Assembly (NCBI GenBank): GCA_905181875.1 | Contig: CAJIZH010000004.1 | Span: 186,001-250,000, forward strand | Direction of reading: 5' to 3' | DNA length: 64,000 nt | From: Flavobacteriales bacterium UBA6770 | GTDB taxonomy: Bacteria; Bacteroidota; Bacteroidia; Flavobacteriales_G; Salibacteraceae | Shown: positions 1 to 64,000 of the stretch, piece after piece | How positions within the stretch are numbered: position 1 is the stretch's first letter | Layout: each line of letters starts with the position of its first letter | Notes under the pieces: generated by a model | The model's database searches: none | Told to the model about the DNA's origin: nothing | The model's input: only the letters and a program-made list of their open reading frames with translations | Made by a program: the position numbers and the translations under genes

Positions 1-772
1 CCCAGTAGGGTGAATTAAAGACTCTAATATAAGGTTTGGCAGTCCTTAGGAAGTGCCAAACATCCTTAACCGACCACTTTTCCCATTCAATTAAATCCCA
101 AGCATCATGAACATTTCTAGCGTAATCTGTAGGCGACTCTTTTGGCTGTTTAATTCTTTCTACTGAACTAGATTCTAACATTAGCATGGCCTCAAGTAAA
201 GCCTTAACTCCTATATTATCAATTAATTGAGAATATATATAGGCAAACTTTTCACCCTTTTTTATAATGAGTTTTTTGGACAGAATAATATCTCCCGTAT
301 CTGCTCCCTTATCTACAAAATGCACCGTCACTCCGTATTCAATGTCTTGATTGTAGGCTGTCCAAATAAAAGGGTTTCCTCCCCGATATTTTGGCAATAA
401 AGACGGATGTAAATTAATCGTCCCGTGCTTAGGGATTGAAAATGCCTCTTCTTTTATCAATTGTGACATGCTAAAAACAACCATAAGGTCTGGTTTCAAC
501 TGTTCTAAAAACAACTTCAAATCAGAACTATTCTTGTGGTTTAATAAAAAACTGGGTATGTTTTCTTTCTGTGCAAGCTCAGATACAGTATCAACTCGAT
601 TGGTTAACCACTTCTTTAAACGAAAAAAAATCGATTGTTTTTTAACTAAAACTTTGTTCTTTCCATTTGAATTTTGAAACAACGATTCAACAATTCCAAT
701 TACCTGATGTTCAGAATTTAGGAGCGAATCTAATATAGGGTTTAAACCTTGAGTTATTAAGACTATATTCAC
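1..772 (-). CDS. Formyltransferase-family protein (partial, C-terminus outside window)
   Basis: Translating the minus strand from a GTG at 772 gives an open frame of about 257 residues that runs off the window edge. It carries the formyltransferase signature NLHPSLLPKYRGG (Asn and His of the catalytic triad) and, about 25 residues on, HFVDKGADTGDII with the matching Asp. This is the N10-formyltetrahydrofolate-dependent fold shared by methionyl-tRNA formyltransferase and sugar N-formyltransferases. Its place at the end of a polysaccharide operon suggests an amino-sugar or small-metabolite formyltransferase rather than Fmt; that is inference. The GTG overlaps the TGA of the upstream flippase (GTGA), which indicates translational coupling and supports this start. 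Confidence 0.85.
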   Translation of the reverse strand, partial: MNIVLITQGLNPILDSLLNSEHQVIGIVESLFQNSNGKNKVLVKKQSIFFRLKKWLTNRVDTVSELAQKENIPSFLLNHKNSSDLKLFLEQLKPDLMVVFSMSQLIKEEAFSIPKHGTINLHPSLLPKYRGGNPFIWTAYNQDIEYGVTVHFVDKGADTGDIILSKKLIIKKGEKFAYIYSQLIDNIGVKALLEAMLMLESSSVERIKQPKESPTDYARNVHDAWDLIEWEKWSVKDVWHFLRTAKPYIRVFNSPYW

Positions 773-2211
773 TTGAAAAGCTTTTTAATTACAGGTATTC
801 TTGAGCCTACCACTTTCAATTCATCTACTGAAACAATTTTCATTTTCAAACCCAAAGTCAAAATAATTAGGTAGCCTATAAATAATTCTAATGGTAAAAA
901 CCAAAAACTAATATCAAAGGAATGTAGGGTTCCAAAAATCAAGACGCAAACAAGAAAAACAGATCCTACTAAGTAAAGATTCCAATACTCGATCAGCCCT
1001 ACTTTAAGTATTTTAGTTGAAATCAAACTCATGTTAATAAAGCCAACGCTATTGGCAATCAAAGTAGCCACTGCTGCTCCTTCCATACCCATTAACGGTA
1101 TTAATAAAAAATTCAATGCAAGGTTGATTAGAATAATTAGAATTCCATTCTTGATTAATTTATTACCGTTTTCAGAAACAATAATTACATCTTGAAAATC
1201 ATTTATTCTCCAAAACATTAGACAAGAATAAATCATAAAAACAAAAACACTTTCTTTATATTTATCAGAGAGATACATAGGGATTAATGAATCGGCATTG
1301 AAAATACAAAAAACGACTAAAGGATAAATCAATATGGCTAGAATGCGGATTACCCTTTTTTTCAATTCTATAATTTTAGAAATATCTCGTTTTTCGTAGA
1401 GTTTGGATATTTCAGAGAAAACAGAGCTAGAAACAGAAAGATATATCGTTGATAGCACGGGGATTTCAATTGCACCATTTCTGTAAAGTGCATATACATC
1501 TGTACCTAATATTTTCATAATCATTACGGAATCGATTAAAACAAATCCGATTCCTAAAACATTAGCGAACCCTATATTACTAGATTGTTTAAGAATATAT
1601 CTATAATGCTCACTTACATTATTATGGATATCAATACGCAAAGGTTGGTTGAAATACATTAATACTGACTGAAACACAGGTATTATGGTTAATACCACAA
1701 TAACCGACAATATACTTCCTTCATTATAGACGGCTATTAAAATTAGTATGACTTTAATAAAATTAGTGGATGCTTGAATCATGATAAGTTGTTTTGTTCT
1801 ATTCAAAGAAATATAACAACTTGATAAACATGTATTTACAACTGAAAAGACTACTGAAACCGAAAATACCTTTAATGCAATTGACAAATCCGGTTCACCT
1901 AACCAATTTGCTATAATTGTGCTAAAACCTGCCATCAGTACCGCCAAAACGATTCCAAATACCGACGCTAATTTCAAAGTATGTGAAAAATATTGACTGC
2001 CATTTTCCTTTTCAATAACGACATAGAGGAACTGACTAAATCCCCATGAAGCAAAGGCTAAAAAAAACGATTGAACTACCAAGGACTGCCCATAAATCCC
2101 ATAGTCTGTAACTGAGAATTCACGACTCAAAATTGGCAACATTAAAAAAGATATTACCAGATTTATAGTCTTGGAAAAAATCAGGAATATGGAATTTTTT
2201 AATACTCTCAT
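769..2211 (-). CDS. Polysaccharide (O-antigen/lipooligosaccharide) flippase, MOP superfamily, Wzx-like
   Basis: 480 residues, almost entirely hydrophobic helices (about 12-14 predicted by eye) separated by short basic loops, starting with an amphipathic MRVLKNSIFLIFSKT typical of the PST/Wzx branch. The expected role is to flip undecaprenyl-linked repeat units across the inner membrane. It is second to last in the visible minus-strand polysaccharide cluster and overlaps the downstream formyltransferase start by GTGA. ATG start at 2211. The same cluster also contains a MurJ/MviN-like flippase (8858-10153), so this protein is probably the repeat-unit flippase; the split of roles is inference. 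Substrate cannot be read from sequence. Confidence 0.85.
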   Translation of the reverse strand: MRVLKNSIFLIFSKTINLVISFLMLPILSREFSVTDYGIYGQSLVVQSFFLAFASWGFSQFLYVVIEKENGSQYFSHTLKLASVFGIVLAVLMAGFSTIIANWLGEPDLSIALKVFSVSVVFSVVNTCLSSCYISLNRTKQLIMIQASTNFIKVILILIAVYNEGSILSVIVVLTIIPVFQSVLMYFNQPLRIDIHNNVSEHYRYILKQSSNIGFANVLGIGFVLIDSVMIMKILGTDVYALYRNGAIEIPVLSTIYLSVSSSVFSEISKLYEKRDISKIIELKKRVIRILAILIYPLVVFCIFNADSLIPMYLSDKYKESVFVFMIYSCLMFWRINDFQDVIIVSENGNKLIKNGILIILINLALNFLLIPLMGMEGAAVATLIANSVGFINMSLISTKILKVGLIEYWNLYLVGSVFLVCVLIFGTLHSFDISFWFLPLELFIGYLIILTLGLKMKIVSVDELKVVGSRIPVIKKLFK

Positions 2212-2272
2212 CTAGAATAAGAATCTTGGCTATTTCTGTATTATCAACTAACTGAAAAATCCGAAGAAAAGA

Positions 2273-3388
2273 TCATTTAATTTTATATAATATTTCTAAT
2301 TCATTTATGAATCTCAAGACAGAAAACTGTTTGACGCTCTCAACACCATTCTTAATTAGTTTCTGCCGTAGTGTTTCATTTTCTAAAAGCGACATTATTG
2401 CATTTGCAATTTCTGAGGTTTTTTGATGTGGCACTACTAATCCATTTTCTCCATCAATAACAAATTCATTTGCTATACCTGAAAGTGTGAATACTGATGG
2501 AATCTTTGCAGCGAGCGCCTCAATATAAACTTGACCAAATGCTTCTATACTTTCATCAACTGGACAATGCACAAAAACATCGAATAACTTATATAGTGCA
2601 AACAAATCTTTTTCAAATGATATTTCCAAAAGATTTTCTTTTGGGATATCAGCAAGAATTTCTTTAATCTCATTTCTATAGGAGCCACTTGCGTTTGCTA
2701 TGATCAAAAGCGCGTTAGGATGTGCTCTTAATACCTCTTTGAAAGCAGGTAACATATATTGGTGACCTTTCCAGTTAATGTATCTTGATATAACTCCAAT
2801 TATTGGATACGCCCCTTCTCTTATAGCATACTTTGACCTCAGTAAATTAATTCTGCTGTCAGTGACATTTCCGAAGTCACTAAAATCAAAACCATGATAT
2901 GCTTTAGTGATTTTTTTAGGATCCCCTCCTTCGTATAATATCGCCTGTTGGACCACTCCAGAAATTGCAACAATATTTGTAGCTAAATAATTATTTAACC
3001 TATCCAACCATACTGCTTTTGGAAAATACTTTTGATGGAACGTGCTGTGATGTCGAGTATAAATTCGTTTTTCTATTCTTGTTATCCAAGCTGCTATTTG
3101 GCCTATTAAAGAAGCATCTCTTAGGTGTGTGTGCACAATCTGAGGTCTCGTTTTCAATAGCATGAACACCACTTTCAAAATTGATATTGGAATCCCCCAT
3201 TTAGACTTAAAGCTCAAAGATTGAGTATTTATACCCTCTTCCTTTAAAAATTTCTCGATGTGAGAATTAGTACAATTAATTAGAATAAATGATAGGGTAA
3301 TCTTTTGCTGATCAAGGTTTTTAACAACCCACTCAAAGGCTACGGATCGATTTATTTCAGAAAGTATGTAGACTATTTTTTTAGGCAC
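2273..3388 (-). CDS. Glycosyltransferase family 4 (GT-B fold)
   Basis: 371 residues. The N-terminal Rossmann half begins KKIVYILSEINRSVAFEW, followed by the central HTHLRDASLIGQ region. The C-terminal nucleotide-sugar-binding half has GVISRYINWKGHQYMLPAF and the EX7E-type motif EAFGQVYIEALA (around residues 265-280), then ENGLVVP. Retaining GT4 enzymes transfer sugars from NDP-sugars onto lipid-linked oligosaccharides at the inner membrane. The start codon is GTG at 3388, 3 nt after the stop of the preceding methyltransferase; the overlapping ATG at 3390 is out of frame and closes after five codons. Donor and acceptor sugars are unknown. Confidence 0.88.
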   Translation of the reverse strand: MPKKIVYILSEINRSVAFEWVVKNLDQQKITLSFILINCTNSHIEKFLKEEGINTQSLSFKSKWGIPISILKVVFMLLKTRPQIVHTHLRDASLIGQIAAWITRIEKRIYTRHHSTFHQKYFPKAVWLDRLNNYLATNIVAISGVVQQAILYEGGDPKKITKAYHGFDFSDFGNVTDSRINLLRSKYAIREGAYPIIGVISRYINWKGHQYMLPAFKEVLRAHPNALLIIANASGSYRNEIKEILADIPKENLLEISFEKDLFALYKLFDVFVHCPVDESIEAFGQVYIEALAAKIPSVFTLSGIANEFVIDGENGLVVPHQKTSEIANAIMSLLENETLRQKLIKNGVESVKQFSVLRFINELEILYKIK

Positions 3389-3391
3389 ATT

Positions 3392-4153
3392 TTAAATTTG
3401 AACATTCTTGCGAAACGCACCCACAAACCTACCATTTTCAACAATTACCTCCGGTTCAATTCCTTTGGCTTTACAAAAATCTTTAAACGCTACATTATCA
3501 CCAATATCATCTGAAACAAACCAACAACCGTCATTTAAAGCTTCATAAAGCAATGGGTACGCAAACATTCTTCCATGATACGATTTATCACTATCATAGT
3601 GGCACAGATCGATTTTTCCATCAAATAATTCTAGTGCTTTCGGCAAACCACGTTTATCTTCGTCCCTTATCAACTGCCACTGGTTTTTCAACTCTTTTGG
3701 CACTACTACTCCAACTGCGTTGTCATTCCCCATACCAACATAAGGCATATCGGTACTTATCAACCTTTGTCCCAAAGAGCTGAACCCCTCTAGAATAGCT
3801 AAGCTTGACCAACCAAAAGAAACTCCCGTTTCAAGAATTTTTTGAGGTTTTAGTTGCGTAACAATTGAATATATTAAATCGATATTTCCTGCTCCTCCCA
3901 TTCCAAAATTCACGGCATCTGCAAGTGCCTTGGATGACTCATATCTAGAAGATTTATCAACTTTAAAAACACGTAATTCAATCTCATGTTTTTTACAAAA
4001 TTCCGAATTTGATATTGATAAATTTTTAGCCCAATCGACGGCCTCTTTTCTAGAGCGCTCCACTTTACTCAACTTAGATTTTAACACCCGAAGAGCATGC
4101 CCTAGATATTTAGGGTTATTTAAATACCATATTAAAGATTTGATTTTCGGCAT
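3392..4153 (-). CDS. Class I SAM-dependent methyltransferase (Methyltransf_24-like)
   Basis: 253 residues. An N-terminal helical region (about 1-90) precedes a Rossmann fold with motif I ILETGVSFGWSSLAILEGF, an acidic strand RLISTDMP, and a later DLCHYDSDKSYHGRMFAYPLLYEAL segment whose Asp pair resembles the metal/substrate site of O-methyltransferase-like proteins in exopolysaccharide loci. It lies between two GT4 genes, so sugar O-methylation is the likely role (inference). ATG start at 4153. The 164 bases upstream, to the truncated glycosyltransferase stop at 4318, contain no recognisable gene and look like the scar of the missing GT C-terminus. Confidence 0.8.
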   Translation of the reverse strand: MPKIKSLIWYLNNPKYLGHALRVLKSKLSKVERSRKEAVDWAKNLSISNSEFCKKHEIELRVFKVDKSSRYESSKALADAVNFGMGGAGNIDLIYSIVTQLKPQKILETGVSFGWSSLAILEGFSSLGQRLISTDMPYVGMGNDNAVGVVVPKELKNQWQLIRDEDKRGLPKALELFDGKIDLCHYDSDKSYHGRMFAYPLLYEALNDGCWFVSDDIGDNVAFKDFCKAKGIEPEVIVENGRFVGAFRKNVQI

Positions 4154-4317
4154 TTTACTTCATTTGTAAATTGAACATTTTATATCCATGTTAACTCGCT
4201 ATGGTCAAGCAAAATTGGACAATAAAAATATTAGTTTAAAAATTAATTAGACCCAACGTATTTGAAATTAGAAGTGTGCATATCTAAGACGGTTTTGTAA
4301 CAACTAATAATACAACT

Positions 4318-5220
4318 TTAGGACTTAATCGTTCCCCACTCTTTAAGAGCATTACTATTTCCTTCCCAATGACTTTTCTGCCAAAAATGATCGGCTTTTG
4401 CCATGTATTTCCACGGGTTTTTTTGATGCCCAAGCAGAATCACTTTCCCTTCTAAACCTTTACCAGATATCAAAGCTTCTAGATTACACCGTTCTTCTCC
4501 TTCCCCAATTATCCAGTATTTAGTGTTAGAGTCACTCAAGGCTGCTTCTTCAATCAGTAATTTGTAATTCTTCACTTTCTTCAAAGAACCTACTGCCACA
4601 ATATTACTTTTTTCAGCATCTAATTCTAAACACTCTTCCTTTGATTTTCTTCGAATATATTCTGTGTCGACCGGATTATCTATAATCACCATTTGTTGAT
4701 TTGGAATACCATACTCAATGCTTAAATCGTCAAACATTTCGTTAGACTGACAAACAATTATATCAAAACGCTTCATGTATCGTTTATAAATCCAATTATG
4801 AAGTTTGCTATGCAAGTTTGCTTGGTTTCTTAAAGAAGGAACACTTGACTCCCTTGCAATGAAATGAATGCTTTTAGGTAGGAATGGAAGCATTACGCTG
4901 AGCATTTCATTTAGATATCCTAAAGTAGAAATTACAGTATCAGGATCTGCTTTTTTTATAGCAGTGATCAAATCTAATGGAGAATAACGTGCTCTTTTCA
5001 CCTTTAAATCTATCACCTCAACTTTACAGCCTATTTCCTCTAAATCCAATAAATTTTCGCCTCGATTGAGCAGCATAAGCGAAGGAGTATAATTTGCTCT
5101 ATCCAAATACTTGATTATTGTAACCATAACTCTTTCCGCACCACCAGTAGAAAGCTCGGGCATAATAAAAAGGATTTTACGACCCTTAAACAAGTTTTCG
5201 TATTGTTTTATTTCATCCAT
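4318..5220 (-). pseudogene. Truncated GT4 glycosyltransferase (C-terminal sub-domain missing)
   Basis: 300 residues. The N-terminal half is intact and typical (PELSTGGAERVMVTIIKYLD; VISTLGYLNEMLSVMLPF; VAVGSLKKVKNYKLLI). The frame degenerates exactly where a GT4 should have the donor-binding motif ADIFVLSSxWEGxxNVLLEA: here it reads ADHFWQKSHWEGNSNALKEWGTIKS and stops. The EX7E glutamates and about 70-90 C-terminal residues are absent, and I find no continuation in the other minus-strand frames of 4154-4330. It overlaps asnB by 13 nt (start 5220, asnB stop 5208), so translation is coupled. Probably inactive, because the nucleotide-sugar site is lost. A sequencing error alone would not remove the rest of the domain. 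Confidence 0.75.
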
Positions 5221-7115
5221 CGATCATACCATTGGTGAAATACAAATAGAAACCAAACAGGATTAAAGTCTTCATTTTTACCCATTAAATAGTTATTCTT
5301 AAGACGTTCAACTTCATTGTAATTAAAAATCCCTGCAGATTTAACGCGTTCTTCACTCAACTCTGATTCTAACAAATCGCGAAGCTCATTTTTCATCCAT
5401 TTGACTAAAGGAATTGCAAATCCCATTTTTGGTCGATCCATTATTTCTTTGGGCACATGTTTATGCAGAATTTCTTTTAGGAGGTATTTTGGAACCCCAT
5501 TCTTTGTTTTTAAAGAATAAGAAACGCTGGCTAAATATTCAGCTAATCGATAATCCAACAGGGGCTCTCGCCCCTCAAGACCAACAGACATTGTTGCCCT
5601 ATCAACTTTGGTTAAAATATCGTCCACCATATAAGTTTTGTAATCACCAATTAGCATGGTATTGAATACATCTCCTGAGCTGTAATCTTCCAGAACCGAC
5701 TCAAAATTACAAAACGGAATTTCAATCTCAGCGATAAACAGCTTGTTGAGTTCCTTATTCATCAAATTTTGGCTACTCAACTGCACCGATTTTAAGGGAC
5801 TCACTCCAGAATTAATCAATGCTTTTACTCTAGAATATCGGCGATCAAAATTGAATCCCAATTTATTTTTTGGCAGCAATGGATCCATAACATTCATTAG
5901 AGACACTATTGCTTTAGAACCTGAGAATTTGGAAAGTTGCTCAACATATTTTTTTGAAGTCAAATATTTACCATACCCTGAAAACAATTCATCACCACCA
6001 TCTGAGCTTAATGCCACTTTCACCTCTTTTACCGCTATTTGACTTACCAGAGTTGTTGGAATAGCAGAACTATCGGCAAAGGGTTCATCATAAATAGTTG
6101 ATAATTTTGGAATAATAGCCATCGCATCTTTAAACGAGCAATAGCTTTCAGTATGATTTGTCCCTAAATATTCTGCAACTTTTTTGGCGTAATGAGCCTC
6201 ATTATATGCGTCTTCCTCAAACCCAATAGTAAATGTATTAATGGTTTGATTTGTAGACTTCTGAAGCAAAGCAGTAACAGCTGTGCTATCGTAACCACCA
6301 CTTAGAAACACACCAACAGGAACATCCGAAACCATGCGATATTCAAAAGAACTTTTCATTAAAGTTTCTAATTCTTCAAGGATTTCATTTTCGCTTTTGT
6401 TTCTGTTTTCGTTAGAATGAAATTTTTCTGTTAGACTCCAATATTCGTTTATTGATGAATACCGGTTTTTAAGGTCAATTTCGAGCGTATGCGCTGCCTT
6501 TAGTTTAGTACAGTTTTTAAATACGGTATGAGGTTCCGGGTAATAACCATATTGCATAAACAAGCCCGTAGCACCAATATTTATTTCCTTTTCGAATTGT
6601 GGATGCACCAACAATGACTTTAACTCTGACCCAAATAAAATGATGTCGTCTTTCTGATAAACGTATAAAGGCTTAACCCCTGCTCTATCTCGAACTAAAG
6701 TCACTTTTTGATTGAGACTATCAAAAACTGCAAAGGCAAACATTCCATTAAAATGAACTAAACATTCTTTACCCCATTTTTTCCATGCTTGAAGAACCAC
6801 CTCGGTATCTGACTGAGTATTAAATTCAGCGCCAGAATTTTGAAGTGATTTTCTCACCTCTTTATAATTATAAATTTCACCGTTAAAAACAACTTTCAGC
6901 GAGCCATCTGACAAGGACATGGGCTGGTGTCCGTCTTTGGATAAATCGATAATTGAAAGACGCTGGTGTGCAAACCCGATTTGATAATCAGTGATTGTTT
7001 CGAAAAAACTACCGCAACTATCGGGTCCTCTATGCTGAATCTTCGCACCCATTTCTTCCACAATGGTTTGCGAACTGTTAAAGCCAAAATCTATAAAACC
7101 TGTTATCCCACACAT
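5208..7115 (-). CDS. asnB: Asparagine synthase (glutamine-hydrolysing)-type amidotransferase
   Basis: 635 residues. It starts MCGITGFID, with the catalytic N-terminal Cys2 of class II glutamine amidotransferases, followed by IQHRGPDS, RLSIIDLSKDGHQPM and FNGEIYN (glutaminase domain, about 1-200). The synthetase half has the PP-loop SGGYDSTAVTALL (about residue 270) and SSDGGDELFSGYGKY. The family transfers ammonia to an AMP-activated carboxylate. In polysaccharide clusters such genes often amidate uronic acids, which is the inferred role here; a general asparagine synthase cannot be excluded. Its ATG overlaps the TAA of the upstream GT4 (TAATG at 7115), showing tight coupling in the operon. 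Confidence 0.92.
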   Translation of the reverse strand: MCGITGFIDFGFNSSQTIVEEMGAKIQHRGPDSCGSFFETITDYQIGFAHQRLSIIDLSKDGHQPMSLSDGSLKVVFNGEIYNYKEVRKSLQNSGAEFNTQSDTEVVLQAWKKWGKECLVHFNGMFAFAVFDSLNQKVTLVRDRAGVKPLYVYQKDDIILFGSELKSLLVHPQFEKEINIGATGLFMQYGYYPEPHTVFKNCTKLKAAHTLEIDLKNRYSSINEYWSLTEKFHSNENRNKSENEILEELETLMKSSFEYRMVSDVPVGVFLSGGYDSTAVTALLQKSTNQTINTFTIGFEEDAYNEAHYAKKVAEYLGTNHTESYCSFKDAMAIIPKLSTIYDEPFADSSAIPTTLVSQIAVKEVKVALSSDGGDELFSGYGKYLTSKKYVEQLSKFSGSKAIVSLMNVMDPLLPKNKLGFNFDRRYSRVKALINSGVSPLKSVQLSSQNLMNKELNKLFIAEIEIPFCNFESVLEDYSSGDVFNTMLIGDYKTYMVDDILTKVDRATMSVGLEGREPLLDYRLAEYLASVSYSLKTKNGVPKYLLKEILHKHVPKEIMDRPKMGFAIPLVKWMKNELRDLLESELSEERVKSAGIFNYNEVERLKNNYLMGKNEDFNPVWFLFVFHQWYDRWMK

Positions 7116-8176
7116 TACAACTCAGTCATTAGTTTTTGCCATTGAGAACCTACTCTATCTAAGCTCAAGTTCTTAGTAATGTTTTGTCCTTCATTAGCTA
7201 ATCTTTTTCTCAGGTTAGCATCATCAATTAATTGTTGGATCGCTTTTGACATGCCCTCAGTATTCTCAGGCTCAACCAACAATCCATTTACTCCTTCAAT
7301 AATAATTTCAGCTGGACCGTTGTTACAATCAAAGGAAACACAAGCACAGCCGAAATGCATAGCCTCAATTAGTGCATTAGGGTACCCTTCTAACCTACTC
7401 GGGAGTGCAAATATCGAAGCATTATCGTAAAGCTCATCAACGTGCTTGTATTGTCCTAGAAAAGAAACTTTTGAAGACAATCCGTTACGATTAATTTCAA
7501 GTTGCACTTGACTCATTAAGTTTCCGCTTCCTGCAATTTCGACCTGCCAATCTCCCAGTTTCAGATCTTTCAAAATTGAAGGTATCATATCAAAGCCTTT
7601 ATCGATATCAAATCTACCAACAAATAATAGCGTTTCTTTTTTTTCTCCTTTTGGAATTGGCATTTGCAAAGGATTCGAGAAAATCACCGATTTCGTGGCT
7701 TTGTACTTTTTCGAAATAAAACGTTCTGCCTTTTTGGTTTGAGAGACTATTGCATCCGCATTAGAGTAATTCAAATCTCTTAACAACCTCCATAACGACG
7801 AGAGACTTTTTCTATTAGGATCACTGCGTTCAGACACAATAACTTTTGTATCGAGCGATTTTGTAGCTAATAGTGTTAACACATTCATTTCGGTAATAAA
7901 TGAAATTACAACCCTAGGAGCCAACGTTTTAATTTTAGTTTTTAACGCATTAACTCTATTTAAATTTTTAAATAAAGCACTAAAAGGGTTACCTGAATCC
8001 GAAACTAAATCTAAATGATAAATTGAAACTTCTTTTTTGAGCTTGTAAAACGACTCGGCTTTATCCATAGTAATGATTCCAACTTCATAATATTGGGAGA
8101 GCCAATTGGCAAGCAATGTCATTACTCGCGCCGCACCGCCGCCACTCAGTGATGATATAACGAAACAGATTTCCAC
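7115..8176 (-). CDS. Glycosyltransferase family 4 (GT-B fold)
   Basis: 353 residues. The N-terminus has SSLSGGGAARVMTLLANWL, a glycine-rich acceptor-side loop. The C-terminal half has FVGRFDIDKGFDMIPSIL and the donor-binding EX7E motif LEGYPNALIEAMHFGCA, then FDCNNGPAEIIIEGVNGLLV. This pattern resembles GT4 enzymes of capsule and O-antigen clusters that use UDP-sugars. It begins with GTG at 8176, immediately after the TAG of the upstream methyltransferase (8177-8179), and ends in a TAATG overlap with asnB. Complete and apparently functional, unlike the neighbouring GT at 4318-5220. Confidence 0.9.
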   Translation of the reverse strand: MEICFVISSLSGGGAARVMTLLANWLSQYYEVGIITMDKAESFYKLKKEVSIYHLDLVSDSGNPFSALFKNLNRVNALKTKIKTLAPRVVISFITEMNVLTLLATKSLDTKVIVSERSDPNRKSLSSLWRLLRDLNYSNADAIVSQTKKAERFISKKYKATKSVIFSNPLQMPIPKGEKKETLLFVGRFDIDKGFDMIPSILKDLKLGDWQVEIAGSGNLMSQVQLEINRNGLSSKVSFLGQYKHVDELYDNASIFALPSRLEGYPNALIEAMHFGCACVSFDCNNGPAEIIIEGVNGLLVEPENTEGMSKAIQQLIDDANLRKRLANEGQNITKNLSLDRVGSQWQKLMTEL

Positions 8177-8854
8177 CTATCTCTTAGCTTCGAAATATAA
8201 GTTTCTACCAGTTCCTGAAGAACCCATTTTGTGAGTAAACAACTTCAAACTGGAAATTATTTTACCCTTCCAATTCAGTGTTTTCCAATTAACAAAAACA
8301 AGCTCTTTTACCCTTACTTTTTTAAAGTCAGTACCCAGGTCTTTTTCCAAACGATTGATAGAAAAACTCTGAAGGTGTCCCCAACGGTGAAAAATGTAAC
8401 CATCACTTGGACTAACTACTACATTTGCAGATAAATCCTCGTTACTAGGCACAGTGCCGATAAACTTACCATTTGATTTAAGCACACGGCAAACTTCTGA
8501 ATAAGTTTTAACTAAAACATCGCTTTCAAGGTGTTCTAAAACTTCGGTCATAATAACAATGTCAAATGACTCATTATCAAAAGGAATAGCTTGACTATAT
8601 CCAACTTTAGCATTTTCGCCAATTAAGCTTTTTAAGTTTTCTATAGATCGAATTGAAGGATCAAGACTATGAACATCTATACTCTTTTGTTTCGCGAATT
8701 TTTCAAGATTACCAGCACCAACTCCAATATTCAAACAAACGGCTCCTTTTGGAATTTGATTTATTAAATAATTAATTCTCGCATCACTTCCTGAAAAGGA
8801 ATCAGGAGCATCGTTTTGATAGTGATCCCATATCTGATCTTGATTAACAACCAT
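8177..8854 (-). CDS. Class I SAM-dependent methyltransferase (Methyltransf_11/UbiE-like)
   Basis: 225 residues. SAM-binding motif I is VCLNIGVGAGNLEKFA (about residues 38-53), motif II HSLDPSIRSIENL, and motif IV FDNESFDIVIMTEVLEHLESDV, the last being a classic small-molecule methyltransferase signature. A later RVLKSNGKFIGTVPS corresponds to post-motif IV. It is the second gene of the minus-strand cluster, with 3 nt between the MurJ-like stop (8858) and its ATG (8854), so it is cotranscribed. Methylation of a sugar or of the chain terminus is likely but inferred. Confidence 0.87.
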   Translation of the reverse strand: MVVNQDQIWDHYQNDAPDSFSGSDARINYLINQIPKGAVCLNIGVGAGNLEKFAKQKSIDVHSLDPSIRSIENLKSLIGENAKVGYSQAIPFDNESFDIVIMTEVLEHLESDVLVKTYSEVCRVLKSNGKFIGTVPSNEDLSANVVVSPSDGYIFHRWGHLQSFSINRLEKDLGTDFKKVRVKELVFVNWKTLNWKGKIISSLKLFTHKMGSSGTGRNLYFEAKR

Positions 8855-8857
8855 AAT

Positions 8858-10153
8858 TTAATCGGTACTTAAAATTAATCTGACATTTCCCCAAAGTAAA
8901 AGAAACGAAATGAAATAAACAATTGACGTAGACAAGGCTATTCCCTTTAAGCCCCAATATTGCAATAAAATAAAGTTTAATCCAATATTTAAAATGAAAT
9001 TCACACCGGATATTAGCAAAATAGCTTTGTTTTTTTGAACAACGGAAATTATTCTAACCAAAACAATTCCGCCTACATAAAAAGGCAATTGAAAAATATA
9101 AAACTGAAATATTTCGGTAACTTTTTCGGAATCCATAGCACTAAAATTCCCTCTTTCAAATAAAAGACTAACCAAATTTTGACCGAAAACCCAAACTAGA
9201 AAAACAATAATAAAGCTTGAACCAAACACCAACCAAAGCACTTTACGTAATAGTTCTTTCATTTCTGTAATTCTACCCTCAATATGCAGGTTAGAAAAGA
9301 AGGGAAGAGCCACAGAACCAATAGCCAACGTTGCTGTACCTGTAAATAAAGCGACTACTCGAAAACCGTAATTTAGGGCTGAAACAGATTCACTACCTAC
9401 ATAAGAAGCCATGGTTTGATCAATAAGAAAAGTAGAACCCATTAAAAAACTTCCCAGAAACAAAACTCCATATTGTTGCTTAAAACTTAAGTCTAAGTTT
9501 TTAAATGGCATTACCCATAAAAGCCTTAAAGACAATCGTTTTTTCAATACCACGAATTGAACCAGTAAATAAAAAGCAGAACCTAAAACAAAACCCAGAG
9601 CCAAATACAAAATGCTTTTATCGATCAAGACGAATGCTATTACAAATAAGGAACTAAATATTGCTCCGAATGAGGTGAATAAAAAAAGCTTTAAATTTTC
9701 TAAAATTGCCAAGTAATAGTTACTTAATCCTTGTATTATGATAAAAGTCGAAAAAATTAAACTGAATACAAGAGAGTCTTGTTCTAAGTTATTTTGACCA
9801 CCTAAAACTTCAAACAAAACAGGACCCACTAGAAAATAAACACTGGAGGTTATAAACAACAAAGCAATCATTGAACTGGAAACTGAATTCATAAAATCCA
9901 TTGATGCTCTTTCACTTTTATTTTTTAATTGATTGTATCTTGGAACAAAGGCTGACGCTAAAGGATTTGTTAATGTTGAAATTACAAGAGCTGGAATCAT
10001 TAAACTCAAATAAAAAGTATCCAGTTCAGCTGATAAACCAAAAGAACTAGCTACTACCATCTCTTTAATTAGTCCAAAAAACCGAGCAATCACGCTCACT
10101 CCCACTACAAGTATTGAGGCCGAAAAAAACTTTTTTACAACATTCTTTTTCAT
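8858..10153 (-). CDS. MurJ/MviN-family lipid flippase-like membrane protein
   Basis: About 431 residues from the ATG at 10153; an upstream in-frame TTG at 10180 would add 9 residues. The N-terminus contains the MviN/MurJ-type segment SVIARFFGLIKEMVVASSFG followed by LDTFYLSLMIP, and the rest is about 12 membrane helices including FAFERGNFSAM-like LLFERGNFSAMDSEKV, a typical MurJ loop. MurJ flips lipid II; divergent paralogues serve polysaccharide export. As the first gene of the cluster it probably transports a lipid-linked glycan. It is divergently transcribed from glyA with about 100 bp between them. Confidence 0.8.
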   Translation of the reverse strand: MKKNVVKKFFSASILVVGVSVIARFFGLIKEMVVASSFGLSAELDTFYLSLMIPALVISTLTNPLASAFVPRYNQLKNKSERASMDFMNSVSSSMIALLFITSSVYFLVGPVLFEVLGGQNNLEQDSLVFSLIFSTFIIIQGLSNYYLAILENLKLFLFTSFGAIFSSLFVIAFVLIDKSILYLALGFVLGSAFYLLVQFVVLKKRLSLRLLWVMPFKNLDLSFKQQYGVLFLGSFLMGSTFLIDQTMASYVGSESVSALNYGFRVVALFTGTATLAIGSVALPFFSNLHIEGRITEMKELLRKVLWLVFGSSFIIVFLVWVFGQNLVSLLFERGNFSAMDSEKVTEIFQFYIFQLPFYVGGIVLVRIISVVQKNKAILLISGVNFILNIGLNFILLQYWGLKGIALSTSIVYFISFLLLWGNVRLILSTD

Positions 10154-10257
10154 TACTTTTTTAGACGTGATTTTCTGCAATTTTGAATTGAAAAATCAAA
10201 GTAATGTTATTACTTCGTATTGTCGACTTCTAAGGTCAAAAATCTAATAGAATTACT

Positions 10258-11556
10258 ATGAAAGACAATCATATTTTCTCGTTACTCAAAGAAGAAAAGC
10301 ACCGCCAAAAAAGCGGATTAGAACTAATAGCTTCGGAAAATTTTGTGTCCAAGCAGGTTCTTAAAGCTATGGGTTCTGTAGCAACAAATAAGTATGCCGA
10401 AGGATTACCAGGTAAACGTTATTACGGAGGGTGCGAAATAATTGATCAAATTGAGGATTCAGCGCGGGGTCGTTTAAAAACTTTATTTAACGCAGAATGG
10501 TGCAATGTTCAACCGCATTCAGGCGCCCAAGCAAATGCCGCTGTAATGCTGGCGTGTTTAAATGCTGGTGATTCTATTCTAGGGTTTGATTTATCTCACG
10601 GCGGTCATCTTACGCATGGCTCTTCTGTTAATTTTTCAGGAAAACTTTACGATCCTCATTTTTACGGGGTTGAAAAAGAAACTGGAATTATCGATATGGA
10701 TAAAGTTGCTTCTAAAGCAAAGGAAGTAAAACCTAAAATGATAATTGTTGGCGCTTCTGCTTATTCAAGAGATTGGGATTTTAAACGCTTTAGAGAAATC
10801 GCTGATTCTGTTGGCGCAATTTTACTTGCCGATATTTCTCACCCTGCAGGGTTAATTGCGAAAGGATTGCTAAACGATCCTATTCAGCATTGTCATGTTG
10901 TTACTAGTACAACCCACAAAACATTACGAGGGCCAAGAGGAGGTGTAATTATGGTGGGTAAAGATTTCGAAAATCCATTTGGAATTAAAACCATGAAAGG
11001 TAATTTACGCTCATTTTCATCTTTATTAGATTCAGGTGTTTTCCCTGGAACTCAAGGTGGCCCCTTAGAGCATGTAATTGCTGCCAAAGCTGTTGCTTTT
11101 GGTGAGGCTCTTACTGACGATTTTCTGCAATACACCATTCAGGTTACTAAGAATGCTAATGCAATGGCGAATGAATTTGTCAAAAGAGACTATAACTTAA
11201 TCTCTGGCGGAACAAGTAATCACTGTATGCTTATTGATCTCAGGAACAAAGACATTACCGGTAAAGAAGCCGAGAACGCATTAGTAAAGGGAGACATTAC
11301 AGTAAACAAAAACATGGTTCCATTTGACACACAAAGTCCATTTGTGACTTCAGGAATGAGAGTAGGCACTCCTGCTATTACTACTCGCGGATTAGTCGAG
11401 TCTGATATGATAAAAGTGGTTGACTACATTGATCAAGTAATCAAGAACCCTGGCGATGAGTCAATTCATAAAGAAGTTAAAAACGAAATCAACAATTGGA
11501 TGAAGGCATACTCATTGTATCCAAAAGTGAGTTACCCCAAATCAGAACTAGTCTAG
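10258..11556 (+). CDS. glyA: Serine hydroxymethyltransferase
   Basis: 432 residues, full length for bacterial SHMT. It interconverts serine plus THF with glycine plus 5,10-methylene-THF using PLP in the cytoplasm. Visible signatures are the N-terminal [11 protein letters not shown], the [17 protein letters not shown] segment, the [16 protein letters not shown] loop and the PLP-lysine motif [15 protein letters not shown] (Lys about residue 221). ATG start at 10258. Followed after 19 nt by fahA on the same strand, so the two may be cotranscribed although they are not pathway partners. Confidence 0.97.
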
Positions 11557-11575
11557 AAAATAGAATTAAAGAAAT

Positions 11576-12847
11576 ATGATTGAAGCAAATAATCCTTCTC
11601 TAAAAAGTTGGATAGAGATTGAAGAAAATTCAGATTTTCCAATTCAAAACTTGCCATTTGGCATTTATTCTACGAAGAAGAAATCGAAAAGAGTTGGTAT
11701 TGCAATAGGCAGTAAAATTATCGATTTACACGAACTTGCAAATGCAGGAATGCTTGAAAGTACTGGAGTATCTCCAGCTGTTTTTAGGCAAGAATTCCTT
11801 AATCCTTTTATGGAGTTAGGTAAATATGCCACAAGAAAAGTCAGAAACAAGGTATCTCAACTTTTAAGAGCAAGCAATACTGATATCAAAGGGCAAGCTG
11901 GGCTGAAGAAAAAAATACTAGATGAACAATCGGATGCAATTATGCATTTGCCCGTAAAAATTGGAGATTATACAGATTTCTATTCTTCAAAAGAACATGC
12001 AACAAATGTTGGAACTATGTTTCGCGATCCTGCTAATGCATTACTTCCAAACTGGCTATATATTCCAGTTGGATATCACGGTAGAGCAAGTTCTATAATT
12101 ACAACAGAGCAAGACATAGTTCGTCCAAAAGGTCAACAAAAACCAAAAGATAATGAGCCTCCAACTTTTGGAGCATGTAAGCTTCTAGATTTCGAACTTG
12201 AAATGGCGTTTATCACTTACGAGGGAAAGCCTCTTGGAGACTCTATAGATGTTAATGAAGCTGAAGATTACATGTTTGGAATGTGTTTATTTAACGACTG
12301 GAGTGCAAGAGATATTCAGAAATGGGAATACGTTCCTCTTGGGCCATTTTTAGCAAAAAACTTTGCTTCAAGTATGTCGCCTTGGATTGTTACGATGGAT
12401 GCTTTGGAACCTTTTCGTTGCGAAACTCCGGCACAATATCCTAAGCCATTTGAATACCTTCAATTCTCAGGAAAAAAGAGTTTTGACATAAAATTAGAAA
12501 TGTATATTCAAACTGAAAATGGTGAAGAAAATTGTGTTACCAAAAGCAATTTCAAATACATGTATTGGAACCAAAGTCAGCAATTGGCTCACCATTCGGT
12601 AAATGGATGTAACATAAAATGTGGCGATTTAATGGGTTCTGGAACTATTTCTGGTCCAACGCCAGATTCATATGGTTCAATGCTTGAGCTTTCATGGAAA
12701 GGAACTAAGCCTATTACGCTAAGTGATGGAAGCGAACGTAAATTCATCCTTGATGGAGATACAGTCATAGAGCGTGGATATTGCGAAAATGAGTCTGTTC
12801 GTGTTGGTTTTGGGGAAGTTCGAACAAAAATTCTGCCGGCTAAATAA
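11576..12847 (+). CDS. fahA: Fumarylacetoacetase (tyrosine catabolism)
   Basis: 423 residues, the usual length. It hydrolyses 4-fumarylacetoacetate to fumarate and acetoacetate, the last step of tyrosine degradation. The N-terminal SH3-like domain (about 1-120) is followed by the FAH catalytic domain with YTDFYSSKEHATNVGTMFR, PVGYHGRASSI, FELEMAFIT, FNDWSARDIQKWEYVPLGPF and CGDLMGSGTISGP, which together provide the metal-binding acidic residues and catalytic His. It sits between glyA (19 nt upstream) and the Rel/SpoT gene (15 nt downstream), so it is probably part of a loose plus-strand operon. Confidence 0.96.
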   Translation: MIEANNPSLKSWIEIEENSDFPIQNLPFGIYSTKKKSKRVGIAIGSKIIDLHELANAGMLESTGVSPAVFRQEFLNPFMELGKYATRKVRNKVSQLLRASNTDIKGQAGLKKKILDEQSDAIMHLPVKIGDYTDFYSSKEHATNVGTMFRDPANALLPNWLYIPVGYHGRASSIITTEQDIVRPKGQQKPKDNEPPTFGACKLLDFELEMAFITYEGKPLGDSIDVNEAEDYMFGMCLFNDWSARDIQKWEYVPLGPFLAKNFASSMSPWIVTMDALEPFRCETPAQYPKPFEYLQFSGKKSFDIKLEMYIQTENGEENCVTKSNFKYMYWNQSQQLAHHSVNGCNIKCGDLMGSGTISGPTPDSYGSMLELSWKGTKPITLSDGSERKFILDGDTVIERGYCENESVRVGFGEVRTKILPAK

Positions 12848-12862
12848 GATAATTATATACTT

Positions 12863-15070
12863 ATGGATTGGTCTGATAACGACTATTGGGAAGATTTAGA
12901 AAGGAAAGAAAAATCCGCAATTCTAAGAGAGTACAGACATCTTCTCAAAACCATCAGTTATGAAATAACGGAAGACGATACCGAGGAGATTCGAAAAGCC
13001 TTTGAAGTTGCTTTGGAAGCCCATAGTGGAGTAAGGCGTAAATCTGGAGAACTATATATTTTTCACCCTTTGGCGGTTGCTAATATTGCAAAAGTGGAGA
13101 TCGGTGTAGATTCGGTGGGCATCATTTGTGCCCTTCTGCACGACGTGGTTGAAGATTCGAATATGACCATTCAGGATATGGAAGACCTTTTTGGAAAAAA
13201 GGTAGCTACCATAATTGCTGGACTAACGAAAATCTCAGAGATCTTTGATCAAAATACAAATCTCCAAGCTGAGAACTTCAAAAAGCTTATTCTTACTCTT
13301 GCACAAGATGTTAGGGTGATTCTAATCAAACTTGCAGATAGACTTCATAACATGAGGACCCTAGGTTCAATGAGTGAAGATAAATCTCGAAAAATTGCGT
13401 CAGAAACAATGTTTTTGTACGCTCCTTTAGCTCATCGTTTAGGTCTTTATAACATCAAGTCTGAAATGGAAGATTTGAGTCTAAAGTTCTTAGAACCGAA
13501 TATTTTTAATGAATTAAAAGAAAAATTACAAAAATCAAAAGCTGTTAGAACTCGATTTTTAAATCGTTTCTCTCTTCCCATTGAAAGAGGTTTGGAGAAA
13601 GCTGGTTTAAAATTTCAAATAGTTGGAAGAACAAAGTCTATCCATTCCATTTTCCAGAAAATGCGAAAACAGAATATTCCTTTTGAAGAAGTGTATGATA
13701 TTCTTGCTGTCCGTATAGTTATCGATTCATCTTCAGAAAATGAAAAATCGGATATTTGGAAGACCTATTCTATAGTAACAGATTATTACAAACCCAATCC
13801 AGATAGACTTAGAGATTGGATTTCAACACCTAAAGCGAATGGCTATGAGAGTCTGCACATTACTGTAATGTCTCCAGGTGGCAAATGGGTTGAAGTTCAA
13901 ATTCGAAGTGAACGTATGAACGATATCTCAGAAAATGGTTATGCCGCCCATTGGAAATACAAAGACCAAAAAGAAGAACATGTAGTAGACCAATGGATTG
14001 GTAAAATCCGTGAATCTATCGAAAACCAAGAGGTGCATTCAGAAGATTTTTTAAATGACTTCCGCTTGAATCTCTTTGAAAAAGAAATAATCGTTTTTTC
14101 ACCAAAAGGAGATGCGATAACGCTTCCCGCGAATTGTACACCTGTAGATTTTGCTTATGAAATCCATAGTGATTTAGGCGACACCTGCATAGGAGCTAAG
14201 GTTAATAACAGCTTAGTTCCACTGAGTCAAACCTTACATTCAGGTGATCAAATTGAGGTAATAACTACCAGAAAAGGTCGCCCATCAGAGGAATGGTTGA
14301 AGTTTGCGAAAACTGCCAAGGCAAAATCTAAAATTAAGTCGTTCTTAAAAAGTGAAAAGAAAAAACTTTCTGGTTTAGGACAAACTATTCTCAAAAAAGA
14401 ATTGAGAGAATTGGGTATTAAACCACTGAAAGAAAATATGTATAAAGTCGCTTACTTCTATAATTTACCAAGTCTTGAGGAACTTTTTTATCAAGTAAAA
14501 AGTAACCGTCTAAATTTAAATAACCTCTCGAAGCTTAAAATTGAAAAGGGTCTAATTAGAAATAATTTTTCTAAGAAAAAAGATACCATCATAACTAACG
14601 TTGGAGGTAAAGCTGAACTTACCAATACCGACGATTCAGAAACATCTGCAGATTACAACTTAGCGGAATGTTGCAACCCTGTTCCGGGAGAAAAGGTTTT
14701 TGGTTTTATCGGAGATAACAATCAAGTCGAGATTCACCGAGTAAGTTGCCCAAATGCAGTAGAGATTCAGAGTCAGAAACATTTTAGAGTTATTGAAGCT
14801 AAATGGACAAATCAGCAGGCGTTGGCATTCCTATCAGGAATTAAAATTACGGGTATCGATTCTAAGGGAATGGTGAATGATATAACTATGAAGATTAGTC
14901 AAAACCTAAATATCAATATGCGATCGATAAATTTTGAATCATTAGATGGTTATTTTGAAGGTAAAATATCATCATATGTAACTGATATTGATCACCTTAA
15001 TGATCTTATACAAGAAATAAGTAACGTAAAAGGTGTTGATAAAGTAATCCGAGTCGACGTTCATTTATAA
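12863..15070 (+). CDS. Bifunctional (p)ppGpp synthetase/hydrolase, Rel/SpoT type
   Basis: 735 residues. Domain order is HD hydrolase (HPLAVANIAK, CALLHDVVEDS, ADRLHNMRTLG; about 65-190), synthetase (GRTKSIHSIFQKMRKQ, RDWISTPKANGYESLHIT; about 245-370), TGS (IIVFSPKGDAITLPANCTPVDF; about 405-470), a conserved Cys/His region (AECCNPVPGEKVFGFI, about 600) and a C-terminal ACT domain (KITGIDSKGMVNDITMKIS; about 655-735). Both catalytic domains look complete, so a Rel-type enzyme balancing stringent-response alarmone is expected. ATG start at 12863. About 85 nt separate it from the Fur-family gene. Confidence 0.96.
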   Translation: MDWSDNDYWEDLERKEKSAILREYRHLLKTISYEITEDDTEEIRKAFEVALEAHSGVRRKSGELYIFHPLAVANIAKVEIGVDSVGIICALLHDVVEDSNMTIQDMEDLFGKKVATIIAGLTKISEIFDQNTNLQAENFKKLILTLAQDVRVILIKLADRLHNMRTLGSMSEDKSRKIASETMFLYAPLAHRLGLYNIKSEMEDLSLKFLEPNIFNELKEKLQKSKAVRTRFLNRFSLPIERGLEKAGLKFQIVGRTKSIHSIFQKMRKQNIPFEEVYDILAVRIVIDSSSENEKSDIWKTYSIVTDYYKPNPDRLRDWISTPKANGYESLHITVMSPGGKWVEVQIRSERMNDISENGYAAHWKYKDQKEEHVVDQWIGKIRESIENQEVHSEDFLNDFRLNLFEKEIIVFSPKGDAITLPANCTPVDFAYEIHSDLGDTCIGAKVNNSLVPLSQTLHSGDQIEVITTRKGRPSEEWLKFAKTAKAKSKIKSFLKSEKKKLSGLGQTILKKELRELGIKPLKENMYKVAYFYNLPSLEELFYQVKSNRLNLNNLSKLKIEKGLIRNNFSKKKDTIITNVGGKAELTNTDDSETSADYNLAECCNPVPGEKVFGFIGDNNQVEIHRVSCPNAVEIQSQKHFRVIEAKWTNQQALAFLSGIKITGIDSKGMVNDITMKISQNLNINMRSINFESLDGYFEGKISSYVTDIDHLNDLIQEISNVKGVDKVIRVDVHL

Positions 15071-15155
15071 CCTGTTCAAAAAACACTAATCAGAAGCCTT
15101 TTCTACACAATTCCAACTTTCAATTTATTGTACTTTTACAACTTAATAAACAGCA

Positions 15156-15608
15156 ATGACAAAGGCTGAAACAGCTGAAGAAGTACACAAAATTTTCGCC
15201 GCTTTTTTAAAGCAAAATGGACATCGAAAAACACCTGAACGTTTCGCCATTTTAGAGGAAATATATTCAACGGAAGTACACTTCGATGTAGAGACGCTGT
15301 ACATTTCAATGAAAAATAAAAAGTATCGAGTGAGTCGCGCCACTCTGTATAATACAATAGACCTGCTTATGGCCTGCAATTTAATTCGCAAGCATCAGTT
15401 TGGTCAAAACATGTCACAATACGAAAAATCTCATGGTTACAAGCAACACGATCATATCGTTTGCACCAATTGTGGCAAAGTAATTGAGTTTTGTGATCCT
15501 AGAATCCAACAAATAAAATCGACCTTAGAGTCTCAGCTTGATGTGAAAATATTGCATCATTCACTCAATTTTTATGCGCGTTGTAATGATAATTGTTCTA
15601 GTAGTTAA
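15156..15608 (+). CDS. Fur-family metal/peroxide-responsive repressor
   Basis: 150 residues. The winged-helix N-terminal domain has [16 protein letters not shown] and the recognition helix [19 protein letters not shown]. The C-terminal dimerisation and metal domain has [20 protein letters not shown] with the CxxC structural zinc site, and a terminal CNDNC gives a second cysteine pair. Whether it is Fur, Zur or PerR cannot be decided by eye. It is followed by purA after 23 nt. ATG start at 15156; no clear TAnnTTTG element is visible in the short upstream gap. Confidence 0.93.
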
Positions 15609-15631
15609 ATAAAAAAGTACCTGATTTTAAG

Positions 15632-16915
15632 ATGAAAGTAGATGTATTACTTGGATTGCAATGGGGAGACGAAGGCAAAGGAAAAATTGTCGATGTTCTT
15701 ACTCCAAAATATGATGTTATTGCTCGTTTTCAAGGAGGTCCAAATGCTGGGCATACTCTCGAATTCGAAGGAATTAAACACGTTTTGCACACCATTCCCT
15801 CAGGGATTTTTAGAAAAAACACTCAAAACGTAATTGGCAACGGTGTCGTTATCGATCCTGTTATTTTGAAAAAGGAATTAGATGCCTTAATTCCATTTGG
15901 AGTAAAAGTAAATGAAGTCCTTAAAGTTTCTAGAAAAGCACATTTAATTTTACCTACTCATAAACTGCTCGACGCAGCCTCTGAAAAAGCAAAAGGAAAA
16001 GATAAAATTGGCTCCACCCTAAAAGGAATAGGACCAACATATATGGATAAAACTGGTCGCAATGGTCTTAGAGTTGGAGATATTGAAGCTGCTGATTTTA
16101 AAGAACGCTACAATCGTTTAAAGGAAAAGCACCTTCAACTTTTAGGCAATTTCAACTTTGATACACACCAATTAGGTGCACTCGAAAAAGAATGGATGAG
16201 CGCCATCAAAGAAATGCAGAATCTAGTTCTGATTGATAGTGAACATTACATAAATGCTTGTATGAAAAACGGACAAGCCGTTTTAGCTGAAGGCGCGCAA
16301 GGTTCTCTTTTAGATATTGATTTCGGATCTTACCCATTTGTTACTAGCTCAAATACGATTTGCGCTGGAGCTTGCACTGGACTTGGAATTGCTCCCAACA
16401 GAATTAATGAAGTATTCGGAATATTTAAAGCGTATTGTACTAGAGTTGGATCAGGCCCCTTCCCTACTGAATTAAAAGATGAGGTTGGTGAAAAAATTAG
16501 AGCAGCAGGACATGAGTTTGGGGCTACTACTGGACGACCAAGAAGATGTGGTTGGTTAGATTTACCGGCACTCAAGTATGCAATAATGCTCAACGGTGTT
16601 ACCAAACTTATAATGACTAAATCAGATGTGTTAAGTGGTTTTGACTCAATCGATATTTGCACTCATTATAATTACCGCGGAGAAAAAATTGACTACTTAC
16701 CATTTGGAGTGGAAGAAGGCGAATTAGAGCCGGTTTATGAATCAATTCCAGGTTGGAACGAAGACTTAACGGGGCTTCAATCTGCAGATGAATTACCTGA
16801 AACACTAAATAATTATGTCGACTATTTGGAGAAAGCATTGGAAACTCCAATTACCATTGTTTCAGTAGGGCCCGATCGCTCACAAACTATTATTAGAGAA
16901 GCAGTTGGAGTGTAG
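15632..16915 (+). CDS. purA: Adenylosuccinate synthetase
   Basis: 427 residues. It condenses IMP and aspartate with GTP to adenylosuccinate, the first committed step to AMP. Signatures are GLQWGDEGKGKIVD near the N-terminus (GTP loop and catalytic Asp), PNAGHTL (catalytic His), IGSTLKGIGPTYMDK, AEGAQGSLLDIDFGSYPFVTSS and TTGRPRRCGWLDLPAL. ATG start at 15632. The stop at 16915 lies 8 nt before the OstA-like ATG, and the predicted terminator of purA falls inside the next gene's coding sequence. Confidence 0.97.
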   Translation: MKVDVLLGLQWGDEGKGKIVDVLTPKYDVIARFQGGPNAGHTLEFEGIKHVLHTIPSGIFRKNTQNVIGNGVVIDPVILKKELDALIPFGVKVNEVLKVSRKAHLILPTHKLLDAASEKAKGKDKIGSTLKGIGPTYMDKTGRNGLRVGDIEAADFKERYNRLKEKHLQLLGNFNFDTHQLGALEKEWMSAIKEMQNLVLIDSEHYINACMKNGQAVLAEGAQGSLLDIDFGSYPFVTSSNTICAGACTGLGIAPNRINEVFGIFKAYCTRVGSGPFPTELKDEVGEKIRAAGHEFGATTGRPRRCGWLDLPALKYAIMLNGVTKLIMTKSDVLSGFDSIDICTHYNYRGEKIDYLPFGVEEGELEPVYESIPGWNEDLTGLQSADELPETLNNYVDYLEKALETPITIVSVGPDRSQTIIREAVGV

Positions 16916-16922
16916 ACTCAAC

Positions 16923-18530
16923 ATGCAACTAAATTCTAAAGCCTCCAGAAAGTTTTCTTGGAGGCTTTTTGCTTTATTGCCATTTTTACTAGCTTGTACT
17001 GTCGCTTTTGGACAAACAAAAAAGGTCAAAACAACCAAAAATAAAAAATCTAAGATCGAAATTCTTCATGCGAATGACTTGTTTTTTGATGACGAATATG
17101 GACAAAAAACTAAACGATTAATCGGTGATGTTAAGATAAAATATGACCAAACTATTATGACTTGCGACTCAGCATTTGTCTATAGTTCCACCAATTCGCT
17201 TAAAGCATATGGAAGAGTTCACATAACCGATAAGGAAGGTATGCAACTCTTTGGCGATTCGCTCAATTACAACGGTGAAACTAGATTAACGGAAGTAAGG
17301 GGACGTGTTAAGGTTATTACCAAGGAAATGGAGCTCAATACACGATTTCTAGATTTTGACCGAATAAACGACTATGGCTATTTCTGGAATGGTGGTATCA
17401 TTTACTTAAATGATAAAAAAGATACATTGACCAGCCAAATGGGGCACTTTTATAATGCAATTAATGAAATTCATTTTAAAGATTCTGTTCGTCTAAGGTC
17501 TGAAGATTATCATATTGAATCAGACACAATGCATCACAATACACGAACAGAAAAAACCAAGTTTTTCGGACCAACAACTATAACCAGCGATGCCAATATT
17601 ATTTACACTGAAAAGGGTTGGACGAACAATAAAACTGGAGAATCTGAATTCACTTCAAACAGCTTCATCATTACCGATGATCAGCAAATTTGGGGAGACA
17701 GTATTCTGTACAATCAAAAAACCGATTTAGCCGAAATGTTCTGCAACGTCACAATGCTGGATACCATAAACGCATTCATAGTGCAAGGCGATTATATATT
17801 ACATAATCAAAAAGACAGCACTACTCTGGTTGTTGGAATGCCATTGATGACTCAAATTTTTGATGAAGACAGTCTTTTCCTACATGCCGATACTTTGTAT
17901 TCTGAGTTTGATTCGACGCGTCAATTTAGAAGAATAAAAGCTTATCGAAAAGCTCAATTTTACAAATCAGATATGCAAGGAAAGTGCGATTCATTGGTGT
18001 TTAGAGATGAAGATTCAAGCATAGTATTGTTTTACGACCCTATTCTCTGGTCTGATGCTAATCAGATTACCGCCGATTTCATTCAAATTTTCCGAAGTGA
18101 AGGAAGACTCGATAGAATGGTAATGAATAACAATGCGTTTATTAATTCTTTAGAGGATAGTACTGTTCAATTCCCAATGTACAACCAAATTAAAGGAGAT
18201 AGTATGGAGGGGATATTTGATACTAATACGCTAAGAAAAGTCTTTGTTCGTCGTAACGGAATCACAATTTATTGGGCTAAAGAAGATACTTCTGGATATA
18301 TAGGAATGAATAAGGCTAATGCAGAATTCATGATCGTATTCCTGGATAGCAATGAGGTACAAGAAATTATCTTGAATAATAATCCGATCGCAACCTTATA
18401 CCCTATTAAAGATATAACTCCAAGAATGCAATATTTAAAGAAATTTGAATGGAGAGGAAATGAAAGACCTGCGAATAGAGAAGATGTATACAATTGGAGG
18501 GAAAAGGAGGCTATCGAAGAAGGAGATTAA
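16923..18530 (+). CDS. OstA/LptA-like periplasmic protein
   Basis: About 535 residues from the ATG at 16923; the earlier in-frame ATG at 16905 lies inside purA and is less likely. Signal peptide: FSWRLFALLPFLLACTVAFGQ, so periplasmic. The mature protein has repeated beta-strand elements of OstA/LptA character (FFDDEYGQKTKRLIGDVKIK, TMTCDSAFVYSSTNSLKAYG-like ITMTCD pattern, MTCDSAFVY, DSLNYNGETRLTEVRG). Family members form beta-jellyrolls that bind LPS. In Bacteroidota such long OstA-like proteins may take part in lipopolysaccharide transport (inference). A strong terminator-like hairpin occupies codons 6-16, and an inverted repeat closes the 3' end. Confidence 0.85.
   Translation: MQLNSKASRKFSWRLFALLPFLLACTVAFGQTKKVKTTKNKKSKIEILHANDLFFDDEYGQKTKRLIGDVKIKYDQTIMTCDSAFVYSSTNSLKAYGRVHITDKEGMQLFGDSLNYNGETRLTEVRGRVKVITKEMELNTRFLDFDRINDYGYFWNGGIIYLNDKKDTLTSQMGHFYNAINEIHFKDSVRLRSEDYHIESDTMHHNTRTEKTKFFGPTTITSDANIIYTEKGWTNNKTGESEFTSNSFIITDDQQIWGDSILYNQKTDLAEMFCNVTMLDTINAFIVQGDYILHNQKDSTTLVVGMPLMTQIFDEDSLFLHADTLYSEFDSTRQFRRIKAYRKAQFYKSDMQGKCDSLVFRDEDSSIVLFYDPILWSDANQITADFIQIFRSEGRLDRMVMNNNAFINSLEDSTVQFPMYNQIKGDSMEGIFDTNTLRKVFVRRNGITIYWAKEDTSGYIGMNKANAEFMIVFLDSNEVQEIILNNNPIATLYPIKDITPRMQYLKKFEWRGNERPANREDVYNWREKEAIEEGD
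16938..16970 (+). terminator. Rho-independent terminator of purA embedded in the OstA-like signal-peptide codons
   Basis: GCCTCCA (16941-16947) pairs with TGGAGGC (16959-16965), flanked by AAA/TTT, and the 11-nt loop can pair further (GAAA with TTTC). Five T follow. It lies 23-55 nt after the purA stop and inside the first codons of the next gene. Confidence 0.8.
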
Positions 18531-18552
18531 CTTGATAACATGCCTCCTTTTC
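18501..18552. terminator. Perfect 11-bp inverted repeat at the OstA-like gene end
   Basis: GAAAAGGAGGC (18501-18511) and GCCTCCTTTTC (18542-18552) are perfect complements separated by 30 nt that contain the stop codon. A GC-rich arm followed by TTTT suggests a long-loop terminator; the U tract is short, so the role is uncertain. It also abuts the stop of the small minus-strand ORF at 18553. Confidence 0.5.
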
Positions 18553-18681
18553 TTATCCTACCAATTTAGCATCAGGGTAACGTTTAATCCAGAGTAAAGC
18601 TTTCGCTTTTGATCTAACCACAATTATGGTTGTTTCATTCAGCCATACTCGAAAAGTTTTTTTATGTTTTTCTTTATTCAT
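18553..18681 (-). CDS. Small basic protein, 42 residues, unknown
   Basis: A complete minus-strand ORF beginning MNKEKHKKTFRVWLNETTII and ending KRYPDAKLVG. It has an ATG start at 18681, uses ordinary codons, and occupies a 326-bp gap that otherwise has no gene. It has no signal peptide or membrane helix; the N-terminus is lysine-rich and the rest could form a small beta-alpha fold. It ends exactly at the inverted repeat 18501-18552, which could serve as its terminator. I do not recognise a family. A chance ORF cannot be excluded at this length. Confidence 0.45.
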   Translation of the reverse strand: MNKEKHKKTFRVWLNETTIIVVRSKAKALLWIKRYPDAKLVG

Positions 18682-18830
18682 TGTTATTAGTTAAAACGAA
18701 TTGGATAACAGAGGGTTGGGGATTTAACGCAGATAATTATCATCAATTGTTAAAACAAAGGTTTGAATTTACGAACTACTTTTAAACTATTTGGAATGAT
18801 AATGGTCTTACATGCAGACTAAAATAGGTC

Positions 18831-18838
18831 TACTTTTG
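18831..18838 (+). promoter_or_regulatory. Bacteroidota -7 promoter element (TACTTTTG) of the desaturase gene
   Basis: TACTTTTG matches TAnnTTTG and lies 19 nt before the ATG at 18857. No TTG is found at the expected -33 spacing, so only the -7 box is supported. Confidence 0.5.
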
Positions 18839-18856
18839 TATTTTAAAAAATAACAC

Positions 18857-19624
18857 ATGGCATATATTTTAATTTTCTTCTTTGCTCATTGGTATGGCTC
18901 GTTATTGTTTCAATCAATGTTTCATCACAGGTATGCGGCGCATGCCCAATTTGAACTCTCTCCTGCTATGGAAAAAGTGTTTTTCATTTTATCTTGGATA
19001 TTCATGGGATCAAATTATTTAAGTCCTTATGGTTATGGCGTAATGCACCGTCAACACCATGCTTGGCCAGACACAGAGAAAGATCCACACTCACCGAAAT
19101 ACGATAAAAATATTTTTTCCATGATGTGGAGAACAAAAAATGTTTATTCGGATCTATCAAATAAAAGAATAGCAGTTGAAGAGCGCTTTACCAAAGGTGT
19201 TCCTGAATGGTGGGCATTTGACAACTTCGCTAGAAGCTGGCCTTCAAGATTATTTTGGAGTGCTATTTATATTGGTTTTTACTGGTTATTTGTACCTAGT
19301 GACATGTTGTGGTTATGGGCTTTATTACCTGTGCAATTTTTAATGTCACCAGTTCACGGAGCTATTATAAACTGGGGAGCTCACGTTTGGGGATATACTA
19401 ATTTTAAATTAAGTAATACATCAAAAAACTTATTACCCTTTGATTTTCTAATGTGGGGCGAAAGCTATCACAACAATCATCACAAATTTGGCGGAAGTGC
19501 AAATTTCGGAGGTCAGAGATGGCACGAAATTGATCCAACTTATATTGTTATGCTTGGGCTTCATAAAGTGGGAATTCTTAGGATTAAAAAGCTTGACCCT
19601 ATTTTGAAATATAGAAACAAATAG
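18857..19624 (+). CDS. Membrane fatty acid (acyl-CoA delta-9-like) desaturase
   Basis: 255 residues. The three histidine boxes of diiron membrane desaturases are visible: HHRYAAH near the N-terminus (about residue 23), HRQHHAWPD (about residue 60) and ESYHNNHHKFGGSANF (about residue 205), with hydrophobic segments between. The enzyme introduces a double bond into membrane acyl chains, probably for fluidity control. ATG start at 18857 with a TAnnTTTG element 19 nt upstream. A decayed copy of the 3' end of this gene lies 359 bp downstream. Confidence 0.9.
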   Translation: MAYILIFFFAHWYGSLLFQSMFHHRYAAHAQFELSPAMEKVFFILSWIFMGSNYLSPYGYGVMHRQHHAWPDTEKDPHSPKYDKNIFSMMWRTKNVYSDLSNKRIAVEERFTKGVPEWWAFDNFARSWPSRLFWSAIYIGFYWLFVPSDMLWLWALLPVQFLMSPVHGAIINWGAHVWGYTNFKLSNTSKNLLPFDFLMWGESYHNNHHKFGGSANFGGQRWHEIDPTYIVMLGLHKVGILRIKKLDPILKYRNK

Positions 19625-19744
19625 ACTTCGTAAGTCTTCTTTACTTTCACTTTAGGCAGAATTTCAGTGGTTATATTTACGAAATCATCTTAGCTAGTTA
19701 TTGGCTTAAAGTGGTTGGTGTTTTTATATTGTCATGAAACAAAC

Positions 19745-19989
19745 TCATATCAATATTGTACTCGTAATTATTTCACGGCAATCCTTTAAATAATATTCTT
19801 CATCTCTCGATTTCCTAATAGGATAAGTAAGCAATTACAACAAATTGATTGAATGTTCAAATTTCAGTAGTCAGCGCTGCATGAAATTGACTCAATTCAC
19901 ATAGCTGTTCGGGTTGCATAAAGGTAAGTAGAGTTGTCAAACTTAAAAAGCTTGAACCAATTCTAAAACATAGAGCGAATGAAGCTTAG
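19745..19989 (+). pseudogene. Decayed tandem copy of the desaturase 3' end
   Basis: This stretch aligns by eye, base for base with small gaps, to the end of the desaturase at a constant offset of about 359 bp. AAAAAGCTTGA occurs at 19586 and again at 19945. The run GTCAG..GC.GAAATTGA..CAA and CATAAAG precede both copies, and CAAATTTC appears in both. The last codons still read KKLEPILKHRANEA, against KKLDPILKYRNK in the intact gene. Upstream frames are broken by indels and stops. The 3' flank is duplicated too: ATTTCAGTGGTTAT occurs near 19660 and 20010. The gap 19625-20085 holds nothing else that I recognise. Confidence 0.8.
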
Positions 19990-20085
19990 CTTATATTTTA
20001 AGCATCATTTCAGTGGTTATAATTACAGGAATTATCAATATCATTAGAATAGTTATTGGAATTCGACTACTAACTTAGTTTATTT

Positions 20086-20826
20086 CTATACGAAGACCTC
20101 AAATCCATTAAATGTCTCAAACTTCCAGACCTCGGCAATAGCATTTACTGATACCAAGTAGGGCTCATACAATCGATTGGTAGAAACTAACAAAAGCGAT
20201 TTTTCTTCCTCAATTTTATTGTAAGCCAGCTTAAATACTACTCCATCTTCTTTGGTAACCACTACACAAGGAGTTCCGCTTTTCAAGTTACTCCAGTCTT
20301 CAATAAACGACGCTGTAACCCAAGATCCATGTACTACTGGTGGCATAGAATCTCCATCAATTTGAAAACAACGATAGGTTTTGTTTCTCGATAAAAAGGG
20401 CAACTGAAATTTAGGTAAACTATCAATAAAACCAGGGTCATTATAGCCCGCAGTATAACCTGCTTGTGCCTGCTGTTTTACAAGTTCAATATTTTCTTTT
20501 CCATTTTTATCGGTGGTTGTTACCAACAAACGCAGCTTATTTCCAGTAATATCTACCTCAAACCCCTGCTCTATTCTCGACAGTTCAAATTCGCCAAGTT
20601 TACTCAAATTGTAGCGCATCATCGCATCTATCGATATTCCAAAGTAATCAGCTAGTTGCACTAATATTTTAAAGGGTGGCTGTACTCCTTTTTCATAACC
20701 GATTAAACTGGTACGCTTTATTTCTAAATCAACAGCCATTTGAGTTTGAGATAATTTTTTGCGAGCTCGCAAAAAATTCAAATTACTTCCAAATACTAAT
20801 GACTCTTGTGTTTGTTCTTTTTTCAT
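20086..20826 (-). CDS. LexA/UmuD-like repressor: XRE helix-turn-helix plus S24 peptidase
   Basis: 246 residues. The N-terminal XRE domain (about 12-65) has LNFLRARKKLSQTQMAVDL and RTSLIGYEKGVQPPF. The C-terminal S24 domain has FQIDGDSMPPVVHGSWV with the nucleophile Ser and VVFKLAYNK with the general-base Lys. The linker QAQAGYTAGY contains an Ala-Gly pair, the cleavage dipeptide of LexA/UmuD. RecA-stimulated self-cleavage and derepression are therefore expected (family knowledge). It is divergent from the Pol IV and DnaE genes, whose promoter carries a TTGTCT-N7-AGACAA dyad. ATG start at 20826. Confidence 0.9.
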   Translation of the reverse strand: MKKEQTQESLVFGSNLNFLRARKKLSQTQMAVDLEIKRTSLIGYEKGVQPPFKILVQLADYFGISIDAMMRYNLSKLGEFELSRIEQGFEVDITGNKLRLLVTTTDKNGKENIELVKQQAQAGYTAGYNDPGFIDSLPKFQLPFLSRNKTYRCFQIDGDSMPPVVHGSWVTASFIEDWSNLKSGTPCVVVTKEDGVVFKLAYNKIEEEKSLLLVSTNRLYEPYLVSVNAIAEVWKFETFNGFEVFV

Positions 20827-21146
20827 GTTTTTTTATCACTCCAGTTTAATCGTATTTATATATGCTCAAGCCGCAGGGCTTTCCTTTTGTCTTAATACAA
20901 AAGGAATTAAAAATCAAGTCTTCTAAAAATAGTGCACCATCCTCTTTGAATAATCCAAATTCGGCCGGGTGATTTTCGAGCACAGCACTCAACTTCCCGA
21001 TCTCTCTAAGGTTCTTCTTTTGACGCTGTCCCAATATCTTAAAAGGACAATATCAACATAACTCGTCATTCTCTCGCAGGCGGGAATCTAAAAACGAAAA
21101 TAGTAGCTCTAAATATTATCAACAATTCATCTCTACAAAAATAATA

Positions 21147-21165
21147 TTGTCTAGATTACAGACAA
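21147..21165. promoter_or_regulatory. Dyad operator candidate TTGTCT-N7-AGACAA upstream of Pol IV
   Basis: Perfect 6-bp arms (21147-21152 and 21160-21165) with a 7-nt spacer. The first TTG can serve as a -33 element, and TATTTG at 21167-21172 as a weak -7 box. The dyad overlaps the presumed promoter of the dinB-dnaE pair, as expected for the S24 repressor encoded divergently. The match to repressor is inferred. Confidence 0.55.
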
Positions 21166-21193
21166 ATATTTGACGATTATTTCGACACAAACA

Positions 21194-22402
21194 ATGAAAT
21201 CTATATTACACCTTGACTTAGACAGCTTTTTTGTCTCTTGCGAACGACTACTTGACAGCAGTTTAAACAACAGAGCTGTACTCATAGGCGGCACATCGAA
21301 CCGAGGCGTGGTAGCTTCCTGTAGTTATGAAGCGCGTTCTTTTGGAATACACTCTGCCATGCCTATGCGCATGGCTCGACAGCTTTGCCCCGAGGCTGTA
21401 GTAATTAGAGGCAATAGTAGCACCTACAGCAAATACTCTGATATTGTTACGGATATCATTAAAGAGACGAGCCCTATGTTCGAAAAAGCATCTATCGACG
21501 AATTCTATGTTGACACTACAGGTATGGACCGTTTTTATGGCACATATGTATGGGCAAAAGAACTTAGAGAACGCATTATAAAAGAGAGTGGATTACCGAT
21601 TTCGTTTGGCCTTTCTACTGGAAAAACAACTGCAAAAATTGGCACTAACGAGGCTAAACCGAACAATCACATTCAAGTACCATGCGGAGAAGAGAAAGCT
21701 TTTATGGCTCCGCTTGATATTCGAAAAATGCCCATGGTAGGCGAAAAAACAACTCAAAAGCTCAACCTTATGGGCATTCAAAAAATTAAAACAGTACAAG
21801 ACATGCCCTGTGAACTCATGGAACGCGTGTTGGGCAAAAACGGAATTTCTCTTTGGAAAAAAGCACAAGGAATTGACAATTCGCCGATTATTACTTACCA
21901 CGAACGCAAGTCTATTTCTATCGAAAGAACGTTTGAAAAAGATACCACCGACGTTGTAAAACTCAAAAGCATTATTACTGCTATGGCTGAGAATTTAGCC
22001 TATCAATTGCGCAACGGCACCAAACTTACAGGTTGCGTGACAGTAAAAATTCGTTATTCAGACTTTACTACCGTTACTCGCCAATTACACATCCCTTACA
22101 CTTCGGTCGATCATAAACTGATAGATATTGTGCAAGAGATTTTCAAAATTCTCTACGCTCGTCGTATGCTCATTCGATTGATTGGAGTGCGCTACAGCAA
22201 ACTCGTTGGTGGTGGTTATCAAATCAATTTATTTGAGGATAATGAGGAAATGGTTCGCCTTTACCAAGCCATGGACGCTATGCGTAATAAATACGGACAG
22301 GATGCTGTGAAGCGTGCCGTTGGCATGGATTCTAAAGGTATTGGAAGGAAGAATCCTTTCAATGGACAACCGAATGTAATTCCAGCGCATCGCAGAGCTT
22401 AA
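21194..22402 (+). CDS. dinB: Y-family DNA polymerase (Pol IV/DinB-like)
   Basis: About 402 residues from the ATG at 21194. An in-frame ATG at 21170 overlaps the putative -7 box and would leave no leader, so 21194 is preferred. Catalytic motifs are LHLDLDSFFVSCERL (first Asp), VVASCSYEARSFGIHSAMP and KASIDEFYVDTTG (Asp-Glu pair), followed by the helix-hairpin-helix region MVGEKTTQKLNLMGIQKI and a little-finger domain. QINLF near residue 350 fits a beta-clamp-binding motif. It performs translesion synthesis. The 22409 DnaE start follows after 6 nt, so the two are cotranscribed. Confidence 0.95.
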   Translation: MKSILHLDLDSFFVSCERLLDSSLNNRAVLIGGTSNRGVVASCSYEARSFGIHSAMPMRMARQLCPEAVVIRGNSSTYSKYSDIVTDIIKETSPMFEKASIDEFYVDTTGMDRFYGTYVWAKELRERIIKESGLPISFGLSTGKTTAKIGTNEAKPNNHIQVPCGEEKAFMAPLDIRKMPMVGEKTTQKLNLMGIQKIKTVQDMPCELMERVLGKNGISLWKKAQGIDNSPIITYHERKSISIERTFEKDTTDVVKLKSIITAMAENLAYQLRNGTKLTGCVTVKIRYSDFTTVTRQLHIPYTSVDHKLIDIVQEIFKILYARRMLIRLIGVRYSKLVGGGYQINLFEDNEEMVRLYQAMDAMRNKYGQDAVKRAVGMDSKGIGRKNPFNGQPNVIPAHRRA

Positions 22403-22408
22403 ATAAGT

Positions 22409-25366
22409 ATGTTATTAAACTGTCATAGCTATTATAGTCTGAATTACGGGTGCCTATCGGTAGACGATGTATTGCAAACCATAAAAGATTTGGGATACAC
22501 CAACTTTGTAATTACGGATATCAATAACACCTCAGAAACCTTTCGATTTTTGATGCGCGCCGAAGAATACGGCATTAAAGCAAACATTGGTATTGACTTT
22601 AGAAATAGCGTACACCAACAATACATTGGCATTGCTAAAAATAAAAAGGGTTTCTTCGAACTCAACGCACACCTCTCTCATCATTTAGAGAAAAAACTCT
22701 CTATTGATCCCATAGCTCCAAATTTCAAACACGCTTATATCATCTATCCCCTAGCTTTTGCTCCACATCCTAATTACTTAAAGGAGCACGAATTTATCGG
22801 TATCAGTCCATCCGATTTAAAAAATACCACCAAACAAAAGGATTGGAAACACCACCAAGGGAAACTGGTTGTGCTCTGCACTGCTACTTTTCGAAACAAA
22901 AGAGATTACAATACCCACCGATTGTTGCGAGCCATTGGAGAAAATATGCTGTTGAGTAAACTCCCTCCTATTCGGCAAGCTAATCCAGATAATAAATACC
23001 GAAGTGCAGTAGAAATAAAGCAGCTCTATGAACAGTTTCCTGAAATTCTGAAGAACACAAAAAAGCTACTCAAAAAATGTAAAGTGAATTACAACTTCAA
23101 ACAACCAAAAAACAAGCTGTACTTTACCAAAAGTAAAGAAGAGGATATAAAATTACTCACCGACCTGAGTCACCAAGGATTAGAATACCGATTCAAAACG
23201 GTAAATGACGTTATTCTAAAACGTCTCGATACAGAACTCAAGCTCATCGAGCAATGTGATTTTTGCGCCTATTTCTTGATCAATTGGGACTTGGTATGTT
23301 ACGCTCAAAGGAAAGGCTACTGCTATGTAGGTAGAGGAAGTGGCGCTAACAGTTTGGTGGCTTATCTACTCCGGATTACCAATGTTGATCCTATTGATTT
23401 GGACTTATACTTCGAGCGATTTATTAATCCTTATAGAATTAGCCCACCTGACTTTGATATAGATTTTTCATGGACCGATAGAGATGATATTACCATGTAC
23501 CTCTTCGATACTTACGGTTGGGACAAAGTCGCGTTGCTGGGGTCTTATCAAACCTTTCAGCGGAAAGCTGTAATTCGAGAATTGGGTAAAGTCTTTGGTT
23601 TGCCCGACGAAGAAATAAAAAGCCTACAACATTCCTCTCAATATGCGAGTGATACCTATGGCCAATTGGTTCAGAAGTACAGCACATACATAGCAGGTTT
23701 CCCAAGTCATTTGAGTATTCACTCTAGCGGAATTCTCATTTCTGAAGAACCAATTCATTACTATTCCTCTACTGTTTTGCCTCCTAAAAATTTCCCAACT
23801 ACACACTTCGATATGCAGATTGCCGAGGACATCGGTTTGTACAAATACGATATCCTGAGTCAGCGCGGATTGGGGAAAATAAAAGATGCTTTGGTGTATG
23901 TAAAACAAAACCACGGTATAACGATAGACATAGACGACATCGATATGCTAAAAAATGATCCTAAGGTAAAGCAGCTCCTTAGACAAGGAGATTTAACGGG
24001 TTGTTTTTATGTAGAATCTCCGGCCATGCGCATGTTACTTACCAAGCTAAAAGCAGAAGATTACACTCAACTGGTAGCGGCTAGTTCTATCATTCGCCCA
24101 GGGGTTTCAAAAAGTGGAATGATGCGCGAATACATTATTCGATTTCAGGATGAAGAACGGCGTAAAAATGCTCAAAAGGCTTTACCTGAACTCTACAAAT
24201 TATTGGAAGAAACTTATGGTGTAATGGTTTACCAAGAAGATGTAATTAAAGTAGCGCACTTTTTTGCGGGACTCACCTTGGCCGAAGCCGACATCCTTAG
24301 ACGTGGCATGTCTTGGAAGTTTAAAGAACGTACCGAATTTGCTCAGGTCGAACAACGGTTTTTTGACAATTGCCACCAAAAAGGTTACGCCGAAAAAACG
24401 GTACAGGACATCTGGCATCAGATAGAGAGTTTTGCCAATTATGCTTTCTCCAAAGGGCATTCGGCGAGTTATGCAGTAGAGAGTTTTCAAGCCTTATACA
24501 TTCACGCGTATTATCCGCTAGAATACCTTACCGCTACCCTAAACAATGGGGGTGGTTTTTACTCCAAAGAATTCTATGCACACACTGCCCGAATGAAAGG
24601 CGGAACCATCGCCCTGCCTTGTGTAAACAATAGCGATCTTAAGGCTACTTTATCGGGTAAAACGGTTCACTTAGGTTTAGCATTTATCAATGGTGGCTTC
24701 GGAAATGAAAATGTATATCGTATTCTAAAGTCAAGACAAACGGACGGCCCATTTTTATCTTTTAGAGACTTTGTGAATCGTATGTCTGAAATCAGTTTGG
24801 AGCAGATTATCGTTCTTATTCGGCTGGGATGTTTTCGCTGTTTTGAACCCAACAAAAAGAAACTGATGTGGGACGCTCATTTTTTGCTTTCTAAAACTCC
24901 AGAGACTAGAGAAAAAGGCAATCTATTTCGGATAGAACCCAAAAGCTGGAAACTCCCCGAGCTGATTCATACACAGATAGAAGACGCTTACGACGAAATG
25001 GAACTATTGGGTTTTCCAGTAACGGTAAGCCCGTTTAGTTTGATAGCCGACCAAAGCCAAATAGCAACTTTAGCTGCATCAGAATTACCCAAACTAATCG
25101 GAAAAACTGTGGACTTGGCGGGTTATCGTGTAACCGTAAAATCGACCAAAACGAACAACAATCAAATCATGCAGTTTGGAACATTTGTGGACCAAAAAGG
25201 CGATTGGATAGACACCGTGATTTTCCCAAATGTCTTTGCAAATAACAAAGTATCTGCTCCCGGTTGTTATAAGATACGCGGCAAAGTGAGCGAAGAATTT
25301 GGCCACATAACGGTTGATGTAGAAAAGATTAGGCGACTGGAAATGGTGAATTTGAGAGGGGATTAA
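22409..25366 (+). CDS. Second DNA polymerase III alpha subunit, error-prone DnaE2-like
   Basis: 985 residues, shorter than replicative DnaE (about 1160 or more). The N-terminal PHP domain (about 1-220) is degenerate: HSYYSLNYG keeps one His-Ser, but the usual TDH motif reads TDINNT, so proofreading or pyrophosphatase activity is unlikely. The catalytic core has GRGSGANSLVAYLL and PDFDIDFSWTDR with the conserved acidic residues, then VYQEDVIKVAHFFAGL, SKGHSASYAVESFQALY and a C-terminal OB fold (about 880-980). It is cotranscribed with Pol IV, 6 nt apart. This equals the DnaE2 position in ImuB-DnaE2 mutasomes. The stop at 25366 directly abuts the stop of the converging helicase at 25367. Confidence 0.92.
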   Translation: MLLNCHSYYSLNYGCLSVDDVLQTIKDLGYTNFVITDINNTSETFRFLMRAEEYGIKANIGIDFRNSVHQQYIGIAKNKKGFFELNAHLSHHLEKKLSIDPIAPNFKHAYIIYPLAFAPHPNYLKEHEFIGISPSDLKNTTKQKDWKHHQGKLVVLCTATFRNKRDYNTHRLLRAIGENMLLSKLPPIRQANPDNKYRSAVEIKQLYEQFPEILKNTKKLLKKCKVNYNFKQPKNKLYFTKSKEEDIKLLTDLSHQGLEYRFKTVNDVILKRLDTELKLIEQCDFCAYFLINWDLVCYAQRKGYCYVGRGSGANSLVAYLLRITNVDPIDLDLYFERFINPYRISPPDFDIDFSWTDRDDITMYLFDTYGWDKVALLGSYQTFQRKAVIRELGKVFGLPDEEIKSLQHSSQYASDTYGQLVQKYSTYIAGFPSHLSIHSSGILISEEPIHYYSSTVLPPKNFPTTHFDMQIAEDIGLYKYDILSQRGLGKIKDALVYVKQNHGITIDIDDIDMLKNDPKVKQLLRQGDLTGCFYVESPAMRMLLTKLKAEDYTQLVAASSIIRPGVSKSGMMREYIIRFQDEERRKNAQKALPELYKLLEETYGVMVYQEDVIKVAHFFAGLTLAEADILRRGMSWKFKERTEFAQVEQRFFDNCHQKGYAEKTVQDIWHQIESFANYAFSKGHSASYAVESFQALYIHAYYPLEYLTATLNNGGGFYSKEFYAHTARMKGGTIALPCVNNSDLKATLSGKTVHLGLAFINGGFGNENVYRILKSRQTDGPFLSFRDFVNRMSEISLEQIIVLIRLGCFRCFEPNKKKLMWDAHFLLSKTPETREKGNLFRIEPKSWKLPELIHTQIEDAYDEMELLGFPVTVSPFSLIADQSQIATLAASELPKLIGKTVDLAGYRVTVKSTKTNNNQIMQFGTFVDQKGDWIDTVIFPNVFANNKVSAPGCYKIRGKVSEEFGHITVDVEKIRRLEMVNLRGD

Positions 25367-27649
25367 TTATTCTTTCAAACTCACCTGCACCATTCTAATT
25401 TTCCCGTAAGAATACTTCCCTTTAAAAGCAGCGAAAATTCCAGCACTGCCATTCTTTGATTTTTTAATAGCCAAGCTTAAAATTTCAATTTCAGCTTTGT
25501 CCATATGATCTTCCAATTTCAGTACTCCGGCTTCTATTCCTTTAGCCACATGCCCCTCTATTGTTCCTGCAACCAAATCTCGCTTCTTTGCAACTTCGGC
25601 TACAGACAAGCCGCTATTCAGTAAATCATAAGATTCCTTGTAGGTGCTTCCCTTCTCCGCCTTTACAGGTTTTTCACCATCGACTGGAAGCGGATTTTTA
25701 CGCTTTTTTCCGGTTTTTGTTTTTTGCAAATCTGGATTCGATGCAGCATTTTGTCTCGCTGCTTCTAAAATTGACTTTCTTTTATCCACTCGCATTTTTC
25801 CATAAGGCGATTCCCTTGGTATAGGCTGTTTTGTGTAAACGCAATGAGCCATCATAGCAGCTTTCTCAATTTCCGAAATGGTTTTCATAATTAGCTGATC
25901 CAGTTCTTCTAAAAAAGTTCGATACGTTTTGGCTTTGGCCAATTGCTCGACTTCGGCCAAATGTGTCAATAATGTTTTTTGAACTCCACTTAGAAAATCT
26001 AGGAAATAGCCACTCCCCTTTTCCAATCTTTCCATAAGTATTTTATGGTCATCCGTTTGCAGAATTCTTGAGATTTGAGATTTAAATTTTCTAGAGATAT
26101 CCCTTTGACCAGCAAATTCAGATTGAAGCAATGGCAAAGTTGTTCTTAGTGAATCCAGTTCAAACTCTAACGAAGTTTTGGCATTGCGTAATTGGTATTC
26201 CAACATCTTTTCAATGGGTTCAAAGTCATAGGAATTCAACAAAACACGCTCTAAATATCTACGTTGTTCCAACTCCAATGTTTTGCCCAATTCAGAGGGC
26301 TTTTCTTGGTCTGAAACAAAAGTATTAACCTCATTATCTGTAACAATTACACTGCTGTTGATTGGGCTTCTTAACACTAACCCTTTCAAACTTCTAAGTC
26401 TACTGAGTGCCACATATACTTGTCCGGCAGCAAATGCTTGACCCACGTCAATGATGGCTTTTTCGAAGGTAAGTCCTTGACTTTTATGCACTGTTACCGC
26501 CCACGCCAATTTTATAGGATACTGAGTGAATGTACCTACCACCTCTTCTTCTAGTTCCTTGTTACTTGAATTAATAGTGTATTTCTTATTAGCCCATTCT
26601 TCGGTCTGAAGCAAATATTCCACTTTCTCTCCATCTAGAATTACTTTTATTTCATCCTTCTTTAAGCTTGAAACTCGAGCTATTTTACCATTAAAATAGC
26701 GTTTATCTGCACTGGAATCGTTTTTAATAAACATTACCTGCGCGCCCATTTTCAACTCAAGCATTTGAGCAACTGGATATATGTGCTCTGGAAAATCTCT
26801 TGCTACTTTTGCCTTATAGGTAAATGCCTCTTCTTTTAAATCTTCGAGTTGCTTTCTATTAATCTGATCGGCTTTATTATTATGGGTTGTGAGCGTAATG
26901 ACGCCATCCATTTTATTAATTTGTTCTTGAGTTTTAACAAACTCATTTAACTCGCTGATGTCAGATTCTGTAGCACAATTATTTCGTAGGTTATTTAAAA
27001 TTCGAATAAAATCTTCATCCTCTTGTCTAAAGATTTTATCCAGTTCTATATAAGTTGGAGGATCATATTTTAAAGCATGAGCTTCGAAAAAGTGCATGCT
27101 TTTGTAGTAATTCTTAAGCACATTCCATTCATTTTGTTGCACAATGGGAGGCAACTGATATAAGTCGCCAATAAACAATACTTGAACGCCTCCAAAACTT
27201 CTATTGAAATTGGATTTAACACTGCGCATACGATAATCAATAGCATCCAATAAATCTGCACGAAGCATACTCACTTCATCTATGATTAACAAGTCTGCAG
27301 CACGCAAAACCTGCTTACGGATTGAATTTAAAGGATGTTTTCTAGCCAGTGTATGCTGAGTGAAAAATCGAGCATCCTGACCAAAGCTTCCATCTGGAGA
27401 GCGATCAGGTACAAAACTTCCAAAAGGAAATAAAAATTGGGAATGAATAGTAACTCCCTCAGCATTTAAAGCGGCAATACCTGTAGGTGCAACCACCACA
27501 AAGTTCTTATGCGTTTTCCTGGCTAAAGTTCTAAGGAAGGTTGTTTTTCCAGTTCCTGCTTTTCCCGTAAGAAAAACATGGCTTCCGGTGCTGTTTATAA
27601 ACCGAGTGGTTAATTCAATTAAATCTGTGCTTTGTATGTTTTCTTTCAC
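25367..27649 (-). CDS. Pif1-like superfamily 1 helicase with C-terminal HTH_40-type domain
   Basis: 760 residues. SF1 motifs in order: Walker A TGKAGTGKTTFLRTL (about residue 26), VVAPTGIAALNAEGVTIHS, Walker B LLIIDEVSMLRADLLDAID, FIGDLYQLPPIV, and near residue 400 WAVTVHKSQGLTFEKAIIDVG plus YVALSRLRSLKGLVLRSP. A long helical insert (about 450-630) leads to a lysine-rich linker and a winged-helix/HTH_40-like tail (YDLLNSGLSVAEVAKKRDLV, IEGHVAKGIEAGVL). It is expected to unwind 5'-tailed DNA. Start is GTG at 27649. It converges on dnaE2 with zero spacing between stop codons. Confidence 0.9.
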   Translation of the reverse strand: MKENIQSTDLIELTTRFINSTGSHVFLTGKAGTGKTTFLRTLARKTHKNFVVVAPTGIAALNAEGVTIHSQFLFPFGSFVPDRSPDGSFGQDARFFTQHTLARKHPLNSIRKQVLRAADLLIIDEVSMLRADLLDAIDYRMRSVKSNFNRSFGGVQVLFIGDLYQLPPIVQQNEWNVLKNYYKSMHFFEAHALKYDPPTYIELDKIFRQEDEDFIRILNNLRNNCATESDISELNEFVKTQEQINKMDGVITLTTHNNKADQINRKQLEDLKEEAFTYKAKVARDFPEHIYPVAQMLELKMGAQVMFIKNDSSADKRYFNGKIARVSSLKKDEIKVILDGEKVEYLLQTEEWANKKYTINSSNKELEEEVVGTFTQYPIKLAWAVTVHKSQGLTFEKAIIDVGQAFAAGQVYVALSRLRSLKGLVLRSPINSSVIVTDNEVNTFVSDQEKPSELGKTLELEQRRYLERVLLNSYDFEPIEKMLEYQLRNAKTSLEFELDSLRTTLPLLQSEFAGQRDISRKFKSQISRILQTDDHKILMERLEKGSGYFLDFLSGVQKTLLTHLAEVEQLAKAKTYRTFLEELDQLIMKTISEIEKAAMMAHCVYTKQPIPRESPYGKMRVDKRKSILEAARQNAASNPDLQKTKTGKKRKNPLPVDGEKPVKAEKGSTYKESYDLLNSGLSVAEVAKKRDLVAGTIEGHVAKGIEAGVLKLEDHMDKAEIEILSLAIKKSKNGSAGIFAAFKGKYSYGKIRMVQVSLKE

Positions 27650-27755
27650 GGTGCCGAAGGTAAAGTTTTCGTGTTTTAATTTTGAATTTCTTACTCTCTT
27701 TAAAAGACTCTAAAAATATACTCTCAATAAAACATCCCTTTAATACAAAAGAATT

Positions 27756-28697
27756 CTAGAAATAGATTGGGTGAAAAAATACTCCACGCTGATTAAACTC
27801 AACTGCAGGCAAAGGGAATTTAAACCAAGAGACTGCTTTTAAAACTCCGTTTAATACAGCTGATTTCGTCTTAATTCGATGCAAATCAATATCCAATGAA
27901 ACATAGTATTGCTTTTGTCGAGTTAAGGTCTGGGGCAGTGCAAGACCCTTTGAATTGAATGCTGGATTTTCGTGACCGCCGAGCATTCCTGATGCCCCAT
28001 ATCCTAATGAAAAAGAAAGCCATTTTGGAAATTTACTCTCTTCATTCAGAAATGAATGAATATTAGTAGAAAGCCAATAAGTTTGACCATTGTAATTTTT
28101 AAGAACCTCTTGGATTCCTCCATTTCCTAATAGCTCTGGTCTTAAATTGGTATGCAAGGTAGATAGGTAGGAAAATTTTGGCATGATACGCTGTTCCTTC
28201 CATAAAAGTTGTTGCCCGATAAACAATCCTGATCCAACAGTATTTGCTGCTATATCTGCCCATGAAAAGCCCCACTGAGCACTGTAGCCATCTAACAGTT
28301 CAACTCCTGTCAAATACATAAAACCCCAAGCTCCATATAAAAGTGATTTTTTTTCAGAAACACCAGCCCATTTAAGTGAATTATAGCCGAGTACACCACA
28401 GTAATAAGAAGTGAATCCATGCCCTACTTTATCCATACCCTCCCATTCTTTAGTATCATCAAAAGAATGAAGCGAAGTTCGAGGATATCCTTTATACCAA
28501 TATTCATTTAAAGTTACCAAGGTTACTATGGTAATTGAAGAAGCACCACTTACAACCCCAATAAGTCGCGGTTTACTGATAGAGTCAGCATTATGAAACC
28601 ACTTCTTCTGAGCGAAACAAGGCAACCACAAATTAGCTGCTAATATGACCAATAATATTCTCAACAAGCGTTCAAAGCTATTGCAAAAAAGGCACAA
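27756..28697 (-). CDS. DUF2279 family envelope protein
   Basis: 313 residues. An N-terminal hydrophobic segment (LLRILLVILAANLWLPCFAQ) is a probable signal peptide. The body shows the DUF2279 pattern: KVGHGFTSYYCGVLGYNSL, YGAWGFMYLTGVELLDGYS and SWADIAANTVGSGLFIGQQ, alternating aromatic and small residues that suggest membrane-inserted hairpins. Function unknown. No ATG exists near the 5' end. The best start is TTG at 28697, which lies within the U tract of the upstream gene's terminator, or one of two TTG codons about 10 residues further in. That makes the start uncertain. Confidence 0.8.
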   Translation of the reverse strand: MCLFCNSFERLLRILLVILAANLWLPCFAQKKWFHNADSISKPRLIGVVSGASSITIVTLVTLNEYWYKGYPRTSLHSFDDTKEWEGMDKVGHGFTSYYCGVLGYNSLKWAGVSEKKSLLYGAWGFMYLTGVELLDGYSAQWGFSWADIAANTVGSGLFIGQQLLWKEQRIMPKFSYLSTLHTNLRPELLGNGGIQEVLKNYNGQTYWLSTNIHSFLNEESKFPKWLSFSLGYGASGMLGGHENPAFNSKGLALPQTLTRQKQYYVSLDIDLHRIKTKSAVLNGVLKAVSWFKFPLPAVEFNQRGVFFHPIYF

Positions 28698-28729
28698 AAA
28701 AAGCCCAATCGAAATTCTCCGATTGGGCT
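28696..28729 (-). terminator. Rho-independent terminator of the prohibitin-like gene
   Basis: Read on the minus strand, AGCCCAATCG (28729-28720) pairs with CGATTGGGCT (28711-28702) around an 8-nt loop and is followed by seven T (the A run 28696-28702 on plus, partly paired). It lies 20 nt after the stop at 28749. Confidence 0.85.
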
Positions 28730-28748
28730 AAATTTAGTCTGTGTATTT

Positions 28749-29597
28749 CTAGTTACTTCCACCCAAGATAAGTGGTAAACCATCTTTTCCTGAACCTACC
28801 ACTACAACTTTAGAATTAGGCGATTTTGCTAATTCCAAGGTCGCTAAAATTCCTTTTTCTTTCAGAATTTTGTCAGTAAGCGATTTACTGATAATATCAT
28901 TTGCAGCAGCCTTACCGCCTGCTTCAATACGCTGTCTTTCAGCTTCTTTTTTAGCTTTTGCTAATCTAAACTCATATTCTAAAGATTCTTGCTCTTGTTT
29001 CAGCTTAGTTTCAATTGCAGTAACGATAGTTGAGGGGAGCTTTACATCTTCCACCAATACTCTCTTAACCAATAAGAACTGATCTTTTAATACTGCCTGA
29101 ACCTCTTCTAATATTTCTTGTTCAATTACATCTCTTTTACTTGAATACAATTGCTCTGGAGTGTATCGTCCAACAACACTTCTTGCTGCTGCATTAATTG
29201 CTGGATCTAACAACTCACGTTCGTAGTCTTCTCCTTTAGTTTTTATTAAAAAACCAAGGTTTTCGAATTCTGGTTCGTACCATATGGTTCCGTTAACTTT
29301 CACTTCCAATCCGTTTACTGAAAGTACATTCATTTCGTCCGAAATAGACTGCTGACGTACTTTTCTTACGATCATTTTGTTCCAAGGAGCAATAACATGA
29401 AATCCTTCACCATACGTTTTTTCCGTATTAATCCCTGACCCTAAAGTTTCGAATAATACTCCGCCTTCTCCTGGTCCAATTGTAACCGTTAACTTACTCC
29501 AAAGAATAAATACCAATAATAGTCCACCGACAATAAAAGCCACTGGACCAATTTTCTTGAAGTTAAATTCTGTGTTTTCTTGATAAAATTCAGCCAT
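28749..29597 (-). CDS. Prohibitin/SPFH-domain membrane protein
   Basis: 282 residues. A single N-terminal membrane helix (VAFIVGGLLLVFILWSKL, about 20-37) precedes the SPFH/band-7 domain with VTIGPGEGGVLFETLGSG, GEGFHVIAPWNKMIVRKVR and SVVGRYTPEQLYSSKRDVIEQEI. A coiled coil rich in Glu, Lys and Ala (ETKLKQEQESLEYEFRLAKA, about 195-235) follows. The family forms ring-like oligomers on the inner membrane that scaffold proteases or microdomains. ATG start at 29597. A strong terminator follows. The upstream gene on the same strand (29609) is 11 nt away. Confidence 0.9.
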   Translation of the reverse strand: MAEFYQENTEFNFKKIGPVAFIVGGLLLVFILWSKLTVTIGPGEGGVLFETLGSGINTEKTYGEGFHVIAPWNKMIVRKVRQQSISDEMNVLSVNGLEVKVNGTIWYEPEFENLGFLIKTKGEDYERELLDPAINAAARSVVGRYTPEQLYSSKRDVIEQEILEEVQAVLKDQFLLVKRVLVEDVKLPSTIVTAIETKLKQEQESLEYEFRLAKAKKEAERQRIEAGGKAAANDIISKSLTDKILKEKGILATLELAKSPNSKVVVVGSGKDGLPLILGGSN

Positions 29598-29608
29598 AAC
29601 GCTTTTGT

Positions 29609-30007
29609 TTAATTTGTTTTAATTGATGTTTGTTTTAAATCGCCCATAAAGGCTTTCCCATTTAATACTGCAGTAAATTGGTAAGTATCCTCTTCAATTG
29701 CAGTAATTGATACTTTAAGAGTATCAAGATCATTCAGTAAATTTTTGTCGGGATTATTGCTCTCTTTTAGGACCAAATGATACTCACATTCATTAGCCCA
29801 AAGAATTTTGTAGACATCCTTGAATCCTCTCTTTTGACTCACCTCAATCTGTTCTGTTTCGGTTCTAGTAATTTTAATATCCGAAATGGAAGTATCGTTA
29901 GCTTCAAATTTACCCAGTTTAAAATCTGCACAAGTTTTCTTTTGACAACTTATAGTTGCTACCAACACAAGCATTAAAAAAATAAATGAATTAATGATTT
30001 TGAGCAT
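29609..30007 (-). CDS. Small lipoprotein, unknown function
   Basis: 132 residues. The N-terminus IINSFIFLMLVLVATISCQKK is a lipoprotein signal peptide with the lipobox Cys at about residue 21. The mature part is a short beta-rich domain with CADFKLGKFEANDT and ANECEYHLVLKES. Bacteroidota genomes carry many small lipoproteins of this layout, some mislabelled as topoisomerase; nothing here supports that label. It lies between an outer-membrane-like protein (7 nt upstream) and the SPFH gene (11 nt downstream), so the three are probably cotranscribed. Confidence 0.75.
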   Translation of the reverse strand: MLKIINSFIFLMLVLVATISCQKKTCADFKLGKFEANDTSISDIKITRTETEQIEVSQKRGFKDVYKILWANECEYHLVLKESNNPDKNLLNDLDTLKVSITAIEEDTYQFTAVLNGKAFMGDLKQTSIKTN

Positions 30008-30014
30008 TGTCTTT

Positions 30015-30839
30015 TCACTTTCTGTTCAAAGGTAAACTTATTCCGAATGCTCCGTAAACTTGGAACCAACCAAAATGATGATCTACCTTTGCTGAACCTA
30101 GTTCAGTAGTTAAGACATTCGGTAGCCAAACGTATCCTGTTTTTGCAGATATTTCATAGAAAAAATGTGTAAAAAATGTTGTCCTAAATCCTGCCTTCGA
30201 GCTAATGCCCCAACCTGCAACGTGAAATCGATTATCCAACTGCTCATCCATAACCACCGCAACTGTTTTTGGAATGCACATCCCTAAACCTGCTCCAGCC
30301 ACAAATTGCACATCAAATTTTTCATTGTTTGATTGCCATACAGGAAGCCAATAGTCCAGTTCTGCGCTCGCATAGTTCAGACCATCTGAATGCTCTAAAT
30401 ACACAAATCTATTTCCGATTAAAATCTCTTGATTCGAAAATGCACCTTGATACTTATCTTCTGTATCAATAAAACCGGAAATAGTTACTTTTTGACCAAG
30501 ATCCATGACATATTTCATATGATCCATTCCCAACGAAACACTTATCCTATCACTTAAAAAATATCCAAGTCTATAGTTGTATTGAGGAATCGTGAATTTT
30601 CCTATATGTAAGTACGGATCTACCTCAACTTTAGATGGTCGATCAGAAGCCTTAACATCAGATAATATAAAATCATAATTATCTCCTTGAAAGTGCATAT
30701 CGCTGGGCGTAAAGGCACTTCTGTTATATCCCCAGTAAAAAAAGAGTTCTCCTTTCTGTTTTATGGCTTGCTGTGCAACACACAATATTGGCCATGACAT
30801 GACAAGGATTAGTATTACTATTTTACTCTTTAAATTCAA
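30015..30839 (-). CDS. Predicted outer-membrane beta-barrel protein
   Basis: 274 residues. Signal peptide: IVILILVMSWPILCVAQQ. The rest alternates polar and aromatic strands (GELFFYWGYNRSAFTPSDMH, YNYRLGYFLSDRISVSLGMD, GWGISSKAGFRTTFFTHFFY) and ends with a strand GWFQVYGAFGISLPLNRK, as in small barrels. There is no specific family that I can name. The start is a TTG at 30839, directly after the proS stop (TGA at 30842-30840). No ATG precedes the signal peptide, so this start is needed for export. It is cotranscribed downstream of proS. Confidence 0.75.
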   Translation of the reverse strand: MNLKSKIVILILVMSWPILCVAQQAIKQKGELFFYWGYNRSAFTPSDMHFQGDNYDFILSDVKASDRPSKVEVDPYLHIGKFTIPQYNYRLGYFLSDRISVSLGMDHMKYVMDLGQKVTISGFIDTEDKYQGAFSNQEILIGNRFVYLEHSDGLNYASAELDYWLPVWQSNNEKFDVQFVAGAGLGMCIPKTVAVVMDEQLDNRFHVAGWGISSKAGFRTTFFTHFFYEISAKTGYVWLPNVLTTELGSAKVDHHFGWFQVYGAFGISLPLNRK

Positions 30840-32315
30840 TCAATAGGCTTTAGCAAACAACACTTTTTGCGCTGATGGTTTTCCTGAATAAATACAAATT
30901 CCTTCTGTTTTGTCTCCTTCTAGAGGAATACAACGAATAGTTGCTTTTGTTTCTTTTTTTATACGCTCTTCAGTATCAGCTGTTCCATCCCAATGCGCTA
31001 ATATAAATCCGCCTTTAGTATTTAATACATCCTTAAACTCTGCATAAGTGTCAATCTCTATAGTTGTTTCTGCTCGATAATCCAACGCTCTTTTATACAA
31101 GTTTTCCTGAATTTCAATCATCAACTTCTCTACATGATCAACTACATTGTCTAACGAAACAATTTCCTTTTCTAAAGTATCTCTTCGCGCAACCTCTACA
31201 GTACCGTTTTCAATATCTCTAGGTCCCATTGCTAGGCGAACTGGCACTCCTTTAAATTCGTATTCGTTAAACTTCCATCCTGGCTTATAGGTGTCTCGAT
31301 CGTCATACTTAACACTAATTCCTTTTTCTTCCAATGCTTTTTTGATTGGCAGCACCTTTTCAGTCACCGCTTCCAATTGATTATCTTGTCTGTAAATAGG
31401 AATAATCGCAACTTGTATAGGCGCTAGTTTTGGAGGAAGTACAAGACCATGATCATCTGAATGTGTCATAATTAGACCGCCCATTAAACGTGTAGAGACG
31501 CCCCAGCTTGTAGCCCATACAAATTCTTCTTTTCCTTCTTTGGAAGCATACTTTACATCAAATGCTTTTGCGAAATTTTGACCTAGAAAGTGTGATGTTC
31601 CTGCTTGTAAAGCTTTACCGTCTTGCATAAGAGCTTCGATACAATAGGTTTCCAATGCACCAGCAAAACGTTCACTTGCAGTTTTCACACCTTGTATGAC
31701 GGGCATAGCCATATGCTTTTCGGCAAATTCAGCGTAAACACGTAACATTAGTTCTGCTTCTTCTACCGCTTCTTTTTCTGTCGCATGAGCAGTGTGTCCT
31801 TCTTGCCATAAAAATTCGGCTGTTCTTAAAAACAATCTTGTTCGCATTTCCCAACGCACTACATTGGCCCATTGGTTAATCAATAAAGGAAGGTCTCTAT
31901 ACGATTGAATCCACTTCTTGTAAGTGCTCCAAATGATGGTTTCAGAAGTTGGACGAACGATGAGTTCTTCCTCAAGTTTAGCGTCAGGATCAACGATAAC
32001 CCCGTCACCGTTAGGATCATTCATCAAGCGATAGTGTGTTACTACAGCACATTCTTTTGCGAAACCTTCAACATGGCTCGCTTCTTTACTTAAATACGAT
32101 TTCGGGATGAATAGCGGGAAATAGGCGTTGCTATGTCCAGTTGCCTTGAACATTCGATCCAACTCTGCTTGCATTTTCTCCCAAATAGCGTATCCATAAG
32201 GCTTTATAACCATACAGCCTCGAACGTCAGAGTTTTCGGCCAAATCGGCTTTTACTACTAACTCGTTGTACCACTTGGAATAGTCTTGTTCTCTTGATGT
32301 AAATCCTTTTGCCAT
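30840..32315 (-). CDS. proS: Prolyl-tRNA synthetase (short, archaeal/eukaryal-type)
   Basis: 491 residues, the short class II ProS without the bacterial INS editing domain, common in Bacteroidota. Class II motifs: motif 2 [21 protein letters not shown] and motif 3 [17 protein letters not shown] with the ATP-binding Arg nearby; [13 protein letters not shown] gives the proline-binding loop. An anticodon-binding domain ([10 protein letters not shown] onward, about 285-400) and a C-terminal zinc-like/alpha-beta domain follow. It charges tRNA-Pro in the cytoplasm. ATG start at 32315. Confidence 0.96.
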
Positions 32316-32384
32316 AAAGCCTTAGTTCAACCGCGAAAATAGTGATAGATTTCCAACAAAACTGGGAATATTAACAGAAGAATT

Positions 32385-33476
32385 TTAGTCTTTACGACCT
32401 AAATCATATAACATTTTTCCATGATCATAAATCGCGGAAGCAAACGTCGGTTGTTGAAAGTATGGCAGATTAAAATCTCTAACCACATCTTGCACTATTG
32501 GCGACAATTTCTTATAATGAACGTGACAAATATTAGGGAATAGGTGGTGCTCAATTTGAAAATTAAGACCTCCCACATACCAAGAAAATAATTTGCTTTT
32601 CATTGCAAAATTCTGAGTAGTAAGAATCTGATGCGCTGCCCAGCTATTAGCTATAGTATTATCTACTTCAATTTTCGGATATTCCGTCCTTGTCGTTACA
32701 TGTGCTGGCTGGAAAACCGATGATGTCGTAAGGCCCGCAAAAAAATGTTTGCATGAATAACCAACTAAAATAAGCCAAATAGAATATTCAGTAAAAACTA
32801 TTGGAGCTCCTAGATAAAGCATATAGTAACACAATTTCCAAACCACCAGACGAGTCAGTTCTCTTCTATAAGCTTTATTGCGACCATCGTAGAAACCTTC
32901 AGACTTAAACTGCAATAGTTGCTTTACATCTTTAGTAGTAGTCCACATAAAAGTCATTAACCCATAAAAAAACCAAGCGTACAAAAACTGAAATTTATGA
33001 ATATTCCGTTTGGGCACATCAGGAGTAAATCGCAATGCTGGAATTGGAGATCTAATATCCTCATCAATACCTGTAACATTGGTGTAAGTGTGATGTTTAT
33101 GATTGTGTTGTATTCTCCAATTCTCGGCAAACCCACCAATAAAGAACATAGAAAAATGACCTATCCAATTATTAAGTTTTCTATTGCTTGAAAAGGTATC
33201 GTGCACTGCATCATGCATTACAGAAAAGCCTACGCCTGCCATTCCGAAACCAGTTAGTGTCCAAAGACCACAATAAAGGTACCAAGGAAGATCTGCTATC
33301 ACAATTGTGAGTGCAAATGGCACCCACAACAACAAAAACAATAACACCGTTTTTACATACAAAGAAACATTACCCGTTTTCTTTATGTCATTATCTTTAA
33401 AATATTTATTGACTTTTTTTCTGAGGGCTTTATAAAATGCGTCTCCATCCGGAGCGGAATATCTTGCTGCTTTCAA
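32385..33476 (-). CDS. Acyl-lipid/front-end-type fatty acid desaturase
   Basis: 363 residues. Three histidine boxes: MHDAVHDTFSSN (about residue 88), HNHKHHTYTNVTG (about 124) and FQIEHHLFPNICHVHY (about 310); the QxxHH form of the third box is typical of delta-5/delta-6/linoleoyl-CoA desaturases. Paired membrane helices (VLLFLLLWVPFALTIVIADL) flank the boxes. It probably desaturates phospholipid-bound or CoA-bound fatty acids. It differs from the 255-residue desaturase at 18857. The start is TTG at 33476, because an in-frame stop lies just upstream and no ATG is near. Confidence 0.88.
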   Translation of the reverse strand: MKAARYSAPDGDAFYKALRKKVNKYFKDNDIKKTGNVSLYVKTVLLFLLLWVPFALTIVIADLPWYLYCGLWTLTGFGMAGVGFSVMHDAVHDTFSSNRKLNNWIGHFSMFFIGGFAENWRIQHNHKHHTYTNVTGIDEDIRSPIPALRFTPDVPKRNIHKFQFLYAWFFYGLMTFMWTTTKDVKQLLQFKSEGFYDGRNKAYRRELTRLVVWKLCYYMLYLGAPIVFTEYSIWLILVGYSCKHFFAGLTTSSVFQPAHVTTRTEYPKIEVDNTIANSWAAHQILTTQNFAMKSKLFSWYVGGLNFQIEHHLFPNICHVHYKKLSPIVQDVVRDFNLPYFQQPTFASAIYDHGKMLYDLGRKD

Positions 33477-33610
33477 ATCTTAAATATTTAGATTACAAAT
33501 ATACGCCTGAAATTATTTCAAATTAAAACTTATATCATAATACGGTTAACACCTACATGCCTTAAACAAATAGTTATTAATATGGTTTATCGGTGGCCAG
33601 TAATTAATTC

Positions 33611-34927
33611 CTAATTATCAGGTTTTACAAGAAGCCCGCTTACTCGAATTAATTCGAATTCACTTAGCCTAACTTGGTACTTAGAATTAGTAATGCTGAT
33701 TTGTGCGCGCAAGTAATTAATTTGAGCCGTTCGAAATTCAACATTCGTTAATGATCCAAGCTGATAAAGATCGCGTGTTCGATTAAAGTTAAACTCGGCA
33801 TTTTTAAAATTTCGCTCGTTCATTCCCAGAATCCTAAGATTCTTCTCGTAGTCTATCCATGAATTATTCAAATCAGTTTTTAATTGGTCAATAGTATTCA
33901 ATCTCAATTCTTCTTGATTCTCTAATCGCACTTGGGCATTCTTCGCTCTAGTTTTACGCTGAGATCCTTGAAAAATTGGATATGATAGGGTAATCCCAGC
34001 AGTATAACCTAGGTTTTGACTCTCTAATAAATTACCGATTTCATTATTCTGTTGTCGGAAACCATAGTCCGCGTTTAATGCAATAGTTGGCAAGTATCCT
34101 GCATTTGCAATTTGGGCATCTTTTTCAGCTACTAGCTTGGCATATTCTAAATTGACTAATTCAGCATTATTCTCTTTCGATTGCTTTTCTAATTCAGCGA
34201 AATCCATACTCGAGTTAATACTTACTTCTTCCGAAATATCGAATCCCATTGGCAATTGGTATCCCGTTAGCAGATTGAGGCTATTACTGGATTGAGCATA
34301 ATTTGCTTCCGCATTTGCCCAAGTAACACTATCTGTATTTAAGTCTACTTGTGCACTCAAATAATTCAATGAGGAACTTCCGCCCGATTCAAAATTTGAT
34401 TTAGCCCTTCTCATTCTATCGTTAGACAGATCTACTGATTTTAAAGCCACTTTTTTATTGTTTTTAGCGGCTGCCATAATATAATAAGTAGAAATTACTT
34501 GCATCAAAGTACTCTCAACCGTTGCACGAGTTTTAGCATCTTCTAAATCAATCAATAATTGGAGCCTGTCGTAATTTTTGAACATTGCCAAACCATCGAA
34601 TACTATCCAATTTAAACCAACTCCAGCATTTAAACTTGTCGATTGTGCGTTATCTCTTTCAATTGAAATTGGATCTGGTTGTGCCAAAAGCTCCAGCTTC
34701 ATGTTTTGATTTGAATAACTCGCTCCTGCATTTGCGCTTACAGTTGGTAACATCCCTGCATTACCAGCACCAGAACTATTCTCTGCCATTTCAACATTAT
34801 TTGCCGAAACTTTTATATTGTGATTATTTTTCAAAGCCAATTCCAACACTTTTTCTAAAGAATACTCTTGAGCCGCTGCAGCAGAGCAAAAGCCAATAAC
34901 TAAGAAAATAATAAATACCTGTTTCAT
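33611..34927 (-). CDS. TolC-family outer-membrane efflux channel
   Basis: 438 residues. Signal peptide: IFLIVIGFCSAAAAQ-like FLVIGFCSAAAAQEYS. Two OEP repeats of long alpha-helices follow (NNHNIKVSANNVEMAENSSG; later LRILGMNERNFKNAEFNFNR and YQLGSLTNVEFRTAQINYLR), with beta segments such as NAGVGLNWIVFDGLAMFKN. It forms the trimeric channel of a tripartite exporter with the RND and adaptor genes just upstream. Its ATG overlaps the RND stop (TAATG at 34927). Confidence 0.93.
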   Translation of the reverse strand: MKQVFIIFLVIGFCSAAAAQEYSLEKVLELALKNNHNIKVSANNVEMAENSSGAGNAGMLPTVSANAGASYSNQNMKLELLAQPDPISIERDNAQSTSLNAGVGLNWIVFDGLAMFKNYDRLQLLIDLEDAKTRATVESTLMQVISTYYIMAAAKNNKKVALKSVDLSNDRMRRAKSNFESGGSSSLNYLSAQVDLNTDSVTWANAEANYAQSSNSLNLLTGYQLPMGFDISEEVSINSSMDFAELEKQSKENNAELVNLEYAKLVAEKDAQIANAGYLPTIALNADYGFRQQNNEIGNLLESQNLGYTAGITLSYPIFQGSQRKTRAKNAQVRLENQEELRLNTIDQLKTDLNNSWIDYEKNLRILGMNERNFKNAEFNFNRTRDLYQLGSLTNVEFRTAQINYLRAQISITNSKYQVRLSEFELIRVSGLLVKPDN

Positions 34928-37900
34928 TACTTTTTGATATTTAATTGTTCGGATTTTAATTCGATATAGGCAGGTTCAACTTCCTCATGCGTTGGTCTTT
35001 TACCTGTCCATAACCAGTTAAGACCAACCTTAATGCGGTTAAGCATTACTAAGAATACTGGCAGGACAATCAAAGTAATAAAAGTGGCTATCATCATTCC
35101 ATAAGCTACCGAAATTGCCATTGGAATTAGAAACTGTGCCTGAAAAGAGGTTTCAAAAATTAGCGGTCCTAAACCTGCAACTGTCGTAACCGAAGTCAAT
35201 ATAATTGCTCTAAATCGGCTTCGCCCAGCTTCAAATACCGCTTTATCAAAGTCTTTATATTCTTTGACTAATTCGTTTACACGACTTACAAAAACCAGAC
35301 TATCGTTTACCATGATTCCAATTAGTGCAATGATTCCAAACATTGACAGCAAACTAATTGCGTGCCCATGGAAATAGTGTCCCCAGCCTACTCCAATTAA
35401 TGCAAAAGGGATACAGATGAACACAAGCACAGCTTGCCAAAGCGAACGAAAGGTTAGCACAATAACGGCCAACATTAGCAATAATATTATCGGAATCACT
35501 CTTTTTCCAGAACTTGCTGTTTTTTGCTGTTGCTTGCTCTGCCCTTCATATGTAACACTTGTAGAGGGATACTTTGCCAGAACTTCAGGAATAATTACAT
35601 CCCTAACCTCAGCCATAATTTCACTTGCCGAAGCTGTCGGATCGTCTAATTCAGCTTCAATTCGTACTTCTCTTCTTCCGTCCAAGTGATTAATTGCTAC
35701 GATTCCTCGTTCAATCTCATATTCAGCAATTTCATTCAACGGAATTTGCATTCCTGAAGCAGTTCGAATGCGCATGTTTTCCAAGCGTTTTACTGACCCC
35801 CTATCCTCTAAGTCATAACGCACCCAAACTTTAACTTCATCAAGACCACGCTGCAATCGCTGTACTTCAAACCCAAAGAAGCCTTGTCGCACTTGACCAA
35901 CTACATCCCGCATAGTTAATCCCATTGCATAGGCTTTTTCCTTCAGTTTTAACCTTAATTCACGCGCACCTTTTTTGTCGTTGTCATTGACATCTTTGAG
36001 CACTGGCAACTCTTTCAATTTATTTTTCAATTCTTCTTTTGCTAGATTAAGCTCTGCCAAGTCATTACCTAATAGTGAGACCGAAACTGGTTTTCCAAAA
36101 GGAGTTCTAATACCAAAAGTGAGTTTCTCTGCTTCGTAAATTTCACCTACCTGATCTCGAATAGCATTGGAAATCAAGAAACTTTGCATTTGACGTTCTT
36201 CCGTGCCTAATAACCGAATGGTGACGCTACCGGAATTAGCACCTGGCCCTACTTTCAGCAAAACGTTTTCAACAATATCTTTAGCGTCAGCTCTTTCTGC
36301 AGACATTTTATCATTCACTCGCCAAGCTGCAGATTGAATTTCTTCGAGATAACTTTCAGTAATACTTTCCGTTGTTCCACTAGGCATTTCTAAATTCACT
36401 GTAATGTAATCCTGCTCTATAAACGGAAAAAAGGTTAGCTTAATAAGTCCACCATTAATACCTCCGAGAGTTATTAGAAAAAGTGCAATAGGAACCGAAA
36501 GTGCGAGCACCCAATTCTTCATGGTAAACTTCAATAATGGAGCATAATATTTATCTCTAAGAGTAGACATAATATTATCAAACAACTTCTCAACTTTATT
36601 CTTTTTAGCGTTTTTACTCAATGCCTTGGAATGGGCGACGTGAGCAGGTAGAATAAATGCACCTTCAACCAATGAAAAAGCCAACGTGCTAATTACCACA
36701 AAAGCCATATCAGGAGCAAATTCGCCTAGTCGTCCTTCCAAGAAAAAGAAGGTGGAGAAAGCGATTGCGGTGGTCAATACGGCTGAAAATACAGCTGGCA
36801 ACACTTGCATGGTTCCGTCAATTGCAGCCTGCATTGGCTCTTTTCCGTCTTCATACTGTTTGTATATGTTTTCTCCGATTACAATTCCGTCATCCACCAG
36901 GATCCCTACCACGAGAATCATCCCAAAAAGGGAGATAACATTAATAGAAACGTTACTATTAGCTCCAACGATAAACATCCCCATAAAGGCAACCGGAATA
37001 CTTAATGCAACCCAAAAGGCCAATCTAATATGAAGGAAAAATGCCAGAAACAAGAGCACTAATAGGAATCCTACGACTCCATTTTCAATTAGCAAATCAA
37101 TCCTATCATTTAAAGTAGTTGAACCATCACGAACGAGCGTTGTTTTCACTACGCCATTTTCTTCATTAAAATTTACCATGTATTCCTTTACCGATTCAGT
37201 AACAAAAAGAATATCTTCATTAATGGTATTGCTCACTTCAATTATAACGGAAGGATCACCATTCAGATAACTTCTATTTGGTGATTCTGCCCAAATATCA
37301 CTTACAATAGCAACATCTCTAAGGCGAACCATTCTTCCGTCATCTGTGGTTTTTATAACAATGTCTCGAAATTCATCAGCATAATATCCTTTGGTATTTG
37401 CACGGATAATGAGTTCTTCTTTATCGCCTCTTACTTTACCTCCAGTAACTTCTAAATTGGCATTTTTTATCTTCTGACTAACTTCGAGAAAAGTCAAATC
37501 ATAGGCTCTTAAAACATCTTCTTTTAATGCAATTTCTATTTCTTCATCGGGGTATCCGGACAGTGCAATTTTACTAATTCCATCAATTGCCAATAAATCA
37601 CTTTCAGCTTTTTGGGCGAACTTTTTTAATGTGGTTAAAGAAACATCTCCACTTAAAGAAAAGCTAATGGCAAAGTTCCTGCTCTCCTGCTTGTAAATTA
37701 CTGGAGGCTCCATTCCATCTGGGAAAGAAGGAATTCTATCTACAGCGTTTTTAACGTCTTGTAAAACCATATCCGTGCTGTAAGATCTTACCACTTCAAT
37801 AGTAATTACGCCGGAGTTTTCTCGACTTACTGAACTAATTTGCTCAATGCCTGTGACACCGCGAAGATTATCCTCAATCTTGAGTACAATTCCTTTCTCA

Positions 37901-38079
37901 ATCTCCTCGGGAGAAGAACCAGGATATACAGTTTCAATTTTCAAAATTCGACTTTCAGAAACAGGAAAAAAATTCTTCTTCCAGCTTTGCAATCCAAAAT
38001 AGCCGAAAATAAAAATCAACACCATTAAGGTATTTCCAGCAACGGGATATTTTATGAAATAGGCAATTAAATTACGCAC
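34927..38079 (-). CDS. RND-family efflux transporter permease
   Basis: 1050 residues, the usual size. The N-terminal helix (YPVAGNTLMVLIFIFGYFGL) is followed by a first porter domain, helices with GMILVVGILVDDGIVIGENI (TM4, carrying the acidic proton-relay pair), a second porter domain, and ALIGIMVNDSLVFVSRVNE (TM10). It drives proton-coupled export of drugs, bile-like compounds or lipids; the substrate is not readable. Start is GTG at 38079, 3 nt after the adaptor stop. The order is regulator, adaptor, pump, channel in one operon. Confidence 0.95.
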   Translation of the reverse strand: MRNLIAYFIKYPVAGNTLMVLIFIFGYFGLQSWKKNFFPVSESRILKIETVYPGSSPEEIEKGIVLKIEDNLRGVTGIEQISSVSRENSGVITIEVVRSYSTDMVLQDVKNAVDRIPSFPDGMEPPVIYKQESRNFAISFSLSGDVSLTTLKKFAQKAESDLLAIDGISKIALSGYPDEEIEIALKEDVLRAYDLTFLEVSQKIKNANLEVTGGKVRGDKEELIIRANTKGYYADEFRDIVIKTTDDGRMVRLRDVAIVSDIWAESPNRSYLNGDPSVIIEVSNTINEDILFVTESVKEYMVNFNEENGVVKTTLVRDGSTTLNDRIDLLIENGVVGFLLVLLFLAFFLHIRLAFWVALSIPVAFMGMFIVGANSNVSINVISLFGMILVVGILVDDGIVIGENIYKQYEDGKEPMQAAIDGTMQVLPAVFSAVLTTAIAFSTFFFLEGRLGEFAPDMAFVVISTLAFSLVEGAFILPAHVAHSKALSKNAKKNKVEKLFDNIMSTLRDKYYAPLLKFTMKNWVLALSVPIALFLITLGGINGGLIKLTFFPFIEQDYITVNLEMPSGTTESITESYLEEIQSAAWRVNDKMSAERADAKDIVENVLLKVGPGANSGSVTIRLLGTEERQMQSFLISNAIRDQVGEIYEAEKLTFGIRTPFGKPVSVSLLGNDLAELNLAKEELKNKLKELPVLKDVNDNDKKGARELRLKLKEKAYAMGLTMRDVVGQVRQGFFGFEVQRLQRGLDEVKVWVRYDLEDRGSVKRLENMRIRTASGMQIPLNEIAEYEIERGIVAINHLDGRREVRIEAELDDPTASASEIMAEVRDVIIPEVLAKYPSTSVTYEGQSKQQQKTASSGKRVIPIILLLMLAVIVLTFRSLWQAVLVFICIPFALIGVGWGHYFHGHAISLLSMFGIIALIGIMVNDSLVFVSRVNELVKEYKDFDKAVFEAGRSRFRAIILTSVTTVAGLGPLIFETSFQAQFLIPMAISVAYGMMIATFITLIVLPVFLVMLNRIKVGLNWLWTGKRPTHEEVEPAYIELKSEQLNIKK

Positions 38080-38082
38080 GGC

Positions 38083-39195
38083 TTAGTTTTTAAGTATTGG
38101 GGTTACTACCATTCCATTGTATGCAGCACTAAAAACTTGCCCAAGAATTAAAGCCCCGTCAGAAAGACCTTCAACTACTGCTTGATTTTCACCAATGGAA
38201 AGTACTGTAATGTCTTCTAATTGCAATATAGAGTCTTGCAGTAAGTACACTTGGTTTGTTCCAATCATGATATTCCTTGGAATAGAAACAGCGTTTTCAA
38301 AACCGCCAGAATAAATTGACCCAGACAAATACATTCCTTCTTTCAATTTACGTGAGCTAATGTTTATGTAAACTTTTAAAGTTTGTGTAGTTTGATCAAT
38401 GTGTTCTGAAATACGGTTAACTTTTCCTTTCCAGTTTCCCGGAATATCTTCTGATATTAAAAGAACGGAATCACCCAACTTAATTAAAAAGCCGTTATTC
38501 ACGTTTACTGAAACCTCTAATTCATAATCACCCAATTGAATAAGTGTTCCCAATTTTTGTCCAACCCTTACCATTGAACCCGGCTGTAAATTTCCATCAG
38601 TCAAAGTGCCAGAAAAAGGGGCAACAATATTAAATTTCGATAGCTTTTCTTCTTGACTTTTAATGGTATAATACTGCTTGTAAATTCCTTTTGCAATTAA
38701 AAAATTCTCGAATTTTTTGTTTGAACTTTTAGGGATTTCAGCAAATGGACTCTTTATATTAACTGAATTTACGTAAGCATTCCATTGTTCAATTTCTGAA
38801 GGAAAATCATATTTAATATCTGGTATCATCTGAATCAAGTTATTCAAGAAACTTGACTTACTTGAGAGCAGAGTCAAGTGAAATTCAGTACTATCCAACT
38901 TCAACATTCTAACACCTTTAGAAAATGAGATGCCTTCTTTAAAAGCTTTACTAGACCTCAAAACCGAACCTTGAACTTCAGCAAAAAGCTCCACTCTATT
39001 TTTAGCAACCAATTTTCCAGTTACTGGAATGGTGTTTTTCACAAATCCATTCTGAACTTTCTGAACTAACACCGTTGGCTTTCCTCCTTGAGGGTTTCGT
39101 TTTGGTGGTTTCGCTTTTGAACTTAGATATTTATTTATGCCTACACCCGCCAATATAAGCAGTACTCCAAGTACTATAGTTACTTGCCTTTTCAT
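38083..39195 (-). CDS. RND efflux periplasmic adaptor (membrane fusion protein)
   Basis: 370 residues. An N-terminal membrane anchor (TIVLGVLLILAGVGINKYL) is followed by PVTGKLVAKNRVELFAEVQG (lipoyl half-motif), a helical hairpin (about 105-180), the second half-motif FNIVAPFSGTLTDGNLQPGSMVRVGQKLG, a beta-barrel domain (YELEVSVNVNNGFLIKLGDS) and a membrane-proximal domain. It bridges the RND pump and the TolC channel. Its ATG overlaps the stop of the MarR gene (39192-39195, ATGA), indicating coupling. Confidence 0.93.
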   Translation of the reverse strand: MKRQVTIVLGVLLILAGVGINKYLSSKAKPPKRNPQGGKPTVLVQKVQNGFVKNTIPVTGKLVAKNRVELFAEVQGSVLRSSKAFKEGISFSKGVRMLKLDSTEFHLTLLSSKSSFLNNLIQMIPDIKYDFPSEIEQWNAYVNSVNIKSPFAEIPKSSNKKFENFLIAKGIYKQYYTIKSQEEKLSKFNIVAPFSGTLTDGNLQPGSMVRVGQKLGTLIQLGDYELEVSVNVNNGFLIKLGDSVLLISEDIPGNWKGKVNRISEHIDQTTQTLKVYINISSRKLKEGMYLSGSIYSGGFENAVSIPRNIMIGTNQVYLLQDSILQLEDITVLSIGENQAVVEGLSDGALILGQVFSAAYNGMVVTPILKN

Positions 39196-39647
39196 TCGTT
39201 ATTATTTAATGAATTAGAAATAATTTCTTTAATGCGTCTTAAATGCTGTTTGAGTTGTTCGGTTTCTAAATCCCCCAATTTGGCTTCTATTTTTTTAAGC
39301 TCACCAAGTCCAACTGGAAAGAATCGATCTCGAACTTTCAAACCTTTTTTCGTAATAAAAAGGTTCTTTACTCTTCGGTCAATTTTATCAGGACATTGTT
39401 CAACCAATTTCTTTTTTACCAAACCATCGACCAATCGAGAAACCCCTGGCTTTACCTTATTTAAACCTTCACAAATATTCTGTTGTTTTACGCCCTCATT
39501 GTTGCTGATATACATAAGAACTCGCAATTGCTCAAAAGGGACATCGATCCCCTGCTCCTGAATAGTTCTTTGCATATGTGTTACCAATGCATTTGTTGCA
39601 GAGGTCAGCAAGTAACCAAAATTGTCTTGAATATCTATTTTTTCCAA
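39192..39647 (-). CDS. MarR-family transcriptional regulator of the efflux operon
   Basis: 151 residues. The winged HTH has FEQLRVLMYISNNEGVKQQN, the recognition helix KVKPGVSRLVDGLVKKKLVE and the wing KIDRRVKNLFITKKGL. Ligand-responsive repressors of this family commonly control the adjacent pump. The start is TTG at 39647; the next in-frame Met is 24 residues in and would cut into the first helix. Three GTTAAC palindromes and a TAnnTTTG box lie just upstream, arguing for autoregulation of the whole four-gene operon. Confidence 0.9.
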   Translation of the reverse strand: MEKIDIQDNFGYLLTSATNALVTHMQRTIQEQGIDVPFEQLRVLMYISNNEGVKQQNICEGLNKVKPGVSRLVDGLVKKKLVEQCPDKIDRRVKNLFITKKGLKVRDRFFPVGLGELKKIEAKLGDLETEQLKQHLRRIKEIISNSLNNNE

Positions 39648-39651
39648 AGTA

Positions 39652-39680
39652 GTTAACTGGTTAACGGTTGCAAAGTTAAC
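39652..39680. promoter_or_regulatory. Promoter and MarR operator candidate: three GTTAAC palindromes
   Basis: GTTAAC occurs at 39652-39657, 39660-39665 and 39675-39680. On the minus strand TAACTTTG (39678-39671) matches the -7 consensus TAnnTTTG and overlaps the third copy, so a bound repressor would block the promoter. Operator identity is inferred. Confidence 0.55.
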
Positions 39681-39735
39681 TTTTATTAAATGCTCACTAT
39701 TAAAAAAATTTAAGGAATGTTAAGGCATAAAAAAA

Positions 39736-39763
39736 ACCGCAACCAAAATGAATTGATTGCGGT
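39736..39763 (-). terminator. Rho-independent terminator downstream of the 39831 ORF
   Basis: On the minus strand ACCGCAA (39763-39757) pairs with TTGCGGT (39742-39736), with further pairing inside, followed by eight T (plus-strand A run 39729-39736). This shows that a minus-strand transcript ends here, supporting a real gene at 39831-40181. Confidence 0.75.
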
Positions 39764-39830
39764 AAATAATAACTCAATTGTTCTATTTAAAACCGCTTAT
39801 TACAAAAGTCCTAAATTCAGTTTGCCCATT

Positions 39831-40181
39831 TTACGTTTGACTGATTGTTCCAGATATTCTAAAATTGGTTGAAGAAATTGTTCCAGATCCTGAAATAGTT
39901 TTGTCATAACCTGAAACATCTGCATTTTCAATTATAAAATCTGTGTGTGAGGTTAATTTACAGAAATACTTTGTTGAATTAGAAGCATCAGTTGAAGAGG
40001 TTCTAAAATTTGAAACATCTCCTCCATTTTTTTCAGATGAATATTCTGTAGAGACCCCTTGGAGCTCAATTCCATTTGCGGCAATAATAGGAATAACGTT
40101 GTATATAATCACAAATATTGCTCTTGTTTCAATGTCACAACGATCAACTTGGTATAAGACGTTACAGCCACAATGGCTCAA
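39831..40181 (-). CDS. Hypothetical protein, possibly 5'-decayed lipoprotein
   Basis: Open frame of 116 codons from a TTG at 40181. The C-terminal half (NGIELQGVSTEYSSEKNGGD; NADVSGYDKTISGSGTISST) has the glycine/serine/threonine-rich, strand-like texture of small Bacteroidota lipoproteins that end in repeated beta hairpins. The N-terminal third (LSHCGCNVLYQVDRCD) has no signal peptide and looks out of character, so the 5' end may be damaged. A good terminator follows the stop on the same strand, which is the main argument that this is or was a gene. Family not recognised. Confidence 0.4.
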   Translation of the reverse strand: MSHCGCNVLYQVDRCDIETRAIFVIIYNVIPIIAANGIELQGVSTEYSSEKNGGDVSNFRTSSTDASNSTKYFCKLTSHTDFIIENADVSGYDKTISGSGTISSTNFRISGTISQT

Positions 40182-40630
40182 TTATTAGCCCACTTTCAAG
40201 AAGAAGAAGAAGAAGAAGAAGAAGAAGAAGAAGAAGAAGAATTCAAAACAGAAAATTCAAGTAGAAGAATTTTCATTTATTACAATTAAACCGATTGATT
40301 ATAGCGAAAACGCCTTCAATCCTTCTCCATTTAGCTTTGTTGCTTATGATTGGCTGCATTTACTTAAATAAACATTAAAATATATGCTGATCGAAAAAGG
40401 TTGGAACTTAAAAACAAATTAAAGTTGAAGTTAACCATTGAAAAGATTGTATCCAAGACGGCAAGGATTGCGAAACATCAACTACCAAAATCGATAAATT
40501 CGAGCAGGTCATTCACTGTATGGAGATACAGCAGATAAAGAAAAAAAGGCCGCTTCAAATTGCCAATAAATGTCCTGTACACAAAAAATTAGAAGCTGAA
40601 GCGGAAATTAGTACACTACTTAAAGAGTAG
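40173..40630 (+). pseudogene. OsmC-family relic with frameshifts and a (GAA)14 expansion
   Basis: Fragments of one OsmC-like protein are readable in successive plus-strand frames: MAQLLAHFQ followed by 14 Glu, FKTENSS, then AFNPSPF (about 40309), YADRK (about 40384), GWNLK (about 40401), KVEVNH-KDCIQDGKDCETST (about 40430), KIDKFEQVIH, LYGDTADKEKK in another frame (about 40518) and finally LQIANKCPVHKKLEAEAEI to a stop at 40630. NKCPVHKxL and the YADRKGW segment are hallmarks of OsmC/Ohr peroxide-resistance proteins. Several indels and stops interrupt it, so no functional product is expected. The Glu codons are a pure GAA microsatellite. Confidence 0.82.
40198..40241 (+). repeat. (AAG/GAA)14 trinucleotide microsatellite
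   Basis: 44 nt of perfect AAG repeat. In the small ORF that begins with ATG at 40173 it encodes 14 consecutive glutamates. Perfect trinucleotide runs of this length are rare in bacteria. Confidence 0.95.
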
Positions 40631-40662
40631 TTCAACATCTAATTCTTGCCAAAAAGCTTCCG

Positions 40663-40687
40663 GTACTAGAAAGGTCTAGTACTTTTG
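40663..40687 (+). promoter_or_regulatory. Inverted repeat overlapping a -7 element before the S4 gene
   Basis: GTACTAGA (40663-40670) and TCTAGTAC (40675-40682) form a perfect 8-bp hairpin with a 4-nt loop, followed by TTTT. TACTTTTG at 40680-40687 matches TAnnTTTG, 20 nt before the S4 ATG. It may be the old terminator of the OsmC gene, an operator, or both. Confidence 0.5.
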
Positions 40688-40706
40688 AAGAAATAAGATT
40701 TGCAAA

Positions 40707-40910
40707 ATGGAATTTGAACTCACTACAGAATACATCGAACTTAACAAATTACTAAAGCTACTTGGCTGGGTTGAGTCTGGTGGATTTGCGAATATGGTAA
40801 TATCAGATGGCTTGGTTGCTGTTAATGGTGATACTGAAACACGCAAAAGGAAAAAATTACGTGCTGGAGAAACTGTAGAATTCAAAGGAAAAAAAGTGAC
40901 CATTAAATAA
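40707..40910 (+). CDS. S4-domain RNA-binding protein, YbcJ-like
   Basis: 67 residues. The whole protein is an S4 domain: YIELNKLLKLLGWVESGG, then VISDGLVAVNGDTETRKRKK and LRAGETVEFKGKKVTI. S4 domains bind structured RNA, and YbcJ-type proteins are thought to act in ribosome or RNA metabolism. ATG start at 40707 with a TAnnTTTG box upstream. The acyltransferase start follows the stop with 1 nt between, so the two are cotranscribed. Confidence 0.9.
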   Translation: MEFELTTEYIELNKLLKLLGWVESGGFANMVISDGLVAVNGDTETRKRKKLRAGETVEFKGKKVTIK

Positions 40911-40911
40911 T

Positions 40912-41817
40912 ATGAAAATTTTCAGTGCTTTATTTTACTATGGGATAGTAATACCATTTAGTAGCCTCCCATACAGAGTGCTTTATTTGATTTCTGATTT
41001 GGTATTTATTTTGATTTTTCATGTTGTGCGTTACCGTCGAAAAGTCGTAATACAAAACCTTCAAAACTCATTTCCAGCTCATAGCAAAAAAGAAAACGAA
41101 GTCATTGCTAGAAAGTTTTATCGTCAATTCTGCGATACACTGATCGAAGGAATCAAGGGATTAACTATGAGCAGAGAAGACATTCATAATAGAATGTTCA
41201 ATCGAAATCCAGAACTTATTAATAGCTATTTCGATCAAGGAAAATCAGTAATAATTACCACTGGCCATTACTACAGCTGGGAATGGTGGTTTCTGGGAAT
41301 TGACACTCCCGTGAGACATAAAATTGTACTGATTTACAAAGAGTTGAGCAATAAGTATCTAGAAAACAAACTAAAACACATACGTTCTTCTTTTGGTGTT
41401 CTACCTCTCCCTTTTCAGGAAGTTAGAACGTTTTTTAAAGACCACGAAAACGGCAGTTATGGTTATATTTTTGGAAGTGATCAAGCTCCACATAATGCAA
41501 AAAAAGCATACTGGACTTGGTTCTTAAACCAAGAAACTCCAGTGGCTTTTGGTGTAGAAAAATTTGCAGTCGAAAAAGATATTCCCGTTGTTTTTTGCCG
41601 AATACATAAAATCAGAAGAGGTTATTACGAATTTGAGTATGTGGATATTGAATCCAATCCAACGGCAACCCAATATGGAGATATAACCGCTAATTACACC
41701 GCGATTTTAGAGAAAACAATTGCAAAAGATCCTGTTGGATGGTTGTGGACTCATAAACGCTGGAAAAGAAAAAAGCCTGAGGGAATGAAAGTGCATGGAA
41801 AACCAAACCTAGTTTAA
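40912..41817 (+). CDS. Lipid A biosynthesis acyltransferase (LpxL/HtrB family)
   Basis: 301 residues. An N-terminal hydrophobic anchor (YGIVIPFSSLPYRVLYLISD) precedes the catalytic HX4(D/E) motif in TTGHYYSWEWW (about residue 118) and the substrate region GSDQAPHNAKKAYWTWF (about 192). It transfers an acyl chain from ACP to a lipid A precursor on the inner face of the inner membrane. ATG start at 40912. It converges with the LysE gene, overlapping it by 9 nt (41809-41817). Confidence 0.92.
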   Translation: MKIFSALFYYGIVIPFSSLPYRVLYLISDLVFILIFHVVRYRRKVVIQNLQNSFPAHSKKENEVIARKFYRQFCDTLIEGIKGLTMSREDIHNRMFNRNPELINSYFDQGKSVIITTGHYYSWEWWFLGIDTPVRHKIVLIYKELSNKYLENKLKHIRSSFGVLPLPFQEVRTFFKDHENGSYGYIFGSDQAPHNAKKAYWTWFLNQETPVAFGVEKFAVEKDIPVVFCRIHKIRRGYYEFEYVDIESNPTATQYGDITANYTAILEKTIAKDPVGWLWTHKRWKRKKPEGMKVHGKPNLV

Positions 41818-42435
41818 TTCGATAATTAGGAAAACGGCCAAACCAATCAAAATTGAAACTTTTACCCATTTAGCAATTATCCAAAAAAAAGGGCTGTTCA
41901 AATAAGAACTCAAACGACCAGCTACAAACGAAATTATTGAAAATATAATTATAGCCTGCACTAAAAAACTAAAGCCAAGTACTGCAAATTGAAACGGAAC
42001 AGGCCAACCTTCTTTTGTAATAAATTGAGGAAAAAAAGCTATAAAAAACAACGTGACTTTAGGATTAAGAACATTCATGAAAAATCCTGTTCGGATTAAC
42101 TTTTGCCATTCAAAAATGTATTGAGAATCCCTTGAGTTTTCAAGCATTATTGGTTTTTCTTGGCTTGCATTATATGCTAGAAATAAAAGATAAAGTGCAC
42201 CAGTATAGAGAATAGCTTGGTAAATAAAGACTGACTGCTGCAATAACAATGAGAGACCAGTTGCCGCAATAGTTGTGTGCACGACTAAACCGCTGACTAA
42301 TCCTATTGAAATAATAATACCAGTTTTAGCACCTCTTGTTATGCTTTGGGTGAGTACAAAAATATTATCGGGACCTGGCATTATAGTTAATAAGAACGAA
42401 GATCCGATAAAAGCAATTAATAGGTTAAAATCCAA
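41809..42435 (-). CDS. LysE/RhtB-family amino acid exporter
   Basis: 208 residues with about six membrane helices. The N-terminal signature FIGSSFLLTIMPGPDNIFVL and SITRGAKTGIIISIGLVSG is diagnostic of LysE/RhtB, followed by GALYLLFLAYNASQEKP and NPKVTLFFIAFFPQFI. It exports amino acids or related compounds. The start is TTG at 42435, right before LLIAFIGSSF; no ATG is available without losing the first helix. The 3' end overlaps the acyltransferase gene on the other strand by 9 nt. Confidence 0.9.
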   Translation of the reverse strand: MDFNLLIAFIGSSFLLTIMPGPDNIFVLTQSITRGAKTGIIISIGLVSGLVVHTTIAATGLSLLLQQSVFIYQAILYTGALYLLFLAYNASQEKPIMLENSRDSQYIFEWQKLIRTGFFMNVLNPKVTLFFIAFFPQFITKEGWPVPFQFAVLGFSFLVQAIIIFSIISFVAGRLSSYLNSPFFWIIAKWVKVSILIGLAVFLIIELN

Positions 42436-42446
42436 GTAATTAAGAA

Positions 42447-42764
42447 TTAATCTTTAGACATAAACTTATAAACCGCTCCATCTACTACAATTCCGCCCAA
42501 AACTTGCTCCTCAATATAAGGAGGTCTTTCTTTTTTAGCGAAGCGACCTATCCATAATCCAATTGAAACCGCTGGATTAAGATGACAACTCGAAATGTGT
42601 GCAATTGAGCATGCCATGATTAATACTGTAAGCCCAAAAGCAAAATAGATACCAATAAATCCAATTCCTAGTTCAGGACATGCGGCAGCTAATACAGTGC
42701 TTCCGCAACCACCAAGAACCAAACAAAAAGATCCAATAAATTCTACTACCAGTTTTTTCATCAT
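42447..42764 (-). pseudogene. Aquaporin (AqpZ/MIP-like) with an internal in-frame deletion
   Basis: 105 residues where a full aquaporin has about 230. The N-terminal part is normal: [40 protein letters not shown] and the first NPA motif in [18 protein letters not shown]. After EEQVLGGI the frame jumps to [13 protein letters not shown], which matches the extreme C-terminus of aquaporins. Helices 3-6 and the second NPA motif are missing. The junction lies at a Gly-Gly-Ile that normally occurs at both places, consistent with deletion between short repeats. A half-pore protein of this kind should not conduct water. Confidence 0.82.
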
Positions 42765-42828
42765 AAAGCGTTTTATTATTCGCCAACTAATTTATTTTTT
42801 ATCAAAAGAATAGCGCTCGAATATGATT

Positions 42829-43506
42829 CTAATTATTCAAGAGTTTTCTCAATTTTTGAATACTCACCAAATGAGTAAAAGCAACAATTGGAACTATAAT
42901 GCCCGGTAACCATACAAATGGAAACTGCAGCACGCCAATAGCCGGCTTATCAAATGCCTGCAATTGTATCGGACTTGGAATTGAAATAAGAGCAGTAGCT
43001 ACTACCTGAATTAAAAGTGCAAATGAAACTACATTCCAAACTAATAAAAGCTTCTTATTTATCTTACCATTTTTAAAAGCAAAACAAAAAATTAATGGAG
43101 CTGATAAGCCAGAAATTATATCAAAATTTCTACCTCCAAACGTCATGCTCTCTGGCAATAATCCACTGAGAAATAAATACAGCAAAACAATTTCTACAGG
43201 AACTCTAAAAACACTAAGCAACGTCATCATTTTAAGATCAACTTGATTAATAAATCGCTTTCCTGATGCGGAGTAGAATGTATAAACCATTATTAGAATA
43301 GCTGGTGGCAACAAAAAGGCAACTCTTGGAGGCATAGCCTTAAAGTCCATAAAAAACCCGTGCCAAGCAAGAACGCCTTGAATTAAACCTAAGACTAAAA
43401 TCAAAATTAAGCTACTCAGATGCTTTTTGGTAGCGAGAAAAAAAAGCCCAACAGTGGCTATAGTTGTTGAAATGAATAAAATCGAAAGCCAATTAGCGAA
43501 TTCCAT
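42829..43506 (-). CDS. Hypothetical multi-pass membrane protein
   Basis: 225 residues with about seven hydrophobic helices (WLSILFISTTIATVGLFFLA; LILILVLGLIQGVLAWHGFF; AFLLPPAILIMVYTFYSA; and a final WLPGIIVPIVAFTHLVSI). There are no enzymatic motifs that I recognise. ATG start at 43506. Both flanks are short (65 nt to the aquaporin relic, 122 nt to the DUF3124 gene). Its function cannot be inferred from context. Confidence 0.7.
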   Translation of the reverse strand: MEFANWLSILFISTTIATVGLFFLATKKHLSSLILILVLGLIQGVLAWHGFFMDFKAMPPRVAFLLPPAILIMVYTFYSASGKRFINQVDLKMMTLLSVFRVPVEIVLLYLFLSGLLPESMTFGGRNFDIISGLSAPLIFCFAFKNGKINKKLLLVWNVVSFALLIQVVATALISIPSPIQLQAFDKPAIGVLQFPFVWLPGIIVPIVAFTHLVSIQKLRKLLNN

Positions 43507-43628
43507 TATACCGTAAATATAATTGCAGTTATTGATTAAACAACCTGATATTTGATTGTTTAATAACTTCAGTCATTATTCCTCATGCATTTTTAATGTG
43601 CAGACCCAAAAAAGAGTTAAGGATTATT

Positions 43629-44135
43629 CTAAATCTTTACACCATGAGTAATATAAGAAAGACCTTGCTGACCTAAAGTTGAAATCATTACCCCTTCAAA
43701 TAAAGGATCAGGACAACCTGCAGGAGCTTTCCATTCGAAAAGAAAATTGGATCCTGTACCACCGGCAATATCATGTTCTTCTATAACAATTTCTGTTGTC
43801 TCAAATGGACCTAAAAATATTGGATCACCAATATAAACGTGCACTAGTGCACCATGGGTATCGTAATAATTAGCCGCTACAATATAGATAGTATCTGAGT
43901 CACTGGTATTTCGAAGACTCGCTACGGCAGTTAAATTGTGTTTGATATCTTTATTTCTACTGTACACCTGAGAATAAATAGACAAGTATGTTTTTCCCAA
44001 TTCCAAACTATCGATCTGATTTGCTTTTAATATTCGATTCGTCCAATCTTCATGCACAAAAGGAACTATTGGCATTGGCGGTTCACAACCTATTAGTACA
44101 AATAACATAACCAGAAACCCTATAATACGCTTCAT
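43629..44135 (-). CDS. DUF3124-like lipoprotein
   Basis: 168 residues from the ATG at 44135; an upstream in-frame ATG at 44156 would add seven residues ahead of the signal peptide and is less likely. Lipoprotein signal: KRIIGFLVMLFVLIGCEPP, with the lipobox Cys at about residue 17. The mature domain matches the DUF3124 pattern: LSIYSQVYSRNKDIKHNLTA, SLRNTSDSDTIYIVAANYYD, FLGPFETTEIVIEEHDIAGG and SNFLFEWKA. Function unknown; probably anchored in the envelope. The 145-bp gap to 44302 shows only a weak AT-rich hairpin near 44219 and a possible minus-strand TAACTTTG box (44279-44272). Confidence 0.78.
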   Translation of the reverse strand: MKRIIGFLVMLFVLIGCEPPMPIVPFVHEDWTNRILKANQIDSLELGKTYLSIYSQVYSRNKDIKHNLTAVASLRNTSDSDTIYIVAANYYDTHGALVHVYIGDPIFLGPFETTEIVIEEHDIAGGTGSNFLFEWKAPAGCPDPLFEGVMISTLGQQGLSYITHGVKI

Positions 44136-44301
44136 AATATTTGACTTTAAAAACATTTAGAAGAGAAAATCCTCCACCACTAACAAATATTGTCATTAAG
44201 AACCTTAGAACTATAGTCTAAAATATGATTTTAGAACTTTTAATTTGAAGAAGAAAACCAAGAAATGGCAACAAAGTTAGCTAGCTGAATTGAACCGTTC
44301 T

Positions 44302-47300
44302 TTACTTCTCTAAAGCAGTTATTCTCTTTTCCAGTTTCTTAATTAATTCTTGCTGTGCTTCAATCATTTCTTGTTGTTCTTGCATTCCTTTTACCAAGGG
44401 AACAACAAATTCAGAATAACGAAGACCGTAAATGTCATTATCATTTTTAGGAGCATCTACTCCACTGAAAGAATATCCTACTTTTTTGGCAGCCTTTTCT
44501 ACATCTTGGGCAACAAAACCAGATTGGATAAAATTGAATTTATTAATCATACTTTCTCTTTCTGAATCCGATACAAAAACAGAATCTTTATTTTCCAATT
44601 TGTTTCTTAGTGATTCAGCATTTAAATTATAAGTAACTGGTTTAAGTTCCATAATAAAACTAAGCCCAGCAACGTTAGATTTTAGATTTTCCTTAAAACG
44701 ACCATCAGAAACAGTTGTCCAACCAACTTGACCACCTATACTAGTTATAGAAGAATTACCTACTCTAACCTGATTGTTTGCGACAACCGAAGTATTGTAA
44801 CCTAAAGCCATAGAATTGAAATAACCAGAATTTGCAGCAGGTCCTGCGTTACTTCCAACATAAGTGTTTTGATAACCAGCTTGATTATAAAAACCAGCAC
44901 GGTATCCTAAAGCAGCATTATTATTTCCCGTAGTGGTTCTGTACATCGCTTGGTAACCTATGATAGAGTTTTGATAACCCGTTTGCATGGTATAACCTGC
45001 ACTTCCTCCAACTCCAGAATTATGATATCCTGTTCTCACATTTTGAAGAGCGCCATAACCCATTGCCGTATTCAAATAACCCGTTGTGTTTCGGTACAAT
45101 GAATAAACACCACTACTTGTATTTTGGTAACCTGTAGAATTAAAATAAAGTGCTGCATAACCATGAGCTGAATTGCTATATCCAGTAGAATTCAAACGTA
45201 AAGAAAATGAACCGGTAGCTGTATTACTTGATCCTGTGACACTTGACCCCATTGAATAATATCCGCTAGCCGTATTAAAATTACCAGTTGAGTTAGATAT
45301 TAGAACATTTACACCATAAGCCGAGTTATAATCACCTGTTAAATTGTTTCTTAACGCATTAGAACCTACTGCAGTATTTTGTTGTCCTGAAGTGTTTCTA
45401 TTCAACGCATTGCTACCAACTGCTGTATTGAAGTTACTTGTATTATTTCTTAATGCTTCAGCTCCAAAAGCCGAATTGTAAGCTCCAGTAACTGTATTTT
45501 GTCCAGCATAATATCCCACAAATGAATTTCGGTTATTCGATAAATCATCTTTTTCTCCAGCTCCTTGACCAATAAAGGTAGATAAACCAGAATTGTTATT
45601 TTCTAATCTTGCTCCTTTCATTACCCATTGTTCATTTCCCGCAAGATCAAAACGTATAATATCTTCATCACTTGACTCTTCCATTTGAATTTTTGTATCG
45701 CCATCCAAATCACTCACTTGAGTTGTATCGCCCAAGCTAACGGCCCCTGGGTTTGACCAAGAAGCTTTACCACTAGCATCAGAGGTAAGTATTTTTCCTG
45801 TAGAAGCACCAGTAGGAAGAATGAAATCATCTCGAACTTCTAAATCTCCATTTACCTTCAATTCATCAGCTGCAAAATCCCCATAGATTAAAGGTGATGT
45901 TGAACTAGCAGCACTAGTACTTGCATCTATATAGAGTTTATCCGTTCCTGACTCTGAATAACCCGCTTGGTAACCAATGAAAACATTTCTAGATCCAGTT
46001 AAATTAGTATAACCAGCATTTCGCCCAACAACGACATTGTTGCTACCATTGATATTATTGTTAAGCGCATAATCTCCAATTGTAATATTATACGATCCCG
46101 TAAGCATATCTAGGGCGCTATAAAACCCAAAGGCAATATTCCTTTGACCGCTAGCATTACTACCCAATGCTCGGTAGCCAATTGCAGAATTGTAATTTCC
46201 CGATACATTACCACGTAAAGCATAAAAACCCATGCCTATGTTTCCAGTACCATTATTGTTGTACAAGGCATCGTAGCCAATTCCAACGTTATAATGTTTA
46301 TTGCTACTAGTTCGAAGTGCTCTATAACCCATGGCTACATTTCCAAGTCCTGTTGTATTTGTAAATAATGCTTGAACTCCCATTACAGCATTTCTATAAC
46401 CTGTTGTGTTATTATACATAGAGTTCTGCCCTAATGAAGCATTTTCTGTACCTGAGGTATTAAACAACAAGGAATTATAACCTATTGCTGAGTTGTTAGA
46501 ACCAGTAGTATTCGTCTGTCCAGAATTGTTTCCAATGAATGTATTGTTGTTACTAGATAAATCATCGCTTTGCCCAGCATTGTCTCCAATAAATACTGAT
46601 CCTCCAGTTCCTACTGGCTCGATACGCGTACCTTCCATTCTCCAACGTTCGTTTCCTGCAATGTCAAATCGAATAATGTCTTCATCCGTAGATTCTTCCA
46701 CTTGAATTTTGGTATCGTTATCTGCATCCTTAATTTCAGTTGGAGCGGCGACTGTGGCAGGAGACACCCAAGAAGCGTTACCAGAAGCATCAGAGGTCAA
46801 TACCTTGTTCGCTCCTGCTCCATTTGATAGCCGTATGTTATTTGCGTTAATACCCCCAGAAACTGTAAGTGTTGAATCAGCTGTTGCTGTTCCAATAGCC
46901 AACTTACCAACATTCACCATATCTAGGCCTGCAGCGTTATTACCAGCAGTAAGTACTGAGTCAATTCCTTTAGTAGTGTATGTACTTCCGCCTGGGAGCG
47001 TAACATTATTACCACCAGTAATAGACAAAGTATTTCCACTTAAGGATAATGTCTGTGCGTCGGTGTTATCCAAATAAGGAGCAAGACTTACCGTTTTAGC
47101 TCCTCCAGCATCAGTTACGGTTAGGTTATTCGAATTGATTGCAAATGCTGAATTTAATTCATTGGTAGAATCGTTATCGTTGCTTGTTGTTCCTGAAGGA
47201 AGAGTTACCGAGTTTCCTCCAGTAATTGTCAATGTTGATCCACTAACAGAAAGCGATTGACTATCGGTGTTATCTAATAAAGACGAAACATTTACTGATT

Positions 47301-49545
47301 TTGCACCACCACCATCAGTTACTGATAAAGTGGAACCAGATAAAGCCATTGATGAATTGTATTCGTTTGTTGAATCATTATCATTATTTACAGCGCCGCC
47401 GGATGGAAGTGTAACTGCGTTCCCACCTGAAATGGTTAAAGTACTTCCACTTAGAGATAGAGATTGCGAGTCAGTATTGTCCTTATAAGAACTAAGATTT
47501 ACAGCACTTCCATCTTCTATATACAAGGTGTCACCGGATAGAGAAAGGTTTTGGTCATCAGTATTTACAGTGCCTGAAGGTAAAATAACGGATCCTCCAT
47601 TGCTTAGCTTTAACGTATCGCTAGAAAGAGTCAAAAACTGCAACTCGTTGGTACTGTCGTTATCGTTATTTGGCCCTCCTCCTGCTGGAAGAGTGACTGA
47701 ATTTCCTCCCGAAATACTTAGAGTGCTTCCACTAACGGAAAGTGCTTGGCTATCTGTGTTATCTAATAATGAAGATAAGTTAGCCGATTTCGCTCCGCCT
47801 CCATCGGTAATAGTTAAAGTGCTCCCTACAAATTGAACCAGAGAATTCAGTTCGTTTGTTGAGTCATTATCATTACTTGTTGCAGACGCAGGCAGTGCAA
47901 CTGTGTTTCCGTTTGAAATGGTTAGATTATTTCCTGAAAGTGACAATGCTTGAAGTTCATTAGTGCTGCTGCTATCACCATCAAAACCACTTGTTGCTGC
48001 AGGTAGTTTCACAAAACCGCCATTTGACAGATAAATAGTATCACCACTCATAGATAATGCCTGCGCATCCGTGTTATCCATATAGGTTCCTAGTCCAACT
48101 TTTTTTATTCCAGAAGCATCTGTAATACTTAAGGTGTCGTTAGAAAGTACAAACGAAGAAACAAGTTCATTAGTACTGCTGCTATCACCATCAAAACCAC
48201 TTGTTGCTGCAGGTAGTTTTACGAAACCACCATTGCTTAAATAAATTGTATCTCCACTCATAGTCAATGCTTGAATTTCATTAGTACTGCTACTATCACC
48301 ATCAAAACCACTTGTTGCTGCGGGTAGTTTCACAAAACCACCGTTGCTTAAATAAATTGTATCTCCACTCATAGTCAATGCTTGAATTTCATTAGTACTG
48401 CTGCTATCACCATCAAAACCACTTGTTGCTGCAGGTAGTTTTACAAAACCACCATTGCTTAAGTAAATGGTATCGCCGCTCATAGACAATGCTTGAATTT
48501 CATTGGTAGAATCGTTATCGTTGTTTACTGCTCCACCAGACGGAAGCGTCACGGAGTTTCCACCAGAAATGCTCAAATTATTTCCGGACAAGCTTAAACT
48601 CTGACCATCAGTATTCAAGTATTTGGTTAAAACTACTGGAGTTCCATCCTCTATATAAAGTGTATCCCCAGAAATATTCAAATTCTGATCGTCAGTATTT
48701 ATAGAACCAGAAGGAAGTACGATATAGTTTGACTCACTAATAAATAGCGTATCCAAGTTTCGGCTCAACGATTGAATTTCGTTGGTAGAGTCATTATCAT
48801 TACTTACTGTACCACCTGAAGGTAGAGTAACACTGTTACCACCCGAAATATTCAAAATATTTCCAGCTAATGAAAGGTTTTGAATTTCATTTGTGGAATC
48901 AATATCTGCATCATTTTGGATATGACTATTTATTAAACCAGACAAATAAATACTATCATTTTTTACCTGCTGAGTAACACTTACCAGCTTACTATTAATG
49001 ACCATTATACTGTCATTCAAGCCACTGATGTTCTTTGAATAATCGGTGTTTGGCAAATAAATGGAATTCCCGTTAGACAATCGTAAAGTATCGTTAGCAA
49101 ACGATAGCATTTGTAATTCATTTGTAGCACTAGTGTCAGCATAACTAACATTGGCTGCATATAGTGCATAAGGCACTGAAACCAGCTGAGCATATCCCAT
49201 TACGCTAAAACTACTTCCTCCATTTTGATCCAAAGAAACTTTAAGGACATGCACGTCATTTCCCCACTTAACACCATTCAACAGGCCTATTTTATTAACC
49301 CCTTCACCAATATGAATATTCACCAATCCAAAATCATTGGTTGTTACCATGTGTTCCTCTTGGTACACATTTATACCAACAGAATATTTTTCATGTATGG
49401 AAAGACGCAAGGACACGTTTTGGTTTTGAACAACCTGTCCTGTTGCATTGCGAATAATCGCTTGGTAATTAATTAATTGAGGCGCTTGGGCCATCGAAAG
49501 AAAGGATAGACCAATCGCTAAAGAGAGCAGTACAAGTTTCTTCAT
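44302..49545 (-). CDS. Giant repeat adhesin/tail-fibre-like protein with YadA-type head repeats and C-terminal S74 chaperone
   Basis: 1747 residues with signal peptide (LVLLSLAIGLSFLSMAQAP). Residues about 20-160 form an N-terminal domain. About 165-890 is a series of 34-40-residue beta repeats (LSGNNLSISGGNSVTLPSGG, then NDNDSTNE-type linkers), three of them nearly identical 37-residue units. Two copies of a module follow at about 945 and 1285: a DGDTKIQ.EES.DEDIIRFD..GNE segment and then YadA/Hep_Hag-like G..N.A.G..AL repeats (about 985-1200 and 1310-1590). About 1600-1700 is an S74 intramolecular chaperone (VSDGRFKENLKSNVAGLSFI, Ser and Lys of the self-cleavage site), and the tail is a coiled coil. 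It is likely a trimeric surface fibre that matures by autocleavage. No T9SS tail is present. Confidence 0.85.
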   Translation of the reverse strand: MKKLVLLSLAIGLSFLSMAQAPQLINYQAIIRNATGQVVQNQNVSLRLSIHEKYSVGINVYQEEHMVTTNDFGLVNIHIGEGVNKIGLLNGVKWGNDVHVLKVSLDQNGGSSFSVMGYAQLVSVPYALYAANVSYADTSATNELQMLSFANDTLRLSNGNSIYLPNTDYSKNISGLNDSIMVINSKLVSVTQQVKNDSIYLSGLINSHIQNDADIDSTNEIQNLSLAGNILNISGGNSVTLPSGGTVSNDNDSTNEIQSLSRNLDTLFISESNYIVLPSGSINTDDQNLNISGDTLYIEDGTPVVLTKYLNTDGQSLSLSGNNLSISGGNSVTLPSGGAVNNDNDSTNEIQALSMSGDTIYLSNGGFVKLPAATSGFDGDSSSTNEIQALTMSGDTIYLSNGGFVKLPAATSGFDGDSSSTNEIQALTMSGDTIYLSNGGFVKLPAATSGFDGDSSSTNELVSSFVLSNDTLSITDASGIKKVGLGTYMDNTDAQALSMSGDTIYLSNGGFVKLPAATSGFDGDSSSTNELQALSLSGNNLTISNGNTVALPASATSNDNDSTNELNSLVQFVGSTLTITDGGGAKSANLSSLLDNTDSQALSVSGSTLSISGGNSVTLPAGGGPNNDNDSTNELQFLTLSSDTLKLSNGGSVILPSGTVNTDDQNLSLSGDTLYIEDGSAVNLSSYKDNTDSQSLSLSGSTLTISGGNAVTLPSGGAVNNDNDSTNEYNSSMALSGSTLSVTDGGGAKSVNVSSLLDNTDSQSLSVSGSTLTITGGNSVTLPSGTTSNDNDSTNELNSAFAINSNNLTVTDAGGAKTVSLAPYLDNTDAQTLSLSGNTLSITGGNNVTLPGGSTYTTKGIDSVLTAGNNAAGLDMVNVGKLAIGTATADSTLTVSGGINANNIRLSNGAGANKVLTSDASGNASWVSPATVAAPTEIKDADNDTKIQVEESTDEDIIRFDIAGNERWRMEGTRIEPVGTGGSVFIGDNAGQSDDLSSNNNTFIGNNSGQTNTTGSNNSAIGYNSLLFNTSGTENASLGQNSMYNNTTGYRNAVMGVQALFTNTTGLGNVAMGYRALRTSSNKHYNVGIGYDALYNNNGTGNIGMGFYALRGNVSGNYNSAIGYRALGSNASGQRNIAFGFYSALDMLTGSYNITIGDYALNNNINGSNNVVVGRNAGYTNLTGSRNVFIGYQAGYSESGTDKLYIDASTSAASSTSPLIYGDFAADELKVNGDLEVRDDFILPTGASTGKILTSDASGKASWSNPGAVSLGDTTQVSDLDGDTKIQMEESSDEDIIRFDLAGNEQWVMKGARLENNNSGLSTFIGQGAGEKDDLSNNRNSFVGYYAGQNTVTGAYNSAFGAEALRNNTSNFNTAVGSNALNRNTSGQQNTAVGSNALRNNLTGDYNSAYGVNVLISNSTGNFNTASGYYSMGSSVTGSSNTATGSFSLRLNSTGYSNSAHGYAALYFNSTGYQNTSSGVYSLYRNTTGYLNTAMGYGALQNVRTGYHNSGVGGSAGYTMQTGYQNSIIGYQAMYRTTTGNNNAALGYRAGFYNQAGYQNTYVGSNAGPAANSGYFNSMALGYNTSVVANNQVRVGNSSITSIGGQVGWTTVSDGRFKENLKSNVAGLSFIMELKPVTYNLNAESLRNKLENKDSVFVSDSERESMINKFNFIQSGFVAQDVEKAAKKVGYSFSGVDAPKNDNDIYGLRYSEFVVPLVKGMQEQQEMIEAQQELIKKLEKRITALEK
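48160..48500 (-). repeat. Three tandem 111-bp near-identical repeats inside the adhesin gene
   Basis: The plus-strand string TATCACCATCAAAACCACTT recurs at about 48183, 48294 and 48405 with a period of 111 bp. The copies differ at only a few bases. A fourth, separate copy lies near 47973. They encode the STNEIQALTMSGDTIYL / GGFVKLPAATSGFDG units, and the 37-residue period keeps the frame. Confidence 0.92.
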
Positions 49546-49550
49546 AATTC

Positions 49551-50048
49551 TTATAGTTTAATTATTTTATACAAGCGAACATTCATGTTTTTGGTATCAT
49601 AAATGCGCAGAAAGTAAGTGCTAACGGGGTATGTTTCTAAATCTATTTTAGGGTTTTCAAACACTTTAAACTCTTCGAGTTTAACTCCTGAAACATCGGT
49701 AATTTGTGCTTGGATATGTTCATTTTCTTGTTGTTCACCAAGCTCAATATTTAGATATCGAGTTGTTGGATTTGGCCAAACGCGAACTTTAAAATCCTCG
49801 ATAGGATTTTCTGTTATTTCTAAAACTTGGAAATAGGATTGCTGAAATCCTTGGGTCATTCCAATTCCTTCCAGTGTATCTGCAGAATTAGTTTCGATAC
49901 TAACTTCTCCAACCGTAAAATTTATTGTTCCTTGATTTGTGTTAAGTTCTTTTCCAGCTGAGCCAATAACTTCGTGTTGACCAGAAACCTGGGCAATTCC
50001 ATATGTTGCTGATAAAGCAACAATTAGAAACACATAAACCTTCTTCAT
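49551..50048 (-). CDS. Secreted protein with type A T9SS C-terminal sorting domain
   Basis: 165 residues. Signal peptide: VYVFLIVALSATYGIAQVSG. A short domain (EVIGSAGKELNTNQGTINFT, TQGFQQSYFQVLEITEN) leads to a type A sorting domain with VRVWPNPTTRYLNIEL, TDVSGVKLEEFKV and the final strand YFLRIYDTKNMNVRLYKIIKL. It should be exported through the type IX system and anchored at the surface. It is the first gene of a two-gene operon with the giant adhesin, 5 nt apart, so it may help anchor or expose that protein (inference). CCTCT-N7-AGAGG sits directly before the ATG (50049-50065). Confidence 0.85.
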   Translation of the reverse strand: MKKVYVFLIVALSATYGIAQVSGQHEVIGSAGKELNTNQGTINFTVGEVSIETNSADTLEGIGMTQGFQQSYFQVLEITENPIEDFKVRVWPNPTTRYLNIELGEQQENEHIQAQITDVSGVKLEEFKVFENPKIDLETYPVSTYFLRIYDTKNMNVRLYKIIKL

Positions 50049-50204
50049 CCTCTAAATATAAGAGGTAAAGATATGTTTTGTTTGAGATATTCGGTTAACA
50101 AAAATTACGATTTATAATTTTTGTTAACCCCCTATTTTAAACCAAGCTTAGCACTTCCAACAATTAATATTTAACATGAAATAAGTTGAACAAAACACTA
50201 AACA

Positions 50205-50235
50205 CCCCCCCCCTAGAAACTCTAGAGGGGTTTTT
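50205..50235 (+). terminator. C9 tract and orphan terminator-like hairpin
   Basis: Nine C (50205-50213) run into CCCCTAGA, which pairs with TCTAGAGGGG (50221-50230) around a short loop and is followed by five T. No plus-strand gene precedes it. The rest of 50049-50419 has no gene that I recognise. Confidence 0.6.
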
Positions 50236-50419
50236 AGTACCCCTTACGCTACAATTCTCGAACTCTTTTATGTCAAACATTAAAGAAATCTATGGGTTGA
50301 GAAGCTTAATGATTTCTGAGGGTTTAATGACTAATGACCACCAAAACCAATATACGACAAGGTAAAAGGGGATATTAATACTACCTAATGAGTATTAAAC
50401 TATAATAGACAGAAATAGT

Positions 50420-50668
50420 ATGGCAAACACGACAGGACAAAAACACGGAGGAAGGCAGAAGGGAACACCAAATAAATTGACTAGAGAATTACGGTCAATT
50501 TTAAAAGATGTATTGCATCAAGAAATGGAACAGCTTCAAGAAAGACTTGATGAATTGCAACCTAAAGACCGAATGGACGCACTTCTGAAATTAATGCCTT
50601 ATGTATTTCCTAAATTAACCACTATTTCACATTCAGAAAGCGAACCGATTGATTGGAGAATTGAATGA
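50420..50668 (+). CDS. Small basic phage/mobile-element-like protein
   Basis: 82 residues. The N-terminus TGQKHGGRQKGTPNKLTREL carries the GRxKGxxNK basic motif seen at the start of small terminase subunits and DUF5681-like proteins of phages. The rest is a helical pair (LKDVLHQEMEQLQERLDELQ, PKDRMDALLKLMPYVFPKLT). Proteins of this layout are common near mobile elements in Bacteroidota; nucleic-acid binding is likely. ATG start at 50420. The gene marks the left part of the accessory region that ends at the serine recombinase. Confidence 0.7.
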   Translation: MANTTGQKHGGRQKGTPNKLTRELRSILKDVLHQEMEQLQERLDELQPKDRMDALLKLMPYVFPKLTTISHSESEPIDWRIE

Positions 50669-50740
50669 AAAATAAAACACAATAAAGCCGCGAATCTAAA
50701 ATATTGTTTAAGTTCGATATTGAAGAACAATTATTGGTCT

Positions 50741-51360
50741 ATGAAAAAGTATTCCCTTTTCTTTTTGTAATCCTGAGTTTTAGCCTTATTGCTCAGGAGG
50801 ATACTTACCAATCTCGTATTGTTAAAAAACAACGTAGAATAGCTGATGCCACAACTACCATTAGATTAAACCCTAGTGATGCTCAGGCACATGTAAATAG
50901 AGCCATTGCATATGCTGAATTACGTATGTATGAGTCCGCCATAGCTGATTACACAACTGCTATTAGATTAGGCGCTGATTGGGCTGATATATATTACAGA
51001 AGAGGGACTGCAAGGTCTTTCTTTGGCGAGTATAATAGCGCCGTATCTGATTTTACAACTGCTATTATATTAAACTCTGATGCTGCTGTAATGGAAGAAA
51101 ATGATGTATATGTGCGTAATTTAACTTGGATTAAGGCTAGTATATTGAGCGCAAGAGGGAATGCATATACCGATTTAGGCGAGTATAATGCCGCTATAGC
51201 TGATTTCACAACTGCTATTAGATTAAACCCTTATGACACAAAATCCTCACTTCACAACAGAGGGAGAGCAAAAGAAAAGGCAGGTCTACCCTATTGTAGT
51301 GATTACAAGAGAGCTTGTGAATTAGGAAAATGTGATTTGTATAATCGTAAATGCAGATAA
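50741..51360 (+). pseudogene. Secreted TPR-repeat protein with a frameshift in its signal peptide
   Basis: At least three TPR units are visible (AQAHVNRAIAYAELRMYESA, WADIYYRRGTARSFFGEYNS, ASILSARGNAYTDLGEYNAA), with linkers of the type IADYTTAIRLNP, and a C-terminal YCSDYKRACELGKCDLYNRK common in Bacteroidota TPR proteins. The natural start is ATG at 50741, giving MKKYSLFF, but the frame then hits TAA. Adding one T to the five-T run 50762-50766 would give MKKYSLFFFVILSFSLIAQE, a perfect signal peptide joined to the TPR body. Without it, only an unlikely TTG start at 50704 keeps the body open. It may be phase variation, mutation or a sequencing error. Confidence 0.72.
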
Positions 51361-51392
51361 CCTAGACTAGAAACCCTAATTAAAGGCTTTAA

Positions 51393-51475
51393 TCACTCTT
51401 TAAAAACCTTGAACTCTTGTGTTGTTCCGTTATTACCTTCAATAGGTAAAGTCCTTTTGACTGCTTTTCAAATTT
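51393..51475 (-). pseudogene. Relic of a T9SS C-terminal sorting domain
   Basis: On the minus strand, one frame reads SKGLYLLKV-like KGLYLLKV and the next continues NNGTTQEFKVFKE to a stop at 51393. Together they match the end of a type A sorting domain, broken by one frameshift. It lies on the same strand as the endonuclease I fragment at 52831-53034 and could be the other end of that gene. Confidence 0.5.
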
Positions 51476-51534
51476 TCAAAGCCATTACTTAATAATTATT
51501 CTTAATTTCACAAAACGATAACAATGGCCCGTCC

Positions 51535-51867
51535 ATGAAAAAAGCATTCATTTTATTAATGTTTCCTGTACTATGCTATAGTCAAGGAGGATATTATAAC
51601 GTAGACAAGAGTGATATATCAAAGTTATGTGACTTTTATAGAGGCAGTTTTGCTTCAAATACATCTGCTAATAATGCCTTAAATAGGATTCTAAATGTTA
51701 TGGGAATGTCTAAAGAGTTTGTCTTGTCTCCTTGTAGTAATATTGATAATTGTCTTGCAACATCATTCAAGGATATTAGATACATTATGTATTATAAATA
51801 CTGTAAGCAAGAAATTACAAACAACATAAGCTCCTTCATTGGAGGAAAAAAAACAAGTGAATTTTAA
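51535..51867 (+). CDS. Secreted N-terminal fragment of a metalloprotease-like protein
   Basis: 110 residues. Signal peptide: KKAFILLMFPVLCYSQGG. The mature part has ANNALNRILNVMGMSKEFVL, SPCSNIDNCLATSFKDIRYI and MYYKYCKQEI. This layout (two helices, xxPCxxIxNxxAxxxxxxRYIxY) resembles the segment before the HExxH helix in a group of secreted Bacteroidota zinc proteases, from memory of that family. Here the protein stops before any HExxH, so it is either a truncated remnant or a stand-alone domain. ATG start at 51535. Confidence 0.5.
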   Translation: MKKAFILLMFPVLCYSQGGYYNVDKSDISKLCDFYRGSFASNTSANNALNRILNVMGMSKEFVLSPCSNIDNCLATSFKDIRYIMYYKYCKQEITNNISSFIGGKKTSEF

Positions 51868-51894
51868 ATCAAAAATAATTAGTTAAGGAAAAAT

Positions 51895-52719
51895 ATGAAA
51901 ACAACAAATTATACAATATTAATTTCACTGGTTTTTTTTACCATAAGTGGAGTAATAACATCTTGCAAAAAAGGTTGCACAGATGCAATGGCTAGTAACT
52001 ATAGTCAAAAAGCGAAGAAAGATGATGGAACGTGTTTGTTTATGGCTGAGCCACTTCCTACTGAGTTAAAATATAGTAGGATAATGCCCTTAGGCGCATC
52101 AAGGGTAGAGGGAGATCGTCCAAATTTTGAAAGTTTTAGATATGAACTTTGGAAAGATTTAGAACAAAAAAATAGAGTATTTGACTTTATTGGAACGGAA
52201 TCTGATCCCGCAGCATACCCTCTTTTTAACGGTCTTAATTTTGATACTGATCATGAAGGTAATAGTGGTTGGACAACCGTTGAAATACTTAATGGGATTG
52301 CAACTTCATTAAGTCAGATAAATTCGCCTGACATTGTTTTATTTAGTTCACCAGGTGGAAATGATGCTCTGAAAAACTATCCTCTTGATCAAACGATTTC
52401 AAATATTAATTCCATCATAGATTTACTTCAAGTAAATAACCCAAATGTGAAGATTTTAATAGAACAAATGGCGCCTGCTCGATCTGATATTATGACGGCA
52501 ACACTTACTGACTATATTAACAGTTTGCATAGCGAAGTATTAATTATTGCAACAAATAAATCTACGACAACATCTCAAATTATTCCTTTAGATATGTATA
52601 CTGGTTTCAAAGATGACTTCTTGGCAGATGATGTGCACTATAATGAAGCAGGTGCAGATTTTATAGCAAGTCGGTATTATGCAGCATTAGACAGTATACT
52701 AGAATATAAGTTGGATTAG
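51895..52719 (+). CDS. SGNH/GDSL-type hydrolase lipoprotein
   Basis: 274 residues. Lipoprotein signal with Cys at about residue 24 (LVFFTISGVITSCKKG). A short CTDAMASNYSQKAKKDDGTC segment resembles the calcium-binding, Thr/Asp-rich linkers of Bacteroidota surface lipoproteins. The SGNH blocks are visible: block I IMPLGASRVEGDRP (Ser), block III FSSPGGNDALKNY (Gly/Asn) and block V LADDVHYNEAGADFI (Asp-His). It probably deacylates a carbohydrate or lipid ester at the cell surface. ATG start at 51895, 27 nt after the previous ORF. Confidence 0.85.
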   Translation: MKTTNYTILISLVFFTISGVITSCKKGCTDAMASNYSQKAKKDDGTCLFMAEPLPTELKYSRIMPLGASRVEGDRPNFESFRYELWKDLEQKNRVFDFIGTESDPAAYPLFNGLNFDTDHEGNSGWTTVEILNGIATSLSQINSPDIVLFSSPGGNDALKNYPLDQTISNINSIIDLLQVNNPNVKILIEQMAPARSDIMTATLTDYINSLHSEVLIIATNKSTTTSQIIPLDMYTGFKDDFLADDVHYNEAGADFIASRYYAALDSILEYKLD

Positions 52720-52830
52720 GCTATTTAATTGTTGGAGGAATAATAACTTTTGTTAAGTTTAATAGCTCACATGCGGTTGCTACTGCGTTTGGCCTCCTGT
52801 TAATGTTCTCTTTCAACGACTACACTACAA

Positions 52831-53034
52831 TTAAACACTTATCAAAACGTTAGTCAGAATATCCCAAACATCAGTTGAAGAAGAGGTGTAGGGAGACTCG
52901 GTGTGATTTTTAATTATTTGGTTTAGACTGGATTTTAATGAATCACCACCTTTATTAAATGCTGTTTTATAATAGTTCTGTCCTTGCAAAAGGCTAGAAC
53001 ATAACAGACATATTGTAATTGTTACGATTTTCAT
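52831..53034 (-). pseudogene. Truncated endonuclease I family protein (N-terminus only)
   Basis: 67 residues. Signal peptide (VTITICLLCSSLLQGQ) and then YYKTAFNKGGDSLKSSLNQI, IIKNHTESPYTSSSTDVWDIL, which match the first about 45 mature residues of secreted endonuclease I proteins. The frame ends with a few unrelated codons (TNVLISV), and the catalytic region is missing. The stretch 52720-52830 downstream holds no intact gene, although an open minus-strand end, NRRPNAVATACELLNLTKV, remains unidentified. Confidence 0.7.
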
Positions 53035-53252
53035 GTTAGATGTTTTTCTTATTGCTTTCTAGCCAATCGGCATTAGGTAGTATTCATAGAACCTAATTAT
53101 ACGATAAAAGTAAACTTTTTAATATGAGTAAGTGTATCTGAGTAATTGAAGTCACCTTACTCTTTAAGGTAAAACAACAAATGATAGGAGAACTTGCTCT
53201 TCAAGGTCAATGGTATTTAAGCTAGACTTAATAATTAAGCGGCCTAAATTAT

Positions 53253-53289
53253 AAAAACTTACGGTTTGGTAAGTTTTTGTTTACTTTTG
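53253..53289 (+). promoter_or_regulatory. 10-bp dyad abutting a -7 element before the MerR-like gene
   Basis: AAAAACTTAC (53253-53262) and GTAAGTTTTT (53269-53278) are perfect inverted repeats around a 6-nt loop. TACTTTTG (53282-53289) matches TAnnTTTG and lies 21 nt before the ATG at 53311. A dyad just upstream of the -7 box is the arrangement expected of a MerR-type operator. Confidence 0.6.
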
Positions 53290-53310
53290 TAAATAATATA
53301 AAAGTAAATT

Positions 53311-54120
53311 ATGGGAGTATTTGATACAATTGACAAAGGAGTGCTTACCCATGGAGATGATATGCAAATTGGGTTTCATTATGCTTACAATACCGAAAGT
53401 GGTATAAAAACTACCAAAACATTTAATGAAAAGAGATATTCGGTAAGTAAGCATGCCAATTCAAGGTTACTAAACCATTGGGAAAAGGAATTGCTTTTGG
53501 ATGACAACAGGGTAAATAATAAAGGATGGAGAATATATAGTGCTATAGAAGTAATTTGGATTAACATTATTATTGAAATAAGGAAATTCAACTTTTCATT
53601 GGATAAAATAGTTGCACTAAAAAAATCTCTAGAATTACACTCAGATGAAATAAAAATATCAAAAATGCCCCTCTTAGAAATGTATGTGCGTTACGTACTT
53701 TCAAACGTCAAACCTTTCTACCTAATTGTGCGGGAAGGCGGGCAAGGTTCAGTTGGTTTTAGAAACGAAGTAGAATTGCACAAAGAGTTGGGGTTTGTGG
53801 GTAATCATATATGCATAAATCTAAATGACATTATGAAAAAAGTGTTTCCAAATGCAAATTTGGAATTAGAATTTAAGGTAGATTGGAAATTGAACGAGGC
53901 AGAAGAAGATTTAATTAGACTGATTAGAAGTGGTGAGTTTAAGGAAATCGAAATCAAAACGAGAGAAGGAAATATAAATACTATTGATGCTTTAGAATTA
54001 ATTAAGGAACAATCTCGTTTTAGAGAAATAGCAAACAACTATGATTTTCAAGATATAACTTCAAAATATAGAGAAGGACGCTTAGTAGCTATTGAAAGAA
54101 AGGTTAAAAAGAAATATTAA
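53311..54120 (+). CDS. MerR-like DNA-binding protein of the recombinase module
   Basis: 269 residues. Residues about 40-110 resemble a MerR winged helix: SKHANSRLLNHWEKELLLDD, NRVNNKGWRIYSAIEVIWIN, IIEIRKFNFSLDKIVALKKS (compare RxWExxGLL, NxxGYRxY and LGFSLxEI). The C-terminal part (about 120-269) is an unrecognised domain with VREGGQGSVGFRNEVELHKE and a basic tail. It is probably an autoregulated transcription factor, possibly a recombination directionality factor for the serine recombinase encoded 213 nt downstream (inference). A dyad and a -7 box lie directly before the ATG. Confidence 0.65.
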   Translation: MGVFDTIDKGVLTHGDDMQIGFHYAYNTESGIKTTKTFNEKRYSVSKHANSRLLNHWEKELLLDDNRVNNKGWRIYSAIEVIWINIIIEIRKFNFSLDKIVALKKSLELHSDEIKISKMPLLEMYVRYVLSNVKPFYLIVREGGQGSVGFRNEVELHKELGFVGNHICINLNDIMKKVFPNANLELEFKVDWKLNEAEEDLIRLIRSGEFKEIEIKTREGNINTIDALELIKEQSRFREIANNYDFQDITSKYREGRLVAIERKVKKKY

Positions 54121-54198
54121 GGTACGCAGCCATAATTGCAGTTAATACAAGTTTTATTCACCTCAGATATTGAGGAGATAGGATACTTTAACTAAAAT

Positions 54199-54336
54199 GT
54201 GATTTCAATAAAAAAATGCAATGAAATTTTAAACAAAAAGGGAAATCGATACAGTGAACAAGAAGTTAAATCAATTCGAGATTATTTAACTCAGATGGCT
54301 GAAATTATTTGTGAACTTAAAATGAAAAAGGAATGA
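54199..54336 (+). CDS. Small helical protein (45 aa) coupled to the serine recombinase
   Basis: GTG start at 54199; product VISIKKCNEILNKKGNRYSE, then a helical QEVKSIRDYLTQMAEIICEL and a short lysine-rich end. Its TGA overlaps the recombinase ATG (ATGA at 54333-54336), which indicates translational coupling and argues that it is real. Small proteins of this layout precede serine recombinases in other Bacteroidota, to my recollection. Its function is unknown; it may assist or regulate recombination. Confidence 0.7.
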   Translation: MISIKKCNEILNKKGNRYSEQEVKSIRDYLTQMAEIICELKMKKE

Positions 54337-55925
54337 ATCAATTGGAAGGTAAAAGAGCACTTCTTTACAGGCGAGTAAGCACCAGTAATCAAAAAGAATT
54401 TGGTAACAGTTTGAGCGCCCAAAAAAGTTCATTACGTGAATTTTGTGTGAAGAAAGGAGTAGAGGTTATCAAAGAATTTGAAGAAGATTATTCTGCAAAA
54501 GATTTTGACCGACCAGTATTCAAAGAAATGCTCGAATTTGCCATTCAAAATAAAAACAAAATTGATTATTTACTAATAGTAAGTTGGGATAGGTTTTCAA
54601 GAAATGCACTTGAAGCATTAAAGACTATCAGTGATTTTGAGAACCTTGGCATTGAGATAAATTGCATTAATAACTGGATAGACCCTGAAGACCCGAGTCA
54701 ATTAATAATGCAATTAATGTATTTAGGGCTTCCTGAAGTTGATAACAGAATTAGAAGTCAGAAAGTAAAGATTGGGATGAGACAAGCCCTAAAGGATGGA
54801 CGCTGGATAAGCCCACAGCCTAAAGGATATGTTAAAGGACGAGATTATAGCGGCAAACCATTAATGCAACCTGACCCCGAAATTGCTCCTTTAATTGCTA
54901 CGCTTTTCGAAGAATATTCTCTTGGAATATATTCCCAAAGTCATTTATTAAAATCCAATAAATACAAATCACTCAAATTATCAAGAAGTAATTTAAGCCG
55001 AATCTTATCTCAAATAGCATATTCGGGTAGAATAAAAGTCCCTGCATATAAAGATGAACAAGAACAGATAGTAAGAGCTTTACACAATCCTTTGGTATCA
55101 GTTGAAACCTTTGATAAAGTTCAACTTATTATGAATAAAAAACGATTTAATAAAGGTCGGTCAAAAGGAGCAATATTAAGCCCACAGCTTCCGTTAAGAG
55201 GTTTCTTAAAATGCCTTGATTGTGGCTCTAATCTTACTGGAAGCGGTTCAAGGAGCAAAACAGGAAAAAGACATTTTTATTATCACTGCAACTCGCATAA
55301 AAATTGCAAAACACGTTATAAAGCATCTGAATTAAATGGGAAATTCACAGAATTATTAGAGTCAATAAAACCTCCAAAAGAAGTAGCAGAGTTGTTTAAG
55401 TTGATATTAGAGGATAAGTATGAATCTTCCAATGAAAGTCGATTTAAACAAATCAAGAACATTGATTCTAAACTGTTAAATTTAAGAACAGATAAAGAAA
55501 TACTGACTGGGAAATTGTTGAAGGGTGTAGTTGATGATTCAACCTATAAAATTTATTCCCAAAAAATTGATGAGGAAGAGCGTGAATGTAAATCTGAAAA
55601 AATTGAGTTGTCCGATGATAAAGGTGAGTTAAAGTCATTTCTAAATTTTGGTGTTGAAATGCTTCAAAACGTAGATTATCTTTATGAAAATGGCAGTCCT
55701 GAGCTTAAACAAGGTCTATTGAGTTCGATACTTGATAATAAACTGGTTTTCAAAAACGGTATGTATCGAACCCCGAAATTCAAACAAGGGTTCGCTTATA
55801 TATATCAGAATACCAATAAGATGAAAGGATATAAAATAAAAACGGGAGATAGTCTTTCGAATATCTCCCGTCTAGTACCGAAGGCGGGAATCGAACCCGC
55901 ACTCCCAGAAGGAACTGGATTTTGA
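54333..55925 (+). CDS. Large serine recombinase (integrase) ending inside tRNA-Leu
   Basis: 530 residues. The N-terminal resolvase domain has ALLYRRVSTSNQKEFGNSLS with the catalytic Ser, DYSAKDFDRPVFKEMLEFA and SWDRFSRNALEALK. Then a recombinase domain (KIGMRQALKDGRWISPQPKG; SQSHLLKSNKYKSLKLSRSN), a zinc ribbon FLKCLDCGSNLTGSGS ... HFYYHCNSHKNCKTRY, and a coiled-coil stretch (about 360-440). The last about 28 codons are not recombinase-derived: they read through the tRNA terminator hairpin and the antisense of the tRNA (VPKAGIEPALPEGTGF) and stop in the tRNA anticodon region. It catalyses site-specific integration and excision. Confidence 0.93.
   Translation: MNQLEGKRALLYRRVSTSNQKEFGNSLSAQKSSLREFCVKKGVEVIKEFEEDYSAKDFDRPVFKEMLEFAIQNKNKIDYLLIVSWDRFSRNALEALKTISDFENLGIEINCINNWIDPEDPSQLIMQLMYLGLPEVDNRIRSQKVKIGMRQALKDGRWISPQPKGYVKGRDYSGKPLMQPDPEIAPLIATLFEEYSLGIYSQSHLLKSNKYKSLKLSRSNLSRILSQIAYSGRIKVPAYKDEQEQIVRALHNPLVSVETFDKVQLIMNKKRFNKGRSKGAILSPQLPLRGFLKCLDCGSNLTGSGSRSKTGKRHFYYHCNSHKNCKTRYKASELNGKFTELLESIKPPKEVAELFKLILEDKYESSNESRFKQIKNIDSKLLNLRTDKEILTGKLLKGVVDDSTYKIYSQKIDEEERECKSEKIELSDDKGELKSFLNFGVEMLQNVDYLYENGSPELKQGLLSSILDNKLVFKNGMYRTPKFKQGFAYIYQNTNKMKGYKIKTGDSLSNISRLVPKAGIEPALPEGTGF
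55842..55871 (-). terminator. Rho-independent terminator of tRNA-Leu
   Basis: On the minus strand ACGGGAGATA (55871-55862) pairs with TATCTCCCGT (55851-55842) around a 10-nt loop and is followed by TTTTATTTTA. It begins 5 nt after the tRNA 3' end and overlaps the recombinase 3' codons. Confidence 0.9.
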
Positions 55926-55958
55926 ATCCAGCGCGTCTACCAATTCCGCCACTTCGGC
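55876..55958 (-). tRNA. tRNA-Leu (anticodon CAA)
   Basis: On the minus strand: acceptor stem GCCGAAG (55958-55952) with CTTCGGT (G-U at the first pair), D-arm GGCGGAATTGGTAGACGC, anticodon arm CTGGA-TTCAAAA-TCCAG with CAA, a long variable arm (TTCCTTCTGGGAGTG) and T-arm GCGGGTTCGATTCCCGC. It reads UUG codons. CCA is not encoded. The 3' end faces the recombinase, which uses it as its attachment site (inference). A TTG-N19-TAnnTTTG promoter lies upstream. Confidence 0.97.
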
Positions 55959-56028
55959 ATCTCCAGCTAGTATCTGTCTAAATTCCGATAATCACCGGGA
56001 CCTGTTATCTAGCTATTTAATTAGAACG

Positions 56029-56058
56029 CAAAAATATCCATTCTTCTTAATAACACAA
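56029..56058 (-). promoter_or_regulatory. Bacteroidota promoter of tRNA-Leu
   Basis: On the minus strand TTG (56058-56056), a 19-nt spacer and TATTTTTG (56036-56029), an exact TTG-N19-TAnnTTTG match. The predicted leader before the tRNA is about 65 nt. Confidence 0.8.
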
Positions 56059-56126
56059 CAACAAAAGTCACATCAAATACATATTCCTGAATAGGAAGCC
56101 TTTAAAGTTGTACCGAATATATACCA

Positions 56127-56480
56127 ATGAAAAAATTACTATTCGTAATCGGAATATCAGCTGGGTTTTCAGTCTCCTCTCAAACTATTATTGACAGCAA
56201 ATTCTAAACTAATCCTGCCAATAAACTCAGCATTTATTTATCTAGCTCCTATTCTACAATTAACGGAGGCGCTCAAATATCGGGGCTACACACTTTAAAT
56301 GTTGGCAAGTGGGATTAAAAATCATGGTGCGATACATTAATTGCATTTGCTGAAATAAATGACCTTATTATTATTTGCACTGATGGTGAGGCAAATGGAA
56401 GAGTAAATAATGCATTTGATGTGGCTTTTATTGATTACATTATTAGTTTGATCGATAATTGGTTGTCATTTAATACTTAA
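56127..56480 (+). pseudogene. Relic of a secreted alpha/beta-hydrolase (esterase-like) gene
   Basis: One plus-strand frame reads MKKLLFVIGISAGFSVSSQT (a good signal peptide), then stop, NPANKLSIYLSSSYSTINGG, GLHTLNVGKWD, stop, KSWCDTLIAFAEINDLIIIC, TDGEANGRVNNAFDVAFIDY, and stop. The in-frame stops are at 56205, 56316 and 56478. The wording resembles the N-terminus of Bacteroidota esterases (LSIYLP.GY....., SWRDTL..FA, CPDGG.NGR.D). It has no catalytic Ser motif left. Start ATG at 56127. Confidence 0.55.
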
Positions 56481-56719
56481 CGTCAATCTGCATTGGGCTT
56501 ACCTATCTAGATAATTCAAGGATCGAGAAATAATCCTTAGGTTCGATTCACTCCAATTAAATCTAAATTGGAGGGTAAAGGTTCCATTGAAATTCAAACT
56601 TGTTAAATGGAATTGGATATAAAATGGACTTCTCGAATAGAAATTCGATTTTAACCCTAGCTTCTACGAGGATTGATTCAGTAAACATGACTACAGAACA
56701 CTAATAGCAGCATTTTTAA

Positions 56720-56971
56720 AGGGCCCAATCCAATGAATTATCAAACTTACTTAAACCTGTGAAGGTTGGCAATTCGATAACCATTAACTCGAACTCAAAA
56801 ATCTGGAATCTGATGCTGTCGAAGCAACTTGGTCAAGAAATGGATTTTATTCTAAAAACAACAAATGAAAATGAATCGGAGATTTAAGCAAATTGGGCTC
56901 TCGGATTTTCTATACTGACTTTAGATACTGCAGAAGGAACCTTAGCTAGAAGGTCTAAAGTTATTGAATAG
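56720..56971 (+). pseudogene. Unidentified gene relic with one in-frame stop
   Basis: The plus-strand frame SNELSNLLKPVKVGNSITIN, SKIWNLMLSKQLGQEMDFIL, KTTNENESEI, stop (56885), ANWALGFSILTLDTAEGTLA, RRSKVIE and stop (56969) is protein-like in composition. I do not recognise the family. No recognisable start exists. The stretch 56481-56719 between the relics shows nothing that I can support. Confidence 0.4.
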
Positions 56972-56975
56972 TATA

Positions 56976-58235
56976 CTAGGTCTTCTGCTTTTTCTTTCGA
57001 GCAGCAGGAAACAGCACGTTATTCAATATCAATCTATATCCTGGAGAGTTAGGATGTAAATCCAAATCTGTAGGAGGATCTCCTACAAAATGCTGATAGT
57101 CTTCAGGATCATGTCCACCATAAAAGGTCCATTGACCTTTACCAAACTTACCATGAATGTACTTTGCGGAGTTCAATGATTTATTCTCACCCATAATTAG
57201 TACGCCTGGCTTTATAAATCCTTTATTAAATGCTGTAGTTTGCCCCATAAACCCTTTTACTCTGCTTGTATGGTTTTGACATAACATGGTAGGAACAGGA
57301 TCCCATTTTGCTGAATACTCAAACAAGGTGAAGTAATCAATATTCTCCGGTGTACGAGAATGTAAGGGAGTTGCATCAATATTAGAAAACTCATATTCCA
57401 TTGGATTTCGACTTATGAGGAAATCACGAAACGCAAATGTGTTATCATAATTCAATTCGTTGTGACCATTACGATCGGCAGGATCACCATCAAACATAGT
57501 TTCACAAATATCTACTTCCTCAGCGCTAAGTGAGATATCATAGCTATCTGTGCCCGAGCACATCGTAAATACAAATCCCCCCCCTGCTGTATATTCTTTA
57601 ATCTTGAGTGCTACACCTAATTTAAGTTCGCTTACTTTACTAAAACCTAATCGCTCTGCAGTTGCTTCAAATTCTTTAACCTGAGCTTGGTACCAAGGTG
57701 CATTTCTATAGCTCGCATAAAATCTACCGTACTGCCCAGTAAAATCTTCATGATGCAGATGCAACCAATCATAGAGATGTAATTCGCTACTAATAATTTC
57801 ATCATCGTAAATAACGGTATATGGGATTTCAGCATAAGATAAGACCAAAGTAACTGCATCATCCCATGGCTGTTTTCCTTTTGGTGAATAAACAGCGATT
57901 TTAGGAGCTTTTTCCAATTTCACCACCTCCATATTTACTTCTGGATTGGCTATTTCTTGTTTAATAGCTGTCGCTTGCGCATCGGCAATTGTTAAGTATG
58001 TAACCCCTCGTATTATACATTCAGCCTCGATACCCTCAGAATAAGGAATCATAAAACTCCCGCCGCGATAATTCAACAACCACTCTACTGTTACTTCGCG
58101 TTCTAGAACCCAAAAAGCAACTCCGTATGATTTCATATGGTTCTTTTGAGTATCGTCCATAGGCAACAAGAGCTTACTCGCAAACCCACCTAAACTGAAA
58201 GAAACCGAAATAACAAGCACCAAAATTTTACGCAT
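56976..58235 (-). CDS. Conserved Bacteroidota secreted protein (not an asparagine synthetase)
   Basis: About 419 residues from the ATG at 58235, whose signal peptide RKILVLVISVSFSLGGFASK supports it; an in-frame ATG at 58268 would add 11 residues. The sequence has KSYGVAFWVLEREVTVEWLL, NYRGGSFMIPYSEGIEAECI, KGKQPWDDAVTLVLSYAEIP, HLHHEDFTGQYGRFYASYR, FTMCSGTDSYDISL and WTFYGGHDPEDYQHF. Homologues are sometimes labelled asparagine synthetase B, but no glutaminase Cys2 or PP-loop is present. The combination of a flavodoxin-like centre and HHEDF motif suggests a periplasmic glutamine-amidotransferase-like fold; that is speculative. Confidence 0.75.
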   Translation of the reverse strand: MRKILVLVISVSFSLGGFASKLLLPMDDTQKNHMKSYGVAFWVLEREVTVEWLLNYRGGSFMIPYSEGIEAECIIRGVTYLTIADAQATAIKQEIANPEVNMEVVKLEKAPKIAVYSPKGKQPWDDAVTLVLSYAEIPYTVIYDDEIISSELHLYDWLHLHHEDFTGQYGRFYASYRNAPWYQAQVKEFEATAERLGFSKVSELKLGVALKIKEYTAGGGFVFTMCSGTDSYDISLSAEEVDICETMFDGDPADRNGHNELNYDNTFAFRDFLISRNPMEYEFSNIDATPLHSRTPENIDYFTLFEYSAKWDPVPTMLCQNHTSRVKGFMGQTTAFNKGFIKPGVLIMGENKSLNSAKYIHGKFGKGQWTFYGGHDPEDYQHFVGDPPTDLDLHPNSPGYRLILNNVLFPAARKKKQKT

Positions 58236-58315
58236 GTAACAAATGTAGTGGTTCGACCTGTTATCCATTTCAAAAAGCTGTTAATAAGCATACTTTTGTA
58301 AAAAAATAGTTAGTT

Positions 58316-58756
58316 ATGAGATATTTCATTTACCTACTTCTATCAATAATAGTCATTACTAGTTGCGGAGAATCTGCAAGCGAAAGCAAAGAAGTTAAAA
58401 CTGAGAATATAGAGCCTGAGACAGCCAAGAAAATGAATGCGAATGCTGAAACTTCTGAAGGTATGTTAATGATGCAACATATGATTATTTCGTTCAACGA
58501 AATGAACGAGGAAGACAAGAATTATGCTGTTTTACTCGGAGAACTCGGCTATCAGTGTGATTACATTATTAAAAACTGCACAATGAAAGGCGATGATCAT
58601 ACAGCATTACACAAAATGCTGGAACCTATTCTAACCTCTGTTCAAAAAGCCAAAAACGCAGATTCTAACGAAAAAATAGATGCTGAATTGAAGAGTATTG
58701 TAAGTATAACTGAACTGTTTTTTGAAACATTTGAGTCAGATCAGGCTGAGGTTTAA
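58316..58756 (+). CDS. Small lipoprotein, unknown
   Basis: 146 residues. Lipoprotein signal RYFIYLLLSIIVITSCGESA with Cys at about residue 17, followed by an acidic linker (SESKEVKTENIEPETAKKMN) and a helical domain (GMLMMQHMIISFNEMNEEDK; YAVLLGELGYQCDYIIKNC; HTALHKMLEPILTSVQKAKN). Two Cys in the helical part could form a disulfide. No family recognised. ATG start at 58316, divergent from the gene at 56976-58235 with about 80 bp between. Confidence 0.75.
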   Translation: MRYFIYLLLSIIVITSCGESASESKEVKTENIEPETAKKMNANAETSEGMLMMQHMIISFNEMNEEDKNYAVLLGELGYQCDYIIKNCTMKGDDHTALHKMLEPILTSVQKAKNADSNEKIDAELKSIVSITELFFETFESDQAEV

Positions 58757-58898
58757 TTCCAGTCTCCTTTCATAATTCATATCCACAAACCTTCACCCTC
58801 AACCTATTTAACTGAATTACAATATAGTACGAAAGTAATTCAAAAAAAAAGGCACCTCTCTCAAAAAATAATTTAATAATTACTTGACTTTTCAAATA

Positions 58899-58930
58899 AT
58901 ATTTAGGCATTTGTCTAAATATCTAATTAG
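58899..58930 (+). promoter_or_regulatory. Dyad operator candidate of sdpR
   Basis: ATATTTAG (58899-58906) and CTAAATAT (58915-58922) are perfect 8-bp arms with an 8-nt spacer. The palindrome CTAATTAG (58923-58930) follows and overlaps the GTG start. This is a plausible autorepressor site of the ArsR-type SdpR. Confidence 0.5.
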
Positions 58931-59199
58931 TGAACAAATTATTTAAAGCATTAAACGACAATACTCGGAGAGAGATTCTAGACAAACTTCGAGAGGGCGA
59001 CATGACAGCTGGTGAAATAGCCGACATGTTCGACATTTCTAAGCCCAGTATTTCTCATCATTTAGATATACTAAAACAGGCCGAATTGTTAGAAAGCCAC
59101 CGCAATGGTCAGTTTATCCACTACTCTCTTAACACAACGGTAATGGACGATATAATTAATTGGTTTCTAACTTTTAAATCACAGGAAAATGAAAAATAA
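58930..59199 (+). CDS. sdpR: ArsR-type autorepressor, SdpR family
   Basis: 89 residues starting at GTG 58930. The winged HTH is complete: KALNDNTRREILDKLREGDM, TAGEIADMFDISKPSISHHL, DILKQAELLESHRNGQFIHY. In Bacillus, SdpR controls sdpI, which protects against the SDP toxin; in Bacteroidota the pair is widespread with unclear roles (family knowledge). It overlaps the sdpI start by 11 nt (59189-59199). The dyad upstream suggests autoregulation. The regulator is intact although its partner is not. Confidence 0.87.
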   Translation: MNKLFKALNDNTRREILDKLREGDMTAGEIADMFDISKPSISHHLDILKQAELLESHRNGQFIHYSLNTTVMDDIINWFLTFKSQENEK

Positions 59200-59855
59200 T
59201 AAAGGAGCAATTGAAGGTGTATTATGGATAATTATAATTCTCCCGATTATATACTTTACGGCAGTCTATAATGGTTTACCCGATTCTGTGGCAACTCATT
59301 TTGACGCAAGTGGAACAGCAGATGATTATAGTGACCAGTCGGCGTTATGGATTATGGTTGCTGGCCTGCAAATTGGGTTGTAAGTTTTCATGAAGTTTGC
59401 CCCTACTTTCGACCCTAAAGGCAACTTAAAAAATACGACAACTCTTATAGCAAGCTAAGGGTAATCATTCCATTGTTTATTGCAGCAGTTGTTATGATTA
59501 TTGTATTGAATGCCGCTGGAGTAATTGACAATACGAGATATGCAATAACATTTGCGCTTGCATTCTTAATCACTATGCTTGGAAATTACCTGCAAAATGT
59601 AAAACCCAACTATTTCATTGGATTTAGAACTCCATGGATGTTAGAAAGTGAGGAAGTATGGAAGTATGGAAGAAAACACACCGTTTAACAGGAAGAGTAT
59701 TTTTCTTTTCAGGCTTGCTAGGTGCCGTGGCTCTTACATTTATCCCACAAGAATATGCTTTGAAATTAATTGTAGGACTTACGCTTGCCGGAACTTTATA
59801 TGGAAGCATCTTTTCCTTTGTCCTCTTCAAGCGCATTGAAAAACAAAAAGCTTAA
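59189..59855 (+). pseudogene. SdpI-family membrane protein, broken by three lesions
   Basis: The intact reading is a SdpI-like protein of about 220 residues with DUF1648 (GLPDSVATHFDASGTADDYS), several membrane helices, the signature PNYFIGFRTPWMLESEEVW, KKTHRLTGRVFFFSGL and the C-terminal helix. Lesions: a TAA at 59381-59383 where Tyr is expected (IGL-stop-VFMKFAPTFDPKG), a one-base loss in the A6 run 59428-59433 after GNLKK, and a tandem 8-bp duplication GAAGTATG (59653-59660 and 59661-59668) that shifts the frame inside ESEEVWKKTH. Restoring all three would give one continuous protein. Confidence 0.88.
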
Positions 59856-59860
59856 AACAA

Positions 59861-59892
59861 AAAAAGCCTCGCAAAATGCAAGGCTTTTTTTT
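59861..59892. terminator. Bidirectional terminator between sdpI and the TonB receptor
   Basis: AGCCTcGCA (59865-59873) pairs with TGCaAGGCT (59877-59885) around a 3-nt loop, with eight T on the plus side and a matching A run before the stem for the minus side. It separates two converging genes. Confidence 0.9.
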
Positions 59893-59911
59893 CAATCAAG
59901 TATCTTGATAT

Positions 59912-62332
59912 TTAGAAATCGATTATTACCCCAATTGTCGGCAAAACCGTTCCAGTTGTATTTGGGATTTGTTGCAGATCATAAGTTTGTTCAGCATATG
60001 GCGCATCTGGATTAGTAATAATTGGACTCCCATTATCATCTTCAAAAGGGAATAAAATCGGCTGTTCCTTAGCTTGGAAATTGTACAAATTCTGAATATC
60101 TAAATACAGATTCAACGACCATTTTTTGAAGTTCCAAATTTTATCTACACGCACGTCCAATTGGTGAAACTCTCCTAGGTTATCTCCATTTACGTTTGCA
60201 TAATCCAACACACCAGCAGGATTTACATCATACACAGGACGCAATGCCGATACTCCAGTTAGGTATGGCGTAGAAGGACGGCCACTTACAAAACGCCATC
60301 TTGCTCCAACTTCCCAATTATTTTTCAACTTCTTACCTAAGGTTGCGGAAACCAAGTGCTCAGAATCCCAAGCAGATGGAGCAAAAACACCATCGATATT
60401 GGTAAACTCACTGCGCACCCAAGTATAACTTAAGATGCCATAAAAGCCTTTGTATAATTTCTGTTGTGCCATTAATTCAATACCATAAGCTCGACCTTCT
60501 GAGGTTGAAGTAACTTCTTCATTACCGATGACACCAAAGTCAGCTCCTAAATTGGCTAAGCTGACTCCCTTGTCAATAAGCATTGGATAATCTTGATAGT
60601 ATTTATAAAAGCCTTCAACCGTAATTCTTGAAGACGACTTTGGACGGTATTCAAGACCTCCATTCAAATGATTCGCTTTTATATATTTTATACCATTTGT
60701 CTTATTTACAAATTCACCATTCCTTTGAAACCCTAAAACAGTGTAAGGAGGCAATTGAGCAAATCTACCTGCAGCTAAATTCAAAGAAAATTTTTCACTT
60801 AACGAATAAGCCAAACTTGCCCTAGGCGAAAGTTGATTTATTGGGTTAGACATTTCAGTATTAAAGTCGTTTATGTCAGTTCTAATTCCAAAACTTACAT
60901 TCAACCTACTTTCCAACAATCGCTTACTCACCTGAAAAAATGCACCAAACTTGTTCATATTATATTCAGAAGTAAAGTTGAACGTGTCCAATCTTGCAGG
61001 AGCGACAGGGCTCTCCGGTAAGAAAATCCGATTAAAGGTTTCAGTATTGTATTTGGCAAATTCATAGTTTACACCTGCTACAAACTTCCAGTCATTCACT
61101 CTTGTTGTATTTTCAAATCTGAATTTATTTTCAATCTCTTGAGACTTATAGCGAAGGGTCAAGTTGTCTTCTGAACTCTCATCATTGTTAGTGTATTTCT
61201 CCGCCTCATTATTCAACATATTTCTACTCACAACATAGGTCTGGAAGCTATTTTCTTGAAAATGCTTGTAAACTGCTCCAATGGTATAGTTCCATTGATC
61301 GGAACTTGGAAGGTTATTCAAAACGTAACGTTGCTGTTCTGTTTCGTTTGCATCCAGGTTCAATACATTTTTATCTAATGCACCTATACTTATAAAACTG
61401 ATCTCGTTTTTGTTATTGATTTTGTGCTTCACTTTAGTTTGATAATCCCAATAAGTTGGCAAAAAAGGTAATCCCAGAGCCGTAAAAAGAAACTGTAAAT
61501 AAGATTGTCTAGCAGAAAAAACAAAAGTTGTTTTCTTGCCCAATGGTCCATCAAGAGTAAGACCTATATCTGAAGAGCCAATAGTGACCTTACCTTTCAA
61601 TTTTTCTGAATTACCATCCAGTTGCTTGAAAGTCAATAAAGAACTCAACATATTTCCTCTTGCCGCAGGAAAAGCGCCAGCTTGAAAGTCAACTTCTCGA
61701 ATTAAATTCACGTTGATTATCCCAACTGGTCCGCCAGAAGCGCCTTGAGTTTGAAAGTGATTGATATTAGGAACCTCTATCTCATCCAAATAAAATCGAT
61801 TTTCATTTGGAGCTCCACCCCTTATTATGATATCATTTCGAAACGCAGGGGTTGAAGTAACTCCTGGAAATGATTGAATTACTTTAGAAATATCACGGTT
61901 TGCTCCAGCTGCCCGTTCAATCTCAGCCACACTAATGGTTTGCATAGATAGCGGACTTTCCATAGTTTTTGAGAATGCTTCTGCTTCTATAACAACCTCA
62001 TTCATTTCAGTAGAAGACTGCTCCATTTTTACGTTGTAGTTGCTTTGACGCCCAGATATTACATTTATAGCTCCTGAAATTTTTGGTTTAAAACCAACTA
62101 CTGAAATTTGAAGTTGTACGAAACCCGGTTCAATTCCATCAATTAAATAAACGCCATCAAAATCTGTAGCGGTTCCTTGAGTGGTTCCCTTAATAATAAT
62201 ATTTGCAAATGGTATCGGATCGTTACTAATTTCATCGAGTAAGACTCCTTTAATACTTCCAGTTTGGGCTGATACAAAATGTGTAAAAGACACAGACAGC
62301 ATTAGGAGTAAGGTAACATTTAGTGTTTTCAA
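59912..62332 (-). CDS. TonB-dependent receptor with carboxypeptidase-regulatory-like domain
   Basis: 806 residues. Signal peptide: VTLLLMLSVSFTHFVSAQ. Next come a CarboxypepD_reg-like domain (GSIKGVLLDEISNDPIPFAN, about 25-110), a plug domain (IERAAGANRDISKVIQSFPG, NDIIIRGGAPNENRFYLDEI) and a 22-strand barrel ending in PNTTGTVLPTIGVIIDF. It imports a large nutrient or siderophore across the outer membrane using TonB; there is no SusD neighbour, so a polysaccharide role is not indicated. The TTG start at 62332 keeps the full signal peptide; an in-frame ATG lies 10 codons further in. Confidence 0.93.
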   Translation of the reverse strand: MKTLNVTLLLMLSVSFTHFVSAQTGSIKGVLLDEISNDPIPFANIIIKGTTQGTATDFDGVYLIDGIEPGFVQLQISVVGFKPKISGAINVISGRQSNYNVKMEQSSTEMNEVVIEAEAFSKTMESPLSMQTISVAEIERAAGANRDISKVIQSFPGVTSTPAFRNDIIIRGGAPNENRFYLDEIEVPNINHFQTQGASGGPVGIINVNLIREVDFQAGAFPAARGNMLSSLLTFKQLDGNSEKLKGKVTIGSSDIGLTLDGPLGKKTTFVFSARQSYLQFLFTALGLPFLPTYWDYQTKVKHKINNKNEISFISIGALDKNVLNLDANETEQQRYVLNNLPSSDQWNYTIGAVYKHFQENSFQTYVVSRNMLNNEAEKYTNNDESSEDNLTLRYKSQEIENKFRFENTTRVNDWKFVAGVNYEFAKYNTETFNRIFLPESPVAPARLDTFNFTSEYNMNKFGAFFQVSKRLLESRLNVSFGIRTDINDFNTEMSNPINQLSPRASLAYSLSEKFSLNLAAGRFAQLPPYTVLGFQRNGEFVNKTNGIKYIKANHLNGGLEYRPKSSSRITVEGFYKYYQDYPMLIDKGVSLANLGADFGVIGNEEVTSTSEGRAYGIELMAQQKLYKGFYGILSYTWVRSEFTNIDGVFAPSAWDSEHLVSATLGKKLKNNWEVGARWRFVSGRPSTPYLTGVSALRPVYDVNPAGVLDYANVNGDNLGEFHQLDVRVDKIWNFKKWSLNLYLDIQNLYNFQAKEQPILFPFEDDNGSPIITNPDAPYAEQTYDLQQIPNTTGTVLPTIGVIIDF

Positions 62333-62340
62333 TTGTTAGA

Positions 62341-62380
62341 GTGTTTAAGTGTTCGAGTGTTCGAGTGTTCGATTGTTGGA
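62341..62380 (-). repeat. 8-bp tandem repeats in the 5' leader of the TonB receptor gene
   Basis: Plus strand: GTGTTTAA, GTGTTCGA three times, TTGTTGGA. They lie between the -7 box TACTTTTG (minus strand, 62391-62384) and the start codon, so they fall in the untranslated leader. Confidence 0.85.
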
Positions 62381-62383
62381 GTA

Positions 62384-62391
62384 CAAAAGTA
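62384..62391 (-). promoter_or_regulatory. -7 promoter element of the TonB receptor gene
   Basis: TACTTTTG on the minus strand matches TAnnTTTG. No TTG lies at the canonical -33 spacing. It gives a leader of about 45 nt containing the 8-bp repeats. Confidence 0.5.
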
Positions 62392-62461
62392 AAACAAGGC
62401 GCATTTAAAAAGGTTAACAATAAAACCACTTTTATTCGATTTCAAGAATGATGATAACCGC

Positions 62462-62469
62462 TATCTTTG
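62462..62469 (+). promoter_or_regulatory. -7 promoter element of the peroxiredoxin gene
   Basis: TATCTTTG matches TAnnTTTG, 36 nt before the ATG at 62505. The position 19 nt further upstream reads TTT rather than TTG. Confidence 0.55.
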
Positions 62470-62504
62470 TAAACCAAAATTAAAAACAATAAAAACAAAA
62501 AAAT

Positions 62505-63137
62505 ATGTCAGTATTAGTTGGACAAAAAGCACCTTCATTTTCTGAATCAGCAGTTGTGAATGGAGGCGAAGTTGTAAACGGATTTTCTTTGGATCAATTC
62601 GTTGGAAAAAATCATGTATTATTTTTCTTTTACCCAAAAGATTTCACATTTGTATGCCCTACAGAACTGCACGCATTTCAATCGAAATTAGAGGAATTCA
62701 AAAAAAGAGGTGTTGAAGTAGTAGCATGTTCTACAGACACTCCTGAGTCTCACTGGGGATGGTTACAGATGGAAAAAGGACACGGTGGAATTAAAGGAGT
62801 TACTTACCCTATTGTTGCCGATACTTCTAAATGTGTTTCTGCAAACTACGGTGTTTTAGCTGGAGATTACGATGTGGACGAAGAGGGTCAATTAATTGCT
62901 ACAGGACCAATGATTGCCTATAGAGGATTATTCCTTATCGACAAAGAAGGTATTGTTCAGCATCAAGTAGTAAATAACTTTCCTCTAGGAAGAAGTGTAA
63001 ACGAAGCTTTGAGAATGGTAGATGCCTTGATACATTTTGAAGAAAATGGAGAAGTTTGTCCTGCAGATTGGGCAAAGGGTGACGTTGCAATGAAAGAAAC
63101 TCATGATGGTGTTGCTGATTATTTAGCAGCCCACTAG
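62505..63137 (+). CDS. Typical 2-Cys peroxiredoxin (AhpC/Prx family)
   Basis: 210 residues. The peroxidatic Cys is in FFYPKDFTFVCPTELHAFQ (about residue 50) and the resolving Cys in ENGEVCPADWAKGD (about residue 186); GVLAGDYDVDEEGQLIATG and RGLFLIDKEGIVQHQVVNNF complete the fold. It reduces hydrogen peroxide and organic peroxides, recycled by thioredoxin or AhpF-like partners that are not encoded nearby. ATG start at 62505 with a TAnnTTTG promoter; a strong terminator follows. Confidence 0.95.
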   Translation: MSVLVGQKAPSFSESAVVNGGEVVNGFSLDQFVGKNHVLFFFYPKDFTFVCPTELHAFQSKLEEFKKRGVEVVACSTDTPESHWGWLQMEKGHGGIKGVTYPIVADTSKCVSANYGVLAGDYDVDEEGQLIATGPMIAYRGLFLIDKEGIVQHQVVNNFPLGRSVNEALRMVDALIHFEENGEVCPADWAKGDVAMKETHDGVADYLAAH

Positions 63138-63160
63138 TCAAATGAATTCTATATTATTTC

Positions 63161-63187
63161 AAAAAAGCGGCTTTTGGCCGCTTTTTT
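63161..63187 (+). terminator. Rho-independent terminator of the peroxiredoxin gene
   Basis: AAAAAAGCGGC (63161-63171) pairs with GCCGCTTTTTT (63177-63187) around a short loop, 24 nt after the stop. Confidence 0.92.
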
Positions 63188-63212
63188 GCTTTTAGGCCGT
63201 ATTATTGAAAAA

Positions 63213-64000
63213 ATGTTCCGAAAACAAAAATACCTTATTACAATTCTCTTAACTATTGTTTGCGGAAGCAATAGCTTTTCTCAAGATACTGATGATGAAA
63301 TAGAATACGTTCCTGAATTCCGTTTAGAATATCGAAATAGAATTTACAACGATAAAATTCACACGGTTAATTTCCATAGGGGAGGAAGCAGCGCTGGTTT
63401 GCCAATAATAAACTTGAATGGTGGAGAAAAGCTCGAATTAACCTTTGATGATTTTAGCATGAAAGTTGAAGACCTCAACTATAGAATAGTGCATTGCGAT
63501 AACGAGTGGAACCCAACCGAAATTCAATATTTCCAATGCATTTCTGGCAGTGAGGAACCATTTCTAAACAATTACACCTTCTCTACCTCTTTCAATCAAT
63601 CTTATGTTCAATACAAGCTGTTTTTACCAAATGAAGAAATTCGATTTCGTGTTTCTGGCAACTACCTAGTTTATGTTTATCGAAATGGAGATCCTACGAA
63701 ATTGCTCTTATCACATAGGTTCTATGTTACAGAAGACAAGGTTCTGTTAAAAGCCAAAGTGCACCCTGCTTTTCAACCTGTCGATAGAGACAAAAAACAT
63801 GAAATAGATTTTTCTATTGATTTTTCTAAATACCAAATAATAAATCCCGCTGATGCCATTAAAGTTAGTTTGATTCAGAATAACCGTACAGACAATGCGA
63901 TAACTGATTTAAAACCACTTTTTATTTCAAACAATACATTAGAGTATAACCACAATGGCCCAAATTCATTTTGGGCAGGAAATGAGCAACGCTACGCCGA
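63213..64000 (+). CDS. Type IX secretion system plug-domain protein (DUF5103), partial
   Basis: An open frame from ATG 63213 runs off the right edge with 262 codons visible. It has a signal peptide (KYLITILLTIVCGSNSFSQD) and then EYVPEFRLEYRNRIYNDKIH, NGGEKLELTFDDFSMKVEDL, YRIVHCDNEWNPTEIQYFQ and HRFYVTEDKVLLKAKVHPAF. This is the DUF5103 pattern found in the PorV/plug component associated with the T9SS translocon. Presence agrees with the T9SS sorting domain at 49551-50048. The last visible residues are NSFWAGNEQRYA. Confidence 0.85.
   Translation, partial: MFRKQKYLITILLTIVCGSNSFSQDTDDEIEYVPEFRLEYRNRIYNDKIHTVNFHRGGSSAGLPIINLNGGEKLELTFDDFSMKVEDLNYRIVHCDNEWNPTEIQYFQCISGSEEPFLNNYTFSTSFNQSYVQYKLFLPNEEIRFRVSGNYLVYVYRNGDPTKLLLSHRFYVTEDKVLLKAKVHPAFQPVDRDKKHEIDFSIDFSKYQIINPADAIKVSLIQNNRTDNAITDLKPLFISNNTLEYNHNGPNSFWAGNEQRYA

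Follow-up and report, generated by a model that had tools for sequence, protein, structure and literature searches.

A serine recombinase gene whose 3' end is probably exchanged upon integration at tRNA genes

The Int of Mx8, from Myxococcus, is an integrase of the tyrosine type. In this phage, attP is part of the int coding sequence, integration generates a new int 3' end, and, according to passages of a review, the resulting protein is not inactivated, its specificity being altered (PMC6070905). Passages of the Islander paper list Mx8 among the integrases extending across attP, the term 'integrase' referring there to the tyrosine family only (PMC4383910). Another arrangement is that of the archaeal suicidal tyrosine integrases of the SSV type, in which the recombination site is located inside the integrase gene and integration splits the gene; excerpts of the source call self-disrupting recombinases exclusive to archaea (PMC8371274).

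For serine integrases, the tDNA targets were given as unknown in 2014, only tyrosine integrases being known at tRNA genes, in the Islander passages (PMC4383910), while excerpts of a 2011 article called serine integrases at tDNA rare, and gave tRNA targets (Ser and Leu, respectively) for the serine recombinases of phiRSM1 and of mycobacterial AICEs (PMC3218068). The word 'tRNA' is absent from the main text of a large LSR survey (PMC10083194). In the LI integrase, the motif of the zinc domain is located 5 bp nearer the centre in attB than in attP, as described in excerpts of the corresponding article (PMC3783163). Lastly, passages on integrative conjugative elements (ICEs) of Chryseobacterium describe a 17-bp repeat in tRNA-Glu for the ICECleSHZ29-like type II ICEs, ICECleSHZ29 itself being of type I, inserted in tRNA-Met, with a circle detected by inverse PCR (PMC12561888).

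The window analyzed here is a stretch of 64,000 nucleotides from Flavobacteriales bacterium UBA6770. The region of interest is very probably the right end of a site-specific element of 5.6 kb. Its large serine recombinase (Int) would insert DNA at the last bases of tRNA or tmRNA genes; the element anatomy (Table 1) is well supported. The element (50235-55872) was bounded by means of an empty site in a genome of the same genus (G001), where the left flank of the window is matched up to 50202, followed by 33 bases with a hairpin, after which the match resumes at window position 55873 and spans the tRNA. The core, TAGTACC (7 bp), is present as a single copy in this empty site and as two copies in the window, 5,638 bp apart. 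It is one of two 7-mers common to the left- and right-end stretches, and the one found at the empty-site boundary; TAGTACC followed by TCGAAC is matched twice in the window (attL and attR), for 0.00 expected.

This comparison also answers several proposals of a first-pass annotation of the same DNA. The empty tRNA-Leu locus that it advised seeking in related genomes was found in G001, with the left flank joined to the tRNA, and this locus places a mobile boundary at the recombinase, rather than being an empty site without one. The attachment site had been placed inside the 3' part of tRNA-Leu: its location at the tRNA 3' end holds, and 'inside' is slightly off, as the core takes only the last four or five tRNA bases, the remainder being trailer. 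The annotation had, moreover, recognized a serine recombinase with 3' codons made of antisense tRNA-Leu, attributed its last 28 or so codons to the hairpin and the antisense tRNA, and put the stop in the anticodon stem-loop region. The Pfam domains and the end of the open reading frame (ORF) inside the tRNA predicted by ARAGORN agree with this description. Because the hairpin precedes the tRNA and the ORF ends inside the latter, both together form the last ~27 Int codons, and the TGA stop (55923-55925) corresponds to tRNA positions 34-36, overlapping the anticodon.

Table 1. Positions of the features of the element and of its target in the window.
Feature	Position	Strand	Basis or remark
Displaced host terminator of tRNA-Leu, outside attL	50205..50234	-	Hairpin and T-run
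attL core TAGTACC	50235..50241	+	Shared 7-mer at the empty-site boundary
Left-end segment, putatively coding the circular-state Int tail	50237..50365	+	Translation across attP; similar tails elsewhere
TCGAAC of the P arm, 21 nt from core G	50258..50263	+	Offset common to attP-state sequences
Small ORF, phrog_15261	50420..50668	+	E 5e-6
TPR protein, cargo	50704..51360	+	Pfam
GDSL/SGNH hydrolase, cargo	51895..52719	+	E 3e-8
Protein with MerR-type HTH	53311..54120	+	E 6e-7
45-codon ORF	54199..54336	+	ATGA overlap with int start
Int, large serine recombinase, integrated form, 530 aa	54333..55925	+	Pfam domains, fold matches
Replacement intrinsic terminator of tRNA-Leu, within int	55843..55870	-	Hairpin and T-run; own-arm pairing family-wide
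attR core TAGTACC	55873..55879	+	Same comparison as attL core
TCGAAC, antisense of T-arm, 16 nt from core G	55891..55896	+	Offset common to members
Target tRNA-Leu(CAA), left whole	55875..55958	-	ARAGORN

The Resolvase, Recombinase, and Zn_ribbon_recom domains of Int all score above the Pfam gathering threshold, and stop at residue 326 of 530, well short of the core. The best Foldseek matches of the Int model are serine integrases, and helices 349-396 and 402-427 of this model can be read as a coiled coil. Among 30 members, R87 and R90 are invariant, and R14 and S16 (the latter presumably the catalytic serine) are conserved in at least 90%. Int is, thus, classified as a large serine recombinase, with the domains, a putative coiled coil, and the conserved active-site residues of this group. 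The C-terminus of its integrated form reads ...SLSNISRL-VPKAGIEPALPEGTGF, followed by the stop. The 45-codon ORF upstream of int displays a Y(S/T)..E...IRD-like pattern, the strict form of which is found upstream of 42 of the 135 family members, versus 1 of 288 control windows; it has no match in NCBIfam, and is a candidate accessory or directionality factor, the latter being required by large serine recombinases for excision.

The seven proteins of the element contain no conjugation genes detectable with Pfam, the only domains being TPR, GDSL, MerR-like HTH, and recombinase ones, and the window element does not qualify as an ICE. Its cargo looks like a patchwork of pieces of secreted-protein genes. 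A dispersed repeat, split between 51392-51471 and 53194-53245 of the window, has copies in G000:C1, G000:C3, and G002. These repeats (51350-51472 and 53196-53253) at first appeared integron-like, an interpretation that was rejected, as their minus strand reads like a coding piece of a T9SS C-terminal domain (CTD). Outside the element, a 1,747-aa ORF (44302-49545) matches a single stretch of G001 many times over, in overlapping alignments, and is, therefore, internally repetitive; the protein next to it has a Por secretion tail, and the ORF likely encodes a secreted repeat protein. A second congeneric genome, G002, shares the left end with the window at 93% identity and, beside the same tRNA, int is reduced to its last ~75 codons, with TTACC in attL versus GTACC in attR. 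This locus (L064, 2084-3885) has the features of a decayed copy of the window element, with a different left core and an int remnant expanded by TA repeats.

The target is the sole tRNA predicted by ARAGORN in the window. The host terminator has been moved outside attL, where the position of the displaced hairpin matches that of the tRNA-adjacent hairpin in the G001 empty site, and an int-internal hairpin (CGGGAGATA..TATCTCCCG), with a T-run on the tRNA strand, substitutes for it next to the tRNA. The strength of this hairpin was assessed throughout the family described below, by folding the 56 bases before the tRNA, on the tRNA strand, for 122 members (148 before de-replication at 80%). Hairpins made of their own arms reach a mean of -20.5 kcal/mol, versus -9.1 kcal/mol when the arms are mixed between members, and the own hairpin is the stronger in 117 of the 122; in 119, its energy is over 2 s.d. 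lower than that of dinucleotide shuffles. At least four consecutive A on the sense strand are found in 145 of the 148 members, versus 93 further upstream. As own arms fold better than mixed ones, the arms covary, which argues that the substitute terminator is under selection, despite being coding sequence too. The 26 Ints outside the anchored terminator set mostly lack a comparable hairpin; L122, L154, and L201 have one (-22.5 to -25.6). L201 overlaps a tRNA-Leu in a different frame, and L122 and L154 look like broken tails.

Related Ints were collected from 100 relatives and from 395 genomes of the class, queried without the tRNA-coded residues, as well as from named genomes and viral contigs (best 80 matches each). 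This yielded 250 non-redundant ORFs, examined as sets of 105 and 145, 72 of the latter being viral. Close Ints were defined as genome-locus ORFs with a stop and a phmmer E ≤ 1e-60 to the window Int, the window included, and the antisense-tRNA ending was scored by ARAGORN or by a GxEP-type motif. Such an ending, in a tRNA or tmRNA, is shared by 124 of the 143 close genomic Ints (window counted), and is, therefore, not due to chance. It is also present in 16 of 32 distant genome loci (E 1e-60 to 1e-15), and in 4/4 close and 2/61 distant viral loci. Later counts refer to 148 tailed Ints, including six viral ones. Among phage records, no close relative was found, only three records at 26-27% identity, and none among plasmid records; family scans with the single protein as query also gave none. 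Two loci (L294 and L335) belong to bins titled Alphaproteobacteria and Verrucomicrobiota, corresponding to either a host jump or misbinning.

ARAGORN names the target for 123 of the 148 tailed Ints, the other 25 being recognized by the motif alone. These targets comprise 11 tRNA isotypes and tmRNA: Leu 30, Arg 26, Met 13, tmRNA 11, Glu 10, Lys 7, Pro 7, Asn 6, Val 4, Phe 3, Ser 3, and Ala 3. On a FastTree phylogeny of 203 rows, the tailed/untailed trait requires 27 changes, compared to 50 when shuffled: it is clustered, without forming one clade. The isotype requires at least 58 changes on the same tree, which suggests that target switches were frequent; the tree itself contains 57 weak forks and long branches. 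The integrated tails run for 8 to 122 codons from the core. In 100 of 115 close members, the T-loop motif is read in the GxEP frame, versus 13 in another frame and two without motif, a count in which some second tRNAs are mis-assigned; visual inspection shows L201, L307, and L346 to be genuine exceptions, in which the antisense tRNA is read in another frame. The 'GIEP/GFEP' C-termini of such Ints are host tRNA DNA, which calls for caution from annotators.

A sequence feature that could account for this range of targets is TCGAAC. A TCGAAC-like match is found at offset 16 from the core G in 146 of the 148 integrated loci, and TC(G/A)AAC at offset 21 in all 15 attP-state sequences, one of which reads TCAAAC. 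The attP motif, thus, appears to lie 5 bp further out than its attB counterpart, a shift seen on one half-site only; on the other, no mirrored TCGAAC was found, and TTGTCC occupies positions -12 to -7, TCC being strongest. By analogy with characterized serine integrases, the zinc domain of Int may read TCGAAC, and the 5-bp shift could enable a single family to target many different tRNAs.

What the int gene encodes before integration can be deduced by joining the two ends of the element. In the reconstituted attP of the window, the int frame stays open and would give a 556-aa Int ending in ...SRL-VPLTLQFSNSFMSNIKEIYGLRSLMISEGLMTNDHQNQYTTR before the stop; the left-end tail of the window runs from VPLTLQFSNSFMSNIKEIYGL to ...TTR, with the stop at 50363-50365. 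Finding the corresponding segments in relatives requires locating attL, for which a plain repeat search gave nothing usable, because the cores are too short. In G312, attL was first reached through weak matches to the tRNA-Glu end (17-bp core match): a 17-bp copy of this end is located ~112 kb upstream and a second one ~25 kb beyond, both adjoining a displaced hairpin, with tails VARRGIISNHFLKDLRRLVG and ...LKRLAG, each followed by a stop. The DNA motif from G312, together with a core match, gave attL in L308, L350, and L360; a long core alone was sufficient in G014 and G226, and a protein pattern was used in G346 and G288. Pairs of attL-like sites, as if from tandem elements, are found in G312 (L413 and L414, ~25 kb apart) and in G333 (L421, ~2.4 kb apart). 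The empty sites of G312 and G333 were also sought by their right flanks, the left flanks showing no synteny to the compared stretches, and the same search gave no good synteny for G266.

Because protein-pattern scans select for the very tail that they report, a DNA-only scan and a frame test are used here as evidence instead. The scan required a core match of at least 5 bp and TC(G/A)AAC at a given offset, for offsets 14 to 28, and returned 14 sites at offset 21, none of the 14 remaining offsets giving more than one. When the cores were dealt anew among the elements (300 shuffles, in which the same core can recur), the mean was 2.54 hits and the maximum 8. One of the 14 sites, in G333, resembles an ordinary gene and was counted as chance; the other two G333 sites, with no more than 5 bp of core match, may come from other elements. 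The remaining 13, these two included, are located upstream of 11 Ints, and attL is, thus, identified for 11 of the 148 tailed Ints, a low number due to most of the upstream stretches examined being at most 15 kb long. Inspected by eye, the host side of the 13 sites mostly shows the displaced hairpin, weakly so for L308, and that of G288 resembles the end of another int.

The left-end tails are alike, with SN followed, in most cases, by a helix-like stretch. T occupies the second position of codons 10, 11, 14, and 17 in 9-10 of 12 tails, versus 0-1 of 12 at codons 13, 15, and 16, a spacing which is that of an amphipathic helix; G226 and G396b fit this pattern poorly. In addition, L116, L294, and L319 (of the 'no tRNA' class) and, by eye, L132 are genes that end in a tail of the left-end type without any joining, and no tRNA was found in the surrounding stretch examined. 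L221 also matched the tail pattern, which sits elsewhere in this case. The similar left-end tails and the four unjoined genes suggest that integration replaces a conserved C-terminus. From these comparisons, the window int and those of its relatives would differ at the 3' end between attP and the integrated state, in line with the first-pass proposal that the Int C-terminus depends on that state. Integration is, thus, predicted to swap a conserved C-terminus for residues templated by the host tRNA, and to bring a new tRNA terminator.

The following mechanism can be proposed. Int would insert the element DNA at the 7-bp core, at the tRNA 3' end, shifting the host terminator to the far end, and the substitute terminator, antisense in the last int codons, would take over. 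The circular element would encode Int with the left-end tail, and the integrated form carries residues from the antisense T-arm. With TCGAAC at offset 16 in attB versus 21 in attP, a zinc domain reading this motif, near universal in T-arms, may tell attB from attP by the 5-bp shift, and T-arm reading may be how one family spread over 11 isotypes and tmRNA. The full-length circular Int would perform integration, and tail loss would alter the enzyme, either blocking further integration or easing excision, until excision restores the tail. It is an evenly balanced proposition that Int has, in its tail, a built-in state switch. More tentatively, Int might be a self-rewriting integrase, for which the DNA state sets the reaction direction, either in place of a directionality factor or alongside one, and the T-arm-reading zinc domain makes any tRNA gene a target.

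The swapped residues may, nevertheless, have no effect on the enzyme, attP and the terminator merely occupying the int 3' end and the frame being, of necessity, kept open, a serious possibility that is given distinctly less than even weight. It would fit the linker before the core (residues 500-513), which is hairpin-coded and modelled as disordered (pLDDT <50), the variable length of the integrated tails, and the very low confidence at which AlphaFold models the circular-state tail of L116. The frame test argues against it: in 12 of the 13 DNA-selected sites (the G312 near-copy being excluded), the int frame is open through codon 19 in 12/12 left-end tails, versus 4/12 and 3/12 in the other frames. 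Most of these tails are, moreover, alike in sequence, and a functionless tail would hardly persist.

It is rather unlikely that this likeness reflects conservation of the DNA only, the left end being a P arm and its translation a by-product. The same six TCGAAC bases are found in 14/15 tails, so that part of the tail is conserved at the DNA level; T-rich columns also occur in frames 1 and 2, with peaks up to 9, and hydrophobic-codon peaks are not specific to the int frame. Likewise, the differences between the distant tails of the window and G312a, over codons 4-17, show no lean to third positions (9, 7, and 4 at positions 1, 2, and 3). Against this reading, the T pattern extends past nt 30, beyond the 25-bp half-site, and in the closer trio of L350, L360, and G288 (the first two found by the DNA motif, the third by the protein pattern), 15 of the 27 tail differences are at third positions. 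Finally, a dead or immobile remnant, whose overlap would be an accident of decay, is very improbable, for although G002 retains such a remnant at the same tRNA, the window Int is open, with intact domains and conserved residues, and an empty site exists.

A tail acting as a state switch would tie the DNA state to the reaction direction, a long-standing question for serine integrases. The family is, in addition, frequent in the Bacteroidota genomes searched, where its 11 isotypes and tmRNA come with a sequence-based reason, and it might provide integrases whose attP and attB sites are readable from tRNA genes.

Compared to A118/LI, Bxb1, and phiC31, the window Int has the same domains and fold, and shares the 5-bp shift of the zinc motif with LI (excerpts of PMC3783163); an int crossing attP is unmentioned for these systems in the literature passages compared. 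The phiRSM1 and AICE recombinases each use one tRNA, with no mention of an int overlap in the passages compared (PMC3218068), whereas the window family uses 11 isotypes and tmRNA. The 17-bp repeat given for the ICECleSHZ29-like type II ICEs corresponds, in reverse complement, to the G312 core; the words serine and tyrosine are absent from the main text of that article (PMC12561888). In the literature searched, outside of which most subscription journals fall, no description of such a tail swap of a serine Int at tRNAs was found. Unlike the SSV type, as described in the excerpts compared, the window Int would lose its tail only, its catalytic domains staying whole. As in the passages on the Mx8 IntP, the window int runs across attP and would gain a new 3' end on integration. 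It differs from what these passages describe in belonging to a family of serine recombinases, with many members, many tRNAs, and a terminator in the overlap. An end swap of the Mx8 type was, thus, already known, and what appears to be new here is a serine family found at many tRNAs, with the int end swapped.
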